Position numbers and translations under genes: made by a program
NCBI RefSeq assembly: GCF_035645195.1
Contig: NZ_DASQNA010000041.1
Location: 1-64,000 of the forward strand
Direction: 5' to 3'
Origin: Paenibacillus sp.
Lineage (GTDB): Bacteria > Bacillota > Bacilli > Paenibacillales > YIM-B00363
Length of the DNA stretch: 64,000 nucleotides
The notes under the pieces: model-generated
The model's database searches: none
What the model saw: the letters and a program-made list of their open reading frames with translations, nothing else
Told to the model about the DNA's origin: nothing
Part shown: piece after piece, positions 1 to 64,000 of the stretch
Layout of the letters: each line of letters begins with the position of its first letter
Numbering within the stretch: the first letter of the stretch is position 1

Positions 1-57
1 TTCAGCCTTGGTCTCTTCAGGATACTGGGTGAACTTTTGCCCTTTCTTTGGCGGCAT
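1..57 (-). CDS. IS3-type transposase OrfA, N-terminal fragment cut by window edge
   Basis: Only the first 19 codons are inside the window. On the minus strand an ATG at 57 opens MPPKKGQKFTQYPEETKAE, which resembles the start of IS3-family OrfA proteins, whose N-terminal helix-turn-helix binds the element's terminal repeats. A strong ribosome site (GGAGGGG, eight bases upstream) supports the start. The family call is from pattern memory of a short stretch, so the subgroup cannot be given and whether the element is intact cannot be known here. Confidence 0.6.
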   Translation of the reverse strand, partial: MPPKKGQKFTQYPEETKAE

Positions 58-130
58 AGAAAAATCCCCTCCGGTCAACAGTGTTTCATCCATGATACCA
101 TGGACTCTTTTTTCACTGTCTACCATGAGG
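1..130 (-). mobile_element. End of an IS3-like insertion sequence
   Basis: The transposase fragment starts at 57 and is preceded (58-130) by a short AT-richer leader. On the minus strand this contains TGGTAGACAGTGAAAAAAG near 127-109, a plausible terminal inverted repeat beginning with TG. The exact outer boundary and the target duplication cannot be fixed because the other end lies outside the window. The bases from about 131 to 436 hold no convincing gene; the short open frames there lack ribosome sites. Confidence 0.45.
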
Positions 131-358
131 GGATAATACCACTTCCCGACCAAGGGAAGCTTGTTTTCTTTTTCTGCTTCGATACCGGACCCCGTGGCGT
201 TCCCGACCGGATATGGGAGGATGTGGGAGGAAAAGGGAGGATCGGCAGGGTAATCGCCGGAGAGCCCGGGTGAGCCTCTCTGAGCGGTCCTCAGGCCGCC
301 TCAGCAAGGGTGAGCGACCTGGCATACTATGGTACCATATGAGGTGTCATAAGTATTG

Positions 359-414
359 TTTATAAATCTGACTCAGGTATTTCACGGAGTTAATCCATAA
401 GTCGGATTTATAAA
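359..414. promoter_or_regulatory. 15-bp inverted repeat ahead of the ectoine operon
   Basis: TTTATAAATCTGACT (359-373) and AGTCGGATTTATAAA (400-414) are complementary at 14 of 15 positions, separated by 26 bases, and end 22 bases before ehuB. A 12-bp perfect palindrome (TATGGTACCATA, 328-339) lies just upstream. The arms contain TATAAA boxes, so this is either an operator around the promoter or a leader hairpin. GTTTAT (358-363) followed by GGTATT (376-381) loosely recalls a sigma-B promoter, but this is weak. No textbook sigma-A promoter was found here. Confidence 0.5.
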
Positions 415-436
415 ATATGAATAAGGAGGGATACAT

Positions 437-1327
437 ATGACAACTCGAAGGCGGAAGTCAGGAATAATCGCGATCGCGGGGGTATTCGTCTTGATCGCAT
501 CCATCGTTTCGGCCTGCGGCCAAACGACCGGGGCGGGAGAGCAATCGGCGCTTGAGCGAGCGAAGGCGGAAGGGAAAATCGTCGTCGGCTTCGCGAACGA
601 AAACCCGTACGCATACGAAACGCCCGACGGCCAGCTGACGGGTGAAGCGGTCGAAGTCGCCCGCGCGATTTTCCAAGAGATGGGGATCGACGAAATGGAA
701 GGAAAGCTCGTCGATTTCGGCTCGTTGATTTCGGGCCTTCAGGCGAAGCAGTTCGACGCCGTCACGGCCGGCATGTTCATCAATCCGGACCGCTGCAAAT
801 CAGTCGCGTTCGCCGATCCGGAATACCGCGTCGGGGAAGCGCTCGGCGTGAAGACGGGCAATCCGAAAAACTTACATAGCTACGAAGACATCGCCGCGGA
901 TCCGAGCGTCAAGGTCGGCGTCATGGTCGGCGCCGTCGAGATCGATTACATGAAAGCGGCCGGCGTCGCGGACGACCAAATCGTCATCCTGAACGATCAG
1001 CCTGCGGTCATCGCCGAGTTCAACGCCGGCCGCGTCGACGCGGTGACGATGACCGGGCCGTCCCTGCAAGCGTTCCTGAATTCCGATCAAGCGCAAGGGA
1101 TCGAACGAGTAGCGGACTTCAAGCAGCCGGTCGTGGACGGGAAAGAGGTATGGGGCTACGGCGCGACCGCGTTCCGCATCGAGGACGAGGATTTCCGCGC
1201 GGCGTTCAACGAAGGGCTGCAGAAGCTGAAGGACAGCGGCAAGCTGTTGGAAATTTTAACCGAGTTCGGCTTTACGGAAACGGAGCTCCCGGGCGACGTG
1301 ACGGCCGAACAGCTGTGCGGAGCGTAA
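437..1327 (+). CDS. ehuB: Ectoine/hydroxyectoine ABC importer, substrate-binding lipoprotein
   Basis: A 296-residue periplasmic-binding-protein type 3 family lipoprotein. It has a positively charged N-terminus, a hydrophobic segment and a lipobox ending IVSAC (Cys27), so it should be anchored outside the membrane. The mature domain carries an amino-acid-binding-protein fold with an early NPYAY segment, where EhuB proteins place part of the aromatic box that binds ectoine. The ATG at 437 has an excellent AAGGAGGG site. It is first in an operon with two permeases, an ATPase and the complete ectABCD set, which makes the ectoine assignment much stronger than the fold alone. Other polar amino acids remain possible ligands if context is ignored. 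Confidence 0.85.
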   Translation: MTTRRRKSGIIAIAGVFVLIASIVSACGQTTGAGEQSALERAKAEGKIVVGFANENPYAYETPDGQLTGEAVEVARAIFQEMGIDEMEGKLVDFGSLISGLQAKQFDAVTAGMFINPDRCKSVAFADPEYRVGEALGVKTGNPKNLHSYEDIAADPSVKVGVMVGAVEIDYMKAAGVADDQIVILNDQPAVIAEFNAGRVDAVTMTGPSLQAFLNSDQAQGIERVADFKQPVVDGKEVWGYGATAFRIEDEDFRAAFNEGLQKLKDSGKLLEILTEFGFTETELPGDVTAEQLCGA

Positions 1328-1337
1328 CGTAGCCGCT

Positions 1338-1991
1338 ATGCTGCCCGCCCCGTTCGACCTGCTGCCGCTGTTCGCGAGCGGAGCGATCGTCACGATCCAA
1401 ATCTTGGTGTCGTCCGCCGTGGTCGCGTTCGTGGTGAGCTTTCTCGCGGGACTCAGCCGCCTGTCCAAAAACCGCGCGCTCCGGTGGTTCACGACCGCCT
1501 ATGTCGAAACGTTCCGCGGTTCGTCTCTGCTCGTGCAAATGTTTTGGTTTTTCTACGCGTTCCCGATTTTGTTCGACGTTCGCAGCATGCCGCCGTTCCT
1601 GGCGGGGATGTTGGCGATCGGGCTCAATTACGGCGCGTACGGCTCGGAAGTGGTCCGCAGCGCGGTCCAGGCGGTGCCCAAAGGGCAGACGGAGGCGTCG
1701 ATCGCCCTTAACTTTACGCCGCTGCAGCGTCTCCGCTTCATTGTACTGCCGCAAGCGTTTCCGATGATGCTTCCGTCGTTCGGCAACCTGCTGATCGAGC
1801 TGCTGAAATCGACTTCGCTCGTCTCGCTGATTACGATCGCGGATATGACGTTCCGGGCGAACGTGCTGAACAACACGCTGTACCGGACGGAAGAAATTTA
1901 TATCGTGCTCCTGCTGCTGTATTTCGCCATCGCATACCCGCTGCTGCGGTTCGTTCGCTGGTACGAGCGCAGAGCGACGGCGGGGAGGTAA
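1338..1991 (+). CDS. ehuC: Ectoine/hydroxyectoine ABC importer, permease EhuC
   Basis: A 217-residue inner-membrane permease of the polar amino-acid family (HisM/GlnP type) with about five hydrophobic segments. The EAA loop that docks the ATPase is visible near residues 110-140 (QTEASIALNFTPLQRLRFIV, followed by LPQAFP). It starts 10 bases after ehuB with no obvious close ribosome site, suggesting translational dependence on ehuB. It should pair with the next permease as a heterodimer served by EhuA. Confidence 0.82.
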   Translation: MLPAPFDLLPLFASGAIVTIQILVSSAVVAFVVSFLAGLSRLSKNRALRWFTTAYVETFRGSSLLVQMFWFFYAFPILFDVRSMPPFLAGMLAIGLNYGAYGSEVVRSAVQAVPKGQTEASIALNFTPLQRLRFIVLPQAFPMMLPSFGNLLIELLKSTSLVSLITIADMTFRANVLNNTLYRTEEIYIVLLLLYFAIAYPLLRFVRWYERRATAGR

Positions 1992-1997
1992 GGAACG

Positions 1998-2657
1998 ATG
2001 TCGCAGAAATGGAGCTGGGAATCCGTCGTCGAAGTGCTGCCGCTGCTGCTCGACGGCGCGCGCATGACGGTGGCGGCGACGTTCGTCGGATTTTTCGTCG
2101 CGATGCTCGTCGGCCTGCTGTTCGCCCTGCTGCGCAGATCGTCGATCCGCATCGTGCGCGCGGTCAGCGGCGCGTTCATCGACTTCATCCGTTGTACGCC
2201 GCTGCTTGTTCAGGCTTTCTTCATTTACAACGTGCTCCCGTCTTGGGGGATCATGCTGGGCAGCTTCGCGGCGGGCATCGTCACGCTCGGGCTGCATTAC
2301 GGGACGTACTTGTCGGAAGTGTACCGCGCCGGCATCGACAACATCCCGCGCGGGCAATGGGAAGCGGCCCGGGCGCTCAATTTTTCGAAATGGAAGACGT
2401 GGCGGAACATCGTGCTGCCGCAAGCCGTTCCGCCGGTCATTCCTGTGTTAGGGAACTACTTCATTACGATGTTTAAGGAAACGCCGATTTTGATCGTCAT
2501 CGCGCTGCCGGAAATGCTGCTTCAGGCGAAAATGTACGGCTCGGCGAATTTCCGATATATCGAAGCGTACACCATGGCCGGCGCGATCTTTTTGTTGATC
2601 AGCTTGCCGGCGTCGTATTTGATTCATCGATTGGATTTGAAATGGAACCGGAGGTGA
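1998..2657 (+). CDS. ehuD: Ectoine/hydroxyectoine ABC importer, permease EhuD
   Basis: A 219-residue second permease of the same family. Visible marks are the family segment FIDFIRCTPLLVQAFF (about residues 58-73) and an EAA loop containing GQWEAARALNFSKWKTW, then LPQAVPPVIP. A GGAGGTAAGG ribosome site precedes the ATG, six bases after ehuC ends. With EhuC it forms the membrane channel of the importer. The order B-C-D-A matches Ehu systems known from Sinorhizobium, where they import ectoine and hydroxyectoine. Confidence 0.82.
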   Translation: MSQKWSWESVVEVLPLLLDGARMTVAATFVGFFVAMLVGLLFALLRRSSIRIVRAVSGAFIDFIRCTPLLVQAFFIYNVLPSWGIMLGSFAAGIVTLGLHYGTYLSEVYRAGIDNIPRGQWEAARALNFSKWKTWRNIVLPQAVPPVIPVLGNYFITMFKETPILIVIALPEMLLQAKMYGSANFRYIEAYTMAGAIFLLISLPASYLIHRLDLKWNRR

Positions 2658-2664
2658 ACGACCC

Positions 2665-3528
2665 GTGATCGCGAACATGGAGAAGCTGCATCCGTCCGCC
2701 GCTTCCGAGACGCAGACGCAAGCGCCGGGGAATGGCGCGGAGCCGATCGTAAAATACCGCGGCGTACACAAAAAGTTCGGCGATCTGCACGTCCTGCGCG
2801 GCATCGATCTCGACATTTACCCGGGGGAGAAAGTAGCGGTCATCGGCCCGAGCGGTTCGGGCAAAACGACGATCGCGCGGCTGCTCATGACCTTGGAGGA
2901 GCCGACGGACGGCACGATCGAGGTCGACGGCGAGCTGCTCTGGCACGAACGGCGCGGCGGCGCGCTCGTTCGGGCGAGCGAAAAGCATCTGCAGCGGGTG
3001 CGCGGGAATATCGGCATGGTGTTCCAGCACTTCAACCTGTTCCCGCATATGACGATTCTTCGCAACTGTACGGAGGCGCCGATCCACGTGCTCGGTCTTC
3101 CGAAAGCGGAGGCGAAGGCGAGAGCGCTTGAAATGCTTGAGAAGGTCGGCCTGCTAGATAAGGCCGACGCGTATCCGTCGCAGCTGTCCGGCGGGCAGAA
3201 GCAGCGAGTCGCCATCGCCCGGGCGCTCGTCATGCGGCCGAAGGTGATGCTGTTCGACGAACCGACGTCGGCGCTCGACCCGGAGCTCGTCGGGGAGGTG
3301 CTGCGCGTCATCGCCGAAATCGCTGCGGAAGGCGACATGGCGATGCTGCTCATCACGCACGAAATGGCGTTCGCTCGCGACGTCGCCGATCGCGTCGTCT
3401 TCTTCGACGAAGGCAACATCGTCGAGCAGGGGCCGCCGGAGCAAATATTCGACCGTCCGGAGAGCGAGCGGCTGCAAACGTTCCTTGCCCGATTCCGGGG
3501 CTTGGAGCGGGAAGAGGGGACGGCATGA
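2665..3528 (+). CDS. ehuA: Ectoine/hydroxyectoine ABC importer, ATPase EhuA
   Basis: A 287-residue ABC ATPase with Walker A GPSGSGKT (61-68), Q-loop at VFQHFN (119-124), signature LSGGQKQR (174-181), Walker B VMLFDEP (194-200) and an H-loop in LLITHEM. The GTG start at 2665 has a perfect GGAGGTGA site; an internal ATG at 2677 is an alternative. Compared with typical 240-260-residue family members it has about 25 extra N-terminal residues. Its last four bases (ATGA, 3525-3528) are also the start of ectA, so import and synthesis genes are translationally coupled. Confidence 0.85.
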   Translation: MIANMEKLHPSAASETQTQAPGNGAEPIVKYRGVHKKFGDLHVLRGIDLDIYPGEKVAVIGPSGSGKTTIARLLMTLEEPTDGTIEVDGELLWHERRGGALVRASEKHLQRVRGNIGMVFQHFNLFPHMTILRNCTEAPIHVLGLPKAEAKARALEMLEKVGLLDKADAYPSQLSGGQKQRVAIARALVMRPKVMLFDEPTSALDPELVGEVLRVIAEIAAEGDMAMLLITHEMAFARDVADRVVFFDEGNIVEQGPPEQIFDRPESERLQTFLARFRGLEREEGTA

Positions 3529-4046
3529 CGAGGCCGGCGGCATCGGCGCGCGCGGATGCGGCGCGTTGGACGCTCCGGCGCATGCGGGCGGAGGACGGCG
3601 CGGCTGCCTGGAACATCGTGCGCGAGTCGGGCTCGCTCGACCCGAATTCCGCTTACTGCTATATGCTGCTCGGCGAATATTTCGGCTCCGCCTGCGCTTT
3701 GGCGGAGGAGAACGGGAAGCCGATCGGCTTCGTAACGGGGTTTCGCCCGCCGGAGCGGCCGGATACGTGGTTCGTTTGGCAAATCGGGGTCGCCGCGGAG
3801 GCGCGGGGGCGCGGTCTCGGCCGCGAGCTGCTCGAGCATGTGCTCTCGCGCCCCGAACATCAAGACATCCGTTACGTCGAGGCGACGATCTCGCCGTCTA
3901 ACGCGGCGTCGCTCGCGCTGTTTCGAGCGTTCGCGCGCGACCGCCGCGCGGAGATGCGGCGGCTGCCGGGATTTCGGCAGGAATGGTTTCCGAATGCATC
4001 GCACGAGGAGGAGCCGCTGTATCGCATCGGCCCCTTACTACCTTAA
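3525..4046 (+). CDS. ectA: L-2,4-diaminobutyrate N-gamma-acetyltransferase
   Basis: A 173-residue GNAT-family acetyltransferase that acetylates diaminobutyrate with acetyl-CoA, the second step of ectoine synthesis. The acetyl-CoA loop is visible as VAAEARGRGLGRELLEHVL (about residues 88-106), followed by the EATISPSNAAS segment typical of EctA. The start overlaps the ehuA stop by four bases. The gene sits directly before ectB, giving the usual ectABC order. No dedicated aspartokinase (ask_ect) is present, so aspartate semialdehyde must come from general metabolism. Confidence 0.9.
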   Translation: MTRPAASARADAARWTLRRMRAEDGAAAWNIVRESGSLDPNSAYCYMLLGEYFGSACALAEENGKPIGFVTGFRPPERPDTWFVWQIGVAAEARGRGLGRELLEHVLSRPEHQDIRYVEATISPSNAASLALFRAFARDRRAEMRRLPGFRQEWFPNASHEEEPLYRIGPLLP

Positions 4047-4067
4047 ACCTTGGGAGGAGATCCAACC

Positions 4068-5378
4068 ATGGCCATGGAACTGTTGGCGCAAACGGAATCG
4101 GAGCTTACGACGTTCGAAAGACGCGAATCGGAAGTGCGCAGCTACTGCCGCGGCTTTCCGACGCTGTTCACGAAAGCGAGCGGGTATACGCTGCAAAACG
4201 CCGAAGGAAAGACATATCTCGACTTTTTCGCAGGGGCCGGAGCGCTGAATTACGGTCATAATCATCCGGCGCTGAAAAAGCGGTTGATCCAATACATTCA
4301 AGAAGACGGCATCGCGCATAGCTTGGACATGGCGACGGCCGCGAAAAAGGAACTGCTCGAAGCGTTCGAAGACGTGATTTTGAAGCCACGGCGCATGGAC
4401 TACAAAGTCATGTTCCCGGGACCGACGGGGACGAATGCGGTGGAAGCGGCGCTGAAGCTGGCGCGGAAGGTGACGGGACGTCAAACGGTCGTCAGCTTTA
4501 CGAACGGCTTCCACGGCATGACGCTGGGCGCGCTGAGCGTTACGGGCAACGGCTTCAAACGCGGCGGCGCCGGGGTGCCGCTCACGCATGCGGTGTCGAT
4601 GCCGTTCGACGGCTATTTCGGCCAGGACGTCAATACGCTCGATTATCTCGACCGTTACCTTGCGGACGGAGGCAGCGGCATGGAGCTACCCGCGGCGGTG
4701 ATCGTGGAGACGGTGCAGGGCGAGGGCGGACTCAACGCGGCGTCCGACGAATGGCTGCGCGGTCTCGAGGCGATTTGCCGCGGGTACGGCATACTGCTCA
4801 TCGTCGACGACATTCAAGTCGGCTGCGGCCGCACCGGCGCATTCTTCAGCTTCGAGTCCGCCGGCATTCGCCCGGACATCGTGACGCTGTCGAAATCGAT
4901 CGGCGGCTACGGTCTGCCGCTCGCGCTCACGCTCATGAAGCCCGAGCTCGACTGCTGGTCGCCGGGGGAGCATAACGGTACGTTCCGCGGCAACAATTTG
5001 GCGTTCGTCACGGCCGCCGCCGCGCTGCGCCAGTTTTGGAGCGACGGCGCGTTCGAGAAGGCGACGGCGCGCAAGAGCGAACGGATCCGTTCGTTCCTCG
5101 CCGGGTTGATCGACCGTTATCCGCAGCTTGGCGGCAAGCTGCGCGGCCGGGGCATGATCCAAGGCATCGCCTGCGAGGAAGCGGAGCTCGCCTCCGACAT
5201 TTGCAAGGAAGCGTTCGCGCGCGGCGTCATCATGGAGACGTCCGGACCGAGCGATGAAGTGTTTAAGCTGCTGCCGCCGCTCATTATGGATGACGACGGG
5301 TTCCGCGAAGGCTTCTCGCGCATCGAAGAAGCGGTAGCGGCGGCCGTACGAAAACGGAAAGGGGCTGTGAAATCGTGA
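4068..5378 (+). CDS. ectB: Diaminobutyrate--2-oxoglutarate transaminase
   Basis: A 436-residue class III PLP-dependent aminotransferase that converts aspartate semialdehyde plus glutamate to L-2,4-diaminobutyrate. Class III marks are the [16 protein letters not shown] cofactor loop, [11 protein letters not shown], the [15 protein letters not shown] segment with the PLP aspartate, and the Schiff-base lysine in [11 protein letters not shown]. The ATG at 4068 has a GGGAGGAG site eight bases upstream and was preferred to an upstream TTG at 4050. Its length agrees with the EctB family. It overlaps ectC by four bases. Confidence 0.93.
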
Positions 5379-5761
5379 TCGTTCGCAACTTGAAGGACAT
5401 CCGCGGCACCGACCGCGACGTGAAGGCGGAGACGTGGGAGAGCCGCCGCCTCATCCTGAACGACGACGGCGTCGGATTCTCCCTGCACGATACGGTGCTG
5501 TACGCCGGGACGTCGACCGACATGTGGTATAAGCATCATATCGAAGCGGTGTACTGCATTGAAGGCGAAGCGACGCTGACGGACAAAGAAACCGGGCGGA
5601 CGTACGAGATCGTACCGGGTACGATGTATCTGCTCGACAAACACGATCGGCATCGGTTGGACGTTAAGCGGGATTTGCGCGTCGTTTGCGTGTTCAATCC
5701 GCCGTGCACGGGCCGCGAGACGCATGATGAGGACGGCGCGTACCCGCTGCTCACCACGTAA
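5375..5761 (+). CDS. ectC: L-ectoine synthase
   Basis: A 128-residue cupin enzyme that cyclises N-gamma-acetyl-diaminobutyrate to ectoine. The opening ([19 protein letters not shown]), the [16 protein letters not shown] metal-binding segment and the late [10 protein letters not shown] stretch are characteristic of EctC. It starts on a GTG within the ectB stop (GTGA, 5375-5378), another four-base coupling. Length is standard for the family. Confidence 0.94.
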
Positions 5762-5797
5762 GTCACATAATTTGCTACGGAAAGGGGAAAATGGACA

Positions 5798-6679
5798 ATG
5801 AAGACGAACGAAACCGTGCTTGATTTGTACCCGTCCCGCGTAGAGGCGCAGCCGCGCATTTTGGAGCGGAAAGACCCGGTCGTATATCCGAACGACTTCG
5901 AAGGCCCGCTCGGGAAGGACGACTTGGCCGCTTACGAGCGGGACGGCTACTTGTTCGCGGAGCAGTTTTTCACGCCGGAGGAGACAGAGGCGCTGCAAGC
6001 GGAGCTGCGACGGCTGTTGGAGGGGAGCCGCGGGGAACGCCGTCCGGAAGTGATTCTCGAGCCGGACGGCGACGAAGTGCGTTCGATCTTCGCCGTCCAC
6101 CGGGACAACGCCGTATTCAAGGCGCTGTCCGAGCATCCGAAGCTCGTGAACGCCGCGAGGCAGATTCTCGGCAGCGACGTGTACGTGCATCAGTCGCGCA
6201 TCAATTTCAAGCCGGGGTTCAAAGGGAAGGAATTCCAGTGGCATTCGGACTTCGAAACATGGCATACGGAGGACGGCATGCCGCGCATGCGGGCGCTGTC
6301 GTGCTCGATCGCGCTCAGCGACAACTATCCGTTCAACGGACCGCTGATGGTCATCCCGGGCTCGCACCGCCATTTCGTCGCCTGCGTCGGCGAGACGCCG
6401 GAAAACAATTACGAAAATTCGCTCCGGCGTCAGGAGATCGGCGTGCCGGACGAGGAAAGCCTGACCTGGCTCGTGAACCAAAGCCGCATCGAACAGCCTG
6501 CGGGGAAGGCGGGCTCGGTCGTCTTCTTCGACTGCAACATCATGCACGGCTCGAACAGCAACATTACCCCGTACCCGCGAAGCAATGCGTTCTTCGTATT
6601 CAACAGCGTCGAGAACAAGCTGACGACGCCGTTCGCGGCAAGCAAGCCGCGGCCCGACTATATCGCGACAAGGGATTGA
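5798..6679 (+). CDS. ectD: Ectoine 5-hydroxylase
   Basis: A 293-residue Fe(II)- and 2-oxoglutarate-dependent dioxygenase that hydroxylates ectoine to 5-hydroxyectoine. The EctD signature is present (QWHSDFETWHTEDGMPRMRA), supplying iron ligands His149 and Asp151; the third ligand is His250 in MHGSNSN, and Arg261 is placed to bind 2-oxoglutarate. The ribosome site GAAAGGGG lies before the ATG, 36 bases after ectC. Its presence shows that the strain can probably make both solutes, matching the Ehu importer's dual specificity. Confidence 0.94.
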   Translation: MKTNETVLDLYPSRVEAQPRILERKDPVVYPNDFEGPLGKDDLAAYERDGYLFAEQFFTPEETEALQAELRRLLEGSRGERRPEVILEPDGDEVRSIFAVHRDNAVFKALSEHPKLVNAARQILGSDVYVHQSRINFKPGFKGKEFQWHSDFETWHTEDGMPRMRALSCSIALSDNYPFNGPLMVIPGSHRHFVACVGETPENNYENSLRRQEIGVPDEESLTWLVNQSRIEQPAGKAGSVVFFDCNIMHGSNSNITPYPRSNAFFVFNSVENKLTTPFAASKPRPDYIATRD

Positions 6680-7210
6680 GTGCATTTCATGTGGTGGGCA
6701 GTGACGTTTGCCGGAATCATCGTCGCCATTAACGTTGTATACGTGTCGATGTTTACGCTGCGCATGATCTTAACGATCAAAGGACAGAAGGCCTTGGCCT
6801 CTGTCCTTTCTGTATTCGAAGTATTCATCTACCTGATGGGGCTTACGATCGTGCTGGACAGCTTGAACAATCCTTGGAACGTCGCGGCGTATTGTCTCGG
6901 TTACGGCCTCGGCGTGTATTTCGGCGGCCGCATCGAGGAGCGTCTTGCGCTCGGCTACTCCCAATTGCAGGTGATCGTCGATTCGCTCGAAACGGAGCTG
7001 CCCGTCCGGCTGCGAGCCCTCGGCTACGGCGTCACGTCATGGACTGCCGACGGCAAGGACGGCAAGCGTCTCATGATGCAGGTGCTCGTCAAACGCAGCA
7101 ACGAGAGCCGGTTGATGGCGCAGCTGCAGGAGCTCTCTCCCAAAGCGTTCATCGTCTCGTATGAACCGAAGTTTTTCAAAGGGGGCTTCTGGGTCCGCCG
7201 CATCCAATAA
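6680..7210 (+). CDS. UPF0316 family membrane protein (YebE-like)
   Basis: A 176-residue protein with about three N-terminal membrane segments (residues 5-85) and a C-terminal soluble DUF2179 domain ending in a typical SPKAFIVSYEPKFFKGGFW stretch. The family is conserved in Bacillota and its function is unknown. The GTG at 6680 follows the ectD stop directly and has AAGGG five bases upstream; an ATG at 6689 is possible but badly spaced. It could be the last gene of the ectoine operon, although a strong hairpin lies inside its 5' part (6779-6809). It converges on moaB with only two bases between the stops. Confidence 0.8.
   Translation: MHFMWWAVTFAGIIVAINVVYVSMFTLRMILTIKGQKALASVLSVFEVFIYLMGLTIVLDSLNNPWNVAAYCLGYGLGVYFGGRIEERLALGYSQLQVIVDSLETELPVRLRALGYGVTSWTADGKDGKRLMMQVLVKRSNESRLMAQLQELSPKAFIVSYEPKFFKGGFWVRRIQ
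6779..6809. other. Strong hairpin inside the yebE-like coding sequence
   Basis: AAAGGACAGAAGGCC and GGCCTCTGTCCTTT face each other across a two-base loop. Thirteen or more base pairs form with one bulged base. It lies about 100 bases into the gene and is followed by a short pyrimidine stretch (CTTTCTG) rather than a clean U-run. It may act as a partial attenuator or RNA stabiliser at the end of the ectoine operon. Confidence 0.55.
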
Positions 7211-7212
7211 GC

Positions 7213-7746
7213 TTAAGATTTCTTATATATCTCCCGCATCACATGGCGAAGCTCGGGCACGATGATTCGCGTCATCGCGAGCTTGACCGCCCCGCTGGAC
7301 CCCGGCGTCGAGAAGACGGCCGTCGTGCCGACGACGCCGGCGACGGCGCGGCTTAAGATCGCCGCAGGTCCGATATCCTCCGCAAAGCTTAAATACCGGA
7401 AAATTTCCCCGAAGCCCGGCATCTCCTTATCCAACGAATCCCGCACCGCCTCGTAGGTCGTATCCCGAGGAGCGATGCCCGTTCCGCCGTTGAACAAAAT
7501 CGCTTCTACGTTCGAATCCTGCGCGGCTTCCCGAATCATCTCGCGAATTTGATCGTACTCGTCTTTCACGATTTCGTACCGAACGATTTGGTATCCGCCT
7601 TGCTCCAGCAGCTCGCGCATCAAGGCGCCGCTTTTGTCGGTGTCCGGCGTCCGCGTGTCGGACACGGTGACGACCATACACCGCACGGAGGAAGGGGCTT
7701 CTTGGCGGTGCTGTTCTACGGAAGGCAGTTCGGAAGGCGTAGACAT
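7213..7746 (-). CDS. moaB: Molybdenum cofactor biosynthesis protein MoaB
   Basis: A 177-residue MogA/MoaB-family protein that adenylylates molybdopterin in cofactor synthesis. The domain begins at VRCMVVTVSDTRT (about residue 21) and includes the conserved NGGTGIAPRDTTYEAV substrate segment and the late TPGSSGAVKLAM loop. The first 20 residues are a variable extension. No other molybdenum cofactor genes are nearby. It is transcribed alone, divergently from the HD gene. Confidence 0.88.
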   Translation of the reverse strand: MSTPSELPSVEQHRQEAPSSVRCMVVTVSDTRTPDTDKSGALMRELLEQGGYQIVRYEIVKDEYDQIREMIREAAQDSNVEAILFNGGTGIAPRDTTYEAVRDSLDKEMPGFGEIFRYLSFAEDIGPAAILSRAVAGVVGTTAVFSTPGSSGAVKLAMTRIIVPELRHVMREIYKKS

Positions 7747-7823
7747 AGGGCATGCTCCTTTGCTTCAATAGAAGATTTAGATAATATTAGGATTAGCTTC
7801 AATATATCAAAACGCGGGGCGGG

Positions 7824-8429
7824 ATGGAAATGCTTACGATGGAAGAGGCGGAGGCGCTGGGGATCGCGCTGCTGGACAAATACGGCCTCAAACCGGACCA
7901 TGCGAAGCATGTCGAGCGGCTCGCGATGCGGTTGTTCGACGGCGCGCGGGAGTGCGGATGGGTAAGCGAATCGAGCCGTTCGCTGCTCGCCTTCGCGGCG
8001 TTCGCGCACGATATCGGCCATTATATCGACGAGGAGGAGCATCATGCGCACGGCGCGTATTTGCTGATGCACGACGCGGCGTTGAAAGCGCTGGACGATC
8101 GAACGCGCGAGGCGGCCGCTTGGCTCGTTCGCAATCATCGCAAGCGGAAGTTGCTCGACGAACACCGGTTTCGGGGGAAGGAACGGGAGGCGACGGGGCG
8201 TCTCGCGGTGCTGCTGCGGTTGGCCGACGCGCTCGATTACGAGCATCGGCAGGAGGCGGCCGTACGGATTGCCGCCGCGGGCGCGGACGGCTGTTTCGAG
8301 GTCCATGTAGAAGGTTATGATCTTCGGAAATACGAACGGAAGATGGGGAAGAAGCTGGCGTTCGCCCCCGAATTCGGGTTCGAACGCATACGCGTCGTCG
8401 ACGGCTCGGGCGCGGCCGCCGAGTATTGA
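7824..8429 (+). CDS. HD-domain phosphohydrolase (Ppx/GppA C-terminal-like)
   Basis: A 201-residue protein resembling the HD domain found at the C-terminus of exopolyphosphatases. The metal-binding pattern is visible: His in AKHVERLA, the HD pair in FAHDIGHYID (about residues 71-80), histidines in EEHHAHGAYLL, and Asp in LLRLADALDY. The substrate is not predictable; nucleotides or polyphosphate-like compounds are guesses. The start is ATG 7824 (GGGGCGGG adjacent) or ATG 7830. Confidence 0.65.
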   Translation: MEMLTMEEAEALGIALLDKYGLKPDHAKHVERLAMRLFDGARECGWVSESSRSLLAFAAFAHDIGHYIDEEEHHAHGAYLLMHDAALKALDDRTREAAAWLVRNHRKRKLLDEHRFRGKEREATGRLAVLLRLADALDYEHRQEAAVRIAAAGADGCFEVHVEGYDLRKYERKMGKKLAFAPEFGFERIRVVDGSGAAAEY

Positions 8430-8579
8430 TTACTTCCCGACGCGCCCTTGCTCGGTGCCGGCTCCGGTGAACGTATGCTTCATGGCGTGAGCGATTTCGT
8501 CCATTCGCTCGTTCATCCGTTCGTCGCCGCGGCGTTCGGTTTTCGAAGAATCTTTCGTTTTTCGCGAATTGGATGTCAT
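8430..8579 (-). CDS. Small hydrophilic protein, 49 residues
   Basis: A minus-strand ATG at 8579 with a textbook AAAGGAG site seven bases upstream opens a 49-codon frame ending in TAA immediately next to the HD gene stop. The product is lysine-, arginine- and glutamate-rich (begins MTSNSRKTKDSSKTERRGDE, ends GTEQGRVGK) with no hydrophobic segment, a composition often seen in small sporulation or stress proteins. No function is recognised. The ribosome site and the fit between neighbours argue that it is real. Confidence 0.55.
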   Translation of the reverse strand: MTSNSRKTKDSSKTERRGDERMNERMDEIAHAMKHTFTGAGTEQGRVGK

Positions 8580-8689
8580 GGTCGGCATCTCCTTTCGATT
8601 TGGGTGTCTTTACGCTTCCCCGAACCGGCGCCGCCCATTCGGCGCGGGGCGCGTTTCCAATCTATTCTACCGAGAGGAAGAGATTTGAT

Positions 8690-9862
8690 ATGCTCGACAT
8701 CGCCCTCGCGTTCGCGCTCTGCATCGTCTGGGGCTTCGCGCTCGTCCGCGCCTGGCTCGGCTTGGCCGCGCTGCGGGAGCTGCCGTCCGGACTGCCGCTG
8801 CCGGAGAAACCGCCGCTCGTCTCGGTCGTCGTAGCGGCGAAGGAGGAGCAAGACCATATAGAGGAGACGATTCGGCGGCTCCTGCGGCAGACGTATCCGC
8901 GGCTCGAGATTATCGCGGTGAACGACCGGTCGAACGACGCGACCGGCGCCAAAATCGACGACATCAAGCGGTGGGTCGACGCCCTTCGTTCGGAGCATCC
9001 GCGGCTCACCGCAGTGCATATAACGCAGCTGCCGAAGGGGTGGCTCGGCAAAAATCATGCGCTGTATCAAGGCAGCCTGCAGGCGAGGGGCACTTATTTG
9101 CTGTTTACCGACGCGGACGTCCGATTCGACGAGGATGCGATCCGCGACGCGGTCGCTTACGCGATCGCCCAGAAAGCAGATCATGTAACGCTGCTGCCGA
9201 AGATGGAAGCCCGGGGCTTCTGGCTGCGGGGGTTCGTGCAGTACGTTCTATTCAGCATTTGCCTCTGGCTGCCGCCGTGGCTCGGGAACGACGATCGCCA
9301 GAAGAAAACCGGCATGGGGGTCGGCGCTTTCAATCTGATTCGCAGAGAGACGTACGAGCGGATCGGTACGCATCGCGCGCTGTCGATGCGCCCGGACGAC
9401 GATTTGCGGCTCGGCATGCTCGTGAAGCAGGCGGGCTGCCGCCAGCGCGTCGCGCTCGGCGCGAAGCGGATCGCCGTAGAATGGTATCCGTCGCTTCGGG
9501 CGGCGATTCTTGGACTCGAAAAAAACTTGTACTCCGGCTTCTCGTTCCGGCTTCCGCTGGCGGGGGCCGGAGCCGGCTTGCAGCTGCTGTGCTGCGCCCT
9601 GCCGCTGACGGCGCTTCTGTGGGCCCGCGGTCCCGCGTTCGGACTGTACGCCGCCGCCGCGGCGCTGTTTGCGGCCGTCTACGCGCTCCACGCGCGCCGG
9701 CTCGCGCTGGATCGGGGACTGACCGCCGCGGCGCTGCCGGTGTCGGTCTATCTGTTCGTATGGGTGATGATCCGCTCGATCGCTTTGGCGCATATCCGGA
9801 AGGGCGTGTACTGGCGGGGAACCTTTTATAAACTGGACGAGCTCAGAGAGTGGTTTCGATAA
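8690..9862 (+). CDS. Family 2 glycosyltransferase, membrane-bound
   Basis: A 390-residue glycosyltransferase (GT2, CrtQ/HpnB-like architecture): an N-terminal membrane helix (residues 2-22), then VSVVVAAKEEQDHIEETIRR for nucleotide binding, a DxD-like FTDADVRFDEDA, an RPDDDLRLG acceptor segment, and three or four C-terminal hydrophobic segments. The ATG at 8690 follows GAGGAAGAG; the upstream in-frame ATG at 8573 was rejected because it overlaps the ribosome site of the opposite small gene. Relatives glycosylate carotenoid acids or lipids, but no carotenoid genes are visible here, so the acceptor is unknown. Confidence 0.78.
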   Translation: MLDIALAFALCIVWGFALVRAWLGLAALRELPSGLPLPEKPPLVSVVVAAKEEQDHIEETIRRLLRQTYPRLEIIAVNDRSNDATGAKIDDIKRWVDALRSEHPRLTAVHITQLPKGWLGKNHALYQGSLQARGTYLLFTDADVRFDEDAIRDAVAYAIAQKADHVTLLPKMEARGFWLRGFVQYVLFSICLWLPPWLGNDDRQKKTGMGVGAFNLIRRETYERIGTHRALSMRPDDDLRLGMLVKQAGCRQRVALGAKRIAVEWYPSLRAAILGLEKNLYSGFSFRLPLAGAGAGLQLLCCALPLTALLWARGPAFGLYAAAAALFAAVYALHARRLALDRGLTAAALPVSVYLFVWVMIRSIALAHIRKGVYWRGTFYKLDELREWFR

Positions 9863-9869
9863 AACGGCA

Positions 9870-9914
9870 AACGGCCCTGGCGTCTCGGGATAGACGCAGG
9901 GCCGTTCGTTTCGG
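9870..9914. terminator. Bidirectional terminator
   Basis: AACGGCCCTGGCGTCT and AGACGCAGGGCCGTT form a stem of about 15 pairs with one bulge, followed by GTTT on the plus side and A-rich sequence on the other. It separates the converging glycosyltransferase and LtaS-like genes. Confidence 0.8.
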
Positions 9915-11774
9915 TTAATGCCGGTCGGGTAGCGATTCGACGAAGGCGTCGTTCATCTGCAGCAGCCTCATGATGCGAACGAAATCGTCCTTGTACAGCA
10001 GCGGGTCCGCCTCGAGCGCGGGATCGCCCGCCGACAGCGGGATGACCGTGCCTTCGCCGAACGTTTCGCCCGAGATGTACATGATTTTGTCGTTAAAGAA
10101 CGATCCGGTCGGCAAATAAAACCGGCTGCCCAGGATGTTGTGGGACGAGTTCAACAAATCTTGACCGAATTGAATGTGGGCGTTCAGCTTTACGCCGAGC
10201 AAATTGCTCATCGTCGCCATGAAGTCGACCTGCCCGCCGAGCCGATCGAAGACGGCGCCCTCGTCGGTGACTCCGGGAATCGCGATCAAGAACGGGATGT
10301 TATGCACGGTGCGGGCGTCGTATTCGTGACCGAGGGTCTTCTCCAGCAGCTCGCGGTCCACCGCGGCGAGCGAGTGAGAGGAGACGCCGAAATGGTCGCC
10401 GTACACGACAAGCATCGTATTCTCCCATAGTCCTTCTTCCTTCAGACGTTCGATGAACAAGCCGAGCGCATGGTCGGAATAATTCGTCATCTTCAAATAA
10501 TTGCCGATATCGGTGCCTTCCCATTCCTCCGGCAGCGGGAGCATTTCTTTGCCTTCGGGAGGAATGAACGGATGATGCGAGCTTTGCGCGACGACGTGCG
10601 CGTAGAACGGTTTGCCCGAATCCCGAAGCTCCCGCAGCACCGGAATCGTTTTGTCGTACAGCACCTCGTCGGACGCGCCGAACGCGATGATGTCCTCTTC
10701 GCCGAAGTACGCTTTGTCGTAATGCCGGTCGAAGCCGAGCGCCGGGTACAGCTGCACTCGATTCCAGAACGCCACGTCGTTCGTGTGCAGCGTTACGGTC
10801 GCATACCCGCGTTCTTTAAGGATGCGAGGGAGGCTCGGCAGCAGCTTGCTGCCGTACGCCTGCGAAGCGGCCTGCTGCGCAGGCGGGTAGAATCCGGTAT
10901 TAACGATAAATTCGGCGTCGGACGTGTTGCCCTGCCCGATCGATTGGTACACGTTCGAGAAGTAGTAACTTTCCCGAACGAGATCGTTCAGTACGGGGGT
11001 GATTTCCCGGCCGTCGACGCTGAGGCCGACCAAGAAATTTTGGAACGATTCGAGCTGCACGACGACGACGTTGCGGCCTTCGGCCGCGCCGAAGCCGAAC
11101 GGTTCCGTCGGAATCGTTATATTTTTCACGGAGCGGACCGCGTCGGCCGTAATCGGTTCGGCGTTCGCGGCGGCGCGCGCTTCGGTCACGCCCGTCAGCA
11201 CGGTATGCACCTCGTAAGCGACAAGCCCCATGCGCTCGGCCTGCTTCAGCTCGTTCAGCAAGTTGCCGTATAGGATGCTGTAAGCGGCCAGTACCGTTGC
11301 GGAAGCGCCGAACAGCGGCGCGAGAATTTTGCGGTTCGGCCGCGGAGCGTTCGCGAACGGCGTTCGGCGAAAGCAGCGAAGAAGAAAGAAGACGATAATA
11401 TCCATAAAATACAGCACGTAAAGCGGCTGAAGCAGGTCCAAAATGCTGTCGCTGACGTCGAGCACCTGGTGCGCCTGCATGAACGCATGATACGTAACGA
11501 CGATGCCGAATTGGCGGAAATAGACGATGACGGACACCATCGCAGCCGACAGGACGGCGTTCAGCAGCAAGTACGCGGTACGCTTATTCCGTTCGTCTTT
11601 GAACGCCAATTCGACGGGAACGGTGAACAGCAGCAAAGACGGCAGAGCGACGACCAAACAATCCCAAGGATTGACATTGCGAAATAAAAAATATTGCAGC
11701 CCGTAATACTTCAGCGTCAGCAAGAAGGTTACGGCCGCAAATGGATTCATGACGGCGGACGACCATCGCTTCAT
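9915..11774 (-). CDS. LtaS-like sulfatase-family phosphoglycerol transferase
   Basis: A 619-residue protein with about five N-terminal membrane helices (first ~190 residues) and an extracellular alkaline-phosphatase-superfamily domain. The nucleophile threonine sits in SIGQGNTSDAEF, and metal ligands are seen in VVVYGDHFG. This matches lipoteichoic acid synthases, which polymerise glycerol phosphate from phosphatidylglycerol outside the membrane. The ATG at 11774 has an AAGGGGTGAT site seven bases upstream; the in-frame ATG at 11804 has none. Whether it is the main synthase, a primase (LtaP/YvgJ) or a stress paralogue (YfnI, YqgS) cannot be told. It has its own promoter. Confidence 0.82.
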   Translation of the reverse strand: MKRWSSAVMNPFAAVTFLLTLKYYGLQYFLFRNVNPWDCLVVALPSLLLFTVPVELAFKDERNKRTAYLLLNAVLSAAMVSVIVYFRQFGIVVTYHAFMQAHQVLDVSDSILDLLQPLYVLYFMDIIVFFLLRCFRRTPFANAPRPNRKILAPLFGASATVLAAYSILYGNLLNELKQAERMGLVAYEVHTVLTGVTEARAAANAEPITADAVRSVKNITIPTEPFGFGAAEGRNVVVVQLESFQNFLVGLSVDGREITPVLNDLVRESYYFSNVYQSIGQGNTSDAEFIVNTGFYPPAQQAASQAYGSKLLPSLPRILKERGYATVTLHTNDVAFWNRVQLYPALGFDRHYDKAYFGEEDIIAFGASDEVLYDKTIPVLRELRDSGKPFYAHVVAQSSHHPFIPPEGKEMLPLPEEWEGTDIGNYLKMTNYSDHALGLFIERLKEEGLWENTMLVVYGDHFGVSSHSLAAVDRELLEKTLGHEYDARTVHNIPFLIAIPGVTDEGAVFDRLGGQVDFMATMSNLLGVKLNAHIQFGQDLLNSSHNILGSRFYLPTGSFFNDKIMYISGETFGEGTVIPLSAGDPALEADPLLYKDDFVRIMRLLQMNDAFVESLPDRH

Positions 11775-11828
11775 CGTGACATCACCCCTTTTTATCTTTT
11801 TCACGCACGATGAATGAACAATGTTTTC

Positions 11829-11856
11829 ATTATAGCGAAATGTAAATGTTTTGCAA
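11829..11856 (-). promoter_or_regulatory. Sigma-A promoter of the LtaS-like gene
   Basis: On the minus strand TTGCAA (11856-11851), a 16-base spacer and TATAAT (11834-11829) lie about 55 bases ahead of the start codon. Both boxes are close to consensus. Confidence 0.7.
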
Positions 11857-11975
11857 AGGACGTAAGGCGGGGGATTTCCCGGCCCTTCGTCGGCATCGTC
11901 GCGAAACGGCCCTTAATGTCTGCCGGAGGTTCATTTGCTCTCGTTCAACCGCCGTAGCTTCGATTTGGCGCGAAT

Positions 11976-12031
11976 TTATGACACAAATTATGACTTTCGT
12001 GACTTGAAAACAAAAAGTTAGCGGCTATACT
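11976..12031 (+). promoter_or_regulatory. Promoter with upstream direct repeats
   Basis: TTGAAA (12004-12009), a 16-base spacer and TATACT (12026-12031) form a good sigma-A promoter for the permease pair. Two exact TTATGAC copies (11976-11982, 11988-11994; 12-base spacing) and a related TCGTGAC (11997-12003) abut the -35 box, an arrangement suggesting an activator binding site. The rest of the gap 11857-11975 shows no gene. Confidence 0.6.
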
Positions 12032-12097
12032 ATTATTTGTCTACGAGACGAAAAAAATTTCTCAATACTGTCATAGGATGGAAGGGAGAGCGGCGCG

Positions 12098-12994
12098 TTG
12101 AATGCAGTAAGAAAAATATTGGCGCTTCCTGGCGTGCTTTTGTTCGTGTTCGCGATTGCGGCGGCGCCGGTCGTCTTTCAAATGTCGAGGAACGGGCCGG
12201 ATTCGGGGTCGATCGAATTCCGTTGGTCGTCCATGTGGGTCCAGATTCGAAACTACTTTCACGGGATCGGCACCGGGGACTCGTTTGCGTTCTACACAGG
12301 GCTTTCCGAGTATGCATTTTGGACGCATATCGGCAGTTACTTTCAGGTATCGTTCTTGTATATTAGCGCCGGTGCGTTGATCGGCACGACCATCGGCATC
12401 TTGTTCGGCATCGGCTTCGCCGCCTCCCGCAGCGAATGGTGGAAGCGGATCGTCGAAATTACAGGCGTTCTCCCGGATTTCATCATCATTTTGCTGCTGC
12501 AGTTCGCGATCGTTGAAATCGCGAAACGCACCGGCATCGTCGTCTTCAAGGTGGCGAACGTTTCGAGCGGGGAGGAGCCTGCCGTCGTGCTGCCGCTGCT
12601 TTCGATGATCATCATTCCATCCTTATATATGATTCGTAACGTAGCGCTCCAAATGCGTCTGTCGCTCACCGAAGATTATATCGCCAGCGCGAAGGCCCGC
12701 GGGCTCGGGAAAGCGTACATCTTGTTTTTCCATGCGCTGCCGAACGTGCTTCCATTCGTGAAAGCGGATTTGCATAAATTTATGGGTCTTATGATCGGCA
12801 ACTTGTTTATTGTCGAGTATTTCTACAATATGTACGGGATCACGAAGCTGCTGTTCTCGGACGCGTTCGGGGCGCAGGGCTATCAATACGATCTTGTCGT
12901 GAACGGCATTTTGACGCTGCTTGTCCTATACGCCCTGCTGTACGCGATCATGCGACTGTATTTATACGGTTGGAAAAAGGCGGTGGCCCGATGA
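12098..12994 (+). CDS. Peptide-type ABC transporter permease (OppB/DppB-like)
   Basis: A 298-residue integral membrane permease of the BPD_transp_1 family with about six hydrophobic segments and the docking-loop motif in ASAKARGLGKAYILFFHALPN (about residues 199-219). It resembles OppB/DppB but is shorter and has a long extracytoplasmic stretch after the first helix. The start is a TTG with AAGGGAG upstream. It overlaps the next permease by four bases (ATGA). No substrate-binding protein or ATPase is adjacent, so it must share those with another locus or have an unusual role. Confidence 0.75.
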   Translation: MNAVRKILALPGVLLFVFAIAAAPVVFQMSRNGPDSGSIEFRWSSMWVQIRNYFHGIGTGDSFAFYTGLSEYAFWTHIGSYFQVSFLYISAGALIGTTIGILFGIGFAASRSEWWKRIVEITGVLPDFIIILLLQFAIVEIAKRTGIVVFKVANVSSGEEPAVVLPLLSMIIIPSLYMIRNVALQMRLSLTEDYIASAKARGLGKAYILFFHALPNVLPFVKADLHKFMGLMIGNLFIVEYFYNMYGITKLLFSDAFGAQGYQYDLVVNGILTLLVLYALLYAIMRLYLYGWKKAVAR

Positions 12995-13911
12995 ACAAAA
13001 CGCTGCTAGCCGGACTTATGATTACGGCGATGATGATCGCGATCGGTCTCGTCGGTCCGCGATTGGCGCCGTACGACCTCGAACATCAAGCGGAAATCAA
13101 ATTTTATATCAACGAAAAAGGCGAGGCCGATCTGATCGCGCCGCCGGTGCCGCCGGGGGCGTTATACCCGCTCGGCACCGACCGCAACGGCTACGATTTA
13201 CTGACGAAAATTTTACACGGCGCCAAATATACGATTTTCCTTGCGCTCGGCATCGCGTTCGCCAGAGTGGCGCTCGGCGGCGTCATCGGCTTGTTCCTCG
13301 GCTACTTCGGCAAGGAGGCCGCGAAGAAACCTTCCGGCAACGGCTATTTGGACGTATTGAACGGCATCCCTTTATTTTTAATCGTGTTTTTCATTCTGTA
13401 CGGCATCTCGATCAATCCCGCCGTATCTCCGGCGGCGCTATCCATGATTATGGCGGTCGTGTTCCTCGTGATCGGCATTCCGAGCGTCGTCGCCACGGTG
13501 AAGGAAAAAACGGCGGAAATCCGGGAGCGGCAGTTCGTGCTCGCCTCCCGATCGCTCGGCGTCGGGCACTCCCGCATGATCGGACGCCATTTGTTTCCGC
13601 ACTTGAAGGAAAGCTTCTTGATTTTGTTCGTGAACGAAATCATCATGACGTTAAATTTGTTCGGGCAGCTGGCGATTTTCAATTTGTTCGTCGGCGGCAC
13701 GACGATGACGGTCGACCCGGTCGAATATTTGAGCCGAACGAACGAGTGGGCCGGTTTGATCGGCGCGGCGCGGAACGGCATTTATGTGTATCAATGGATT
13801 TTGTTCGTGCCGCTGGCGTTCTACGTGACGCTGATCGTAGGGTTTTATTTCGTGTCGAAGGGACTAGAATCGCTTTATAAACAAAAATACAGCAAGTTTT
13901 CGCACGTTTGA
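12991..13911 (+). CDS. Peptide-type ABC transporter permease (OppC/DppC-like)
   Basis: A 306-residue partner permease. It opens with one helix and the conserved-style LAPYD region, then PLGTDRNGYDLLTKILHGAKYTI, which recalls the OppC motif LGTDxxGRDxxSRxxxGxRxS. The docking loop is FVLASRSLGVGHSRMIGRHL (about residues 185-204). The ATG at 12991 lies inside the previous stop. Together they form the channel of an importer of unknown substrate; peptides or nickel-like ligands are typical of the family but not shown here. Confidence 0.75.
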   Translation: MNKTLLAGLMITAMMIAIGLVGPRLAPYDLEHQAEIKFYINEKGEADLIAPPVPPGALYPLGTDRNGYDLLTKILHGAKYTIFLALGIAFARVALGGVIGLFLGYFGKEAAKKPSGNGYLDVLNGIPLFLIVFFILYGISINPAVSPAALSMIMAVVFLVIGIPSVVATVKEKTAEIRERQFVLASRSLGVGHSRMIGRHLFPHLKESFLILFVNEIIMTLNLFGQLAIFNLFVGGTTMTVDPVEYLSRTNEWAGLIGAARNGIYVYQWILFVPLAFYVTLIVGFYFVSKGLESLYKQKYSKFSHV

Positions 13912-13926
13912 TACGCAGCGAAGCGA

Positions 13927-13954
13927 GGGCCGCCCGTTCGAGGCGGCCCGTTTC
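13927..13954. terminator. Bidirectional terminator
   Basis: GGGCCGCC and GGCGGCCC pair perfectly around a seven-base loop, followed by GTTTC. It ends the permease transcript and overlaps the end of the opposite L,D-transpeptidase gene. Confidence 0.65.
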
Positions 13955-14423
13955 AATTCCGAATGGTTACCTTCGTCCCGATCGGGATGTGGCGGTACAG
14001 CCACTCCACGTCTTTGTTCAGCATACGGATGCAGCCGGACGAGACGCTGTGGCCGATCGAGTACGGACGATTCGTGCCGTGAATGCCGTAGCGGTAGCCG
14101 CCGGTATTCGGCACTGCGAGGCCGAGCCAGCGGGTGCCGAACGGGTTGCGTTTGTCGCCGCCGGGGATGTTGCTGCGCAAATACCATGGGTTCATGATTT
14201 TGTTGGCGATCGCAAACTCGCCTTCCGGCGTTAAGGCGCCCTTGCCTGTCGCCACAGGAAACCAGTATTGCGGCGTATCGTTGACGTAAACGACGAGCAC
14301 ATGCTTCGATTTGCTGATGACAAGATGGATGTCGTCCTCGACGGGGGCCGCCGCTGCAGGAGCCGGCAGAGCGAACGCCGCGAGCGGCGCAAGCGTCCAA
14401 AAGAGGATCGCGAGGAACGACAT
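13953..14423 (-). CDS. L,D-transpeptidase (YkuD domain)
   Basis: A 156-residue secreted enzyme with a signal peptide (residues 1-26, ending in an Ala-Pro-rich cleavage region) and a single YkuD domain. The catalytic signature is complete: YGIHGTNRPYSIGHSVSSGC with Cys and the following IRM. Such enzymes make 3-3 cross-links in peptidoglycan or act in the spore coat. There is no LysM domain, unlike B. subtilis YkuD. The ATG at 14423 is the only usable start after an in-frame stop, but its ribosome site is poor. Confidence 0.85.
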   Translation of the reverse strand: MSFLAILFWTLAPLAAFALPAPAAAAPVEDDIHLVISKSKHVLVVYVNDTPQYWFPVATGKGALTPEGEFAIANKIMNPWYLRSNIPGGDKRNPFGTRWLGLAVPNTGGYRYGIHGTNRPYSIGHSVSSGCIRMLNKDVEWLYRHIPIGTKVTIRN

Positions 14424-14559
14424 TCGGATCCGATGGCAGGTTATGGCGGGTCATCCTTTCTTGCTTGTCCCTCTCGCCATAATTTCCCCGATTGCGTCGA
14501 TTTTTATATGTCCCCGCACGGGTCATACTAAAGTCGAAACGAACGGAGGTGACACGCCG

Positions 14560-14847
14560 ATGGCGCGCAGAAACAACCGCAACCGCCTGCTCGTTCCGGA
14601 GTCCCGGCGGGAGCTGGCGGCATTCCGAACCGAAGTGCTCCGCAAGGAAGGATACGAAGTCGACCCGGCTCGTCCTGCGGAGGCGAAATTCAATGTCGCG
14701 CAGTCGCTGGGCGTCCCGCTCCGGCGCGGGTATAACGGGGATTTGGATACGGAGTCGGCGGGGAAGGTCGGCGGCGTCATCGGCGGCCTGATGGTGCGCG
14801 AGCTCGTCAAGCTGGCGCAGCGGCAGCTCGCCGAACAACGTCGATAA
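14560..14847 (+). CDS. Alpha/beta-type small acid-soluble spore protein
   Basis: A 95-residue spore DNA-binding protein. Both family signatures are present: an N-terminal LLVPESRRELAAFRTEV helix and the C-terminal GKVGGVIGGLMVRELVKLAQ helix. A GGAGGTGA site lies eight bases before the ATG. These proteins coat spore DNA and protect it. At 95 residues it is longer than the major forms (about 60-72), with extra residues between the two helices, and the usual GPR cleavage site (T-E-(F/I)-A) is not obvious (residues EVDPARPAEAKFNVA take its place), so it may be a divergent member. It shows directly that the organism forms spores. Confidence 0.85.
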   Translation: MARRNNRNRLLVPESRRELAAFRTEVLRKEGYEVDPARPAEAKFNVAQSLGVPLRRGYNGDLDTESAGKVGGVIGGLMVRELVKLAQRQLAEQRR

Positions 14848-14868
14848 CGAGAGAGGAGTTCATCCGCG

Positions 14869-15033
14869 ATGAAAGAACGACCGGATCTTCCGACGCAGCG
14901 CAAGCGCGCGAGCAAAAGCTACGACGATCAACAAAACATGTCCGAGTTCGCGGAGGAAGCGGTGACGCTGAAGCCCGAAAAGGCGAAGGAGTACCCGCCG
15001 AACTTGAACCGGATCGAGAAAAATTTGCCGTAG
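14869..15033 (+). CDS. Small hydrophilic protein, 54 residues, next to the spore protein
   Basis: A 54-codon frame starts 21 bases after the spore-protein gene with a GAGAGGAG site. The product is charged (begins MKERPDLPTQRKRASKSYDD, ends NLNRIEKNLP), with no hydrophobic segment. It probably shares the transcript and ends at a strong terminator, so a spore-specific role is a reasonable inference. No family is recognised. Confidence 0.65.
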   Translation: MKERPDLPTQRKRASKSYDDQQNMSEFAEEAVTLKPEKAKEYPPNLNRIEKNLP

Positions 15034-15042
15034 CCAACGCGG

Positions 15043-15078
15043 CCGACCCCGGAGCAGACACTCCGGGGTCGGTTTTTT
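15043..15078 (+). terminator. Rho-independent terminator
   Basis: CCGACCCCGGAG and CTCCGGGGTCGG pair over twelve bases with a short loop, followed by six T. It ends the spore-protein transcript; the pullulanase gene converges from the other side. Confidence 0.92.
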
Positions 15079-15100
15079 CGTTGTTAGGGGGCGATACGCT

Positions 15101-17623
15101 TTACTCCCGCGCAAGGACGAGGACGACGCTGGCGAGCGGGGGGACGACGGCTTCGGCCCCTTCGAACGAGTCGATCGGTTCTGCCGACGCCCGCTCGCCG
15201 TCGCATAGGACGCTCCACGCTCCGGCGTCGGGCAGCGGCAGCGCCGCAGCGCACCGTCCCGCGTTATGGGCGACGAAGTACAGGCGATTGTCGCCGCTCG
15301 GCGGCGACAGCGTGTACGCGATGACGTACGGCGGCGTGTCGACGATGCGAAGCGAGGTTCGCACGAGCTCCGCGGTCGGCAGACGGAACGCCGCGTGCGC
15401 GCGGCGCAGGGCGATCAGCCCGCGGACGTAGTCGACGTCGCCTCGGAACCGTTCGGCTCGCCGCCAATCGAGCCGGTTGACGGCGTCGGGCGATCGGTAG
15501 CTGTTGTGCTCGCCGCCCTTCGTGCGGAACCATTCTTGCCCGGCGTGCAGCAGCGGGATCCCCTGCGAGGTGAAGAGCACCGACGCCGCGAGGCGCTGCA
15601 TCGCGCGACGCGCCGATTCGTCGTCGTCCGCGTTGGAGCTCACGAGTTTATCCCACAGCGTATGATTGTCGTGCACCTCGGCGTAATTGATCGTCTGTTC
15701 GGGCTCGAGCGCATGGCCGTCGATGCCGCGGCCGTACTCGATGCCGCCGACGATCCCGATCCAGACGTCATGCGCCCGCGCGCCTTCGCCGCTGACGAAG
15801 CCGCGCTCCTCCGCGTAGAAGACGCCGCCGCGAATGCCGTCCCGGAACCGGTCGTGGAAGAAGCCGACGCGGGGGACGGCCCGGGCGTTCGGCAGCGACG
15901 CCTTCCGCTCCTCGGGCAGCGGGGTGTCGAGCACCCAGCCCTCGCCGTATACCAGAATCGTCGGGTCGATCCGGTCGAGCCTCTCGCGCACGGCCCGCAT
16001 CGTCTCGACGTCATGAATGCCCATCAGATCGAACCGGAAGCCGTCGACATGGTACGATTCCGCCCAATAGGCGACGCAATCGACGATGAGCTTGCGCATC
16101 ATCGCGCGCTCCGACGCGGTGTCGTTGCCGACGCCGGTGCCGTTCGCCGGCGTCCCGTCCGGCCGGAAGCGGAAGTAATAGCCGGGGACGAGCCGCTCGA
16201 GCGACGAGCGGAGCAGCGAAAATTGGTGGTTGTACACGACGTCGAGCGACACTCGGATGCCGCGGCGGTGGAAGGCGGCGACGAGCGCCTTCAGCTCGCG
16301 AAGGCGGACGGCCGGATCATACGGATCCGTCGCGTAAGAGCCCTCCGGCGCGAACCAATGGGCGGGGTCGTACCCCCAATTGTAGGCCCGTGCCGGATCC
16401 GTCTCGTCGACGGAGACGAAGTCGGCGACCGGCAGCAGCTGCACGTGCGTGACGCCGAGCGACGTGACGTAGTCGAGGCCGGTCGCGAAACCGTCCGGCG
16501 TGCGCGTCCCGCCTTCGGCGAGGCCGGCGTACGTTCCGGGCCGCGCGGCGCCGCTGTCCGGATGCACCGTGGCGTCTCGCACGTGCAGCTCGTAGAGGAC
16601 GGCGTCGGTCGGCGCTCCGAAGGGCGGCCGGACGTCCGCCGCCCAGCCGTCCGGCTCGGCGCGCGCCGGATCGACGACGGCGCCGAGCCGGCCGTTCGCC
16701 GACACGGCACGGGCGTACGGGTCGACGGCTTCGCGCCATTCGTCGTCGATCCACACTTTATATGTATAGAAGAGCGAGTGGCAGTCCCCTTCGAGCCGGA
16801 TCGTCCATGTGCCGTTCGCCGACGGCTCCATCGGGCGCTCTTCGCCCGCCGCCGCGTCGGCCGCGCGGTAGATGACCAGACTCGCCCGTTCGGCGGTCGG
16901 CGCCCACAGCCGGAACGACGTCGCCTCGGGGGCGTACGCCGCGCCCAAATCGTCGCCGTCGTAGACGAAGCGCCGCTCGAACTCGGGCGAGTCGAACATG
17001 CCGCGCAGCGATACGGCCGCTTCCGGCACGCCCGGCAGGCGGACGGCGTACCGTTCGCCGACGTCGAGTGGCTCGGCCGTGAGGGCGCGGAACGTCCGCG
17101 CGCCCAGGGGAACGACGCCGCGCAGCGGAATCAGGCGGCCGCAGGCGGCGCGGCGGACGTCCAGCGCCGCCGCGGCTGCCGCCTCGTCCATGCCGTCCGG
17201 CAGCCGATTGAGCCGCACGTCCACCGCATGCGGCGACGTCATCATGGCCTCGACGATGCGCCGCCGCCGCCGCGCGTAAGCGAGCGCCCGCTCCGCCCGC
17301 GTATACATACGCTCGTCGCCCTCGACGATCCACACTTCGGCGACGCCTCGCTCGTCGACCTCTTCCACGTACCGGTCGTCGAATTCCCGCTCGGCCCAAA
17401 GCTCTTCCGCGGTCGAACGCCGCAGCAGCAAACCGATGCGCGTGACGCCCGACATATGCTCCAAACGGCAATGCGCCGTCGCTCCGAAATCGTCCCGTTC
17501 CTCGAACGGGAACGAAGCGCCTTCCCGGCCTTCCGGCCATGCCCACGCGTTCCAACCGCCGTACGTTTCGTCGAACCGATAATAGTGCACGATCAGCGTC
17601 GCGCGCTCCGTCTGGATGAACAT
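15101..17623 (-). CDS. pulA: Type I pullulanase
   Basis: An 840-residue GH13 enzyme that hydrolyses alpha-1,6 bonds of pullulan and starch. The start (LIVHYYRFDETYGGWNAWAW) resembles a CBM41/PUD starch-binding domain, followed by a CBM48-like region (TSFRLWAPTAERASLV). The catalytic domain has the type I hallmark YNWGYDPAHW, region I DVVYNH, the nucleophile Asp in GFRFDLMGI, the acid Glu in VYGEGW and Asp in VHDNHTLWD. No signal peptide is seen, so an intracellular role is likely. The ATG at 17623 with GCGAGGG upstream was chosen; an in-frame extension to 17893 lacks family similarity. Confidence 0.93.
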   Translation of the reverse strand: MFIQTERATLIVHYYRFDETYGGWNAWAWPEGREGASFPFEERDDFGATAHCRLEHMSGVTRIGLLLRRSTAEELWAEREFDDRYVEEVDERGVAEVWIVEGDERMYTRAERALAYARRRRRIVEAMMTSPHAVDVRLNRLPDGMDEAAAAAALDVRRAACGRLIPLRGVVPLGARTFRALTAEPLDVGERYAVRLPGVPEAAVSLRGMFDSPEFERRFVYDGDDLGAAYAPEATSFRLWAPTAERASLVIYRAADAAAGEERPMEPSANGTWTIRLEGDCHSLFYTYKVWIDDEWREAVDPYARAVSANGRLGAVVDPARAEPDGWAADVRPPFGAPTDAVLYELHVRDATVHPDSGAARPGTYAGLAEGGTRTPDGFATGLDYVTSLGVTHVQLLPVADFVSVDETDPARAYNWGYDPAHWFAPEGSYATDPYDPAVRLRELKALVAAFHRRGIRVSLDVVYNHQFSLLRSSLERLVPGYYFRFRPDGTPANGTGVGNDTASERAMMRKLIVDCVAYWAESYHVDGFRFDLMGIHDVETMRAVRERLDRIDPTILVYGEGWVLDTPLPEERKASLPNARAVPRVGFFHDRFRDGIRGGVFYAEERGFVSGEGARAHDVWIGIVGGIEYGRGIDGHALEPEQTINYAEVHDNHTLWDKLVSSNADDDESARRAMQRLAASVLFTSQGIPLLHAGQEWFRTKGGEHNSYRSPDAVNRLDWRRAERFRGDVDYVRGLIALRRAHAAFRLPTAELVRTSLRIVDTPPYVIAYTLSPPSGDNRLYFVAHNAGRCAAALPLPDAGAWSVLCDGERASAEPIDSFEGAEAVVPPLASVVLVLARE

Positions 17624-17774
17624 GCTGCCGAATCCCTCGCTTTGTCGTTGCAGTCTAAGTTCGTACCTTAATATTGTAAGCGAACGTCCGGCGTCTGGCA
17701 GCCTCCATTTTTCAAAACGCGGCCAGTTTATGATATCGTAGGAAGAGACAAGCGCTTGAAAAGGAGGATGCTTT

Positions 17775-18461
17775 ATGCGAATTACTTTTCTGGGACATTC
17801 CGGACTGCTGGTGGAAGCAGGCGGCAAACGCGTCGCGATCGATCCGTTCCTTACCGGCAACCCGATGGCGGCGATGCGGGCCGAGCAGCTCAAGGTGGAC
17901 GGCGTCGTGCTGACGCACGGACACGGCGATCACGCGTCCGACGCGGCGAAAATCGCGGCGGAATGCGGCTGCCGCATCGTGGCCGCGGTCGAGCTGGCGG
18001 GCATCTTGGCGCGCAAAGGGGTGCAGACGGTCGGCATGAACCTCGGCGGCACGTACGAGTGGGACGGTATCCGAGTGAAGCTGACGCCGGCTCTCCACAG
18101 CTCGTCGTACGAAGACGGCGACCAGGTGCTGTACGCCGGTCCCGCTTGCGGCGCGCTGCTGACGATCGGCGGCAAGACGCTGTACCATACGGGCGACACG
18201 GCGCTGTTCTCGGACCTGAAGCTGATCGGGGAGCGGCACCGGATCGACGTCGCCGCGCTGCCGATCGGGGACCACTTCACGATGGGGCCGGACGACGCGC
18301 TGGATGCGGCGGCGTGGATCGGCGCGAAGCGAGTGATCCCGCTGCATTACGATACGTTCCCGATGATTCGGCAGGACGGCGCGGCGTTCGCGGCGAGGCT
18401 CGCGGAACGCGGCATCGACGGTTATCCGCTGAAGCCGGGGGAGACGCTGACGATCGAATAA
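17775..18461 (+). CDS. Metallo-beta-lactamase-fold hydrolase (UPF0173)
   Basis: A 228-residue cytosolic hydrolase. The metal site is visible as VVLTHGHGDHASDA (HxHxDH, about residues 45-58), a later YHTGDTALF aspartate, and the terminal IPLHYDTFP histidine. This set is typical of the UPF0173/YtkL group, predicted metal-dependent hydrolases of unknown substrate. An AAGGAGGATG ribosome site precedes the ATG. Confidence 0.87.
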   Translation: MRITFLGHSGLLVEAGGKRVAIDPFLTGNPMAAMRAEQLKVDGVVLTHGHGDHASDAAKIAAECGCRIVAAVELAGILARKGVQTVGMNLGGTYEWDGIRVKLTPALHSSSYEDGDQVLYAGPACGALLTIGGKTLYHTGDTALFSDLKLIGERHRIDVAALPIGDHFTMGPDDALDAAAWIGAKRVIPLHYDTFPMIRQDGAAFAARLAERGIDGYPLKPGETLTIE

Positions 18462-18516
18462 CGCGTACGGAATCAGTCATTTCCAATAGAGAAAACAAAC
18501 ATGCGGGGTGCCGCGG

Positions 18517-19416
18517 ATGGCGGAGAAGATCGGACTGGTATTGGAAGGCGGCGGCATGCGCGGCGTCTATACGGGCGGCGTGCTGGAGACGTTCATGGAG
18601 GCGTCGTTCTTCGCCCCGTACGTTATCGGCGTATCGGCGGGCGCCTGCAACGCGGTGTCGTATTTAACAAGGCAGAAGGGGAGGAACCGGCGGGTGACGA
18701 TCGACTACGTCGATCGGCCGGATTACCTCAGCTTCCGCAATTGGCTGCTTCGCGGCAGCATGTTCGGCATGGACTTCATCTTTCATCGCATTCCGAACGA
18801 GCTCGACCCGCTCGACTTCGACGCGCTGTTCGCCATAACCGAAACGTTCGTCGTCGGCACGACCGACCCGGAGACGGGAAAACCGGCATATTACGCGAAC
18901 GACGTTTGGTCCCGCGACCGCGAGTCGTTCGCGAGCGTGTTGAAGGCGTCCAGCAGTTTGCCGTTCTTCTCGCCGCCCGTTCCCGTGGAGGGCCGGCTGC
19001 AGTTCGACGGCGGCGTCGCGGACCCGATTCCCGCGGCGCGGGCGCTCGAGGACGGCTGCGACCGGATCGTCGTCGTGCTGACGAAGGATCGGTCGTATCG
19101 GATCAAGCCGTTCAAGCGGAAGCGCCTCGCCTCCTGGTGGTATCGCCGGTTTCCGCAGCTCGTGGCGGCGATGGAACGACGGGAGCGCGTATATAACGAG
19201 TCGATGGCGCTCGTGCGGCGGCTCGAGGCGGAAGGGCGCGCGTTCGTCGTGCAGCCGTCGCGGCTGCTGCCCGTCGGGCGAATGGAGAAGGATAAAGCGC
19301 TGCTCGGACAGCTGTACGCGCTCGGGGAATCGGACGCCGCCGAGGCGATGCCGAAGCTGCTGGCGTGGCTTGCGTCGGCGCCCGGCGCGGCGAACGCGGG
19401 AACAACGAAACCATGA
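18517..19416 (+). CDS. Patatin-like phospholipase
   Basis: A 299-residue patatin-family lipase. All three catalytic features are present: oxyanion loop LEGGGMRGVYTGG (about residues 8-20), nucleophile Ser in GVSAGACNA, and the dyad Asp in FDGGVADP. The C-terminal third is poorly conserved. The ATG at 18517 has GGGGTG six bases upstream and was preferred to the GTG at 18508. Relatives such as YjjU act on phospholipids; the true substrate is unknown. Confidence 0.85.
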   Translation: MAEKIGLVLEGGGMRGVYTGGVLETFMEASFFAPYVIGVSAGACNAVSYLTRQKGRNRRVTIDYVDRPDYLSFRNWLLRGSMFGMDFIFHRIPNELDPLDFDALFAITETFVVGTTDPETGKPAYYANDVWSRDRESFASVLKASSSLPFFSPPVPVEGRLQFDGGVADPIPAARALEDGCDRIVVVLTKDRSYRIKPFKRKRLASWWYRRFPQLVAAMERRERVYNESMALVRRLEAEGRAFVVQPSRLLPVGRMEKDKALLGQLYALGESDAAEAMPKLLAWLASAPGAANAGTTKP

Positions 19417-19475
19417 AAAAAAACCTTGCTTCTTGGAACGGCTTCATGGGCCGCTCCGAAGAGCAAGGTTTTTTC
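19417..19475. terminator. Bidirectional terminator
   Basis: AAAACCTTGCT and AGCAAGGTTTTTT enclose an inner imperfect stem (CGGCTTCATGGGCCG). Runs of A and T on both sides make it work for the patatin gene and possibly for the converging ABC-2 operon. Confidence 0.85.
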
Positions 19476-19500
19476 TTTGCCCGGCGCCCGGCGAACGAGA

Positions 19501-20502
19501 TTACCGGGAACGAATTTCCTGCCGCATAAACCCGAGGTACGAAATGCCGAAGCAGATGAGCGTCGCGGCGACGAGCGCCGTCAGCTGCGGCCAGACGAGC
19601 AGGAGGCTCTGGCCGAGCGGCAGCGGGCTCGGAATCGCGCCGACCGCCTGCTCCATCGTGAGGAAACCGCTGATCGTGCGCATTTCCGGCACGAGAAGCG
19701 TGCTGGTCGCCTCTTGGAACAGCGCGTTCGGACTGAGCCGCAGGAGCCATTGCTGCCACATCGCCTGCGCGTATTCCGTCTGCGGCGCCAATGCGCCGAC
19801 CAAGACGTTCACGAGGATCGGGTAGAACAGGACGAAGAAAATCCACAGCCCGAGCCCCGCGAGCGCCGACGTCGCCGCGCCCCGCATCCGAACCGAGAAC
19901 AAGATGGAGAGGTTCAGCCAGAAGGCGACGTACACGACGGATGCGATCAGGAACAGAAACATGCGGGCGAACTGCTCCGGCGTCGGCGGAATGCCCGTCG
20001 CGCGAATGCCGAGCGCCATGACGAGGAAGCCCATCGCGACGAACAGCGTGCCGACGATGGCGAGCGACGCGACGAACTTCGCGTTCAGAATATAGTCGCG
20101 CGGCACCGGCTGCGCGAGCGTTCGGCTCAGCGTGCCGCGGCTGCGCTCGTTCTGGATCGCGTCGAAGCCCATGCCGATGCCGAGCAGCGGTCCGAGGAAG
20201 CCGACGAACGTAATGAAGGACGGAATCGTGCCGTCGGTCGCGGTGAACAGCTTCAGGAACAGAAACTGCTTCACCGATTCCTCGAGCTCCGCGTTCCGGT
20301 CGAGCCCGTTCAGCACCGCGTAAATCGAGGCGATGCAGGTAAGGCCCACGAGCAGCAGCAAAATGTTCGTCCGCCAGCTATGAATATGGTCGGACAGCTC
20401 TTTGCGCACCATCGCGTAGAACGGATGGTACGTGACGTCCCGTTCGGGCGCCGCGAGCTTCGCCCGGAGCGTTTCGAACCATACGGCGACCGGTTTGCTC
20501 AT
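19501..20502 (-). CDS. ABC-2 type transporter permease
   Basis: A 333-residue membrane protein with about six hydrophobic segments and a soluble loop containing the ERSRGTLSRTLAQPVPRDYIL motif, a mark of NosY/NatB-like ABC-2 permeases. It overlaps the upstream ATPase gene by four bases. With the ATPase and the NEW3-domain protein it forms a three-gene exporter or membrane-remodelling unit of unknown substrate. Confidence 0.82.
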   Translation of the reverse strand: MSKPVAVWFETLRAKLAAPERDVTYHPFYAMVRKELSDHIHSWRTNILLLLVGLTCIASIYAVLNGLDRNAELEESVKQFLFLKLFTATDGTIPSFITFVGFLGPLLGIGMGFDAIQNERSRGTLSRTLAQPVPRDYILNAKFVASLAIVGTLFVAMGFLVMALGIRATGIPPTPEQFARMFLFLIASVVYVAFWLNLSILFSVRMRGAATSALAGLGLWIFFVLFYPILVNVLVGALAPQTEYAQAMWQQWLLRLSPNALFQEATSTLLVPEMRTISGFLTMEQAVGAIPSPLPLGQSLLLVWPQLTALVAATLICFGISYLGFMRQEIRSR

Positions 20503-21449
20503 GCGGTGCCCCTCCCTTCGAAGTAGCGGTGGTAAATTTCATCCAAGCCGAAATGTTTGCGCTTCAGCTCCCGGAGCGCCGCGCCCCGTCCGACGACGAC
20601 GCGGGCGATGTCCGCCGTCGCGTCGCGCTCGGCGTCGACGAGAATCGTTCCGTTCTCGACCTCCGCGCGGGTGACGCCCTCGACGGCGCGAATGTCCGCG
20701 AGCAGCTCGTCGTCGACCGGATCGGCCTGCGCCTCGATGCGGATCAGCTCCTCGCCGAACAACGAGCGCGACAGCTCCGCGATGCCGCCGAGTCCGACGA
20801 GCTTGCCTTTGACGAACAGCCCGACCCGGTCGCAAATCGACTGCACCTGATGGAGGTGGTGGGAGGAGAGCAGCACCGTCATTTGCCGCTCCCGCGACAG
20901 CGTCAGAATCAGATCCAGCAGCTGCCGCATCCCTTCCGGGTCGAGGCCGAGCGTCGGCTCGTCGAGAATCATCACTTCGGGCTCTTTCATCAGCACGTCG
21001 GCGAGGCCGAGGCGCTGCCGCATCCCGCGGGAATAGGCGCCGACCGGCTTATCGGCCGCATCCGAGAGGCCGACGCGCTCGATCCAGCGCTCCGCCCGCG
21101 CGCGCGCCTCGAATTCGGACAGCCGGTTCAGGCGCGCCGTATACATCAGATTTTCGAATCCGGTCCGATCTTCGTAGAAGCCGACGTCGTCGGGCAGGTA
21201 GCCGACCTTGCGCTTCACTTCGATGGACTGGCGCACCGAGTCGAGACCGCAGATGCTTACCTTGCCGGACGTCGGCTCCGACAGCCCGAGCAGCATCAGA
21301 ATCGTCGTCGATTTGCCGGCGCCGTTCGGCCCGAGCAGGCCGAAAATTTCGCCCGGATAAATCGACAGATTCAGGTCGTCGACCGCCTTGTAGTCGCCGT
21401 ACTGCTTCGTGACGTGATTCAGCCGGATGATCGGTTCCCGCGCCGTCAT
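20499..21449 (-). CDS. ABC transporter ATPase (CcmA/NosF-like)
   Basis: A 316-residue ABC ATPase: Walker A GLLGPNGAGKSTT (about residues 37-49), signature YSRGMRQRLGLADVL, Walker B EVMILDEPTLGLDP, plus the C-terminal regulatory extension (about 90 residues) common in drug and gliding-type exporters. It starts three bases after the NEW3-protein gene ends and overlaps the permease gene by four bases, so the order is NEW3 protein, ATPase, permease. Confidence 0.88.
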   Translation of the reverse strand: MTAREPIIRLNHVTKQYGDYKAVDDLNLSIYPGEIFGLLGPNGAGKSTTILMLLGLSEPTSGKVSICGLDSVRQSIEVKRKVGYLPDDVGFYEDRTGFENLMYTARLNRLSEFEARARAERWIERVGLSDAADKPVGAYSRGMRQRLGLADVLMKEPEVMILDEPTLGLDPEGMRQLLDLILTLSRERQMTVLLSSHHLHQVQSICDRVGLFVKGKLVGLGGIAELSRSLFGEELIRIEAQADPVDDELLADIRAVEGVTRAEVENGTILVDAERDATADIARVVVGRGAALRELKRKHFGLDEIYHRYFEGRGTA

Positions 21450-21452
21450 CGC

Positions 21453-22607
21453 TTATCGCCTCCCGTACTTCCGGAACAGGTAGGCGAGCCCGCCGGCGAC
21501 GGCGACGATGATCAGAATGCCGAACCAGCCCCAGATGACGGAGGTTTTCACGGCGACGCGGAACTGCGCATCGGACGACGCTTCCGGCGCGGACGCGGTC
21601 ACGCTGACGACGTAGTCGCCGGCGAGCGCGGTGTCGGACGACGTCATCGTCGCCACGACTGTACGGGATTCGCCCGGCGGGATCGCGTCGATCGTCGCCG
21701 GCTCGAATTCGACCGTCCAGTCGATCGGCGTGCTGGAGGAGAGATTGACGTCGCGCAGCTCGACGGTGCCGGTATTTTTGACGAGCAGCTCGAGCTTCTT
21801 CTCGCGGCCGGCCGTAATGTCCGTGCTGAGCAGACCCGACGGCGTCGTCAGCTCCACGTCGTAGCTGCCGATGATGGCGGTTTCCAGCTCGAGCCTCGCG
21901 TTAGAGGAATTCGTCTCGGCGACGATCGGAATCGTGTACGTGCCGGCTTCGATTTGCTCCGGCGGATCGACTTTGACCGAGATCGTTTCGGTCGCGCCCG
22001 CGTCGACATCGACGGAGGAGACGCGCTCCCCTGAGACGGTGAACGACACTTCCCAGCCGGCGCCCGGCGTTTCGGCCCGGAGCGCGTACATTTGCTGCTC
22101 CGCCGTCCGGTTGCGCAGCGACACGCTGTAGGTGAACGAAGCATCGGCATGACCTTCGATGTTCGGCGTCTCCGTCGTCAGTTCCGATTCATAGATGCCT
22201 TGCTCGGTCACTTCGATCGAAAGCGGCAGCGCATTGCCGTTCCCCGCCGAGAGCGTGAACCGGTAGACGCCTCGTTCGACCTGCAGCGGCACGTCGACGT
22301 CGAGCGTCGCCGTGACGGACCCGTCCGGCTTGACGGCCACTTGCCGGGCGTTCTTGCCGCCGCTCGTCAGCTCGTACGTCCAGCCGTCCGGCAGTCCGTC
22401 GACCGACAGCGAAGCGGTTTGGATGACGTCGGTGTTGTTGATCAATTCGACGCTGTGGGTGACCGACTCGCCCGGCGTCACGGCGATGGAAGGCTGGGCG
22501 ACGTACAGCGTCAGTTCCCCGGCGGCCTTCGCGGATCCGACGGGCAGCAGCGCGGCGAGAAGGAGCGAGCCCGTCAGCATCCATGTCAACGATTTTTTCT
22601 TTCTCAC
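21453..22607 (-). CDS. Secreted, membrane-anchored NEW3-domain protein
   Basis: A 384-residue protein with a signal peptide (RKKK, then a hydrophobic stretch ending SAKA), about three repeated Ig-like NEW3 domains (each with a VxPGES or pattern such as DPPEQIEAGTYTIPI), and a C-terminal membrane helix (about 357-378) ending FRKYGRR. Such proteins occur next to ABC-2 exporters and probably work with them at the outer face. The GTG at 22607 has AGGAGGGT eight bases upstream; longer in-frame extensions are unsupported. Confidence 0.8.
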   Translation of the reverse strand: MRKKKSLTWMLTGSLLLAALLPVGSAKAAGELTLYVAQPSIAVTPGESVTHSVELINNTDVIQTASLSVDGLPDGWTYELTSGGKNARQVAVKPDGSVTATLDVDVPLQVERGVYRFTLSAGNGNALPLSIEVTEQGIYESELTTETPNIEGHADASFTYSVSLRNRTAEQQMYALRAETPGAGWEVSFTVSGERVSSVDVDAGATETISVKVDPPEQIEAGTYTIPIVAETNSSNARLELETAIIGSYDVELTTPSGLLSTDITAGREKKLELLVKNTGTVELRDVNLSSSTPIDWTVEFEPATIDAIPPGESRTVVATMTSSDTALAGDYVVSVTASAPEASSDAQFRVAVKTSVIWGWFGILIIVAVAGGLAYLFRKYGRR

Positions 22608-22809
22608 GTTTGGAACCCTCCTTGAACTGGCTTGGAAAATTTTCGATTTCGATAGTAGGGGAAAAACCTGAAAAAAAGCTGAAAGGAATCTTAAAAAAAA
22701 GTAAAATGTGACGGTTCTGTGTCGGCCGCGAACGCGCGTATCGTATGGTAATAAGGGAGGGAACGGCTGGAAGAAAAGCGATTTAGGCGATTTCGGGACT
22801 GGCGCTTTC

Positions 22810-22837
22810 TTGAAAACGCTTATATAATTCATATAAA
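22810..22837 (+). promoter_or_regulatory. acsA promoter with overlapping cre (CcpA) site
   Basis: TTGAAA (22810-22815), a 16-base spacer and TATAAA (22832-22837) make a sigma-A promoter. TGAAAACGCTTATA (22811-22824) fits the catabolite-responsive element consensus TGWAANCGNTNWCA at all but one position and covers the -35 box, so CcpA would block transcription on good sugars. A weaker half-like copy (ATAAAACGCTTACT) begins at 22831. Known acsA genes in Bacillus are CcpA-repressed, which agrees. The remaining gap 22608-22809 shows no gene. Confidence 0.7.
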
Positions 22838-22879
22838 ACGCTTACTTTACCAAGCGCGCATTCGAAAGGAGCGGAGACC

Positions 22880-24607
22880 ATGCAAGAAATGCACACTCAC
22901 GAATCGATTCCGAGCACAGGCAAGCCTTCCAATTTGGTGTCGTACGAGCAAACGTACGCTTCCTTCCGCTGGGAGGACATTCATGCCGAGTTCAGCTGGC
23001 ATACGACGGGCAACGTGAACATGGGCTACGAATTGATCGATAAGCATACGCTGACCGATCGCAAGGAGAAGACGGCGCTGCTGTACGTCGACGACGCCGG
23101 CACGCGCGCCTACACGTTCGAAGAGATGCGCAAGTTTTCGAACCGGTTCGGCAACGTGTTCCGGTCGCTCGGCGTCGCGAAAGGGGACCGCATTTTCTTC
23201 TTCATGCCGCGCACGCCGGAAATTTACGCCGGCATCGTAGGCGCGCTCAAAATCGGCGCGATCGTCGGCCCGTTGTTCGAAGCGTTCATGGAAGCCGCGG
23301 TGGAGGATCGTTTGGCGGACGCCGAAGCTTCGGTCATCGTCACGACGACGGCGCTCAAATCGCGCATTCCGAAGGAGCGTCTTCCTCATTTGAAGCACAT
23401 CGTGCTCATCGACGCGGCGGGCGATCTCGAAGATCGCGAAGTGGCGTACCAGCCGGCGATCGACGCGGCGTCCGACGAACTCGACATCGAATGGGTCGAT
23501 CTCGAGCATCCGATGATTTTGCACTACACGTCCGGTTCGACGGGGAAGCCGAAGGGCGTGCTGCACGTGCACGGCGCGATGCTGCAGCAGTACATTACCG
23601 GCCATTGGGTGCTCGATCTGCGCGAGGACGACATTTATTGGTGCACGGCCGACCCAGGCTGGGTGACGGGAACGTCGTACGGCATTTTCGCGCCGTGGCT
23701 GAACGGGGCAACCAACTTGATCCGCGGCGGCCGCTTCTCGGCCGACAAATGGTACGCGACGCTGCAGGACTATAAAGTGACGGTTTGGTACAGCGCGCCG
23801 ACCGCGTTCCGCATGCTGATGGCGGCGGGCGACGACGCGGTGGCGAAGTACGACTTGTCCAGCGTGCGGCATATTTTGTCCGTCGGCGAACCGCTCAACC
23901 CGGAAGTCATCCGTTGGGGGCTGAAGGTATACAACCAGCGCATTCATGACACGTGGTGGATGACGGAAACGGGCGCGCACATGATCGTCAACGTGCCTTG
24001 CATGGATATCCGTCCCGGCTCGATGGGCAAACCGATTCCGGGCGTCCAGGCCGCGATCATCGACGACGAGGGCAACGAATTGCCGCCGTATTCGCTCGGC
24101 AATCTCGCCATTCGCGCGGGCTGGCCGTCCATGATGCGCCGCATCTGGAACAACCCGGCGAAATACGAGGAGTATTTCCGCCTGAAGGGCTGGTACGTAT
24201 CCGGCGACTCCGCGTACATGGACGAAGACGGGTACTTCTGGTTCCAAGGCCGCGTCGACGACGTCATCAACACGTCCGGCGAGCGCGTCGGGCCGTTCGA
24301 GGTCGAAAGCAAGCTCGTCGAGCATCCGGCCGTCGCCGAAGCGGGCGTCATCGGCAAGCCGGACGCGCTGCGCGGCCAGATCATCAAAGCATTCGTTTCG
24401 CTGCGCGAAGGCTACGTCGAGACGCCGGAGCTGATCGAGGAGCTGAAGGCGCACGTGAAGACGGGACTCGCCGCCCACGCGGCGCCGCGCGAAATCGAAG
24501 TGATCGACAAGCTGCCGAAGACGCGCTCGGGCAAAATCATGCGCCGCGTGCTGAAGGCGAAGGAGCTGGGTCTGCCGCTCGGCGACTTGTCCACGATCGA
24601 GGACTAA
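22880..24607 (+). CDS. acsA: Acetyl-CoA synthetase (acetate--CoA ligase)
   Basis: A 575-residue adenylate-forming enzyme that activates acetate to acetyl-CoA. The P-loop-like motif YTSGSTGKPKG is at 216-226, TWWMTETGAHM near 356-366 and the hinge region GRVDDVINTSGERVGP near 460-475. The catalytic lysine, Lys552, lies in KTRSGKIMRR, the site that acetylation silences in this family. A AAAGGAG site precedes the ATG. The next gene is a sirtuin deacetylase that could reactivate it. Confidence 0.92.
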   Translation: MQEMHTHESIPSTGKPSNLVSYEQTYASFRWEDIHAEFSWHTTGNVNMGYELIDKHTLTDRKEKTALLYVDDAGTRAYTFEEMRKFSNRFGNVFRSLGVAKGDRIFFFMPRTPEIYAGIVGALKIGAIVGPLFEAFMEAAVEDRLADAEASVIVTTTALKSRIPKERLPHLKHIVLIDAAGDLEDREVAYQPAIDAASDELDIEWVDLEHPMILHYTSGSTGKPKGVLHVHGAMLQQYITGHWVLDLREDDIYWCTADPGWVTGTSYGIFAPWLNGATNLIRGGRFSADKWYATLQDYKVTVWYSAPTAFRMLMAAGDDAVAKYDLSSVRHILSVGEPLNPEVIRWGLKVYNQRIHDTWWMTETGAHMIVNVPCMDIRPGSMGKPIPGVQAAIIDDEGNELPPYSLGNLAIRAGWPSMMRRIWNNPAKYEEYFRLKGWYVSGDSAYMDEDGYFWFQGRVDDVINTSGERVGPFEVESKLVEHPAVAEAGVIGKPDALRGQIIKAFVSLREGYVETPELIEELKAHVKTGLAAHAAPREIEVIDKLPKTRSGKIMRRVLKAKELGLPLGDLSTIED

Positions 24608-24627
24608 TCGAATATTTTTTAGCTGCG

Positions 24628-24655
24628 AAGCGGGCCGCATGGCCCGCTTTTCGTT
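24628..24655 (+). terminator. Terminator after acsA
   Basis: AAGCGGGCC and GGCCCGCTT pair perfectly around a GCAT loop, followed by TTCGTTTT. It may be partial, allowing some read-through into the sirtuin gene about 100 bases further on. Confidence 0.75.
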
Positions 24656-24752
24656 TTGCGGCAAGACGGGGGCGAGTTGGGGTACAATGGAAAAGCGGGC
24701 CGCGCAGCGCGGGCTTGTTTTAAGTTTCGGCAAAGATCGAGGAGGCACGAGC

Positions 24753-25478
24753 ATGATCGATACGGTGAGACAATGGGTTCGCGAAAGCAAGCGGGCCGTC
24801 TTTTTCGGCGGCGCCGGCACGTCGACGGAAAGCGGCATACCCGATTTTCGTTCGGCGGCGGGACTGTACGCGACAAGCGGGGGGAGCGGATTTCCGCCGG
24901 AGAAGATGCTGTCGCACACGTTTTTCATGGAGCATACGGCGCTTTTTTTCGACTTTTATAAAAAGTATATGATTCACCGCGGCGCGCAGCCGAACGAAGC
25001 GCATAAAGCGCTGGCGAAGCTCGAACGCGAGGGGATCCTGCAGGCGGTCGTGACGCAAAACATCGACGGATTGCACCAAGCGGCGGGCAGCCGGACCGTG
25101 TACGAGCTGCACGGGTCCGTGCATCGGAACCGCTGCATGGATTGCGGCGCGTTCTACACGCTGGAGGAGATGCTTGCGCTGGAAGGCGTCGTCCCCGGCT
25201 GTTCCGCGTGCGGCGGCGTCGTCAAGCCGGAGGTCGTCTTGTACGAGGAGGCGCTCGACCGATCGACTTGGGCGAAAGCGTGCGAGGCGGTGCGCGGCGC
25301 CGACCTGCTCATCGTCGGCGGCACCTCGCTCACCGTTTATCCCGCAGCCGGCTTGGTCGGGGAATTCGACGGGAATCGGCTCGTGCTGATCAACCGCGAC
25401 GAAACGCCGTACGACAGCCGGGCGGCGGCGGTATTCCGCGGCAGCATCGGCGACACGCTGAAGGAGCTGGCGCGGTAA
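24753..25478 (+). CDS. NAD-dependent protein deacylase (sirtuin)
   Basis: A 241-residue class sirtuin. It shows the NAD loop FFGGAGTSTESGIPDFRS (about residues 15-32), the catalytic TQNIDGLH and ELHGSVHRNRC with the general-base histidine, zinc cysteines in CMDCG and CSACGG, and late SLTVYPAAG. It removes acetyl groups from lysines using NAD. A GGAGGCACGAGC ribosome site supports ATG 24753 over the longer frame. The location next to acsA strongly suggests AcsA Lys552 as a substrate (inference). Confidence 0.9.
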   Translation: MIDTVRQWVRESKRAVFFGGAGTSTESGIPDFRSAAGLYATSGGSGFPPEKMLSHTFFMEHTALFFDFYKKYMIHRGAQPNEAHKALAKLEREGILQAVVTQNIDGLHQAAGSRTVYELHGSVHRNRCMDCGAFYTLEEMLALEGVVPGCSACGGVVKPEVVLYEEALDRSTWAKACEAVRGADLLIVGGTSLTVYPAAGLVGEFDGNRLVLINRDETPYDSRAAAVFRGSIGDTLKELAR

Positions 25479-25504
25479 CGCTTTACGGCCGGAAAAGGAA
25501 ACAT

Positions 25505-25541
25505 TTGCCTGCCCCTCGACGCCAAGGTACAATCGATTGTA
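25505..25541 (+). promoter_or_regulatory. Promoter with a 14-bp palindrome over the -10 box
   Basis: TTGCCT (25505-25510), a 17-base spacer and TACAAT (25528-25533) lie 30 bases before the DUF2252 gene. TACAATCGATTGTA (25528-25541) is a perfect palindrome containing the -10 box, so a dimeric repressor could sit there. Confidence 0.5.
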
Positions 25542-25565
25542 AACAGTAAGAGAGAGGGGAAGGGC

Positions 25566-26939
25566 ATGAACCGTTACCATCCGGAACGCATCCGCCGCAT
25601 GCGGCGCGATATTCGCGCTCAAATCGTCGAGGCGATTTTGGACGATTTCGACGGCGCGCTGATGGAGCTTCCATCCGAGGACCGCGCGGTCAAATACGCG
25701 AAAATGCGGGAAAGCGCCTTCCGTTTTTTCCGCGGCAGCGCGTATTTGTTTTATTTCGACGTCGCGCACATTCCTTTCCCGTACCATACGCCGATGGATA
25801 AGCCGACGTGGATTCAAGGCGACCTTCACTTCGAAAATTTCGGCGCCTTCCAAAGCCGCGACGGGCGCATCGTTTACGACATCAACGATTTCGACGAAGG
25901 ATATCTCGGCTCGTATTTGTACGATTTGCTTCGCATGAGCGTCAGCGTCGCACTCGTATGCGAATCGCTCGGTTACGACGACGAGCTGACCGCGGAAGCG
26001 ATCGAATCGTATTTGAAGGCGTATTATAAGCAGATCCGGCGCTTCTCGGAGCGCAAGGACGATATGGTCGCCATGCGGTTCGCGTCCGACAACACGGCCG
26101 GGCCGATCCGTAAGCTGCTGCGCAAGCTGGAGAAGAAGCGCCGCAGCGAGTTTCTCGACGAGGTGACGGAACGCACCGAGTCCGCGATTCGACGCTTCGT
26201 TCAATCCAGCGAGCTTGCGCCGGCGGAGCCGGAGGAGCGCTCTCGCCTGCACGCGGCGTGGGACGGCTACGTCGCGACGCTGGATCCGTCGGCGAAACGG
26301 GAGGCGGCGTTCTACGCCGTGAAGGACGTCGCGGTGAAGCACGGCTCCGGCACGGCGTCGCTCGGACTCGATCGATATTACGTGCTGATCGAAGGTCACC
26401 GGGATCCGGCGGCCGGGGATGACATCATTCTCGAGGTCAAAGAGGTGCGCGCGCCGGTGCCGGCGTACTTCGTGCCGTATCATGAACGGTTCTGGGCGCT
26501 GTACGAGCACCACGGCCAGCGCGTCGCGGCCACGCAGCGGGCGATGCAGCACGAGGCCGACCCGTTCCTCGGCTGGCTGACGATCGACGACCGCCATTTT
26601 TACGTCCGCGAACGGTCGCCGTTCAAGAAACGGCTGAAAGCGGACAAAATCGGCGCGCACGACGATTTGATCACGACGCTGAAGCAGATGGGCCGCATCA
26701 CCGCGAAAATTCATTCCCGCGCCGACAACGATTTGCGGGAAGGCGAAGGCATCATCGACTATCATGCGGAGCACGAAATTTGGGCCGCCATGGGGTCGGA
26801 TCCGAACGCGTTCGCGGCGACGATCGCCGCGTGGTCGATCGGCTACCGGTCGCAGGTGCATGAAGATTACGACATTTTCAAGGAATTGTCGGCGCGGCGT
26901 TATCCGGAGGTAGTCCAGACGGAAGCGCCCCCCTTATGA
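25566..26939 (+). CDS. DUF2252 family protein (kinase-like fold)
   Basis: A 457-residue protein of the DUF2252 family. It has the family's phosphotransferase-like marks: WIQGDLHFENFGAFQS (about residues 80-95; brackets the equivalent of a catalytic HxD loop) and VYDINDFDEGYLGSYLYDLLR, which resembles a metal-binding DFD. The family's substrate and activity are unknown; relation to aminoglycoside and HipA-like kinases is suggested only by these motifs. A GAGAGGGGAAGG site precedes the ATG. Confidence 0.8.
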   Translation: MNRYHPERIRRMRRDIRAQIVEAILDDFDGALMELPSEDRAVKYAKMRESAFRFFRGSAYLFYFDVAHIPFPYHTPMDKPTWIQGDLHFENFGAFQSRDGRIVYDINDFDEGYLGSYLYDLLRMSVSVALVCESLGYDDELTAEAIESYLKAYYKQIRRFSERKDDMVAMRFASDNTAGPIRKLLRKLEKKRRSEFLDEVTERTESAIRRFVQSSELAPAEPEERSRLHAAWDGYVATLDPSAKREAAFYAVKDVAVKHGSGTASLGLDRYYVLIEGHRDPAAGDDIILEVKEVRAPVPAYFVPYHERFWALYEHHGQRVAATQRAMQHEADPFLGWLTIDDRHFYVRERSPFKKRLKADKIGAHDDLITTLKQMGRITAKIHSRADNDLREGEGIIDYHAEHEIWAAMGSDPNAFAATIAAWSIGYRSQVHEDYDIFKELSARRYPEVVQTEAPPL

Positions 26940-26946
26940 GGATTGA

Positions 26947-27064
26947 AAATTCGCGCAACGAACGGGAGCGGTACGGTTGATCGGATGCTAGAGAGCCGCG
27001 GGATGGTGCAGCGAGGGCGTCCGGCGAGCCCGTCGTCTCATGATAGTGGAGACGGCGGGCTTTT
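26947..27064 (+). other. T-box-like leader remnant ending in a terminator hairpin
   Basis: The run GGGAGCGGTA (26963-26972), then AGAGAGCC (26990-26997) and GGGATGGTG (27000-27008) resembles the conserved points of T-box stem I. The expected T-box sequence (AGGGTGGNACC) and specifier region are not found. Instead a 13-bp hairpin with one G-U pair follows directly (27027-27061) with TTTT. It may be a shortened leader, a decayed copy, or simply the terminator of the DUF2252 transcript. Confidence 0.4.
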
Positions 27065-27279
27065 GCGTTCAATCCATCGATCGCCGGCCGCAACGCGTTG
27101 TAGCTCGAAGCGGGTATCCATCTGGACGGCCTCTTGAAAAATTGGAACGCGTATGAAATTATGAATCCAGAAGCGCTCGGCATGGCTCGGTTCATGATCG
27201 TGTTCGGCAGCCGCCGACAACGAACGACGCGCTTCGCGATCCCGAAATACCATACTAAGATTGTAGGTGCTGAACCCCA
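27065..27279. other. Gap before ilvA, possible coding remnant
   Basis: No gene is supported. A plus-strand frame is open from 27104 to a TAA at 27293-27295, with an ATG at 27161 (reads MNPEALGMARFMIVFGSRR), and has protein-like composition but no ribosome site; it overlaps the ilvA start. A minus-strand frame at 27038-27253 is also open. A decayed gene or rearrangement junction is possible. No clear sigma-A promoter for ilvA was found. Confidence 0.3.
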
Positions 27280-28533
27280 GTGGACGCTTCCCTAATCACC
27301 ATCGAAGAGATATTGATCGCGCACACCCGCATGAAGGACCAAGTCGTGGAGACGCCGCTGCAGCGCAACGCGGTGCTCTCCCAACGTTTCGAGTGCAACG
27401 TGTACTTGAAGCGCGAAGACCTGCAGGTCGTGCGATCGTTTAAAATTCGCGGCGCCTACAACTTCATTCGCGGGCTGCCGGAGGACGTCGCCGCCCGCGG
27501 CGTCGTCTGCGCGAGCGCCGGCAACCACGCGCAGGGCGTCGCATATTCGTGCAGCGCGCTCGGCATTCCCGGCGCGATCTTCATGCCGGCGACGACGCCG
27601 AAGCAAAAAATATCGCAGGTCGAACGGTTCGGCGGCGGCCAAGTGATGATCCGCCTCGTCGGCGACACGTTCGACGACGCGCTGGCGGAAGCGAACCGGT
27701 ACGCGGCGGAGAGGAATATGACGTTCGTCCACCCGTTCGATCATCCGGCGATCATCGCCGGGCAGGGCACCGTCGCCGCCGAAATTCTCGGCGCCGCGAC
27801 GGAGCCGATCGATTACTTGTTCGTCGGCGTCGGCGGCGGCGGACTCGCCGCGGGCGTCGCGTCGTACGTGAAACGGCTCAGCCCTTCGACGCGCATCGTC
27901 GGCGTCGAAGCGGCCGGAGCCCCGACGATGCGGACGGCGTTCGACCGCGGCGAGATCGTGTCGCTCGAGGAGATCGACCGGTTCGTCGACGGCGCCGCCG
28001 TCAAGCGGGCGGGCGAGCTGACGTACGACATTTGCCGCCGTCTGCTCGACGATATGATCGTGGTGCCCGAAGGCAAGGTGTGCACGACGATTCTGGAGCT
28101 GTACAACGAGAACGCGATCGTCGTCGAGCCGGCCGGCGCCCTGCCGGTGTCCGCGCTGGATGCGTTCCGGGACGACATTCGCGGCAAGACGGTCGTGTGC
28201 GTCATCAGCGGCGGGAACAACGACATCGAGCGGATGCAGGAAATTAAAGAGCGGTCGCTGTTGTACGAAGGGCTGAAGCATTACTTCGTCGTCAATTTCC
28301 CGCAGCGCGCCGGCGCTCTTCGGGAGTTCCTCGACGGCGTGCTCGGTCCCGACGACGACATCACGCGATTCGAGTATACGAAGAAAAGCAGCAAGGAGAA
28401 CGGGCCCGCGCTCGTCGGCATCGAGCTGAAATCGCCGGCCGATTACGAGCCGCTGATCGCCCGTATGCGGGATAAGGGCATCTCGTTCATCGCGCTGAAG
28501 GACCATCCGGATTTGTTCCAGCTGCTCGTTTGA
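27280..28533 (+). CDS. ilvA: Threonine ammonia-lyase (threonine dehydratase)
   Basis: A 417-residue PLP enzyme that deaminates threonine to 2-oxobutyrate, the first step of isoleucine synthesis. The PLP lysine is in LQVVRSFKIRGAYN (about residues 47-60), SAGNHAQGVAYS and the glycine loop VGVGGGGLAAG are canonical. The C-terminal 80 residues form an ACT-like regulatory domain with the Bacillus-type ending. The start is a GTG with a weak GTAGGTG site. No other ilv genes are adjacent. Confidence 0.92.
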   Translation: MDASLITIEEILIAHTRMKDQVVETPLQRNAVLSQRFECNVYLKREDLQVVRSFKIRGAYNFIRGLPEDVAARGVVCASAGNHAQGVAYSCSALGIPGAIFMPATTPKQKISQVERFGGGQVMIRLVGDTFDDALAEANRYAAERNMTFVHPFDHPAIIAGQGTVAAEILGAATEPIDYLFVGVGGGGLAAGVASYVKRLSPSTRIVGVEAAGAPTMRTAFDRGEIVSLEEIDRFVDGAAVKRAGELTYDICRRLLDDMIVVPEGKVCTTILELYNENAIVVEPAGALPVSALDAFRDDIRGKTVVCVISGGNNDIERMQEIKERSLLYEGLKHYFVVNFPQRAGALREFLDGVLGPDDDITRFEYTKKSSKENGPALVGIELKSPADYEPLIARMRDKGISFIALKDHPDLFQLLV

Positions 28534-28627
28534 CGAAAAAACACAAAAAACGGGAAACTTTTCCACCTGTCGACTCGTCTGTGTTATGGGATGCATGTCC
28601 TAAAAGATGGGTCGGGAGGAAGAAAGG

Positions 28628-30076
28628 TTGAAACGGATTTGGAGGCGGAAAGCCGGCGCCGCGGCGTCCTTGGCGCTGGCGGTATTGACGGCGTGCTCGT
28701 TCGGGAGCGAAACGGAGGAAACATCGGCGGAACCGGCGGTCATCAAAGCGATGTACTGGGACGAATCGGCATTTTACCAGCATTTCGGCAACTTGTTTTT
28801 GCTGCAGCATCCGAACGTCGAGCTCGAAGTCGTGTCGACGCAGTCCATTTACCAGCAGGGGCAAGATCCGATTAAAGGGTTGAAGGAGCTGGTCGCGAAG
28901 GAGCAGCCGGATGTACTGCTGTTGAACGATTACAACTTCGGCTCCTTCCGGGAAGACGGGCTGCTGTACGAGCTCGACGCGCTGGTCGCACAGGACGAGG
29001 AGTGGCTGGAAGGCATCCTGCCCGCGGCGATCGACCATTTGCGCTCGTTGGGCGACGGCAAGCTGTACGGTCTCGCGCCGAGTTTTTCGAGCCAAGCGCT
29101 GTTTTACAACAAGAAGCTGTTCGAGCAGCACGGCGTACCGCTGCCGACGGACGGCATGACGTGGGACGAGCTGGTCGCGCTCGCCGAACGGTTTCCGACG
29201 GACGGCGGCGACAGCGAGCGGGTATACGGCCTGGATGCGTTCCGCGGAAATGCGAGCATCTGGAACATGTTTCAATTCGGCTCCGCGGAAGGGTTGATCT
29301 ATCTCGATCCGGACTCGAAGAAGATTACCCTTCATACCGATTCCTGGAAGCAGGTCGCGGAACGGGTAAAGCGCATCGCGACGTCGGAGGCCGTGTTCAA
29401 GCAGGATTCGGAAAATCCGGATTTCGGCGGCTCTTACGAGGAGTTTTTGCGGCGCGATCTGTTTTTGACGGGCCGCATCGCGATGCGGCCTGATTATGCG
29501 TACTATGTCAACCAGTTGAAGGAAGCGGCCCAGCGGTTGGAAGAAGCCAAAGAGCTCGATTGGGACGTCGTGACGGTGCCCGCGGCCCCGAACGCGCCGA
29601 ACGGTTCGACATCGTTCCAACTGCAGGACATTTTCGCGATCAATGCTCAATCGACGAACGTCGAGGCCGCGTGGGAATTCGTTAAATTCATCCATTCCGA
29701 CGATTTCGCAAGGGTGACTGCGCGCGCGCCCGTGTTCGGCGGACTGCCGACGCGCGTCGAGTACATCCGCAACGACGAGGGCAAAAACTTGGAGGCGTTC
29801 TACGCCTCCGCGTCGAGTTCGTCGGCGTCGAGTGGGCCGGATTTCAGCCGCCTCCCGGAATCGTTCAACGCGAACTTCTTCGGGATCGCGGATAAGCACT
29901 GGCAGGCGTTCCTGCAAGACGAGCTGACGGCTGAGGAGATGCTTAGCCAAATTGAAACCGAGGCCCAGGCGATGCTGGACCAAGCGGTCGAGCAAGAGGC
30001 CGCCGGGGAACCAGGGTCGGGGGATGCCGCGGATGAAGCTCCGCAGGAGGCGGCGCAAGAGGCGGTACAAGAGTAA
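28628..30076 (+). CDS. Extracellular solute-binding lipoprotein (family 1)
   Basis: A 482-residue lipoprotein with a short signal, lipobox LTAC (about residue 23) and a sugar-type binding fold: KAMYWDESAFY near the start, QALFYNKKLFEQHGVP, and RDLFLTGRIAMRPDYAYY. The TTG at 28628 has GGGAGGAAG eight bases upstream and was preferred to ATG 28607. The last 35 residues are rich in Glu and Ala, a disordered tail unusual for this family. No permease or ATPase gene is adjacent, so the substrate is unknown. Confidence 0.8.
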   Translation: MKRIWRRKAGAAASLALAVLTACSFGSETEETSAEPAVIKAMYWDESAFYQHFGNLFLLQHPNVELEVVSTQSIYQQGQDPIKGLKELVAKEQPDVLLLNDYNFGSFREDGLLYELDALVAQDEEWLEGILPAAIDHLRSLGDGKLYGLAPSFSSQALFYNKKLFEQHGVPLPTDGMTWDELVALAERFPTDGGDSERVYGLDAFRGNASIWNMFQFGSAEGLIYLDPDSKKITLHTDSWKQVAERVKRIATSEAVFKQDSENPDFGGSYEEFLRRDLFLTGRIAMRPDYAYYVNQLKEAAQRLEEAKELDWDVVTVPAAPNAPNGSTSFQLQDIFAINAQSTNVEAAWEFVKFIHSDDFARVTARAPVFGGLPTRVEYIRNDEGKNLEAFYASASSSSASSGPDFSRLPESFNANFFGIADKHWQAFLQDELTAEEMLSQIETEAQAMLDQAVEQEAAGEPGSGDAADEAPQEAAQEAVQE

Positions 30077-30108
30077 GGCGTTGGATGAGTTTGAAATGTA
30101 ACGGTAAT

Positions 30109-30142
30109 GACCGTCTCCGGAACCGGGGGCGGTCGTTTTTTT
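30109..30142 (+). terminator. Rho-independent terminator
   Basis: GACCGTCTCCGG and the GGGGGCGGTC arm pair around AACC, followed by seven T. It ends the solute-binding protein transcript. Confidence 0.85.
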
Positions 30143-30159
30143 GTGTAGTGCTGGAGTTT

Positions 30160-30403
30160 GGCGGAGCGGCGGTCGGTCGGGTGCTGTGTTATGGGTAGTG
30201 GGGTGGCAAAAGAAGCGAGGGGTGTTCCCATAACAAGCAACCAAGCTACCCATAATGGGCCGAAGGCGGGAGCGGCGGGCGGTCGGGTGCTGTGTTATGG
30301 GTAGTGGGGTAGCAAAAGAAGCGAGGGGTGTTCCCATAACTAATAACCAAGCTACCCAAAATGGGCCGAAGGCGGGAGCGGCGGGCGGTTGGGTGCTGTG
30401 TTA
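30160..30403. repeat. 106-bp tandem repeat, about 2.3 copies
   Basis: The motif GTGCTGTGTT occurs at 30181, 30287 and (as GTGCTGTGTTA) 30393, an exact period of 106. Copies 1 and 2 differ at a few sites only; copy 3 is cut after about 40 bases. Each unit carries GTTATGGG with CCCATAAC and GGGTAGC with GCTACCC, in the order A-B-A'-B', so the arms interleave and could form a pseudoknot or two alternative hairpins. No gene is supported inside. The remaining gap 30404-30600 holds the next gene's promoter. Confidence 0.85.
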
Positions 30404-30524
30404 AGGAGTTCTGTCGGATGATCCCCGGCGGCCAAAGTTTCGGGCGAAAAGGTCCGGCACCGGAAAACGAGGGACAAACAATACATGGAGTAGTTTGTGA
30501 ATTCCCCAACAAAATAAAAATATG

Positions 30525-30553
30525 TTGCAGAATAACGACATTCCAGCTAAAAT
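30525..30553 (+). promoter_or_regulatory. Sigma-A promoter of the DUF2087 gene
   Basis: TTGCAG (30525-30530), a 17-base spacer and TAAAAT (30548-30553) lie in a markedly AT-rich stretch, 48 bases before the start codon. The AT content is unlike the flanking genes. Confidence 0.65.
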
Positions 30554-30600
30554 GTTGGTATAAGAACAAACGATATTCGAAAATGTTGGGATGTGACCAC

Positions 30601-31380
30601 ATGGATGTGGATCAACTGTTTTGGGAAGCGTCGCCGGAGGAGCTAAAGCGGGGCTACAAGACGGAGGCGGCGGAGAACGTGCATCGGTGCCTGGTGTGCG
30701 GCGAAACGGCGGAGTTCGGTCGCGTCTATCCGGTCGGCGATCGCTGGTACGACGCCGAGGCGTACATGCGCTCGCATATCGCGGCGGCGCACGAGTCGAT
30801 GTTTACTTACTTGCTCGGTCTCGATAAGAAATGGACGGGGCTGACGGACGCGCAGCGGGAGGTGCTGCGCATGTTTTACGATGGCCGGAGCGACGCGGAC
30901 ATCGCCAGCGCGACCGGCAGCAAGCCGGCGACGGTGCGGTACCACCGGTTCCATCTGCGCGAGAAGGAAAAGCAGGCGAAGGTGTTCGTCGCGCTGATGG
31001 CGCTGCTCGACGAAAAGCCGAAGCCGAGTGCAGGGCGGGAATTCGTCCCGATTCATCGGACGGCGACCGCCGTCGACGAACGGTACGCGATGACGGAAGC
31101 GGAAAACGAAAAGGTGCTTGCGACGTACTTCCCGTACGGCTTAGAAGGCCCGCTGCGCGAGTTTCCGTCGAAGGAGAAGCGGAAAATCGCGGTGCTGCGC
31201 CACCTGCTGAAGCGCTTCGAGCGCAATCGGACGTACACGGAGAAGGAAGTGAACGCGGTGCTGAAGGAAGCGTACGCGGACTTCGTAACGCTGCGCAGGT
31301 ATATGATCGAGTACGGCTTCATGGATCGCCGGGACGACGGCAGCGAATATTGGGTGAAGGGAGAAGTCGTACATGGATAA
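30601..31380 (+). CDS. DUF2087 protein with helix-turn-helix region
   Basis: A 259-residue protein. The first part has a CLVCGE zinc-finger-like segment with later histidines (SHIAAAHE), then a LuxR-like helix-turn-helix (LTDAQREVLRMFYDG, followed by SDADIASATGSKPATVRYH, about residues 78-116), and the C-terminal DUF2087 domain with FPSKEKRKIAVLRHLLKRF and YTEKEVNAVLKEAY. It is probably a DNA-binding regulator; the ligand is unknown. It overlaps the GIY-YIG gene by eight bases. The ATG at 30601 has only a weak ribosome site; a longer frame back to 30361 crosses the repeat and promoter and was rejected. Confidence 0.78.
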   Translation: MDVDQLFWEASPEELKRGYKTEAAENVHRCLVCGETAEFGRVYPVGDRWYDAEAYMRSHIAAAHESMFTYLLGLDKKWTGLTDAQREVLRMFYDGRSDADIASATGSKPATVRYHRFHLREKEKQAKVFVALMALLDEKPKPSAGREFVPIHRTATAVDERYAMTEAENEKVLATYFPYGLEGPLREFPSKEKRKIAVLRHLLKRFERNRTYTEKEVNAVLKEAYADFVTLRRYMIEYGFMDRRDDGSEYWVKGEVVHG

Positions 31381-31741
31381 AGCGCGGAAAAAGGAGCTCG
31401 CGAACGAGTATGTATTGGCTCGTCGGCCGGCGGGTGTCTACCGGATGGTGCATGTCGAAAGCGGAAAATCGTACGTCGGGTCGACGCCGGATTTGCCGGC
31501 GATGGAGAACCGTCTGCCGTTCGAGCTGAACCTCGGCACGAGCACGAAGAAGGCGCTGCTGGCGGATTGGCGAAAGTATGGAGCGGACGCGTTCCGATTC
31601 GAGGTGTTGGAAACGTTCAAGCCGCCGGAGGACGGCAGCTACAATCTCGTCAAGGAGCTTGAACGGATGGAGGCCGCGTGGCTGGAACGGCTTCAGCCGT
31701 ACGAAGATAAAGGTTACAATCGGCGCGCTCGCGACGAATAA
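31373..31741 (+). CDS. GIY-YIG domain protein
   Basis: A 122-residue protein with a GIY-YIG nuclease-like domain: AGVYRMVHVESGKSYVGST (about residues 20-38) replaces the name motif as GVY...YVG, followed by an arginine-containing helix and a late Glu (LERMEAAWLERLQ). The family includes DNA repair and homing endonucleases, but short stand-alone members are mostly uncharacterised. It is translationally coupled to the DUF2087 regulator and ends at a terminator, so the two genes form one unit. Confidence 0.75.
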   Translation: MDKARKKELANEYVLARRPAGVYRMVHVESGKSYVGSTPDLPAMENRLPFELNLGTSTKKALLADWRKYGADAFRFEVLETFKPPEDGSYNLVKELERMEAAWLERLQPYEDKGYNRRARDE

Positions 31742-31789
31742 AAGGCCGCTTGCGAAAAGAATCGTCTTGGCGATTCCGCAAGCGGCCTT
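31742..31789. terminator. Bidirectional terminator
   Basis: AAGGCCGCTTGCG and CGCAAGCGGCCTT pair over thirteen bases with an inner stem (GAATCG with CGATTC). It separates the GIY-YIG gene from the converging gcv operon. Confidence 0.82.
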
Positions 31790-31795
31790 CCCCGT

Positions 31796-33286
31796 TTACG
31801 GTCCGCAGGCGCAGTTGAGCACCGGTTTTCGAGCCGCCGTCGCCTCGTCGAGCCGCCGCACCGCCGTCGTGTACGGAGCGCCTCGCACGAGCTCCGGGTT
31901 CGTTCTCGCTTCTTCGACGATCGCGAGCAGCGTGTCGGCGAACGCGTCGAGCGTTTCCTTGCTTTCCGTCTCGGTCGGTTCGATCATTAAGCACTCTTCT
32001 ACGTTCAGAGGGAAGTAAATCGTCGGCGGATGATAGCCGAAATCGAGCAGCCGCTTCGCGAGATCGAGCGTCCGGACGCCGTGCGTCTTCAGTGATTTGC
32101 CGGACAGGACGAATTCGTGCTTGCAGATGCGGTCGTACGGCACGTCGAAGGCCGGCGAGAGACGGCGGAACAAGTAATTGGCGTTCAGCACCGCCAATTC
32201 GGACACGCGCCTGAGCCCCTCCGGACCGAGCGTGCGGATGTAGGCGTACGCGCGCGCTAGGATGCCGAAGTTGCCGTAATACGGTTTCACGCGGCCGATA
32301 GACTGCGGGATGTCCTCGTTCCAATAATACGTGCCGTCCTCGCGCTTTTCCGCGATCGGCGCGGGCAGGAACGGCGCCAAATGCGCTTTGACGCCGACCG
32401 GACCCGCCCCGGGCCCGCCGCCGCCGTGCGGGGTGCTCATCGTTTTGTGCAGATTGAGGTGCACGACGTCGAAGCCCATGTCGCCCGGGCGGGCGATGCC
32501 GAGGATGGCGTTCGAGTTGGCGCCGTCATAGTACAGCTGGCCGCCGGCCTCGTGCACGATCGCGGCGATGGCCTCGATGCGCTCCTCGAACAGCCCGAGC
32601 GTATTCGGGTTCGTCAGCATGAGCGCCGCCGTGTCCGGGCCGACCGCGGCCCGCAGCGCGTCCAGGTCGACGAGACCGCGGTCGTCGGACGGGATCGTCA
32701 CCGTCTCGTAGCCGGCCGCCGTCGCGCTCGCCGGGTTCGTGCCGTGAGACGAATCGGGCACGAGGACCTTCGTGCGAGTTTCGCCCCGGCTTTCGTGGTA
32801 CGCCCGAATGAGCATGAGGCCGGTAAACTCGCCGTGCGCCCCTGCGGCCGGCTGGAGCGTAACGCGGTCCATGCCGGTAATTTCGGCCAGATCCCGCTGC
32901 AGCGTGTACAGCAGCTCCAGAGCGCCTTGGACGGATTCCTCCGCCTGGTACGGATGGATGCGGGCGAAGCCGGTCAGGCGCGCGACGTCTTCGTTCAGCT
33001 TCGGATTGTATTTCATCGTGCACGAGCCGAGCGGATAAAAGCCGTTGTCGACGCCGAAGTTGCGGCGGGACAGCGCCGTATAATGCCGGACGACGTCGAC
33101 TTCGTACAGCTCGGGCAGCGCAGCGGGTTCGGTTCGCAAGTATGCGGCCGGAACGATCTCTTCGAGCGGAACGTCCGGCACGTCGCAGGCGGGCAGCGAA
33201 TAGGCGGCGCGTCCGGGACGGCTTCGCTCGAACACGAGCGGCGTGTCGGCAGCGGCGGCCGAGCGGTCGGTGTTGGCGTGGTTCAT
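31796..33286 (-). CDS. gcvPB: Glycine dehydrogenase (decarboxylating), subunit 2
   Basis: A 496-residue PLP subunit of the P-protein, which decarboxylates glycine and loads the aminomethyl group on lipoyl-GcvH. Family marks are [39 protein letters not shown] and the PLP lysine in [21 protein letters not shown]. The ATG at 33286 overlaps gcvPA by four bases. The C-terminus ends NCACGP. The H-protein gene is not in this window. Confidence 0.94.
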
Positions 33287-34668
33287 CGCAGAATCGCCTC
33301 CAGTTCCGACGCGAACGCGTCGATCTCTTCTTTCGTGCGCCGCTCGGTGACGGCGATCAGCATGCAGCCTTCGAACGACGGATCGACGCGGCCCAAATCG
33401 AAGCCGCCGAGGTAGCCGCGTTCGAGCAGCTTCGCGTTCGCGTCGCGAATCGAAGGGGCGCCGTCCGGCAGCCGGATCGCGAACTCGTTGAAGTACGGTG
33501 CGGCGAACCGCCGCTCGACGCCCGGAATCGCCGTAAGCCGCTGCATTGCGTAATGCGCCTTGCGCATATTCAGCGCCGCGACGTCGGCAAGGCCGCGTTT
33601 GCCCATGACGGACAAGTAGATCGAGGAGCACAGCGCCAGCAGCGCCTGGTTGGAGCATATGTTGGACGTCGCCTTCTCGCGCCGAATGTGCTGCTCGCGC
33701 GCCTGCAGCGTCAGCACGAAGCCGCGCTTGCCGTCCCGGTCGACCGTTTGGCCGACGATGCGGCCGGGGATGCGGCGCATATACTCGGCGCTGACGGCGA
33801 AATAGCCGCAGGTCGGCCCGCCGAACGACGGGGCGATGCCGAGCGGTTGCGCGTCGCCGACGACGATGTCGGCGCCGAGCTTCCCCGGCGGCTGCAGCGC
33901 GCCGAGGGAGAGCGGATTGGCGCTGACGACGCACAGCGCTCCCGCGGCATGAGCGGCGGCCGCGATCGCCGCTGTATCCTCGATCGCCCCGAAGAAATTG
34001 GGCGATTGGATCATGACGGCGGCGGTGTCGGTGCGGACGGCGGCGCGCACCGCGTCGGGGTCCGTGACGCCGTTCGGCGCATCGATCCAATCGATCGCGA
34101 GGCCGAGCCCGCGCGCCGTCGTCGTCAGCACCTCGCGCGCTTCCGGATGCGCCGCTCGGGAGACGGCGAGACGGGGCCGACGCAGCGCTCCGGAGGCGAG
34201 GGCGCCCGCCTCCGCGAAAGCGGTGGCGCCGTCGTACATGCTCGCGTTCGCGACGGCGAGGCCGGTCAGTTCGCAAATGTACGATTGGAATTCGAAGATC
34301 GCCTGAAGCTCGCCCTGCGAAATTTCCGGCTGGTATGGCGTGTAGGCCGTGTAGAACTCGGACCGTCCGGCCAAATGCTGGATGACGACGGGGATATGGT
34401 GATCGTAGATGCCCGCTCCGAGAAAGCTGACCGCCCGATCGAGATCGACGTTGCGGCCGGCCAGCCGCTTCATATGCGCGAGCAGGGCGCCTTCGTCCAG
34501 CGCCTCCGAGACGGCGAGACGCCCTCGGAACCGGATCGATTCCGGAATGTCCGCGAACAGCTCCTCGATCGACGACGCGCCAATGCAGGCCAGCATCTCC
34601 CGTTCATCCTCAGGCGTTACCGGCAAATACCGATGCGGCGCCGCCGCGTTCGGCTTCGTGCGTTCCAT
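33283..34668 (-). CDS. gcvPA: Glycine dehydrogenase (decarboxylating), subunit 1
   Basis: A 461-residue partner subunit. It starts with the family opening [19 protein letters not shown] and shows [30 protein letters not shown], and the [27 protein letters not shown] segment. The split into PA and PB is typical of Bacillota. It lies between gcvT (33 bases upstream) and gcvPB (overlap), so the three are co-transcribed. Confidence 0.94.
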
Positions 34669-34701
34669 GCGCTTCAGCTCCTTTCCGTTTTCCCGATATC
34701 G

Positions 34702-35853
34702 CTACTTCCGCCTCCGGTAGAACGGCGTCGGAACGACCGCCGCCTCAAGCCGCTTGCCCCGCACGTCGACGTACACGCTCGCGCCGAGCTCCGCGTACGC
34801 GGCGTCGAGCAGCGCGAGACCGACGGCCCGCTTCAATGTAGGGGACTGCGTCCCCGACGTCACTTCGCCGATGAGCCGCCCGTCCGGCGCGTCGAACACG
34901 CCGCAATGCGGCCGTGGGATGCCGCGGTCGATCATCTCGACGCCGACGAGACGGCGCGGCGGTCCGGCCTCCCGCTGGGCGAGCAGCGCGCCGCGGCCGA
35001 CGAAATCGCCTTTGTCGAATTTGACGAACGCGCCGAGTCCGGCCTCGAGGGGTGAGATGGCGAGGGACAGCTCCTGTCCGTATAAGGGCAGGTTCGCTTC
35101 GAAGCGAAGCGTGTCGCGCGCGCCGAGGCCGCACGGCGCGAGGCCGTACGCCGCGCCCGCGTCCATCAGCGCCCGCCACGCGTCTGCGGCCCGCTCCGCC
35201 GGGACGTACAGCTCGAAGCCGTCCTCGCCCGTGTAGCCGGTGCGGGAGACGAGCGCCGCCGCGCCGCGGATAGCAACGTCCGCCGCGAAGCGGAACGGAC
35301 GAAGCGTCGAAGGATCGAAGCCGCCCGCTCCCGCGCCCGCTCCCGCGTCCGCCTCCGCCGCCGCCCGCACGACGTCGGCCGCCGCCGGTCCTTGCACGGC
35401 GAGCAGCGCCGTCTCGGCGGACGCATCCTCGATGGCGACGTCCTCCCCGGGTCGCGTCAGCCCCCGCAGCCAATCGAGATCTTTCTCGATGTTCGCGGCG
35501 TTCACGACGAGCATATATCGTTCGTCGCCGAGCCGGTAGACGAGCAGGTCGTCGATCGTACCGCCGTCGGGCGCGCAGAGGAGGGAATACTGCGCCATGC
35601 CGACGGCCAGCTTCGCGGCGTCGTTCGTCGCCGCCCGCTGAAGGAAGGGCAGGGCGCCGCTTCCCGTAACGATCAGTTCGCCCATATGGGACACGTCGAA
35701 CAAGCCGGCCCGCGTCCGCACCGCATCGTGCTCCTTCAGAATCCCTTCGAACTGCACGGGCATTTCCCAGCCGCCGAAATCGATCGTCTTCGCGCCGTGC
35801 GCGGCGTACAGCGGGAACAACGGGGTTCGCCGCAGCGGTTTCGCCATCGCCAT
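34702..35853 (-). CDS. gcvT: Aminomethyltransferase (glycine cleavage T-protein)
   Basis: A 383-residue tetrahydrofolate-dependent enzyme that releases ammonia and makes methylene-THF. Signs are TPLFPLYAAHGAKTIDFGGWEMPVQF split over the start, FDVSHMGEL, SRTGYTGEDGFELY and LGARDTLRFEANLPLYGQEL. An insertion of Ala-Gly repeats (AGAGAGAGG, about residue 168-176) is unusual and probably lies in a surface loop. ATG 35853 or 35847 may be used. It is first in the operon below the riboswitch. Confidence 0.94.
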   Translation of the reverse strand: MAMAKPLRRTPLFPLYAAHGAKTIDFGGWEMPVQFEGILKEHDAVRTRAGLFDVSHMGELIVTGSGALPFLQRAATNDAAKLAVGMAQYSLLCAPDGGTIDDLLVYRLGDERYMLVVNAANIEKDLDWLRGLTRPGEDVAIEDASAETALLAVQGPAAADVVRAAAEADAGAGAGAGGFDPSTLRPFRFAADVAIRGAAALVSRTGYTGEDGFELYVPAERAADAWRALMDAGAAYGLAPCGLGARDTLRFEANLPLYGQELSLAISPLEAGLGAFVKFDKGDFVGRGALLAQREAGPPRRLVGVEMIDRGIPRPHCGVFDAPDGRLIGEVTSGTQSPTLKRAVGLALLDAAYAELGASVYVDVRGKRLEAAVVPTPFYRRRK

Positions 35854-35888
35854 CGAGCATCCGCCTTTCGAATATGGATTTTGAATAT

Positions 35889-36180
35889 AAAAAAGGACAC
35901 AGCGGAAGGCGTGACCGGCGCTGCCGCCGATCTGTGCCTTCGCTCTGTCCCTTGTACCTGAGAGTTGCCCCGCCTGAGCCGCTTACGCCCGGCGAGTTTC
36001 TCCTTTGGTGATCCGACGCGTTCGCGGCATCTAACCGCCGCGCCGAATGCTCTCCAGAGTCGCGTCCCGCACAGGTCCTTTTGCCTGAGAGATTCTCCCG
36101 AAACCGGGGTTACTCCTTCGGCGTCTCCGCTGGCCGCCCGCCCGATACACAGGCGGATCCGATCCCGCGGCGATCTCTCC
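35889..36180 (-). promoter_or_regulatory. Tandem glycine riboswitch with terminator
   Basis: On the minus strand aptamer 1 (about 36180-36049) shows GGAGAGA, GCCGAAGGAGTAA, TCTCAGGCAAAAGGACC and CTGGAGAGC; aptamer 2 (about 36048-35945) shows CACCAAAGGAGAAACTC and CTCTCAGGTACAAGGGACAG. The 3' arm of aptamer 2 (GGACAGAGCGAAGGC) also pairs with GCCTTCCGCTGTGTCC (35910-35895) to form a terminator followed by TTTTTT (35894-35889). This is the known layout of glycine ON switches: bound glycine prevents the terminator and turns on gcvT-gcvPA-gcvPB. Confidence 0.95.
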
Positions 36181-36222
36181 CTATACGATCATTCGCATAT
36201 ATTCGATTGGGTGCCGTATACT

Positions 36223-36250
36223 ATTATCCGGCAATTCGGCGACCTGTCAA
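36223..36250 (-). promoter_or_regulatory. Promoter of the gcv riboswitch transcript
   Basis: On the minus strand TTGACA (36250-36245), a 16-base spacer and GATAAT (36228-36223) place transcription start about 35 bases before the first aptamer. The -35 box is perfect. Confidence 0.8.
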
Positions 36251-36331
36251 GACGTTCCAAGGGACCGCTTGCGCGGCGAGTCATTCGATTCTACACTTAC
36301 TATATCCACGAACGCCCAGGAAGGTGACGAT

Positions 36332-36967
36332 ATGACGAACTCGAAGCCGAATCCGGCGGCGGAGCCGGGCGCGAATGCCGCCTCGGAGCCGGCGCACAAC
36401 TCCGTACCGACCGCGGCCCCGGACGAAGATGCGCAGCTGGCGCCGATCCCGGATCATCTCGCCGAGGGACTCGACATCGTGTTCGTCGGGTACAACCCGA
36501 GCATCCGATCCAGCAAAACGGGCCACCACTACGCGAATCCGAGCAACCGGTTCTGGCGCATTCTGCACGGCGCCGGACTGACGCCGAGGCTGTACGCTTC
36601 GCACGAAGGCGATGCGCTGCTTAGGCTCGGCTTCGGCTTCACGAACATCGTGCCGCGGCCGACCCGCACGGCGGAAGAAATTACGAAGGACGAGTACGCG
36701 GCAGGCCGCGCGGAGCTGCTGCGCAAGCTGACGGCGTATCGCCCGCGCGCCGCGTGCTTCGTCGGGAAAGGCGTGTACGAGCAGTTCGCGGGCCGCAAGA
36801 CGGAAGGGTGGGGCTTCCAGCCGGACGAGCGGTCGCAGGTGCCGGGGATTCGCGAGTTCGTCGGCCCGTCGTCGAGCGGCCTCGTGCGCATGAAGCTGGA
36901 AGAGATGGTAGAGATCTATAAAGAACTGGCGCGTTGGAAACGCGATGAGCTCGGCCGCCGTCGATGA
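36332..36967 (+). CDS. mug: Mismatch-specific DNA glycosylase (MUG family)
   Basis: A 211-residue uracil-DNA-glycosylase-superfamily enzyme that removes U or T opposite G. The catalytic loop is IVFVGYNPSIRSS (about residues 49-61) and the second motif VGPSSSGLVR replaces the usual NPSGL. The first 40 residues are a Pro- and Ala-rich, probably disordered extension. The ATG at 36332 has AGGAAGGTGA upstream. Confidence 0.85.
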   Translation: MTNSKPNPAAEPGANAASEPAHNSVPTAAPDEDAQLAPIPDHLAEGLDIVFVGYNPSIRSSKTGHHYANPSNRFWRILHGAGLTPRLYASHEGDALLRLGFGFTNIVPRPTRTAEEITKDEYAAGRAELLRKLTAYRPRAACFVGKGVYEQFAGRKTEGWGFQPDERSQVPGIREFVGPSSSGLVRMKLEEMVEIYKELARWKRDELGRRR

Positions 36968-37077
36968 CGGACGGAACCGAGCCTTGAGGCGTTCCCGCCG
37001 ACCTAGGGATGAAGTTGGATTACATATTGTGGTATACGTAGAGTAACAAATAGAGAAGCGCAACGGGGGGACTGACG

Positions 37078-39354
37078 ATGAGCTTGAACGAGGAGGAGCT
37101 GCGGCGGGAGGAACGGAAGCTGGCCGACGTGCTCCGGCGCATCGAAGAGGAAATCGAGCGGTCCGGGCGGACGGCCGGCGGCCGGAAGGAGCAGCTGGTC
37201 GGCGGCAAACGCGAGCTGTGGGAAGATCTCGTCTACGACCGGGACGACGACTGGTTCGAGGCGGCGGTGCAGCTGACGCAGCAAGCCCAAGAGCTGTCGC
37301 AGCAGGCGAGAAGCTATCGGCTGGCGCAAGGGCGGGCCGAGCATCTCGAGCGGCTGCGGTCGAACCCGTATTTCGCCCGCTTCGATTTCCGCGAAAGCGG
37401 CGCGGCCGAGGACGAGCCGATTTACCTCGGCACGATGTCGCTCGCGGACGAGGAGACGCACGAAATGATCGTCTACGATTGGCGGGCGCCGATCGCAGGC
37501 ATGTACTACGACTACGGGCCGGGACCCGCCGCGTACGAAGCGCCGGACGGGACGGTTGCGGGCGAAATGACGCTGAAGCGGCAGTTCGTCATCCGCGGCG
37601 GGAAGCTGCTGGCCGCCTTCGACACCGGCGTGACGATCGGGGACGAAATGCTTCAGCGCATGCTCGGCCAGAGCGCGGACGATAAAATGAAATCGATCGT
37701 CACGACGATCCAGAAAGAGCAGAACCGGATCATCCGCGAAACGCAGCACCGGTACGTCTTCGTGCAGGGCGCGGCGGGCAGCGGCAAAACGTCGGCGGCG
37801 CTCCAGCGGGTCGCGTATCTGCTGTACAAGTACCGCAATTATTGGGAGAGCGAGCAGATCGTGCTCTTTTCGCCGAACGACGTGTTCAACGATTACGTCT
37901 CCAACGTGCTGCCGGAGCTCGGCGAGGACGCGATCCCGCAGACGACGTTCTACGACTATGTTTGGCGGCGGCTGCGCCATGTGGGCGACGTCGAGCATCC
38001 GTACGACCAGCTCGAATACGTCTTGTCGCTGCCCGCGGATCGGGAGCGAGACGCGCGGCGCGAAGGCATTCGGCTCAAATCGGAGCTGCCGTTCGCGGAG
38101 CGGCTGGACGCGTACGCGAAGTCGCTCGCAGAGAGCGGCGCCAAATTCCGGCCGCTGACGCGGAAGGACAAAATCGTCGTCGACGCCGCCGAGCTCGAGG
38201 CGATGTTTTACGGCGAATGGAAAAAGATGCGTCCGCCGCTGCGCCTCGAAGCCATGAAGGAGAAGCTGCTCGAACGGATCGGAGAGCTCGAGAAAAAGCG
38301 CGCGGTTGCGCTGTATCGGAAATGGCTCAAAGAGCCGACGTATATGGGGACGGAGCAGGAACTGAAGCGGCTCGGCCTCGCCAAAGCGAAAAAGGCGTAC
38401 GAGCCCGTCCGCGAGCAGGTCGCTTCGTTCGCCTTCCTCGATATCGCCGGTACGTACCGCGCCATGCTGCGTTCGCTCGCCGAAACGTACGACGGCGCGC
38501 CGGAAGAAAAAGCGCTGTGGGCGGAAATCGCCCGAGACACAGACGAGCGGCTAAGCTCCGATGCGCCGCTGCCGTACGAAGACGCCGTGCCGATGCTCTA
38601 TTTGCTCGAAGCGCTGCACGGCGCCTCCCGGATGAACCGCGTCCGCCACGTCGTCGTGGACGAGGCGCAGGATTATACGCCGCTGCAGTGGGCCTATTTG
38701 CGCCGGTTGTTCCCGAATGCGGGGCTAACCGCCGTCGGCGACGCGAACCAGGCGATCCGCGGCGTCGAGACGGAAGGCGGCGAAGGGCATATGGCGTCCG
38801 CGCGGCAGTTTCCGGCGGAGGAGACGGCGCGCATCGAGCTGACGAAAAGCTACCGCTCCACGCGCCAAATCGTCGCGTTCGCGAACGCGCTGCTGCCGGA
38901 GCCGGGCCGGATCGAGCCGTTCGAGCGCGACGGACCGCTGCCGGTCGTCGTCCGTACGACCGAGGCCGAGGCCGGCGCCGCCGCCGCGAGGCTCGTCCGA
39001 AGCCTGCAGGGCGAGGGCGTCGTCTCCATCGCCGTCATCGCCAAAACGGCCGCCGCCGCCGAGCGGGCGCATCGGGCGCTGCTCGAAGCCGGCGTCGAAG
39101 CGATGAAGCTGACGAAGGAAGCGAAGACGTTCCCGCCCGGCGCCGTGGCGCTGCCGTCGTATTTGGCGAAAGGGCTCGAATTCGACGCGGTCGTCGTCTG
39201 GGACGCCGACGCATCGACGTATGCCAAAGAGTCGGAGCGCAAGCTGCTCTACACCGTATGCACGAGGGCGCTGCACCGGCTCGCGCTGCTCGCGCAGGGG
39301 ACGCCTTCCCCGCTGCTCGCCGGCGTGCCCGCCGATTCGTACAAATTCGAATAA
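37078..39354 (+). CDS. helD: HelD-like UvrD-family helicase / RNA polymerase recycling factor
   Basis: A 758-residue superfamily 1 ATPase. It starts with an antiparallel coiled coil (residues 1-75), has YLGTMSLADEE and VYDWRAPIAGMYYDY typical of HelD, Walker A VQGAAGSGKTSAAL (about 223-236), Walker B VVVDEAQDYTPLQW, and a C-terminal VALPSYLAKGLEFDAVVV motif. HelD proteins remove stalled RNA polymerase from DNA using ATP. A GGGGGG ribosome site lies before the ATG. UvrD-like DNA helicase is the alternative name. Confidence 0.88.
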   Translation: MSLNEEELRREERKLADVLRRIEEEIERSGRTAGGRKEQLVGGKRELWEDLVYDRDDDWFEAAVQLTQQAQELSQQARSYRLAQGRAEHLERLRSNPYFARFDFRESGAAEDEPIYLGTMSLADEETHEMIVYDWRAPIAGMYYDYGPGPAAYEAPDGTVAGEMTLKRQFVIRGGKLLAAFDTGVTIGDEMLQRMLGQSADDKMKSIVTTIQKEQNRIIRETQHRYVFVQGAAGSGKTSAALQRVAYLLYKYRNYWESEQIVLFSPNDVFNDYVSNVLPELGEDAIPQTTFYDYVWRRLRHVGDVEHPYDQLEYVLSLPADRERDARREGIRLKSELPFAERLDAYAKSLAESGAKFRPLTRKDKIVVDAAELEAMFYGEWKKMRPPLRLEAMKEKLLERIGELEKKRAVALYRKWLKEPTYMGTEQELKRLGLAKAKKAYEPVREQVASFAFLDIAGTYRAMLRSLAETYDGAPEEKALWAEIARDTDERLSSDAPLPYEDAVPMLYLLEALHGASRMNRVRHVVVDEAQDYTPLQWAYLRRLFPNAGLTAVGDANQAIRGVETEGGEGHMASARQFPAEETARIELTKSYRSTRQIVAFANALLPEPGRIEPFERDGPLPVVVRTTEAEAGAAAARLVRSLQGEGVVSIAVIAKTAAAAERAHRALLEAGVEAMKLTKEAKTFPPGAVALPSYLAKGLEFDAVVVWDADASTYAKESERKLLYTVCTRALHRLALLAQGTPSPLLAGVPADSYKFE

Positions 39355-39441
39355 ACGTTCAAAATTTCGACACACCGCGAGACGCTTCGACAATTTATAA
39401 TAAATTGTAAAGAGCCTCAAACTCACGGGGAGGGCGTTGCG

Positions 39442-39705
39442 GTGATCACGGCGGTAAGATGGGCGAACGATCAGCAAGAGGAGACGACTGTCGAGGAGTG
39501 GCTGGCGCTGCGCGGGGAAATTCGGAATCGGCTCGTGCAACTGAAGAAATTGACCGAGCTCGGCGTGCTCGGCGGACTCGACGATTCGCTCGAAGAAGTC
39601 AATAGAAAAATCGAAAAATACAACGAAATCGCGCCAGGCGCATTGGGCCGCAAGGCGGCGGTTACGAGAGATACGTTCATCGACCATATTCGATTTTGGG
39701 AATAA
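39442..39705 (+). CDS. Small conserved-looking protein, 87 residues, unknown
   Basis: A GTG at 39442 with GGGGAGGG upstream opens an 87-codon frame. The product is mostly helical and charged (LRGEIRNRLVQLKKLTEL, then DDSLEEVNRKIEKYNEIAP), without membrane segments or metal motifs. A TATAAT-like box at 39395-39400 may belong to its promoter. No family is recognised. Confidence 0.65.
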   Translation: MITAVRWANDQQEETTVEEWLALRGEIRNRLVQLKKLTELGVLGGLDDSLEEVNRKIEKYNEIAPGALGRKAAVTRDTFIDHIRFWE

Positions 39706-39815
39706 TCGGGAGCCGCCGGCCGCGGCGGCTCCGGTGGAGCCGTCCGGCGTTTTGTGGTACACTCGACAAAACGCTTGGCGGCTTTTTTGTGGTTAGAAAG
39801 GGGGTTCCGCGATCG

Positions 39816-40205
39816 ATGTATAACGATTTTTTGCAGATCAAATCGCTCGAAGGCGAACTGAAGCTGTCTCACAAAAAGCGGGAATTCGGGATCACCTTGT
39901 CTACGAAAGAGCTCGTATATCAAAAACCCCATGTCAACTACATTATCCGGCTCGACGGCATCGTCACGATTACGCCGTACGAACCTACGGAAGCTCGCGG
40001 CCGCAAGCGCGGCTGGACCGGGGTGCCGACGCACGAACTGAACGGACTCGCCATCGGCAAGGACCATTATCGCATTTATACGACCGGAGCAATCATGCAT
40101 TCGCGAAGCGGACTGTTCACGCTCGGCGCGACCGAATTCGTGCTGCCGATCGCGCCTGAGATGCTCCGGGCGATCGGGCGATACAGCGGTCTGGAATCTT
40201 TTTGA
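39816..40205 (+). CDS. Hypothetical protein, 129 residues
   Basis: The frame begins MYNDFLQIKSLEGELKLSH and is rich in beta-type residues, ending IGRYSGLESF. There is no signal or membrane segment. A GGGGG ribosome site lies ten bases upstream. It resembles small PH-like or cytosolic beta-sheet proteins of Bacillota, but I do not recognise the family. It sits one gene upstream of the APH-fold protein and 17 bases from it, so they may be co-transcribed. Confidence 0.65.
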   Translation: MYNDFLQIKSLEGELKLSHKKREFGITLSTKELVYQKPHVNYIIRLDGIVTITPYEPTEARGRKRGWTGVPTHELNGLAIGKDHYRIYTTGAIMHSRSGLFTLGATEFVLPIAPEMLRAIGRYSGLESF

Positions 40206-40222
40206 CGGAGGCTGGCGGGAAG

Positions 40223-41182
40223 ATGCCGACCATCGAAGAAGCGGCGGAGACGGCGCGCGAGAGGTTCCGCTCCATGGACTTTCGGGTCCGGGAGCTGCGG
40301 AACCGCACAGGGCCGTTCGCCGCTACGTTATTCGACGTATGGGCGTCCCGGCCGAACGAGCCGGAGGCGCGTTACGTCTACAAATTGCCGCCGGAAGACC
40401 GGCGGGGCGAATTCGAGCTGCTCGCCGAGCTGGGGGACGAGCTGAAGCCGTGGCTGCCGGACGTGCTGGGGCGCTTCGACGACCCTCGGGCGATCGTCAT
40501 GCGCTACGCCGGGGAGCCGCTTCTGCCGCCGGAGGCGCCCGAGCGCGCGCCGCTCGCGGAACGGCGCGCCGCGTACGGCATCGTCGCGGAGCGGCTCGCG
40601 GAGCTGCACGCGCGGACGGCGCCGGCCGTCGACGGCTGGGCGCGGGAAGGCCGCGTGCCGTCGTACGCGTACAGCAGGGAGTGGGCGGACGAGATGCTCG
40701 AAGCGGCCGGCGGACTGCTTGACGGCGGAACGGTGCGGCGCCTCGCGGCGCTGGCGGACGACTTTTACGCGGGGTATTCGGAATCGAGGATGCGCGGGCC
40801 GCGCGCGTTCACGCACGGCGACACGCATTGGGGGAACGCGCTCTGGCTGGACGGGCGGCTGACGCTCATCGACTGGGAATGGTGCCGGGCGTCGACCCCG
40901 ATGCGCGACATCGCGATTCTCGTGCAGGACGAGCCCGACGACGACGTGCTGTCGCACGTCGCGGAGGAGCATGCGGAGCGGCTGCTGCGCGCCGGCGTCG
41001 GCGATGCGAAAGCCGATTTGATGTACGATTTCGCCGTCATGATGATCGACAATTCGTTCATGACGCTCGGCTGGGACGCGGCGCTGCGCCGGCGCGGCGA
41101 CGTGACGGAACGCCGGTTCCAAGAAGTCGCCGCGCGGCGGATCGCGAGGATCGCATCGTTTTGGAAACAAATCGAAGGCTAG
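40223..41182 (+). CDS. Aminoglycoside phosphotransferase-fold protein
   Basis: A 319-residue APH/choline-kinase-fold protein. The Brenner loop FTHGDTHWGNALW (about residues 195-207) and metal motif LIDWEWC (about 214-220) are intact, and an ATP lysine is likely in RYVYKLPPEDR. Family members phosphorylate small molecules such as aminoglycosides, choline or sugars. The substrate is unknown and drug resistance should not be assumed. ATG 40223 with GGAGG and GGCGGG upstream is preferred to a TTG at 40202. Confidence 0.78.
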   Translation: MPTIEEAAETARERFRSMDFRVRELRNRTGPFAATLFDVWASRPNEPEARYVYKLPPEDRRGEFELLAELGDELKPWLPDVLGRFDDPRAIVMRYAGEPLLPPEAPERAPLAERRAAYGIVAERLAELHARTAPAVDGWAREGRVPSYAYSREWADEMLEAAGGLLDGGTVRRLAALADDFYAGYSESRMRGPRAFTHGDTHWGNALWLDGRLTLIDWEWCRASTPMRDIAILVQDEPDDDVLSHVAEEHAERLLRAGVGDAKADLMYDFAVMMIDNSFMTLGWDAALRRRGDVTERRFQEVAARRIARIASFWKQIEG

Positions 41183-41242
41183 TGTATACTGCTGTCAGGC
41201 ATACATAGGTACACCGAGTTGGCCATCAGGGGGAAGACAAGG

Positions 41243-42496
41243 GTGAAAAAGAAAGCGAGACATACCGCAACCGTATCATTGGGCGTTATGGCGGCGGGCT
41301 TCGCGGGCACGTTCGGCATCGCGCATGCGCCGTTCGGCTTCGTGCTGCAAAGCGGCTTCGAGGCGGGACTCGTCGGGGGGCTCGCGGACTGGTTCGCGGT
41401 GACGGCGCTGTTCCGGCATCCGCTGGGCATTCCGATTCCGCATACGGCGCTGCTGCCGAAAAATCGGGCGAAGGTGACGGACGCGCTCGTGAACGCCATC
41501 CAAACGAACCTGCTGCATAAAGAGAGCATCATCGCCAAAATGAAAGACGTCCGCATTGCGGATCGGCTTGCGAACGCGGCGAAGCGGTACCTCGAAGCGG
41601 AGGACGCCGGCGAACGGACGGCGAAGCTGCTTTCCGGCGCGCTCGACGCGGTGCCGCGAGACGCCCTCGCCGCGGCGCTCGCCGGCGCGGCGAAGGACGC
41701 GCTGCGCGGCATCGACGCAGGAGCGGCGCTGCAGCGTCTCGGCCGCGGGGCGGTCGAGCGCGGGTACGAGCAGCCGCTGCTCGATGCGCTGCTCGACATC
41801 GGCGAGCGGTTCGCGGCGAGCCCCGAAATGCGCCAGCGGATGGGCGCCGCGGCGCTCGGCTCGCTCAACAATCTCCAATTCGGCGGCTTTATGGGCTTTG
41901 CGGTGAACGCCTTCGCGGGCTTTATGAACGAGGACAAGCTGGGCGGCATGCTGCAAGAATTTCTGCTGACGCTGCTGAACGACATGCGCCGCCCCGGCGA
42001 CGCGCATCGGACCGCTGCGCTCGACGCGCTGCGCGGCGCGCTCGAAGAGCTCGGGCGCAACGAGCGCGCGGCGGCGGAAGCCGAGCGGTGGAAGGAACGG
42101 TTTCTCGAAGGGGAGGAAACGGATCGCGTCGTCGCCGCGCTGCTGGAGCGCGCGTTCGAGGCGGTTCGCCGGCGGGCGGCCGACCCGGCTTACTGCGCGA
42201 ATCGCATCGTACCGCTCGCCCGAGAAGCGCTCGAGCGGCTCGCTTCGCCGGAGCGGGTCGACGCCGCCGAGGCGTGGATCTCGGCGCAGGCGGCCCAATT
42301 CGTGGAGAACAACCACGGCGTCATCGGTCAGCTCGTGAAGGAGAACGCCGACAAGCTCGACGACAAAACGCTGATCGCCATGATGGAGGAACATGTCGGG
42401 AAAGACCTCCAGTGGATCCGCGTGAACGGGGCGGTTTGCGGCTTCGCGATCGGGATCGTGTTAGGACTCGTTCAATGGTTTGCGACAGGCGCGTAA
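41243..42496 (+). CDS. DUF445 family membrane protein (YheB-like)
   Basis: A 417-residue protein with membrane helices at both ends (about residues 10-35 and 395-415) and a long helical middle. The N-terminus has the family's APFGFVLQSGFEAGLVGGLADWFAVTALFRHP-like segment with GGLADWFAVTALF and KNRAKVTDALVNAI. Function unknown; B. subtilis YheB is a spore protein of this family, so a spore role is possible. The start is GTG 41243 after a GGGGGAAG stretch. Confidence 0.85.
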   Translation: MKKKARHTATVSLGVMAAGFAGTFGIAHAPFGFVLQSGFEAGLVGGLADWFAVTALFRHPLGIPIPHTALLPKNRAKVTDALVNAIQTNLLHKESIIAKMKDVRIADRLANAAKRYLEAEDAGERTAKLLSGALDAVPRDALAAALAGAAKDALRGIDAGAALQRLGRGAVERGYEQPLLDALLDIGERFAASPEMRQRMGAAALGSLNNLQFGGFMGFAVNAFAGFMNEDKLGGMLQEFLLTLLNDMRRPGDAHRTAALDALRGALEELGRNERAAAEAERWKERFLEGEETDRVVAALLERAFEAVRRRAADPAYCANRIVPLAREALERLASPERVDAAEAWISAQAAQFVENNHGVIGQLVKENADKLDDKTLIAMMEEHVGKDLQWIRVNGAVCGFAIGIVLGLVQWFATGA

Positions 42497-42525
42497 ATAA
42501 ATTGGTTCCATAGACCTATGCAAAG

Positions 42526-42568
42526 ACCGATTCTTGTCATGTCCCTGACGAGAGTCGGTTTTTATTTT
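42526..42568 (+). terminator. Terminator after the DUF445 gene
   Basis: ACCGATTCTTGTCA and TGACGAGAGTCGGT pair with one mismatch region around TGTCCC, followed by TTTTATTTT. Confidence 0.85.
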
Positions 42569-42752
42569 CCCGGAATTCGAAAAGGTTGCAGGCCGAGGCG
42601 ACTTTTTTCGCTGCAGGGACAAGAAATTAACGCGTTTGAATTGTATATCCATAAGGTCGTTTCATCCAATATAATGATTGGAAGATGTTAACAAACTACT
42701 GGAACGTTCGGCTAGCCGCGTTCGCTCGCCGCCGGAGGTTGGAAATCATAGG

Positions 42753-43433
42753 ATGGAACTTAAAACCGTAGTGATCGCGGAGCGCCAGACGCTCCTGCGC
42801 GAAGGAGTGCGTAAAATCATCGAGTCGGAGCCGGACTTGTCCGTCGTCGCCGCGTGCGAAAGCAGCGCGGAGCTGATCGCGGCGGTTCGCACGCTGCGGC
42901 CGTCCGCGGCGATCGTCGACGTCGGGCTGAAGCCCAGGGGCGGCATCGACCTGACATTTTGGGCGAAGGAGCATCGCCCGGACACGAAAATCATTTTGTT
43001 CGCGGACGACCTGGACGACGACGACGTCGTTCGGTCGATCGCCGCCGGAGCCGACGGCTTCCTGCTCAAAGATACCGATTGGAGCGACCTGCTCGGATAC
43101 GTCCGGGCCGTCCTGCAAGGCCATCTGTACGTGCCCGAACGGCTCGCGAAAAAGCTGTCGACGAAGCTGTTTCGCATGCTGTCGGGCGAACGGAACGGCA
43201 ATGAGCACATGCAGTCGCTTTCGGAGCGCTTTCGCTTGACGGAGAAGGAATACGAAATCTCGCTCCTGATGGCGCGCGGACTGAGCAACCGCCAAATCGC
43301 GGAGGCGCTGATGTACAGCGACGGCACGGTCCGCAATTACGTCAGCAACGTATACGAAAAAATCGGCATACGGGATCGGGCGAAAGCGGTCATCTTTTTG
43401 CGCGAGGCCGGGTTCCAGCAGCTTCACGGATAA
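42753..43433 (+). CDS. NarL/LuxR-family response regulator
   Basis: A 226-residue protein with a receiver domain (phospho-Asp in SAAIVDVGLKPRGG, about residue 51) and a C-terminal LuxR-type helix-turn-helix (RLTEKEYEISLLMARGLSNR, then SDGTVRNYVSNVYEKI). The acidic pocket normally formed by two Asp near residue 9 reads VIAERQTLL, so only one acidic residue remains, which may weaken phosphorylation. No histidine kinase gene is adjacent. ATG 42753 begins the receiver; a GGAGG lies 15 bases upstream, so the start is not certain. Confidence 0.8.
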   Translation: MELKTVVIAERQTLLREGVRKIIESEPDLSVVAACESSAELIAAVRTLRPSAAIVDVGLKPRGGIDLTFWAKEHRPDTKIILFADDLDDDDVVRSIAAGADGFLLKDTDWSDLLGYVRAVLQGHLYVPERLAKKLSTKLFRMLSGERNGNEHMQSLSERFRLTEKEYEISLLMARGLSNRQIAEALMYSDGTVRNYVSNVYEKIGIRDRAKAVIFLREAGFQQLHG

Positions 43434-43453
43434 CGAGTCTCGCTACGCATGTC

Positions 43454-43502
43454 GGTAAGCCTTTTCGAAAGATGACAGCTGTCACTATCGGAAAGGCTTA
43501 CC
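43454..43502. other. Long imperfect palindrome between regulator and HD-GYP genes
   Basis: GGTAAGCCTTTTCGA and TCGGAAAGGCTTACC form the outer arms and TGACAGCTGTCA is a perfect inner palindrome; together about 24 of 25 base pairs can form. The following bases (TTCATTT) are only partly a U-run. It may terminate the regulator transcript or serve as a binding site for the next gene. Confidence 0.6.
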
Positions 43503-43581
43503 TTCATTTAAAATTGAATTAATCGAAAATAAGTAAATTTTGTTAATCCGGTCATGAAGCGACATATGGGGGAATCGGAAG

Positions 43582-44628
43582 ATGCTCGAGCAATGGATCG
43601 GCTGGGGGGTCAAGAACGACGTTTTCAACGCATCGGGGTTGCTGGTTGTCGCCGCGAATACGACGTTGACCGAAATGCATATCGAGTTGATCCGCAAGCA
43701 CGGCATCACGCTTCTTCCGCATCATGTCGCTCCGCCGGCGAACGGTATCGCAGCGCCGCGGCCGCAGCCGATACCGCAGGCGGTCCCAAAGACGAACGAC
43801 GCGATCGTCACGAAGGCGACCGAAGAAATGAAAGAAGTATTCGTTCGTTTTCGCGTCGGCGATCCCCCGTCGGTAAGCGAGATGAAATCGGATCTCATTC
43901 CTTCGGTGCAAGAGGCGATCGAATTTCCGACGCTGTTCGGGCTGCTGTCCGGGCTGCAGGCGAAGGACGACTACACGTTCCGACACAACATCGGGGTCGC
44001 GGTGCTGTCCACGATGCTGGGCAAGTGGCTCAACCTTGACGCGGAACAGCTGCAGACGCTTACGCTCGCGGCGGCGCTTCACGACATCGGGAAAGTGAAG
44101 ATCGAAGACGATATCCTGAACAAACCGGGCAAGTTCACCGACGAGGAGTATGCGCTCATGAAGCGGCATACGACGTTCGGATACGACATCTTGCAAAAAC
44201 GCAGCGAGCTGCATGCCGAGGTGCCGCTCGTCGCCCTGCAGCATCACGAACGGCTCGACGGCCGCGGGTATCCGCACGGCATTACGGGAGACAAGATGAC
44301 GTACTTCAGCAAAATCGTAGCGGTGGCGGACGTGTTTCACGCGATGACGTCCAATCGGGTGTATCGCGGAGAGATTCCTTTTTATAAGGTACTCATGCAG
44401 ATGAAGGACGACGCGTTCGGGAAAATGGACCCGTTCTTGTGCAACGTATTCGTGCGTCGAATGATGGAAATGTCGATCGGCAGCGAAGTGGTGCTGTCGA
44501 ACGATCAGCGGGGCAGCATCGTTCTCATTTATCCGGACGATCCGGTCCGGCCGCTCGTGCAGGTGGACGGTCAATTTTACGATCTGCGCAAGCACAGCCA
44601 GCTGAAAATCGAGCAGCTTGTTGGGTAA
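43582..44628 (+). CDS. HD-GYP domain protein, probable cyclic di-GMP phosphodiesterase
   Basis: A 348-residue protein with an N-terminal region typical of Bacillota HD-GYP proteins and a catalytic domain from about residue 125. Motifs include AALHDIGKVKIEDDILNKPG, the HHERLDGRGYPHG loop with GYP, and VAVADVFHAMTSNR. All the metal ligands of active HD-GYP enzymes appear present. It should hydrolyse cyclic di-GMP. There is no receiver domain; control by the upstream response regulator is a guess from adjacency. Confidence 0.85.
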   Translation: MLEQWIGWGVKNDVFNASGLLVVAANTTLTEMHIELIRKHGITLLPHHVAPPANGIAAPRPQPIPQAVPKTNDAIVTKATEEMKEVFVRFRVGDPPSVSEMKSDLIPSVQEAIEFPTLFGLLSGLQAKDDYTFRHNIGVAVLSTMLGKWLNLDAEQLQTLTLAAALHDIGKVKIEDDILNKPGKFTDEEYALMKRHTTFGYDILQKRSELHAEVPLVALQHHERLDGRGYPHGITGDKMTYFSKIVAVADVFHAMTSNRVYRGEIPFYKVLMQMKDDAFGKMDPFLCNVFVRRMMEMSIGSEVVLSNDQRGSIVLIYPDDPVRPLVQVDGQFYDLRKHSQLKIEQLVG

Positions 44629-44685
44629 TAGAATCGCAATAGGAGACTGTGTTATACAATAGTTTGAAACAGTTTCATGAGGACT

Positions 44686-44720
44686 GCCGGAGCGCGAAAA
44701 AGCGCCCGGCTTTATTTTTT
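44686..44720 (+). terminator. Terminator after the HD-GYP gene
   Basis: GCCGGAGCGC and GCGCCCGGC pair around GAAAAA, followed by TTTATTTTTT. A small palindrome (TGAAACAGTTTCA) lies about 20 bases upstream. Confidence 0.85.
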
Positions 44721-44738
44721 CGAATAGGAAAAAAATTG

Positions 44739-44767
44739 TTCGCAACCGAGGGAAATCCTGTTATACT
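44739..44767 (+). promoter_or_regulatory. Promoter of the 2-oxoacid oxidoreductase operon
   Basis: TATACT at 44762-44767 with TTCGCA 17 bases upstream (44739-44744). The -35 box is weak. The start codon follows after about 58 bases. Confidence 0.5.
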
Positions 44768-44825
44768 CTAATGTAAGTTTCTGTTTCAAAGATTGTTCGG
44801 TTGGACGAGGGAAGGGGAGGGCTTC

Positions 44826-45833
44826 ATGGCACAGTTGCCAAAAACGAACGAACTCGGCTTTTTCGAGATTCGGCTGGAATCGATCGGCGGGCTGGGTGCG
44901 AACTTGGCTGGTAAAATGCTGGCAGAATCGGGCGTAGTTGGAAGCGGCTTCAACGGGGTCAGCTTTTCGTCTTACGGTTCCGAGAAAAAAGGTTCGCCGG
45001 TCAAAGCGCATATCCGGTTTTGCGACATTAACGCGGACATACGGGATACGACGCCGGTCGAACGGCCGCATATCGTCGGCATATTCCACGAAAACCTGTC
45101 GAAGACGGTCAACGTCGTCAGCGGCATTTACGCGGACAGCATCGTATTGGTGAACTCCGCCCGCACGCCGGAGGAGCTGAAAGAGAAAATGAAGCTCGTC
45201 GGCGGCACGGTCGCGGTCATCGACGCCACGGGCATCGCGCTCGAGGAGAAAAACCGCGTCAACATGGCGATGCTGGGCGCGATGTTCCGGCTGTGCGACT
45301 TCCTCGATGCGGAACACATGAAGGGCGTCATCCGGAAATCGCTCGAGAAAAAATATCCGCAAGCGGTCGAGCCGGCTCTTCGTACGTTCCAGCGCGGCTA
45401 CGACGAAGTGAAGTTCCAGACGTTCGCGCTGCCGGAAGGCGTCGAAATGCCGCTGCCGAAGCGTTGGGACATTCCGGTGCTCGGATACGAAACGCAGCCG
45501 ATCGGCGGCGTCGTCATCAATCCGGGTAACTCGATCTTGAAGGACTTGAGCATTTCCCGAAGCGGCATGATGCCGCACTTCGACGACGACAAGTGCATTC
45601 ACTGCGCGGCTTGCGACACCGCTTGCCCGGACTTCTGCTTCGTATGGGAAGAGCAGCCGGACAAGAAAGGCCGCCCGCAAATGTTCCTCCAAGGCATCGA
45701 CTACCAATACTGCAAAGGCTGCCTCAAGTGCGTCACGGCGTGCCCGACCGAGGCGCTGTCGTCCGCGCGCGAGACGGACGGCTACGGCGAAGAGCACCGC
45801 GTGCCGCATAAGTTCAAGCTGGTAGGGGCGTAA
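44826..45833 (+). CDS. 2-oxoacid:ferredoxin oxidoreductase, fused gamma and delta (ferredoxin) subunits
   Basis: A 335-residue fusion. Residues 1-200 form the gamma domain (FFEIRLESIGGLGANLAGKM, SSYGSEKKGSPVKAHI). The C-terminal part is a ferredoxin domain with two 4Fe-4S cysteine sets, CIHCAACDTACP and CKGCLKCVTACP. Gamma and delta are separate genes in many archaea and clostridia. With the next gene it forms a complete pyruvate- or 2-oxoacid-type oxidoreductase. A GGGGAGGG site is near the start. Confidence 0.87.
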   Translation: MAQLPKTNELGFFEIRLESIGGLGANLAGKMLAESGVVGSGFNGVSFSSYGSEKKGSPVKAHIRFCDINADIRDTTPVERPHIVGIFHENLSKTVNVVSGIYADSIVLVNSARTPEELKEKMKLVGGTVAVIDATGIALEEKNRVNMAMLGAMFRLCDFLDAEHMKGVIRKSLEKKYPQAVEPALRTFQRGYDEVKFQTFALPEGVEMPLPKRWDIPVLGYETQPIGGVVINPGNSILKDLSISRSGMMPHFDDDKCIHCAACDTACPDFCFVWEEQPDKKGRPQMFLQGIDYQYCKGCLKCVTACPTEALSSARETDGYGEEHRVPHKFKLVGA

Positions 45834-45866
45834 TCGATTCGACAGAAAGGGAGAGGTGAACCGAGC

Positions 45867-48173
45867 ATGGCAATCGAATACGAAAAGGAAGTCGGCGGCG
45901 GTACCGTCGAACAGCGCATCGTATACGAATCCGGCAACGAGATGGCCGCCTACGCGGCGCATCAAATTAACTATCATATCATGGGATATTTCCCGATTTC
46001 GCCTTCGACCGAGGTAGCGCAGTTCCTCGACTTGATGAAAGCGAACGGCCAGCATGACATTAAGCTGATTCCGGCGGACGGCGAGCACGGCTCGGCGGGC
46101 GTCTGCTACGGCGCGTCCGCGGCCGGCGGCCGCGTGTTCAACGCGACGAGCGCCAACGGCTACCTGTACATGCTGGAGCAAATGCCGGTGCAGTCCGGCA
46201 CGCGCTTCCCGATGGTCATGAACCTCGTCTGCCGTTCGGTATCCGGTCCGCTCAACATTCACGGCGACCATTCCGACCTGTACTTCGCGCTGAACACGGG
46301 CTGGCCGATCCTCATGTGCCGCGACCCGCAGGCGGTGTACGACATGAATATCATGGCGATCAAGCTCGCCGAGCATCCGAAGGTGCGTCTTCCGGTATTG
46401 GTCGCGTCCGACGGTTACTTCACGTCGCACCAGAAGCGCCGCGTCCAGACGTTCGCGCATCGCTCCGACGTGCTCAGCTTCGTCGGCGAGAAGCCGCCCG
46501 AAGGGTACCCGCACGTGCTCGACCGGAACAATCCGATCACGGTCGGCCCGTACATGAACGAGCCGGACTATATCAATAACTGTTATCAGCAGACCGTCGC
46601 GATGTACAACGCAGGCGAAGTGTTCGACGAAATCCGCAAAGAGTACGCTCAGCTCACGGGCCGCGACTACCCGATCCTCGACCTGTACCGGATGGACGAC
46701 GCGGAAGTCGTGCTGTTCATGCTGAACTCCGCATCGGAAATCACGAAGGTGGCGGTCGATCAGCTGCGCGAGAAAGGCGTCAAAGCCGGTTCGATCACGC
46801 CGAACATGATTCGTCCGTTCCCTGCGAAGCAAATCGCGGAAGCGCTGAAGAACGCGAAAGCGATCGTCGTCGGCGACCGCGCGGATTCGTACGGCGGCCA
46901 CGGCGGCAACATGGTCAACGAAGTGAAGGCGGCGCTCTTCACGCACGGCGTGAAGGACATTCACGTCATCTCCCGCGTATACGGCCTCGGCGGCAAAGAC
47001 TTCTTCCTCGACGACGCGCACGCGCTGTTCGAGCTCGCGATCGATGCGGCGAACAAAGGATATGTCGAGAAGCCGTTCGACTATTACGGCCACACGCCGG
47101 GCGACCCGGACAAGGCGCCGAAGCGCGTTCTTGAGCCGATGGCGTACGAGGACCTCAAGACGGGCCTCATCACGGTCGACAAAGACGAAGCGACGGGGCA
47201 GCTGAAGGTCAAAGTTCCGCCGATCCGCCAATTGACGAAAAAGCCGAAGCGCCTCGCGCCAGGCCACGGCGCTTGCCCGGGCTGCGGCATTTTCTCGGGT
47301 CTCGAGCTGTTCTTCAAAGGCATCGAAGGCGACATCGTCGCGCTGTACCAGACGGGCTGCGCGATGGTCGTCACGACCGGCTTCCCGTACTCGTCCCACA
47401 AGGCGACGTACATTCACAACCTGTTCCAGAACGGCGCGGCTACGCTCTCCGGCGTCGTCGAGATGTTCTGGGAGCGCAAGCGCCGCGGCGAGCTCGATCA
47501 ATACGGCCTTAAGGACGACTTTACGTTCGTCATGATCACGGGCGACGGCGGCATGGACATCGGCATGGGGCCGGCGATCGGCGCTGCGCTGCGGAATCAC
47601 AAGATGATCATCCTCGAGTACGATAACGAGGGTTACATGAACACGGGCGCGCAGCTGTCGTACTCGACGCCGCTCGGCCACCGCACATCGACGTCGAACG
47701 TCGGCAAGCATCAAGGCGGCAAGCTGTTCCATCACAAGGACACTGCGCAAATTATGGCGGCGACGAACATCCCGTACGTCTTCACCGGCTCCGAAGCGCA
47801 TCCGCAGGATTTGCTGAGGAAAGCGGCGAAAGCGCAGTACTATGCGCAAAACGAAGGCATGGTATACGGCAAAATTTTGATCACGTGCCCGCTCAACTGG
47901 CTGTCCGAGGAAAAAGAGGGCGCGACGATCATCGAGAACGCCGTCAACTCCTGCTTCTTCCCGCTGTACGAGATCGAGCGCGGCGTGACGAACATCACAT
48001 ACAATCCGGAAGAGAAAAACAAGCGGGTGCCGCTTAGCGACTGGCTGAAGCAACTGGGCAAGACGAAGCATATGACGAAGCCGGAGTACGAAGAAGCGTA
48101 CAAGGCGTTCGAAGGCGAAGTCGACCGCCGCTGGAGCCGTCTCAAGGCGAAGCACGAAAATCCGTACTTGTAA
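45867..48173 (+). CDS. 2-oxoacid:ferredoxin oxidoreductase, fused alpha and beta subunits
   Basis: A 768-residue fusion. The N-terminal alpha part (about 1-430) has YFPISPSTEVAQFLD, ADGEHGSAGVCYGASAAG and NATSANGYLYMLEQMPV. The C-terminal beta part binds TPP: GHGACPGCGIFSGLELF, ITGDGGMDIGMGPAIGAAL and LEYDNEGYMNTGAQLS. It decarboxylates a 2-oxoacid to an acyl-CoA and reduces ferredoxin. The beta half is like pyruvate synthase, but pyruvate, 2-oxoglutarate or branched 2-oxoacids cannot be told apart by eye. The ribosome site is GGGAGAGGTG. Confidence 0.87.
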   Translation: MAIEYEKEVGGGTVEQRIVYESGNEMAAYAAHQINYHIMGYFPISPSTEVAQFLDLMKANGQHDIKLIPADGEHGSAGVCYGASAAGGRVFNATSANGYLYMLEQMPVQSGTRFPMVMNLVCRSVSGPLNIHGDHSDLYFALNTGWPILMCRDPQAVYDMNIMAIKLAEHPKVRLPVLVASDGYFTSHQKRRVQTFAHRSDVLSFVGEKPPEGYPHVLDRNNPITVGPYMNEPDYINNCYQQTVAMYNAGEVFDEIRKEYAQLTGRDYPILDLYRMDDAEVVLFMLNSASEITKVAVDQLREKGVKAGSITPNMIRPFPAKQIAEALKNAKAIVVGDRADSYGGHGGNMVNEVKAALFTHGVKDIHVISRVYGLGGKDFFLDDAHALFELAIDAANKGYVEKPFDYYGHTPGDPDKAPKRVLEPMAYEDLKTGLITVDKDEATGQLKVKVPPIRQLTKKPKRLAPGHGACPGCGIFSGLELFFKGIEGDIVALYQTGCAMVVTTGFPYSSHKATYIHNLFQNGAATLSGVVEMFWERKRRGELDQYGLKDDFTFVMITGDGGMDIGMGPAIGAALRNHKMIILEYDNEGYMNTGAQLSYSTPLGHRTSTSNVGKHQGGKLFHHKDTAQIMAATNIPYVFTGSEAHPQDLLRKAAKAQYYAQNEGMVYGKILITCPLNWLSEEKEGATIIENAVNSCFFPLYEIERGVTNITYNPEEKNKRVPLSDWLKQLGKTKHMTKPEYEEAYKAFEGEVDRRWSRLKAKHENPYL

Positions 48174-48185
48174 TCGGAGATCGGG

Positions 48186-48455
48186 ATGCCATACGTGCTC
48201 AAGCATCGCGCCACGGGAGAAATCTCGGCGAGTGAGCTCCGCAACGTATACGATCTTGTGTATTACGGCGCGGAATGGTGGGACACTGAGGAAGAGGCGG
48301 CGGAGGCCGCCTCGGCCCGGCCGGATTGGGAGCCGTTCTCGGTAACGGAGCAGCGGCTCAAAGTGTTGAACGTCAAACTCAATAACGATGCCAGCCGGAA
48401 GTTGTTTATCGACGACGACGGAACGCTTCGCGTAGAGACCGGTTCCGCCCGTTAA
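48186..48455 (+). CDS. Small protein, 89 residues, in the oxidoreductase operon
   Basis: It starts 12 bases after the alpha-beta gene with a CGGAGAT site and ends inside the loop of the following terminator, so it belongs to the operon. The product begins MPYVLKHRATGEISASELRN and contains tryptophans and acidic residues (GAEWWDTEEEAAEAA). No family is recognised. A helper or regulator of the oxidoreductase is plausible from position only. Confidence 0.7.
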   Translation: MPYVLKHRATGEISASELRNVYDLVYYGAEWWDTEEEAAEAASARPDWEPFSVTEQRLKVLNVKLNNDASRKLFIDDDGTLRVETGSAR

Positions 48456-48473
48456 CGGCGGAACCGGTTTTTT
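48438..48473 (+). terminator. Terminator of the oxidoreductase operon
   Basis: ACCGGTTCCGCC and GGCGGAACCGGT pair perfectly over twelve bases; the stop codon of the 89-residue gene sits in the loop. TTTTT follows. Confidence 0.92.
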
Positions 48474-48503
48474 AGGCAGGCACGTTGCGGAAAGGGAAAC
48501 GAC

Positions 48504-48995
48504 ATGTCTTTGACCTCGACGAACTATTACGAGCTTCTGGGCGCGCCCGAGCGGCGCGAACAATTGAAAGCCGCAGTCGAACGCGGAGGATACGACGCGT
48601 TCCGCGCGCTCGTCGACCAGCTGGAGAACGCCTTGAAGACGGTAGGCGAGGACGGCTTCGACGATGTGGCGTCGCGCCTTCGCGCCGGGGCGGAGCTGTT
48701 TCCGGAGCCGGCGCGCTTCAGCCCGACCTGGCAGAAGGTATGGGCCGAGCTGAGCGAGAAGCTGCGCTGGAAACGGTACGCCTACGAATCCGTGCCGGCG
48801 TCCGAGAGGAACGGCGACTGGCAAATCCTCATGGACAACCCGTTCACGAATCACGAGGTCGTCTGTTACCCGAGCCTTAGCTTCATCGAAGCGGCGTATT
48901 TATTCGGGTATTTCAAGCCGACGCTCGAGCGAAACGAATATTTGCGCCTGCAAAAAATCGTAACCGCGGTCGAAGTGACCGGAGACCGGGAATGA
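48504..48995 (+). CDS. Hypothetical protein, 163 residues
   Basis: A cytosolic, mostly helical protein that begins MSLTSTNYYELLGAPERREQ and has an aromatic-rich later half (DWQILMDNPFTNHEVVCYPS, then SFIEAAYLFGYFKPTLERNE). There is no signal peptide. A GGAAAGGG site precedes the ATG. No family recognised. Confidence 0.72.
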   Translation: MSLTSTNYYELLGAPERREQLKAAVERGGYDAFRALVDQLENALKTVGEDGFDDVASRLRAGAELFPEPARFSPTWQKVWAELSEKLRWKRYAYESVPASERNGDWQILMDNPFTNHEVVCYPSLSFIEAAYLFGYFKPTLERNEYLRLQKIVTAVEVTGDRE

Positions 48996-49023
48996 CGGTG
49001 TGATAGCGTTTGCAAAAAATCGC

Positions 49024-49053
49024 TTGTCGGACAAGTCTCTGTTATAGTACAAT
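49024..49053 (+). promoter_or_regulatory. Promoter of the YhfH-like gene
   Basis: TTGTCG (49024-49029), an 18-base spacer and TACAAT (49048-49053), 35 bases before the start codon. Confidence 0.6.
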
Positions 49054-49087
49054 CGAAACAGAGGCGAATCGAAGGCGGTGAATGCGA

Positions 49088-49276
49088 ATGCAACAGCTTT
49101 CCGTCGTTCATTTTTTCGACAACCTGCCGCCCAAGCAGTGCCGCACCTGCGGCGATTTGCTGCTGGAGCAGGCCGACTGCTACTTGAACCAATGCTTTGA
49201 GTGCATGGATTTGTACGTCGTCCCGTTGTCCTTGTCGCCTCGTTACGCGGCGAAGCCGACGGCTTCCCACGCGTAA
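49088..49276 (+). CDS. YhfH-like zinc-ribbon peptide
   Basis: A 62-residue peptide with the YhfH-type pattern: VHFFDNLPPKQCRTCGDLL, then YLNQCFECMD, giving two CxxC pairs for one zinc. It has about 15 extra C-terminal residues compared with short YhfH proteins. The GGCGGTGA site is seven bases from ATG 49088 and only one base from ATG 49082, which decides the start. Function unknown. It has its own promoter and terminator. Confidence 0.75.
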   Translation: MQQLSVVHFFDNLPPKQCRTCGDLLLEQADCYLNQCFECMDLYVVPLSLSPRYAAKPTASHA

Positions 49277-49295
49277 CGCTGCAGCTTACGTCACG

Positions 49296-49330
49296 GCCTC
49301 CGGCGCAGGAAACCGCGCCGGAGGCTTTTT
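49296..49330 (+). terminator. Terminator after the YhfH-like gene
   Basis: GCCTCCGGCGC and GCGCCGGAGGC pair perfectly, loop of eight, then TTTTT. Confidence 0.92.
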
Positions 49331-49437
49331 CCGTTCGCGCGATTTTGAATCGGGCGGAATGAATCTTAACTTTTTCGGACATTTATGATATGTATGTATA
49401 GAGTCGATTTCGGATTGTCCGGGAAGGAGGGCGCCAG

Positions 49438-49962
49438 ATGAAACGGCGTTTTGTCATCGAAGCGGTCATGGCGGCCATTTACGGAGAATTGATGGTCCCG
49501 AACCGTCCGGTAGAATATTTGTTGCCGTATTCCACCGTTCAAGAATTGTACGATATGAGAGATAACCCGGAGCCCGTCATGCCGGATCCGTCGGACGACG
49601 CGCACGTGAAGAAGAAGATTGAGGAAATGATCGCCTTCTTCGAGGATTCGTTCAATCGGAAGAAGATCGAACGAGCGTTTCCTGCGCCTTGGAAGCTGAG
49701 CCTGCCGCTCGTCGTCAACGAGAACGTGACGTTCATCGTCGTCAATTCGATGGAGAACGCGCAATACGGCGAGACGTTCGATCCGATCGAAACGGAGCTG
49801 CTGCTCACGTCGGTCCGCGAACAGGCCCCGATTGTAACCGATCAATTGGATTTCTTGGAGCGGGTCATCGAGCATGAAATCCCGGTCCAAGTGTTCGATA
49901 TCGAAGATTTTGAATACGCGCTGGAAGCCGAAATTCAGGTCGAGGACTGGAAGACGACCTAA
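49438..49962 (+). CDS. Hypothetical protein, 174 residues
   Basis: It begins MKRRFVIEAVMAAIYGELMV and is acidic and soluble (VFDIEDFEYALEAEIQVEDW near the end). A perfect AAGGAGGG site lies six bases before the ATG. I do not recognise the family. The stretch after it (49963-50076) holds a possible hairpin (CGCGTCCGTGCGCCTC) but no gene. Confidence 0.75.
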   Translation: MKRRFVIEAVMAAIYGELMVPNRPVEYLLPYSTVQELYDMRDNPEPVMPDPSDDAHVKKKIEEMIAFFEDSFNRKKIERAFPAPWKLSLPLVVNENVTFIVVNSMENAQYGETFDPIETELLLTSVREQAPIVTDQLDFLERVIEHEIPVQVFDIEDFEYALEAEIQVEDWKTT

Positions 49963-50076
49963 GCTCGGCAAGAAGGCGGTTTCGACTCGACCGAAAAACG
50001 CGTCCGTGCGCCTCCGGAGAAGGGGGCGGCGGGCGCGTTTTGCATTCTGCCATTAATTAACATCATCTATTATGAA

Positions 50077-50104
50077 TTGACGGTTAACCGCCGTCCAATA
50101 TAAT
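50077..50104 (+). promoter_or_regulatory. Promoter with palindromic spacer, ABC importer operon
   Basis: TTGACG (50077-50082), 16 bases and TATAAT (50099-50104). The spacer overlaps CGGTTAACCG (50081-50090), a perfect 10-bp palindrome, inside a wider GACGG...CCGTC repeat (50079-50095). This is a likely operator between the two promoter boxes. Confidence 0.72.
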
Positions 50105-50145
50105 ATAGAATAATAGATTTTAAGATAATGTAGGGGGACGGACGG

Positions 50146-51192
50146 ATGAAACGGACAGCTTTGGCAATGCTTGCAGTCGCATCTACGCTGGTGTTCGCGG
50201 CTTGCGGCAATTCCGCGGGCAGCGGGGAAACGGCGGGCAGCGGCGAACCCGCGGGCAGCGCAGAAAAGGTTTACAAAATCGGAATCTCGCAAATCGTCGA
50301 GCATCCTTCACTCGATGCGACGCGCGAAGGCTTCTTGGCCGGTTTGAAAGACAGCGGTCTTGTGGAAGGCGAAAACCTCGAAGTCGATTACAGCAACGCG
50401 CAAGGCGACAACTCGACGAACGCGACGATCGCGCAAAACTTCAAAGCGGACAAAAAAGATCTCGTGCTCGGCATCGCGACGCCGTCGGCGGTCGCGCTGG
50501 CGGACGCCATCGACAACGCGCCGGTCGTTTTCACAGCGGTGACAGACCCGGTGGCAGCGGGCCTCTTGCAGGACCCGACGAAGCCGGGCGGCAACGTGAC
50601 GGGCATCTCGGACACGCATCCGGACGAAATCGCGAAGCTGATGGATTTCATCGCCGAGCATTTCCCGAACGTGAAGACGCTCGGCACGGTCATCAACGAA
50701 GGCGAACCGAACTCCGTCGTATCCATCGAACGTGCGCAAGCGGCGCTGGACAAGCATGGGATTAAGATCCAGAAGGCGGCGGTTACGAACAGCTCTGAAG
50801 TGCTGCAAGCAGCGGAGTCGCTCGCGGGCCGCGTCGACGCCATCTATATCCCGAAGGACAACACCGTCATCTCCGCTTTCGAAGCGGTCGTCGGCGTTGC
50901 GAACGACAACAAGCTCCCGCTTTTCGCGGGCGATATCGATTCTGTGAAGCGCGGCGCGTTCGCGACGTTCGGCTACGAATATTACGATATCGGTTATACG
51001 ACAGGGAAATTGGCCGCCGACATTTTGCTGAACGGCAAAAACCCGGGCGACGTGCCGGTCGGCTATCCGGAATTCCTCGACCTGTACTACAGCGAACCGG
51101 CCGCTGCGGCGCAAGGCATCGAAGTGACGCAGGCGATCCGCGATCTGATTACGGACGAAGCCGTTCAAGTCGTCAAAGAAGTGCAGCAATAA
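50146..51192 (+). CDS. ABC importer substrate-binding lipoprotein (PF04392/TrpX-like)
   Basis: A 348-residue lipoprotein with signal and lipobox VFAAC (Cys20), a Gly-Ser-Ala linker, and an ABC_sub_bind fold beginning YKIGISQIVEHPSLDATREG. Other family marks are APVVFTAVTDPVAAGL and ALFAGD-like PLFAGDIDSVKRGAFATFGY. Family members bind tryptophan, tyrosine or related aromatic ligands, but the ligand here is not proven. It is first in an operon with a permease and ATPase. Confidence 0.83.
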   Translation: MKRTALAMLAVASTLVFAACGNSAGSGETAGSGEPAGSAEKVYKIGISQIVEHPSLDATREGFLAGLKDSGLVEGENLEVDYSNAQGDNSTNATIAQNFKADKKDLVLGIATPSAVALADAIDNAPVVFTAVTDPVAAGLLQDPTKPGGNVTGISDTHPDEIAKLMDFIAEHFPNVKTLGTVINEGEPNSVVSIERAQAALDKHGIKIQKAAVTNSSEVLQAAESLAGRVDAIYIPKDNTVISAFEAVVGVANDNKLPLFAGDIDSVKRGAFATFGYEYYDIGYTTGKLAADILLNGKNPGDVPVGYPEFLDLYYSEPAAAAQGIEVTQAIRDLITDEAVQVVKEVQQ

Positions 51193-51205
51193 TGCTCGAC
51201 CAGGG

Positions 51206-51240
51206 AGAGTGACCCGTTCCGCGGGCCACTCTTACCTTTT
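51206..51240 (+). terminator. Intercistronic hairpin after the binding-protein gene
   Basis: AGAGTGACCCG and CGGGCCACTCT pair with one offset, followed by TACCTTTT. It lies between the binding-protein and permease genes and would reduce, not abolish, downstream transcription, giving more binding protein than channel. Confidence 0.55.
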
Positions 51241-51258
51241 ACGGAGGTATCTATCGTT

Positions 51259-52209
51259 ATGATGTTTTTGATGTTCTTGAGTTCGCTGCTCGGTTCGATC
51301 GTCGGTTCGGTCGAGCTAGGCCTGTTGTATGCGCTGATGGCGTTGGGCGTCTATTTAACGTACCGGGTGCTCGATTTTCCGGACCTTACGGTGGACGGCA
51401 GCTTTACGACCGGCGCCGGCATCGCCGCCGGCATGATCGTGGCGGGCTACTCGCCGTGGCTGGCGACGATCGCCGCGTTCTTCGGCGGCCTCGCGGCGGG
51501 CGCGGTCACCGGCCTGCTTCATACCAAAGGGAAGATCAACCCGCTCTTGTCCGGCATCCTGATGATGATCGCGCTGTACACGATTAATTATCGGATCATG
51601 GGCCGGCCGAACATCCCGCTGCTCAACCAAGAGACGGTGTTTCCCGAAGGGAAGCTTATCGATACGGCATTCATCGAAGCGTCGTACGCGCTGCTGCTCG
51701 CGCCGATCGTCGTGCTGCTCGTGAAAGCGCTGCTCGATTGGTTTTTGCGCACCGATCTCGGCATGGCGATCCGCGCGACGGGCGATAACTCGCGCATGAT
51801 TCGCAGCTTCGGGGTGAACACGGACCATACGATCGTGACGGGCGTCAGCCTGTCGAACGGCCTCGTCGCGATGGGCGGCGCGTTCGTCGCGCAGTACCAA
51901 GGCTATGCCGATCTGCAGATGGGCATCGGCATGATCGTTATCGGCCTTGCCTCCGTCATTATCGGCGAAGTCATTTTCGGCGTTCGGTCGATTTGGCAGA
52001 CGACGCTGGCGGTCGTGCTTGGGGCCGTCGTCTACCGGATCGTTATCGCGCTGTCCATCCGTTACGGACTGGAAGCGACCGATATGAAGCTGATGACGGC
52101 GCTGATCGTCACCGTCGCGCTCATCGTGCCGATGGTGAACAAGCGGAGGAAATTGCGGCAGATCGGACGAAAACGGAGCCTCGAGCTCGCGGAAGGAGCG
52201 GGGAAATAA
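51259..52209 (+). CDS. ABC importer permease (BPD_transp_2 type)
   Basis: A 316-residue branched-chain-type permease with about eight hydrophobic segments. It shows FPDLTVDGSFTTGAGIAAGM, typical of TrpY/LivH-like members, GILMMIALYTINYRIMG, and TDLGMAIRATGDNSRMIRSFGV, the ATPase docking loop. A GGAGGTATCTATCGTT site precedes the ATG. It ends one base before the ATPase gene. Confidence 0.87.
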   Translation: MMFLMFLSSLLGSIVGSVELGLLYALMALGVYLTYRVLDFPDLTVDGSFTTGAGIAAGMIVAGYSPWLATIAAFFGGLAAGAVTGLLHTKGKINPLLSGILMMIALYTINYRIMGRPNIPLLNQETVFPEGKLIDTAFIEASYALLLAPIVVLLVKALLDWFLRTDLGMAIRATGDNSRMIRSFGVNTDHTIVTGVSLSNGLVAMGGAFVAQYQGYADLQMGIGMIVIGLASVIIGEVIFGVRSIWQTTLAVVLGAVVYRIVIALSIRYGLEATDMKLMTALIVTVALIVPMVNKRRKLRQIGRKRSLELAEGAGK

Positions 52210-52210
52210 C

Positions 52211-53005
52211 ATGCTGAAGCTGTCGAATGTCACCAAGGTGTTCTTCCCGTATTCCGCCGACGAGAAAATCGCGCTGTCGAACGTCTCGCTCGATCTCGCC
52301 GAAGGCGATTTCGTGACCGTCATCGGCAGCAACGGGGCCGGCAAGTCGACGCTGATGAACGTCGTCTCCGGCGTGCTTACGCCGGATATCGGCGACGTCT
52401 CGATCGACGGGACGGTCGTCAACGCGCTGTCGGAGCACGAGCGCAGCCGGTGGATCGGCCGCGTGTTCCAGGATCCGATGGCCGGCACCGCGCCGCATAT
52501 GACGATCGAGGAAAATTTGGCGCTCGCGCTGCTGCGCGGCCAGTCGAGAGGGCTTCGCTCCGGCGTGACGCGGGCGAAGCGGGCGCTGTTCGTCGAGCAG
52601 CTGTCGAGCCTCGGGCTCGGCCTTGAGCGTCGGCTGACGGCGCGCGTCGGTCTGCTCTCCGGCGGGGAGCGTCAAGCGCTCAGCCTGCTGATGGCGACGT
52701 TCACGCAGCCGAAGGTGCTGCTCCTCGACGAGCACACCGCGGCGCTCGATCCGTCCCGGGCGGCGCTCGTGACGGAGCTGACCGACGCGATCGTGAGCCG
52801 CAGCCGGCTGACGACGCTGATGGTGACGCACAACATGGAGCAGGCGATCCGGTTAGGCAACCGTCTCATTATGATGGACAAAGGGAAAATTATTTTGGAC
52901 ATCGGCGGGGAAGAGAAGCAGTCGCTGACGGTCGCGTCGCTCCTCGACCGGTTCGCCGCGATTCGCGGCGAACGGCTTGCCGACGACAGAGTCGTTCTGG
53001 GGTAA
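52211..53005 (+). CDS. ABC importer ATPase
   Basis: A 264-residue ABC ATPase with Walker A IGSNGAGKSTLMN (about residues 38-50), signature LLSGGERQALSLLMA, Walker B VLLLDEHTAALDP and H-loop VTHNME. The Walker B DEH instead of DEP is common in this subgroup. It completes the importer; the transcript ends at the hairpin at 53068. Confidence 0.88.
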   Translation: MLKLSNVTKVFFPYSADEKIALSNVSLDLAEGDFVTVIGSNGAGKSTLMNVVSGVLTPDIGDVSIDGTVVNALSEHERSRWIGRVFQDPMAGTAPHMTIEENLALALLRGQSRGLRSGVTRAKRALFVEQLSSLGLGLERRLTARVGLLSGGERQALSLLMATFTQPKVLLLDEHTAALDPSRAALVTELTDAIVSRSRLTTLMVTHNMEQAIRLGNRLIMMDKGKIILDIGGEEKQSLTVASLLDRFAAIRGERLADDRVVLG

Positions 53006-53057
53006 GTCGAGGAAGAGTAGGGCAAAGAGAGCAGATCGAAGAAAAGAAAATAAAGTG

Positions 53058-54038
53058 CTATCCTTGTCGCTCGGCGCGTAAGTGCCGAGCGATTTTCGTT
53101 CCGTGGTGGCGTCCGCTTTCGATGAAAATTTCGTTCGCGTCTTCCCCCGAGGCGACGACGCCGGCGACGTACAGTCCCGGGACCGTCGTTTCCATCGTAT
53201 CGGGGTCGTAGACGGGAGCGCCCGTCTCCGGCTTCGTTTCGGCGCCCGAGCCGGCGAGCAGCGTTCGGTCCGGACGGAAGCCGGTGAGCGCCAGCACGAA
53301 ATCGGCTTCGGCCGTCTCGAGCGAGCCGTCCTCGCGTTCGATCGTGACGGCGTCGGGCTTGATTTCGATGATGCGGGATTTATACAACATGCGAATCGCG
53401 CCTTTGGCCACGGCGCTGTCGAAGAGCGGGCGGACCCACGGCTTGACGCGCTGCTTCCCTTCGTCGCCGCGATACACGACGGTCGGTTCGGCGCCGACGC
53501 GGACGAGCTCCATCGCGGCGTCTACGGCCGAATTGTTGCCGCCGATGATCGCGACCTTCGTGCCTGCGTACGGATGCGCTTCGTCGAAATAGTGCGAGAC
53601 GTGCGGCAGCTCCTCGCCCGGAATGCCGATCCAGTTCGGCCGGTCGAAGTAGCCGGTCGCGACGACGACGGCGGGCGCCTCGTAAAATTTCTTCACGCCG
53701 CGGCGTTCGGTTTCGACGAGGAAACTGCCTTCGGACGTCTTGCGAATCATCGTCGCTTCCTCATACGCGTGGATGCGCAGCTTGCGGCGCTGCGCGACGC
53801 TGCGGTAATATTCGAGCGCTTCGCGGCGCGTCGGTTTGTCGTGGGGCGTCGGGAACGGGTAACCGCCGATCTCGAGCAGTTCGGGCGTACTGAAAAAATG
53901 CAAATGCGCCGGGTACCGGTAAATCGAGTGCACGACGTTATATTTTTCGATGACGAGCGGCTCGAATCCGGCATCCTGCAAAGCGATCGCGGCGGCGAGG
54001 CCGCAGGGTCCCGCGCCGATGACGAGTATGTTTTCCAT
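53058..54038 (-). CDS. ypdA: YpdA family bacillithiol disulfide reductase
   Basis: A 326-residue FAD-dependent oxidoreductase. The N-terminal FAD motif ILVIGAGPCGLAAA (4-17), YRYPAHLHFFSTPELLEIGG, and the NADPH motif VAIIGGNNSAVDAAMEL match YpdA, which reduces oxidised bacillithiol. Bacillithiol is the low-weight thiol of many Bacillota. It is last in the minus-strand run starting with bpsA, 33 bases after the B12-binding gene. Confidence 0.88.
   Translation of the reverse strand: MENILVIGAGPCGLAAAIALQDAGFEPLVIEKYNVVHSIYRYPAHLHFFSTPELLEIGGYPFPTPHDKPTRREALEYYRSVAQRRKLRIHAYEEATMIRKTSEGSFLVETERRGVKKFYEAPAVVVATGYFDRPNWIGIPGEELPHVSHYFDEAHPYAGTKVAIIGGNNSAVDAAMELVRVGAEPTVVYRGDEGKQRVKPWVRPLFDSAVAKGAIRMLYKSRIIEIKPDAVTIEREDGSLETAEADFVLALTGFRPDRTLLAGSGAETKPETGAPVYDPDTMETTVPGLYVAGVVASGEDANEIFIESGRHHGTKIARHLRAERQG
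53068..53097 (+). terminator. Terminator of the ABC importer operon
   Basis: CGCTCGGC and GCCGAGCG pair perfectly around an eight-base loop, followed by ATTTT. It lies inside the 3' end of ypdA, so the same bases code for the last residues of that protein. Confidence 0.75.
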
Positions 54039-54071
54039 GATGACCTTCCACTCCCATTTATGAGCTTTAGG

Positions 54072-54551
54072 TTATCCTACCTCATTTTCGCTCGAGATGC
54101 CATTCCGCCGGCGCAACGCTTCGCGGATGAAGGCGGCGGCGTCCGCGACGCTCTGGTGCGGGCGGAACACGGCGGCGATGCCGCAAGCGCGCAGGGCCGG
54201 CTCGTCCTGCGGCGGAATGATGCCGCCCGCGACGACGAGGCCGCGCCAGTGCGCTTCGCGCAGCGCCGCCGCGACCCGCGGGAACAGCTCGAGATGCGCG
54301 CCGGCGAGCGACGAGAGGCCTACGCAGTCGACGCTAGCGGCGACCGCTTGGGCCGCGACTTCCTCCGGCGTGCAACGGAGCCCGGTGTAATGGACGCGGA
54401 AGCCTTCCTCGCGCAGCGCTCTGGCGACGACGAGCGCGCCGCGGTCGTGGCCGTCGAGGCCGACCTTGGCGATCAGGATCGCGGGCGCGTCGGTCGTTCG
54501 CGTTGCGGCATGCCATGTTTCGACGATTCCCGTCTCTGTAACGTCGTTCAT
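54072..54551 (-). CDS. Acyl-CoA mutase, B12-binding small subunit
   Basis: A 159-residue cobalamin-binding domain. The cobalt-ligand motif AKVGLDGHDRGALVVARAL contains the DxHxxG histidine (about residue 36), followed by VGLSSLAGAHLELFP and VVAGGIIPPQDEPAL for the nucleotide tail. Split small subunits of this type occur in isobutyryl-CoA, 2-hydroxyisobutyryl-CoA and archaeal methylmalonyl-CoA mutases. It starts one base after the large-subunit gene. The first 20 residues are an extra extension. Confidence 0.9.
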   Translation of the reverse strand: MNDVTETGIVETWHAATRTTDAPAILIAKVGLDGHDRGALVVARALREEGFRVHYTGLRCTPEEVAAQAVAASVDCVGLSSLAGAHLELFPRVAAALREAHWRGLVVAGGIIPPQDEPALRACGIAAVFRPHQSVADAAAFIREALRRRNGISSENEVG

Positions 54552-54552
54552 C

Positions 54553-56109
54553 TCAACCGAGTTCCTCCTTCTCTTCGAATGCTCCCTCCGGCGGCTCGCG
54601 ATATTCGCCGAACAGCGCCGCGAGCGCGCCGTACATTTCCCCGATCGTACATCCGGCGTTCGCGCAGTCGATCATCGCCGGCATAACGCTGCGGCCTCGT
54701 TCGGCCGCCGCCGCGAGCGCATCAACCGCCCGGCGCGCGTCGGCTTCGGAGCGCGCCTCGCGGTGCCGGCGCACCGCCTCGATCGCGCGGCGTTCCTCCG
54801 CGCCGCTCGAGGCCGCGCGCGGGAACGCCGCGCGGACGCTCGCCGGTTCGCCGTCCGCGAACCGGTTGACGCCGACGATCTGTCGCTCGCCACTTTCGAT
54901 GCGCCGGTACTCCCGGTACGCGGACTCGCGGATCGCGCGCTGAACGAAGCCGCTCTCGACGGCGCGGAGCGCGCCGCCGACGCGGTCGATCGCCTTGACC
55001 CATTCGTGCGCTTCCCTCTCCAGCCGATCGGTCGCCGCTTCCACCTCGTAGGAGCCGGCGAGCGGATCGATTCGCTCCGCCACGCCGGACTCGTACGCGA
55101 GGATATGCTGCGTGCGCAGCGCAAGCGCCGCCGACGCCGCCGTCGGCAGCCGGAGCGCCTCGTCCTTGGCGTTCGTATGCAGGCTCTGCGCGCCGCCAAG
55201 CACCGCGGCGAGCGCCTGCAGCGTCACGCGGACGACGTTGTTGTCCGTCTGCGAAGCGGCGAGCGCCGAGCCCGCCGTCTGCGCATGAAACTTCATGCGC
55301 CACGATTCCGGGCGCGCCGCGCCGAGACGCTCCCGCGCGAGCTTCGCCCACAGCCGGCGCGCGGCGCGGAACTTCGCGGCTTCCTCGAGCAGATCGGTGC
55401 CGGCCGCGAAGAAGAACGAGAAGCGGGGCAGCGTCTCGTCGACCGGGATGCCGCGCCGCGCCGCCGCTTCCGCGTAGGCGAGGCCGTTCGCGATCGCAAG
55501 GCCGATCTCCTGCGCCGCGTCCGCGCCCGCTTCGCGCATATGATAGCCGCTGACGCTGACCGGATGCCAGCGGGGATAGTGCCGGCAGCCGAATTCGATC
55601 GCGTCGACGGCCATGCGGACCGACGGCTCCGGCGGCAGCACGTACAAATTGCGCGCGGCGTATTCTTTGAGCATATCGTTCTGCACCGTGCCGCGAAGCG
55701 ACGCCGGCGGAACGCCGCGGCGCGATGCCAGCGCGGCGGTGAACGCGAACAGGGCGGGGGCCGTCGCGTTCGCCGTCATCGATAAGCTCGTCTCGCCGAG
55801 CGGAATGCCGCGCAGCACGGCGTCCCAATCGGCGAGCGTCGCCGCGGAGACGCCGGTTTTGCCGACCTCGCCCGCCGCTCGCGCGTCGTCCGGATCGAGG
55901 CCGAGCTGCGTCGGCAGGTCGAAGGCGACGGACAAGCCGGTTTGGCCTTGCGCGAGCAGCCGCTTCAGCCGCCGATTCGTTTCGCGGGCGGTGCCGAAGC
56001 CGGCGTACTGCCGCATCGTCCACAGCTTCTCGCGATACATCCGCGGGTAGATGCCCCGCGTATACGGGTACGTCCCCGGCCGTTCGTTGGTAGGTTCGCG
56101 TGGGTCCAT
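54553..56109 (-). CDS. Acyl-CoA mutase, catalytic large subunit (methylmalonyl-CoA mutase type)
   Basis: A 518-residue TIM-barrel subunit of a coenzyme-B12-dependent mutase. It has TYPYTRGIYPRMYREKLWTM, RQYAGF, TGLSVAFDLPTQLGLD, GTVQNDMLKEYAARN and VSVSGYHMREAGADAAQE. By eye the Tyr in RQYAGF matches MCM Tyr89 and the Arg in PEPSVRM matches MCM Arg207, which contact the methylmalonyl carboxylate; isobutyryl-CoA mutases have Phe and Gln there. That favours methylmalonyl-CoA, as inference. ATG 56109 has AAGGAG ten bases upstream. No MeaB/ArgK chaperone or epimerase gene is near. Confidence 0.87.
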   Translation of the reverse strand: MDPREPTNERPGTYPYTRGIYPRMYREKLWTMRQYAGFGTARETNRRLKRLLAQGQTGLSVAFDLPTQLGLDPDDARAAGEVGKTGVSAATLADWDAVLRGIPLGETSLSMTANATAPALFAFTAALASRRGVPPASLRGTVQNDMLKEYAARNLYVLPPEPSVRMAVDAIEFGCRHYPRWHPVSVSGYHMREAGADAAQEIGLAIANGLAYAEAAARRGIPVDETLPRFSFFFAAGTDLLEEAAKFRAARRLWAKLARERLGAARPESWRMKFHAQTAGSALAASQTDNNVVRVTLQALAAVLGGAQSLHTNAKDEALRLPTAASAALALRTQHILAYESGVAERIDPLAGSYEVEAATDRLEREAHEWVKAIDRVGGALRAVESGFVQRAIRESAYREYRRIESGERQIVGVNRFADGEPASVRAAFPRAASSGAEERRAIEAVRRHREARSEADARRAVDALAAAAERGRSVMPAMIDCANAGCTIGEMYGALAALFGEYREPPEGAFEEKEELG

Positions 56110-56123
56110 GCAGCATCGACTCC

Positions 56124-56642
56124 TTACGGTTGAGAGGACGCGGAGCGAAGCGCATCCTCTTCGACGGCGACGCGCCGGCGGAGGAGCGCGGCGTTGATCG
56201 GCGGGAAGAGGGCGGCCGCGAGGAAGCAGCCGAACGCGAGCGGCAGCACGAGCATCTCCAGCGTCACGATCGCATAATTCGGATGCTTCAGCCACTTGTA
56301 CGGCCCTTCGCGGACGAGGCGCATGCCGGGCAGCACGACGAGGCGCGTGTTCCAGTAGACGCCTAGCGTCCTTATACACCAGACGCGGGCCGCCTGCAGC
56401 AGCAGAAACAGCCCGAGCGGGACGAGCGTCCACGGCTCGAAGGCGGGGCGGCGCGCGACGAATTCGACGAGCAGGAACGCGAGAAACGCGATGTGCAGCG
56501 CGACGATGCGGCCGTACGAATCGCCGGGCACTTCGGCGCCGCCCAGCCGCTTCAGGAGCGCGGCGTTGCGCTTCGCGAGCCGAAGCTCGAGCAGCCGCTG
56601 CAGCACGACGGCGGCGAACCAGCACGAAAACCAAATCGACAT
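56124..56642 (-). CDS. bpsB: Isoprenylcysteine-methyltransferase-family protein (BpsB/YpbQ)
   Basis: A 172-residue membrane protein with about four hydrophobic segments and the C-terminal ICMT motif GPYKWLKHPNYAIV (about residues 112-125) that binds S-adenosylmethionine. In B. subtilis the YpbQ protein (BpsB) O-methylates alkylpyrones made by the adjacent BpsA. The same pairing is found here: it starts 26 bases after the polyketide synthase gene. Confidence 0.88.
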   Translation of the reverse strand: MSIWFSCWFAAVVLQRLLELRLAKRNAALLKRLGGAEVPGDSYGRIVALHIAFLAFLLVEFVARRPAFEPWTLVPLGLFLLLQAARVWCIRTLGVYWNTRLVVLPGMRLVREGPYKWLKHPNYAIVTLEMLVLPLAFGCFLAAALFPPINAALLRRRVAVEEDALRSASSQP

Positions 56643-56668
56643 GTCGAGAAACCTCCTCTATGCGTTTG

Positions 56669-57739
56669 TTACGCCCACCGAAGCAGCAGCAGCTCCGACG
56701 AGAAGCCGGGCCCGAGGGCGCCGGCGATTCCCCACGAGCCCCGCTCGGGCGGCCCTTCGGCGCGCAGCATTTCCTCCAAAACGAACAGCACCGTGCAAGA
56801 AGACATATTGCCGTAATCGCGCAGCACGCGTTCGGCGGCGGCGAGACGCCCCGGCGGCAGGCGGAGCGCGTCCTCGTAAGCCTGCAGCACCTTCTTGCCG
56901 CCCGGGTGCAGGGCGAAGCGGGCGAGCTCGGCCGCCCGCAGGCCGTGCGGCGCCAGCAGCTCGTGGGCGGCGCCCGGCATCCGCTCCCGGACCAAAGCCG
57001 GAATGTCCCGGGAGAACACGACCTTCAGGCCGTCGTTCGTCACGTCCCAGCCCATCACGTCCAGCGTGTCCGGCCAAATCGTGCTTCGCGTCGCGGCGAC
57101 GCTCGGGGCGCCGGGATCGCGCCCGCGCCGTCCGCTCCCCGCGACGAGCGCGGCGGCGGCGCCGTCGGCGAACAGCGACGTCGCGACCAAGTTGCTCTTG
57201 GACGCGTCGTCGCGCAGGAACGTCAGGCTGCACAGCTCGACGGCGACGACGAGGCAGAGCTCATCGGGGAACGCCTCCACGTATTCGCAGGCGCGCGACA
57301 AGCCGGCCGCGCCGCCGGCGCAGCCGAGCCCCCACAGGGGCGAGCGTTTCACCGACCCGGCAAATCGGAGGCGGTTGCACAGATGCGCGTCGATGCTCGG
57401 CGTCGCCGTGCCCGTCGTCGTCACGAGCACGATGTGCCCGACGTCGGCCGGCGCCGCCCCCGCGCGGTCGAGGCACTGCCGCACCGCCTTCTCCGCCAGC
57501 GCGACGGCGTGCTCGACGAAGAGGCGGTGCTTCTCTTCGACCGAATGCGCGGCGGCGTACCAGTCGAGCGGCATGCAGAAATGACGATGCGCGATGCCGC
57601 CGTTGTCGAATACGCCGAGCAGCCGTTCGAGGTGGGGCATGCGAGGCGCGAACATGGCGCGCACCGTTTCCCGCACGTCGGCTTGGGCGACCCGGTTCGC
57701 CGGAACGCTGGTTCCGACGGAGGCGATCCACGCGTTCAT
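56669..57739 (-). CDS. bpsA: Type III polyketide synthase (alkylpyrone synthase)
   Basis: A 356-residue chalcone-synthase-fold enzyme with the complete triad Cys140 (LWGLGCAGGAAG), His278 (FALHPGGKKVL) and Asn311 (YGNMSSCTV). It condenses fatty acyl-CoA starters with malonyl- or methylmalonyl-CoA to triketide and tetraketide pyrones or resorcinols. ATG 57739 has AAAGGAGGA upstream. It leads a run with bpsB, the split mutase and ypdA, and faces the flotillin operon. Confidence 0.92.
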   Translation of the reverse strand: MNAWIASVGTSVPANRVAQADVRETVRAMFAPRMPHLERLLGVFDNGGIAHRHFCMPLDWYAAAHSVEEKHRLFVEHAVALAEKAVRQCLDRAGAAPADVGHIVLVTTTGTATPSIDAHLCNRLRFAGSVKRSPLWGLGCAGGAAGLSRACEYVEAFPDELCLVVAVELCSLTFLRDDASKSNLVATSLFADGAAAALVAGSGRRGRDPGAPSVAATRSTIWPDTLDVMGWDVTNDGLKVVFSRDIPALVRERMPGAAHELLAPHGLRAAELARFALHPGGKKVLQAYEDALRLPPGRLAAAERVLRDYGNMSSCTVLFVLEEMLRAEGPPERGSWGIAGALGPGFSSELLLLRWA

Positions 57740-57818
57740 GGCACGCTCCTCCTTTGCTGGAAATCTGTGCATTTAGCGTTCCAGATCCGAAGGGAGCTTA
57801 TACAACTTTTTAACGTGA

Positions 57819-57847
57819 CGAAACGTTTCCCGCGGCGCATGCGTATT
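57819..57847 (+). promoter_or_regulatory. Sigma-W-like (ECF) promoter of nfeD-floT-pspA
   Basis: CGAAAC (57819-57824), a 17-base spacer and CGTATT (57842-57847). The consensus for Bacillus sigma-W is TGAAAC, 16-17 bases, CGTA. The yuaF-floT-yuaI operon of B. subtilis is a known sigma-W target, which agrees. The gap also contains the bpsA upstream region; no clear sigma-A promoter for bpsA was found. Confidence 0.6.
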
Positions 57848-57904
57848 ATTACGTGGTGATATCTCCCAATACCGTAAAAGAAAAGGAGGGATCGATTCGC
57901 CGGC

Positions 57905-58423
57905 ATGGCAGAAATCTATTGGATTTGCTTTATCGGAGGCGCCGTTTTCGCGGTGCTGCTCGTACTGTTCGACACGGCGGCGGGCGGATTCGTCGACGGC
58001 GTGCTCGACGCGCTGCCGGACGCGCTCCATCCGATCGTCCTCGTCGGCGGCATCGTGGCCTTCGGCGGCGCCGGCATCCTGCTGACGCAGTACAGCCCGT
58101 TCGGCCCGTGGACGGTCGCATGCCTTGCCGTTCTGCTCGCGGCGCTGCTCGCGACGCTGTTGTTTTTCTTTTACGTGAAACCGATGAACGAGGCGGAAAT
58201 GTCCGTCGCGTACTCCATGGCGGAGCTGACGGGCAAGCTCGGCGAAGTGACGGTGCCGATTCCAATCGGCGGGTACGGGGAAGTCGCCTTCACTTTCGGA
58301 CACGGTCTCGTGCATCACATCGCCGACACCCGCGAACGCGAACCGCTGTCCGCCGGCGAGAAGGTGCTCGCCATCGACGTGAAGGAAGGCGTCGTCACGG
58401 TATGCCGCTGGTCGGAATCGTAA
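57905..58423 (+). CDS. NfeD-like membrane protein (YuaF-like)
   Basis: A 172-residue protein with three or four N-terminal hydrophobic segments (residues 5-100) and a C-terminal OB-fold domain (GKLGEVTVPIPIGGYGEVAF, then EKVLAIDVKEGVVTV). Proteins like this (YuaF) work next to flotillins in membrane microdomains. It is upstream of floT by 29 bases. An AAAGGAGGG site is 12 bases before the ATG. Confidence 0.85.
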   Translation: MAEIYWICFIGGAVFAVLLVLFDTAAGGFVDGVLDALPDALHPIVLVGGIVAFGGAGILLTQYSPFGPWTVACLAVLLAALLATLLFFFYVKPMNEAEMSVAYSMAELTGKLGEVTVPIPIGGYGEVAFTFGHGLVHHIADTREREPLSAGEKVLAIDVKEGVVTVCRWSES

Positions 58424-58452
58424 TCCAAAATACATAATCTGGAGGAATGCAA

Positions 58453-59985
58453 ATGAATTTGCTCGCAAACGCCGGTCTGATCGTGCCGGTGGTCGTCGTC
58501 GGGGTCATCGTCCTGCTCGGTCTGGCGTTCTGGGCCCGGTACAAAACGGTCAGCCCGGACGAAGCGATGGTCGTCACCGGCTCGATGTTAGGATCGAAAA
58601 ACACGCTCGTCGACGACTCGGGCCGCAAAATCAAAATCGTGCGCGGCGGCGGCGCCTTCATATGGCCGATTTTCCAAAAAGCCGAGTTTTTGTCGCTGCT
58701 CTCTCATAAGCTCGACGTATCGACCCCCGAGGTGTACACGGAACAAGGGGTGCCGGTGATGGCCGACGGGGTGGCGATCATCAAGATCGGCGGCAGCGTG
58801 GAGGACGTCGCCACGGCGGCGGAGCAGTTCATGGGCAAGCCCACGGAATCGCTCAAGGGAGAGGCGCAGGAGGTGCTCGAAGGTCATCTGCGCGCCATCC
58901 TCGGGATGATGACGGTGGAAGAGGTGTACCGCAACCGCGATAAATTCGCGCAGGAGGTGCAGGGCGTCGCCGCGCGGGATTTGAAAAAGATGGGCCTGCA
59001 GATCGTCTCGTTCACGATCAAGGACGTCCGCGACAAGCACGGCTACTTGGACGCGCTCGGCAAGCCGCGCATCGCCGCCGTGAAGCGGGATGCGGAAATC
59101 GCCGAAGCGGAGGCGATCCGGGACGCCCGCATTCAGAAGGCGCGCGCCGACGAGGAAGGCCAGAAGGCGGAGCTGCTGCGCGATACGAACGTAGCGGAGG
59201 CGAATAAAGCGAAGGAGCTGAAGATCGCCGAATTCCGACGCGAGCAGGATATGGCGAAGGCCGAAGCGGACCAGGCATACCATATTCAAGAGGCGAGATC
59301 GAAGCAGCTGGTCGTCGAGGAGCAGATGCGCATCGAGCTCGTGAAGAAGGAACGGGAGATCGACATCGAAGAGAAAGAGATCGCCCGCCGCGAGAAGCAG
59401 TACGACGCAGAGGTGAAGAAGAAGGCGGACGCGGACCGGTACGCGGTGGAGCAGGCGGCCGAAGCGGCGAAGGCGAGAGCGATTCGGGAGGCGGAAGCGC
59501 ACAAGTACCGCATCGAAGCGGAGGCGAAGGCGCTGGCGGAGCAGAAGCGGCTGGACGGTCTCGCCATCGCGGAAGCCGAGCGGGCGAAGGGGACGGCCGA
59601 AGCGGAAGTCATTCGGCTGCGCGGCCTCGCGGAAGCCGAGGCGAAGGAGAAGCTGGCCGAGGCGTTCGCGAAGTTCGGCGAAGCGGCCGTGCTCGATATT
59701 ATCGTGAAAATGCTGCCGGAGCTGGCGGGCAAAGTGGCGGCGCCGATCTCGTCCATCGACAAGCTGACGGTCGTCGACACCGGCCACGGCGAAGGCGCCG
59801 CGCGCGTCAGCAACTACGTGACGTCGCTCATGGCGACCGCGCCGGAAATGCTCAAGAACGTCTCCGGCATCGACGTCGAAGCGATCATCAAGGGATTAAC
59901 CCAAAAGCCGAAGCCGACGACGGCGCCCGCGGCGGCGCTGGAAGTCGCGAGCGGCAAGGAGGCGAAAGCGGATGAGCATCTTTAA
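58453..59985 (+). CDS. floT: Flotillin (FloT)
   Basis: A 510-residue flotillin: N-terminal membrane segment (4-26), a PHB/SPFH domain (about 30-190; VVTGSMLGSKNTLVDDSGRK), a long coiled coil rich in Ala, Glu and Lys (about 200-400), and a C-terminal oligomerisation region (AVLDIIVKMLPELAGKVAAP). It scaffolds functional membrane microdomains. The GGAGG site is seven bases from ATG 58453 and only one from ATG 58447, so the later start is chosen. The end overlaps pspA by 14 bases. Confidence 0.92.
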   Translation: MNLLANAGLIVPVVVVGVIVLLGLAFWARYKTVSPDEAMVVTGSMLGSKNTLVDDSGRKIKIVRGGGAFIWPIFQKAEFLSLLSHKLDVSTPEVYTEQGVPVMADGVAIIKIGGSVEDVATAAEQFMGKPTESLKGEAQEVLEGHLRAILGMMTVEEVYRNRDKFAQEVQGVAARDLKKMGLQIVSFTIKDVRDKHGYLDALGKPRIAAVKRDAEIAEAEAIRDARIQKARADEEGQKAELLRDTNVAEANKAKELKIAEFRREQDMAKAEADQAYHIQEARSKQLVVEEQMRIELVKKEREIDIEEKEIARREKQYDAEVKKKADADRYAVEQAAEAAKARAIREAEAHKYRIEAEAKALAEQKRLDGLAIAEAERAKGTAEAEVIRLRGLAEAEAKEKLAEAFAKFGEAAVLDIIVKMLPELAGKVAAPISSIDKLTVVDTGHGEGAARVSNYVTSLMATAPEMLKNVSGIDVEAIIKGLTQKPKPTTAPAAALEVASGKEAKADEHL

Positions 59986-60652
59986 ACGGCTGCGCGACAT
60001 CTCGCTTTCCTCGCTGCACGAGCTGCTGAACCGGGCGGAAGATCCCGTGGCGATGATGAATCAATATATTCGCGATATGGAAGCCGAGCTGTCCGAAGCG
60101 GAGGTCGCGTTCGCGAAGCAGGTGGCGGCGGAGAAGCGGGCGCAGCATCAGTACGAGGAAGCGTCCGAGAAGGCGCAGCAGCGCGAGCAGGGGGCGCTGC
60201 TCGCGCTGCAGGCGGGCGACGAGGCGCTGGCGCGGCGGGCGATCGCCGACAAGAAGGAGCTCGAAGCGAAGGCGGAGGCGCACCGTGCGCAGTACGAGGC
60301 CGCGAAGCGGCTGACGGAGGAGCTGCGCGGCCGGCTGCAGGAGATGCGGGAGGAGCTGGCTCGCATGAAACAGACGCAGGCGGAACTCGCCGCCCGCGCC
60401 GCCGCCGCCAAAGCGCAGAAGCGCATGAACGAGGCGATGGGTCACATCGGCAAAGGCAGCGCCGCCGCGGAATTCCAGCGGATGAAGGAGAAGGTGCTGG
60501 AGCTGGAGGCGGAGGCCGAGGCCGGCGGCGCGCTGCTCGGCGAGCGGCGCGATCTGGACCGCGAGCTGCGCGCGCTCGGCGCGGAGGCCGACATCGACGA
60601 GGAGCTGGCGCGGCTGAAGAAGAGGCTCTTGGAGCAAGGGCCTACGCCGTAA
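59972..60652 (+). CDS. pspA: PspA/IM30 family membrane-stress protein
   Basis: A 226-residue, almost fully helical coiled-coil protein. It opens MSIFKRLRDISLSSLHELLN (amphipathic helix that binds membranes) and DPVAMMNQYIRDMEAEL, both family hallmarks. Such proteins stabilise damaged membranes; the B. subtilis LiaH and PspA are relatives. It overlaps floT by 14 bases, so it is co-translated. B. subtilis has a different third gene (yuaI) in this operon. Confidence 0.9.
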   Translation: MSIFKRLRDISLSSLHELLNRAEDPVAMMNQYIRDMEAELSEAEVAFAKQVAAEKRAQHQYEEASEKAQQREQGALLALQAGDEALARRAIADKKELEAKAEAHRAQYEAAKRLTEELRGRLQEMREELARMKQTQAELAARAAAAKAQKRMNEAMGHIGKGSAAAEFQRMKEKVLELEAEAEAGGALLGERRDLDRELRALGAEADIDEELARLKKRLLEQGPTP

Positions 60653-60673
60653 GCGAGTATCGCAAAAAAACAT

Positions 60674-60714
60674 AGGCAGCACGGCGGTCCGCAGGACGCC
60701 TTGCTGCCTTTTTT
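60674..60714 (+). terminator. Terminator of the flotillin operon
   Basis: AGGCAGCACGGCG and CGCCTTGCTGCCT pair with one G-U or mismatch, then TTTTTT. Confidence 0.88.
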
Positions 60715-60746
60715 GCTTGAATCGAAAGCGGGACCAAGGTAACGCT

Positions 60747-61010
60747 TTACGACTCTTGCGAAGAAAACACGAATTGTTTCACCATTTCGATCGTAACATA
60801 TTTTCTAGTAGGAGAAATGCCGTGTCGCGCGTGCGCGTTGATGCGGGCGGTCGCTTCGTTGATGCGGTCGACGTCGAACGGTTCGCCGTTTTTGCATTTC
60901 TGCACGGCTTCTTCTATCGCTGCCTCGCGGAGCTCGTCCAGGCGCTGAAATTCTACTAGGTGCATATGCTGCTTATTGGAGTGCTCCGAGATGGATTCAT
61001 GTACGTTCAC
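60747..61010 (-). CDS. DUF2533 family protein (YpbS-like)
   Basis: An 87-residue soluble helical protein: MNVHESISEHSNKQHMHLVE, a Glu-rich helix, and the ending ISPTRKYVTIEMVKQFVFS. It resembles B. subtilis YpbS, a DUF2533 protein of unknown function whose gene lies near ypbQ (bpsB), as here. A AAGGAGGAC site precedes the start. Confidence 0.72.
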   Translation of the reverse strand: MNVHESISEHSNKQHMHLVEFQRLDELREAAIEEAVQKCKNGEPFDVDRINEATARINAHARHGISPTRKYVTIEMVKQFVFSSQES

Positions 61011-61103
61011 AAGGGGGTCCTCCTTATTTTCAACCTTCGATACTCAATGGTACTATAGTAATTATGGATTCTCAATCGGTTCATGACAACAGGGGGCAAC
61101 TGC

Positions 61104-61835
61104 ATGCAAGACGTCCTTATCGGTAGCATCGTTTCCGCCATGGCGACCGGACTCGGCGCGGTGCCGATTTTGCTCATGAAGGTCGTCACGCATCGCTGGC
61201 GCGATATTTTGCTGGCGTTCACGGCGGGCATCATGGTCTCGGCGACGATGTTCAATCTCATTCCGGTCGCGCTCGATCATTCCAACCTGCTGACCGTCAC
61301 GATCGGCATCCTGCTCGGCACGCTCGTGCTGAGTCTCATGGAACGAACGTTGCCGCACATCGACCTCGCGCATTCCAAATCGGCGGTGCAGTTCGACGCG
61401 AAGAGCATGCTGATCATCACCGCCATTACGCTGCACAATTTGCCGGAGGGGCTGTCGGTCGGGGTCAGCTACGCGAGCGAAAGCAGCGGACTCGGACCGC
61501 TGATCGCCCTCGCGATCGGTCTGCAGAACGCGCCGGAGGGCTTTCTCGTCGCGCTGTTCCTCGTTACGCAGAAGGTGAAGAAATGGCATGCGTTCGTTAT
61601 CGCGACGCTCACTGGCGCGGTGGAGATCGCAACCGGGCTGCTCGGCTTCTTCCTTACGTCCTACGTATCCGGCCTGGTGCCTTACGGCCTCGCGTTCGCC
61701 GCGGGGGCGATGCTGTTCGTCGTGTACAAGGAGCTTATTCCGGAAAGCCACGGCGACGGTCACGAAAGCTCTTCGACGTTTTCTTTCATTCTTGGACTAA
61801 TTACGATGATCGCACTTATCGAATGGTTCGGCTAA
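61104..61835 (+). CDS. ZIP-family metal transporter
   Basis: A 243-residue membrane protein with eight or so helices. The metal path is visible in ITAITLHNLPEGLSVGVSYA (about residues 105-124) and GLQNAPEGFLVALFL, the paired helix 4 and 5 motifs of ZupT-like importers. It should import zinc or other divalent metals. ATG 61104 has AGGGGG upstream and replaces ATG 61083. Confidence 0.87.
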   Translation: MQDVLIGSIVSAMATGLGAVPILLMKVVTHRWRDILLAFTAGIMVSATMFNLIPVALDHSNLLTVTIGILLGTLVLSLMERTLPHIDLAHSKSAVQFDAKSMLIITAITLHNLPEGLSVGVSYASESSGLGPLIALAIGLQNAPEGFLVALFLVTQKVKKWHAFVIATLTGAVEIATGLLGFFLTSYVSGLVPYGLAFAAGAMLFVVYKELIPESHGDGHESSSTFSFILGLITMIALIEWFG

Positions 61836-61861
61836 AACGACACAGGCGGTGAAACGGGACC

Positions 61862-63178
61862 ATGCATCGAAGCACGAATCGCGATCCGAATCGCAATCCA
61901 AGCCGCAGCGTCCAACGGGGCGTCCGCGTTTTCCGAACGTACATGCTGTGTTTCCTCGCGGCCCTCGCCGGGATCGGCGCTTATCTTTGGTACGCGTACC
62001 GGCTGCCGCTGCCGGCGGAGTGGGCGGGCACGCCCGCGGATCCGCGGACGTTCATGGGCGGCGCGGACGTCGACCGCGCCGCAAGGTATTCGCTGCTGCG
62101 CGACTGGCTGTTTTTCGCGGGGTATTTATGGGAGTGGGGCATGCTGCTGTGGCTCATGACGAGCGGGTACGCGCGGACGCTGTCCCAAGGGCTCAAGAGA
62201 CTCTTCCCGAACGTCGTCTTCCGATTCCCGCTGTACGTCGCGGGCATCGTCTTCGCGCTGTTCGCGCTCGGACTGCCGCTGCGCCTTCTGTCGTATTCGA
62301 TCGCGCAAAGCTACGACGTATCGACGCTGTCGCTCGCCGGCTGGTGGAGAGACCAATGGGTGCAGCTCGGCGTCGAATACGTGTTCATGACGGCCGTCAC
62401 GGCGGTCGTCTTCGCGCTCGCCCGCAAAGGCGGCACGTGGTGGTTCCGGCTGTGGCTGTGCGCGGTCCCGTTCATATTGTTCTTGATGATCATCCGGCCG
62501 CTCGCCATCGATCCGCTGTTCTACAAATACGCGCCGCTGGGCGACAACGAGCTGCGGCATCACATCATCGAGATGACGTCGCGCGCGGGCGTGCCGACGG
62601 AGCGGGTGTTCGAGGCGAACTATTCGGAGAAAACGAACGCGATCAACGCGTACGTCGACGGCATCGGCCCGAGCTTGCGCATCGTCATTTGGGATACGGC
62701 GCTGCATAAGCTCGAGGCGCCGGAAATCGTCGTGCTGACGGCGCACGAGGTCGGCCACTACGTCATGAAGCATCTGCAGTGGAGCGCGTTCGGGGCGGTC
62801 GTCTCCGCTTTCTTCCTGCTTTGGCTCGGCAACCGGGCGTATCGGTTCGCGCTGAAGCGCTGGCGAGCGTTCTTGTTCATTCGCAATCCGGCGGATTGGG
62901 CGGGGCTGCCGCTCATGCTGCTCGTCCTTTCCGTGCTGACGTTCGCCGCGTCGCCGATTTCGAACGCGGTGTCGCGCGGCGCGGAGCGGGCGGCGGACCG
63001 GTACGCGTACGAGCTTACCGGGGACGAGCAAGCGGCGGTGTCGCTGTACCAGAAGCTCGCGCTGTCGGCGCGCGGCACGCTGCACCCGCCGGCGCTGTCG
63101 TACTGGTTCCGGTACACGCATCCGCCGCTCGGCGAACGAATCGCGGAGGCGCTGCGCTATGAGCGAACGCTCCCGTAA
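61862..63178 (+). CDS. M48 family membrane metalloprotease (Ste24-like)
   Basis: A 438-residue protease with about six membrane segments. The zinc motif HEVGH is at 295-299 (VLTAHEVGHYVMKHL) and the third ligand Glu is in GAERAADRYAYEL. The large N-terminal membrane part resembles CAAX protease 1 (Ste24). Proposed roles are membrane protein quality control. It overlaps the next gene by 20 bases. Confidence 0.88.
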   Translation: MHRSTNRDPNRNPSRSVQRGVRVFRTYMLCFLAALAGIGAYLWYAYRLPLPAEWAGTPADPRTFMGGADVDRAARYSLLRDWLFFAGYLWEWGMLLWLMTSGYARTLSQGLKRLFPNVVFRFPLYVAGIVFALFALGLPLRLLSYSIAQSYDVSTLSLAGWWRDQWVQLGVEYVFMTAVTAVVFALARKGGTWWFRLWLCAVPFILFLMIIRPLAIDPLFYKYAPLGDNELRHHIIEMTSRAGVPTERVFEANYSEKTNAINAYVDGIGPSLRIVIWDTALHKLEAPEIVVLTAHEVGHYVMKHLQWSAFGAVVSAFFLLWLGNRAYRFALKRWRAFLFIRNPADWAGLPLMLLVLSVLTFAASPISNAVSRGAERAADRYAYELTGDEQAAVSLYQKLALSARGTLHPPALSYWFRYTHPPLGERIAEALRYERTLP

Positions 63179-63812
63179 GCTCGTTCTGTTCGCGCTCTCG
63201 GGCGTGTTCACGTCTCCGGATTTTATGGACGGGTTCCGGGACGCCGTCCTGGCGCGAGCCCGCCGAGGCGGATGGGACGCCGAGGCGCATTCGCTCATGC
63301 CGTACGGCGATTGGAGCGGGTCCAAGCTGCGGCAGGCGATCGAGGTGGCGGCGGACGTGTGCGGGCCGCTCGTCGGCGGCGCTCGCGCGGCGCGCGATGC
63401 CGATCGGCTGTGCGAAGGAGCGGGCAGCGCTCGCATCGCGCTGCTCGGCCACAGCGGCGGCGGGATCGCCGCGCTGCACGCGGCGCGGCTGCTTCAGCGG
63501 AGCGGATTCGACGTGGCGGCGATCGCGATGATCGGCTCGCCGAAGCGGCCGATTCCCGCTGCGCTGCGGGACAAGACCGCTTTCCTGTACGCCGCGAGCG
63601 AGAGCGGACGGGCAGTCGACGGCGTCGCCCGCGCGGGCGCCTGGCTCGGCCGGCCGCCGGCGCGGATCGTTCCGCTCCGGCTGATCGGCGGACACCCGGA
63701 TTATTTCCGCTCCGCTCCGCCTTTCGTGAACGAGCGCGGGGATTCGAATTTGCGCATTTCGGCGGATGCCGCGTGGGGCTGGGTCGAGGAGCGGCTGGGA
63801 GACGGCCGTTAA
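63159..63812 (+). CDS. Alpha/beta-hydrolase-like protein
   Basis: A 217-residue protein. The nucleophile elbow GHSGGGIAAL (about residues 95-104) and a later RLIGGHPDYF with a candidate histidine suggest an alpha/beta hydrolase fold. It is shorter than most lipases. The substrate is unknown. Its start overlaps the M48 gene, so the two are coupled. It ends four bases into the converging partial gene. Confidence 0.65.
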   Translation: MSERSRKLVLFALSGVFTSPDFMDGFRDAVLARARRGGWDAEAHSLMPYGDWSGSKLRQAIEVAADVCGPLVGGARAARDADRLCEGAGSARIALLGHSGGGIAALHAARLLQRSGFDVAAIAMIGSPKRPIPAALRDKTAFLYAASESGRAVDGVARAGAWLGRPPARIVPLRLIGGHPDYFRSAPPFVNERGDSNLRISADAAWGWVEERLGDGR

Positions 63813-64000
63813 TCGGCCGCCGGGCCGTCGTCGTTCGACACGAATTTGCGGAGCTGCTCCCACTGGCCTTCTTTCCGCAAAATTTCGGCCTGCTTCTCGC
63901 CGAAAATATCGTAATGCGGATACGATTCGCGGTGATGAATGTACTGCGGCGGCAGTCCGTGCGAGACGGCCCATCGCCGCAGCCGTTCCACATCCGCGCA
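63809..64000 (-). CDS. Partial gene at the right edge, unknown
   Basis: A minus-strand frame is open from the window edge to TAA at 63809-63811. The visible part reads ...VERLRRWAVSHGLPPQYI and ends FVSNDDGPAAD. A GTG at 63991 could be a start, but the frame stays open past it, so the true N-terminus may be outside. No family recognised; many aromatic and charged residues suggest a real protein. Confidence 0.5.
   Translation of the reverse strand, partial: CADVERLRRWAVSHGLPPQYIHHRESYPHYDIFGEKQAEILRKEGQWEQLRKFVSNDDGPAAD

Follow-up and report, generated by a model that had tools for sequence, protein, structure and literature searches.

A species-specific, mostly palindromic tandem repeat family with a 106-bp unit between the genes of a Paenibacillus genome

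The array and its neighbours

The stretch of DNA analysed here, hereafter the window, comprises 64,000 nucleotides of a Paenibacillus sp. genome (contig NZ_DASQNA010000041.1 of assembly GCF_035645195.1). A tandem array lies between two plus-strand genes, one encoding an extracellular solute-binding protein (SBP) and the other a DUF2087 protein with a LuxR-type HTH (Table 1). The array is located downstream of a terminator-like site, found by a pattern scan that returned one site against 0.7 expected in shuffles, so that this site is weak evidence by itself. The direct repeat AAAATGTTGGnAT, present at 30549-30568 and 30580-30599 in the gap before the DUF2087 gene, is a possible operator. Further along, a glycine riboswitch (RF00504, 58.4 bits, Rfam) occupies positions 36063-36192 on the minus strand, followed by minus-strand genes that appear to be glycine cleavage genes.

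The tandem repeat described in the original prediction proved real in two comparisons. Tandem Repeats Finder (TRF) delimited it with a period of 106, 94% matches and no indels, and the pairwise comparison of the copies at 30163-30268 and 30269-30374 gave an identity of 94%. On the left the array opens with 25 of the 37 bp of a spacer; on the right it contains a complete spacer and stops after the first few bases of another unit. GTTATGGG starts at 30188 and 30294, CCCATAAC at 30227 and 30333, and GCTACCC at 30245 and 30351; the predicted interleaved order of complementary arms, A-B-A'-B', is correct at this locus. The arms themselves held in one copy each: GGGTAGC is exact in copy 2 (30307) but reads GGGTGGC in copy 1 (30201), and CTACCCAT is exact in copy 1 (30246) but not in copy 2. 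The second core differs in L2/M3 (ATAACTA ATAACC) and in flank3 (AAAAT). The 11-mer TGTGTTATGGG occurs at 30185, 30291 and, as had been stated, at 28580; however, the stretch at 28579-28590 has only the 12-mer CTGTGTTATGGG in common with the array and does not match the 69-column family model presented below.

Four open frames enter the array, three on the minus strand (28487-30337, 29800-30240 and 30246-30602) and the DUF2087 frame when read from its far-upstream start (30361-31380). None of them was judged to account for the repeat. Rfam gave no match in the window array at gathering thresholds, and none in the arrays of six array loci at E<=5.

Table 1. Features of the window locus (window positions) and, in the last rows, arrays of a second hairpin class (positions in the named loci)
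Feature	Position	Strand	Basis or remark
SBP gene, PF01547	28607..30076	+	Pfam
Intrinsic terminator-like site after SBP gene	30106..30142	+	stem 30106-30137, then T run; pattern scan
106-bp tandem array	30163..30403	+	two full cores, 2.3 units; TRF
Partial spacer, left of core 1	30163..30187	+	25 bp
Core 1	30188..30256	+	69 bp; gap-free grid alignment to other cores of the genome
Core 1, flank5	30188..30192	+	
Core 1, M1	30193..30207	+	
Core 1, L1	30208..30214	+	
Core 1, M2	30215..30229	+	
Core 1, L2	30230..30236	+	
Core 1, M3	30237..30251	+	
Core 1, flank3	30252..30256	+	
Spacer 1	30257..30293	+	37 bp, GC-rich, locus-specific
Core 2	30294..30362	+	69 bp, grid as core 1; gap-free grid alignment
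Spacer 2, right of core 2	30363..30399	+	37 bp; repeat fades a few bases on
DUF2087 gene, LuxR-type HTH	30601..31380	+	Pfam; start uncertain (frame open from 30361)
51-52-bp array, G000	L187 15668-15811		
51-52-bp array, G000	L194 1838-2422		
51-52-bp array, G000	L194 17951-18427		
51-52-bp array, G000	L229 6653-6952		
51-52-bp array, G001	L238 18254-18891		
51-52-bp array, G001	L242 93-514		
51-52-bp array, G003	L244 13979-14737		

One grid in two species

The window belongs to a genome of 5.95 Mb in 55 contigs (G000). The BLASTN search of this genome with one unit, proposed along with the original prediction, returned further copies in arrays spaced by about 106 bp. A family model of 69 columns, built from 16 cores, gave 116 matches on both strands at E<=1, and a weight-matrix scan of the loci placed 70 cores at 25 loci. 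With one more locus, whose two cores with rearranged arms were added by hand, the genome holds 72 cores at 26 loci, in one to six copies per locus. Because the unit geometry recurs at 25 other loci, the window repeat is far beyond chance, and the suggestion of a new repeat family, left without an Rfam match, is borne out. That the repeat is only a local duplication, as foreseen if neither further copies nor covariation were found, is ruled out since copies exist across the genome.

Neighbouring cores lie at distances of 106 (38 cases), 105 (5), 107 (2) and 117 bp (1), so that 45 of 46 fall within 105-107 bp. Each core follows the grid 5 + M1 15 + L1 7 + M2 15 + L2 7 + M3 15 + 5, with an occasional core one base short (for example the second L035 core), and its modules resemble oriented copies of one theme, GGGWAGGNNGTAYGC with an A-rich joint. 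The spacer after the core measures 36-38 bp in all but one of the 46 cases, the exception being 48 bp.

Beyond this genome, a search with the family model in 59 others, among them five congeneric ones, yielded no convincing match. Marginal matches in G007, G031 and G037 (E 0.003-0.008) were inspected and are not arrays, and a single match in the congener G004 (E=0.07) lies inside a coding stretch and is a chance match. One 25-letter core pattern had no exact match in genome contigs, a set from which records near the window's genome may have been left out, nor in viral contigs. A phage or plasmid origin was rejected, as the array had no BLASTN match among 50,697 phage and 72,556 plasmid records. 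A literature search of titles and abstract openings retrieved no description of the 106-bp family. We conclude that it constitutes a new species-specific, mostly palindromic tandem repeat family.

A family of equal geometry was found through the conserved neighbourhood. The gene order IlvA-SBP-gap-DUF2087 is kept (tblastn) in Paenibacillus sp. MAG RH52_bin.008 (L092), P. thermotolerans (L094) and P. alkalitolerans (L123). In L092 the gap contains GGGGAGCAGTTCCTC AATTATC GGGGCGGAGTGCCCT AAAAATT GAGGAGAGGCGCTCC, which is the window family's grid in other letters, preceded at 106 bp by what appears by eye to be a decayed copy. Searches with this core at E<=1 gave 41 matches in G004 but no match in G000, G001, G002, G003 or G005. 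A weight-matrix scan of G004 identified 44 cores at 16 loci, two of which (L296 and L297), each located at the start of a contig, may belong to a single array. Their neighbour distances are 105 (14), 106 (11), 107 and 111 bp, with one gap of 971 bp, hence 26 of 28 within 105-107 bp; a few cores, such as the third of L284, are one base short in M1. Compared in register, the two families are 38% identical, against 31% with letters shuffled within segments, which makes a remote common origin possible. When 15 G004 loci were compared with the 20 kb around the 26 G000 arrays, the window's gap was the one orthologous position with an array in both species; one further G004 locus lies less than 2 kb from an orthologous array position, and the rest have no such neighbour. 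This sister family, very different in sequence and equal in geometry, suggests that arrangement counts for more than the sequence itself.

The spacers, GC-rich and about 37 bp long, are 88% identical within G000 arrays (26 pairs). Spacers from different loci of this genome have an identity of 38.7%, compared with 34.0% in shuffles; among the 325 locus pairs, 25 are similar at p<0.01, where about 3 would be expected, with identities of up to 76%. Spacer identity climbs with core identity, from 0.35-0.37 below a core identity of 0.75 to 0.45-0.48 above it. Part of the between-locus excess thus looks like common ancestry, and this similarity and its climb make the spacer a part of the unit, one that would diverge much faster than the core, or be replaced, while keeping its length. 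The L074-L076 pair combines close cores (0.86) with unrelated spacers (0.27). Among the ten G004 arrays with at least two cores, the six single-core loci being left out of this comparison, eight have one common spacer (score per base 0.61-0.97) and the other two have another (0.97). The spacer is therefore common to several loci along with the core, clearly in G004 and partially in G000.

Some stretches near the arrays resemble pieces of the unit. Short palindromic remnants on contig C16 (L033), GTTATGGGCAAACATAAC at 173908-173925 and GTTATGGGCCTATAAC at 174413-174428, have the appearance of cores that lost their middle part. Next to core arrays at L080 (1258-1529), L074 (1822-1981) and L031 (2165-2352) there are GC-rich minisatellites (31-46 bp) that resemble spacers in which only a few bases of the core are left. 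The spread of a GC-rich host minisatellite was rejected, since the stretch beside L080 recurs nowhere else in the genome (E<=1e-5).

Pairing, placement and unit lengths

At most loci M3 is reversed relative to M1, which yields a hairpin. The fold z-scores of first cores against dinucleotide shuffles have a median of -5.0 over the 26 loci; the window's first core scores -2.8, and five loci are weaker than -2.5 (L033 -0.6, L037 -1.1, L088 -1.4, L087 -1.9 and L083 -2.3). In L083, L087 and L088 all three modules point forward, and an arm pair matching at 5 or more of 6 positions occurs in no core of L083 or L088 and in one of six L087 cores. Other arrangements exist: a three-way junction in the first L032 core, pairing between M2 and M3 in L036, and pairing between M1 and M2 in L090. 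A simple hairpin potential is real in most copies. The original prediction had gone further, proposing a structured RNA with a pseudoknot or a switch between two hairpins. Its interleaved A' arm (CCCATAAC across M2/L2) is exact at only one of 26 loci, that of the window itself, so such a fold is not a family trait and was rejected.

Among first cores of G000, covariation of the arms between loci reached p=0.01 for h2-h5 but p=0.06 for h1-h6 (uncorrected, 15 arm pairs), and is thus weak within this species. It is absent at locus level in G004, where arms pair within a core no better than between loci (h1-h6 4.32 versus 4.72, h2-h5 4.35 versus 4.76). Between species, both arm sides have changed together: h2-h5 pairing is 4.26 and 4.35 of 6 within the two species versus 2.49 and 2.41 across them, L1-L2 pairing 3.54 and 4.78 of 7 versus 2.12 and 1.87, the outer flanks 3.11 and 3.17 of 5 versus 1.53 and 1.19, and h1-h6 4.88 and 4.32 versus 3.76 and 3.86. 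Pairing is kept within each species.

According to our own codon-model gene caller, all 26 G000 arrays lie between genes at an overlap tolerance of 40 nt; the DUF2087 call begins 2 nt within core 2 of the window, and at C6:21204 a gene overlaps the array by 32 nt. At 22 loci the array runs in the direction of its 5' neighbour gene. Cores are on the leading strand at 23 of the 26 loci (20-kb GC skew; two-sided p=9e-5), with L176 (skew near zero), L178 and L190 as exceptions. Gene direction and GC skew are correlated here, so their effects on array strand are inseparable. The strand bias is weak in G004, where the core strand, taken from the BLAST match, is leading at 11 of 16 loci (p=0.21); the G004 core being nearly palindromic, the weight-matrix scan assigns the plus strand to all 16.

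Intergenic tandem arrays of the genus have units of 30, 51-53, 82-83, 105-106, 114-115, 125-127 and 211 bp, and further lengths of 31-46 and 117-118 bp adjoin or lie within arrays of the 106-bp family. In an exploratory, post hoc test on 18 intergenic tandem families, grouped by eye and several of them possibly related, unit lengths cluster at multiples of 10.5 bp (Rayleigh R=0.84). R falls to 0.59 when the seven lengths next to or within arrays are included, and 35, 37 and 46 bp are off these multiples. Ranked by strength, the A/T periods of the 106-bp unit begin, after 106 itself, with 21.2 bp, and 10.6 comes fifth, behind 4.24 and 7.07. On this exploratory test, the unit lengths point to helical phasing.

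Other hairpin arrays were encountered in the genus. A second intergenic class has a unit of 51-52 bp, made of a hairpin of about 21 bp and a 30-bp spacer (Table 1). Its 51-bp type (TAGTCGGAG-NAA-NTCCGACTA) has matches in five of six genus genomes, with only two weak ones in G003, and its TAGGCGCA type occurs mostly in G000. The 125/127-bp arrays at L202 16386-16689 (G000) and L240 18362-18925 (G001) contain two A/T-rich palindromes, GCACAAATTTTGTGC and CTCAAAATTTGACA, about 30 bp apart. A 105-bp hairpin array of 4.4 copies at L252 3367-3832 (G003) is, by eye, off the 15/7/15/7/15 grid, and the distant Bacillales member Salipaludibacillus daqingensis has a 53/106-bp hairpin array (L141 550-1009). 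For six loci with other hairpin classes, Rfam matches at the gathering threshold were limited to a cobalamin riboswitch and a 16S fragment, both lying in other parts of the loci.

Known repeats, rival readings and meaning

REP/BIME elements are characterized as GTAG/CGTC-tagged palindromes of 20-40 bp with flanking segments of variable length (PMC3733652). The family is like them in being palindromic, extragenic, mostly downstream of genes and clustered in tandem with flanking DNA, and some REP/BIME families are species-specific as well (PMC3733652); the placement of the 26 arrays agrees with this description. Unlike those elements, it has a 106-bp unit with a 69-bp three-module core, a near-fixed spacer length, no constant GTAG tag and no RAYT profile match in six genus genomes. 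Among first cores, those of 8 of the 26 loci contain GTAG in their first half-module (seven as GGGTAG, L090 as GTGTAG), and 15 read GGGAAG there; in six of the seven GGGTAG loci this half-module pairs with h6 at 5 or 6 of 6 positions, so a constant unpaired GTAG tag, as in REP/BIME elements, is lacking. The Y1_Tnp (RAYT/IS200) profile matched none of the six genus genomes at E<=0.001, one of which is 81% complete, whereas 5 of 14 control genomes were positive, and a RAYT-driven REP was rejected. The family thus resembles REP/BIME clusters in place and habit but departs from them in the defining features of tag, size and RAYT.

Three other systems were compared. Like bcr1 of Bacillus cereus, a bacterial MITE (PMC3733652), the family is short, non-coding and intergenic with inverted-repeat ends, but it forms tandem arrays of fixed period, and no Y1_Tnp transposase or clean target-site duplication was found. 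Flanking 37-bp copies exist, yet spacers recur across G004 loci, and no empty site of matching sequence was found. CRISPR arrays are regular alternations of a palindromic segment and a spacer. The alternation of a palindromic segment with a spacer of about 37 bp recalls them (PMC3733652), but the spacers here are not unique, given their within-array identity, and the repeated core is 69 bp long, so a CRISPR array was rejected. The intrastrand triplex motif TMECO (PMC4666352) is likewise intergenic, with a G-rich direct repeat and a C-rich complement in one strand; the present lengths and loops (15/7/15/7/15) and tandem 106-bp arrays are different, and the likeness is one of sequence layout.

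We favour an explanation at the DNA level, with a presumed reader or mover. Our best reading, a tentative one, places the array in a non-coding, satellite-like and mostly palindromic family that broadly resembles REP/BIME clusters and preserves its geometry through sequence turnover. Units of 106 bp would have spread as wholes, core (69 bp) and spacer (37 bp) together, into intergenic gaps, usually past the 3' end of a gene, and would have grown and been homogenised locally by unequal exchange or slippage between units. The kept geometry, three 15-bp modules at 22-bp steps with A/T-rich joints of 5-7 bp every 21 bp or so, would make the unit about ten helical turns. A DNA-binding protein or structure-specific recombinase reading helically phased palindromic DNA could then fix the lengths while the sequence turns over species by species. 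In its favour stand the near-constant period and common grid of two families with low sequence identity, the spacers recurring along with cores, the arm pairing kept within each species, the intergenic placement with its leading-strand bias in G000 and, in the exploratory test, the clustering of unit lengths. Against it weigh the cores that lack a strong arm pair (all of L083 and L088, five of six in L087), the weak or, in G004, absent covariation at locus level, the weak strand bias in G004, the post hoc nature of the length test and the low rank of 10.6 bp among the A/T periods. The fixed length could also simply be inherited, and the similar cores with unrelated spacers at L074-L076 are not explained by whole-unit inheritance.

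A more committed form is somewhat doubtful. It holds that a helically phased palindromic lattice, with its 22-bp step and 106-bp unit, is itself inherited, selected and read by a protein assembly, that the letters are replaced completely and in concert in each species, and that the 51/52-bp and 125/127-bp arrays belong to the same class of quantised lengths.

A possible alternative, if not a probable one, is a purely selfish, function-free palindromic repeat of REP or MITE type, mobilised by an enzyme, whose 106-bp unit was fixed by descent from a copied multi-unit array. The species-restricted expansion, the spacers common to several G004 loci, and the truncated core remnants and core-less minisatellites flanking some arrays agree with it, and the leading-strand bias in G000 would fit insertion into single-stranded DNA at forks. 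Such an origin sits poorly with spacers that are near-random in identity between most loci but show almost no length drift, with the equal grid and length in two species of different sequence, and with the lack of any Y1_Tnp match in the six genus genomes.

It is unlikely that the array is a structured RNA or 3'-UTR element (a hairpin, a switch or a processed small RNA) transcribed from the upstream gene. This would account for the hairpin potential above shuffles in most copies, for the usual position downstream of and co-directional with a gene, and for arms that pair better within than across species. However, the window array follows a terminator-like site and has no Rfam match, some loci are unable to form the hairpin, a spacer of fixed length and free sequence would have no obvious reason, and covariation locus by locus is weak.

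Still less probable is insertion of the core by an integrase with duplication of a fixed 37-bp target, comparable to the repeat duplication of CRISPR integration, which would make the spacer the target duplication. Cores do stand between direct spacer copies: the 37-bp stretches on either side of the core resemble each other at four of the five loci with one core (p=0.003 each), the fifth being L036 (p=0.41). In addition, G000 spacers are mostly locus-specific. Against this, flanking copies in G000 are often partial or missing on one side, and spacer recurrence across loci, at eight of the ten G004 arrays compared and in 25 G000 locus pairs, shows that the spacer moves with the core, on which ground a fixed target duplication was rejected.

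Orienting sequences for chromosome translocases are very improbable and were rejected: the modules carry GGGNAGGG, which we take to be a KOPS/SRS-like motif, on the core strand in 35 of 72 G000 cores (16 of 26 loci) and on either strand in 22 of 44 G004 cores (6 of 16 loci), and cores favour the leading strand, but about half of the cores lack the octamer and its leading bias outside arrays, 69 to 10 in 38 regions of 20 kb, is unremarkable for its make-up, ranking 25th of 56 octamers of the same make-up.

Intergenic repeats of bacteria are usually recognised by their sequence. Here the module, joint and period lengths are kept in two congeners whose repeats are so different in sequence that a sequence model of one family misses the other. 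Should the satellite-like reading hold and a protein read the spacing, bacteria would have in these arrays an equivalent of satellite DNA biology, and the persistence of palindromic repeats at gene ends would become a testable question. If they are only a mobile palindrome, a mover that is not of the RAYT kind, as judged by the profile used, would be at work in the genus.
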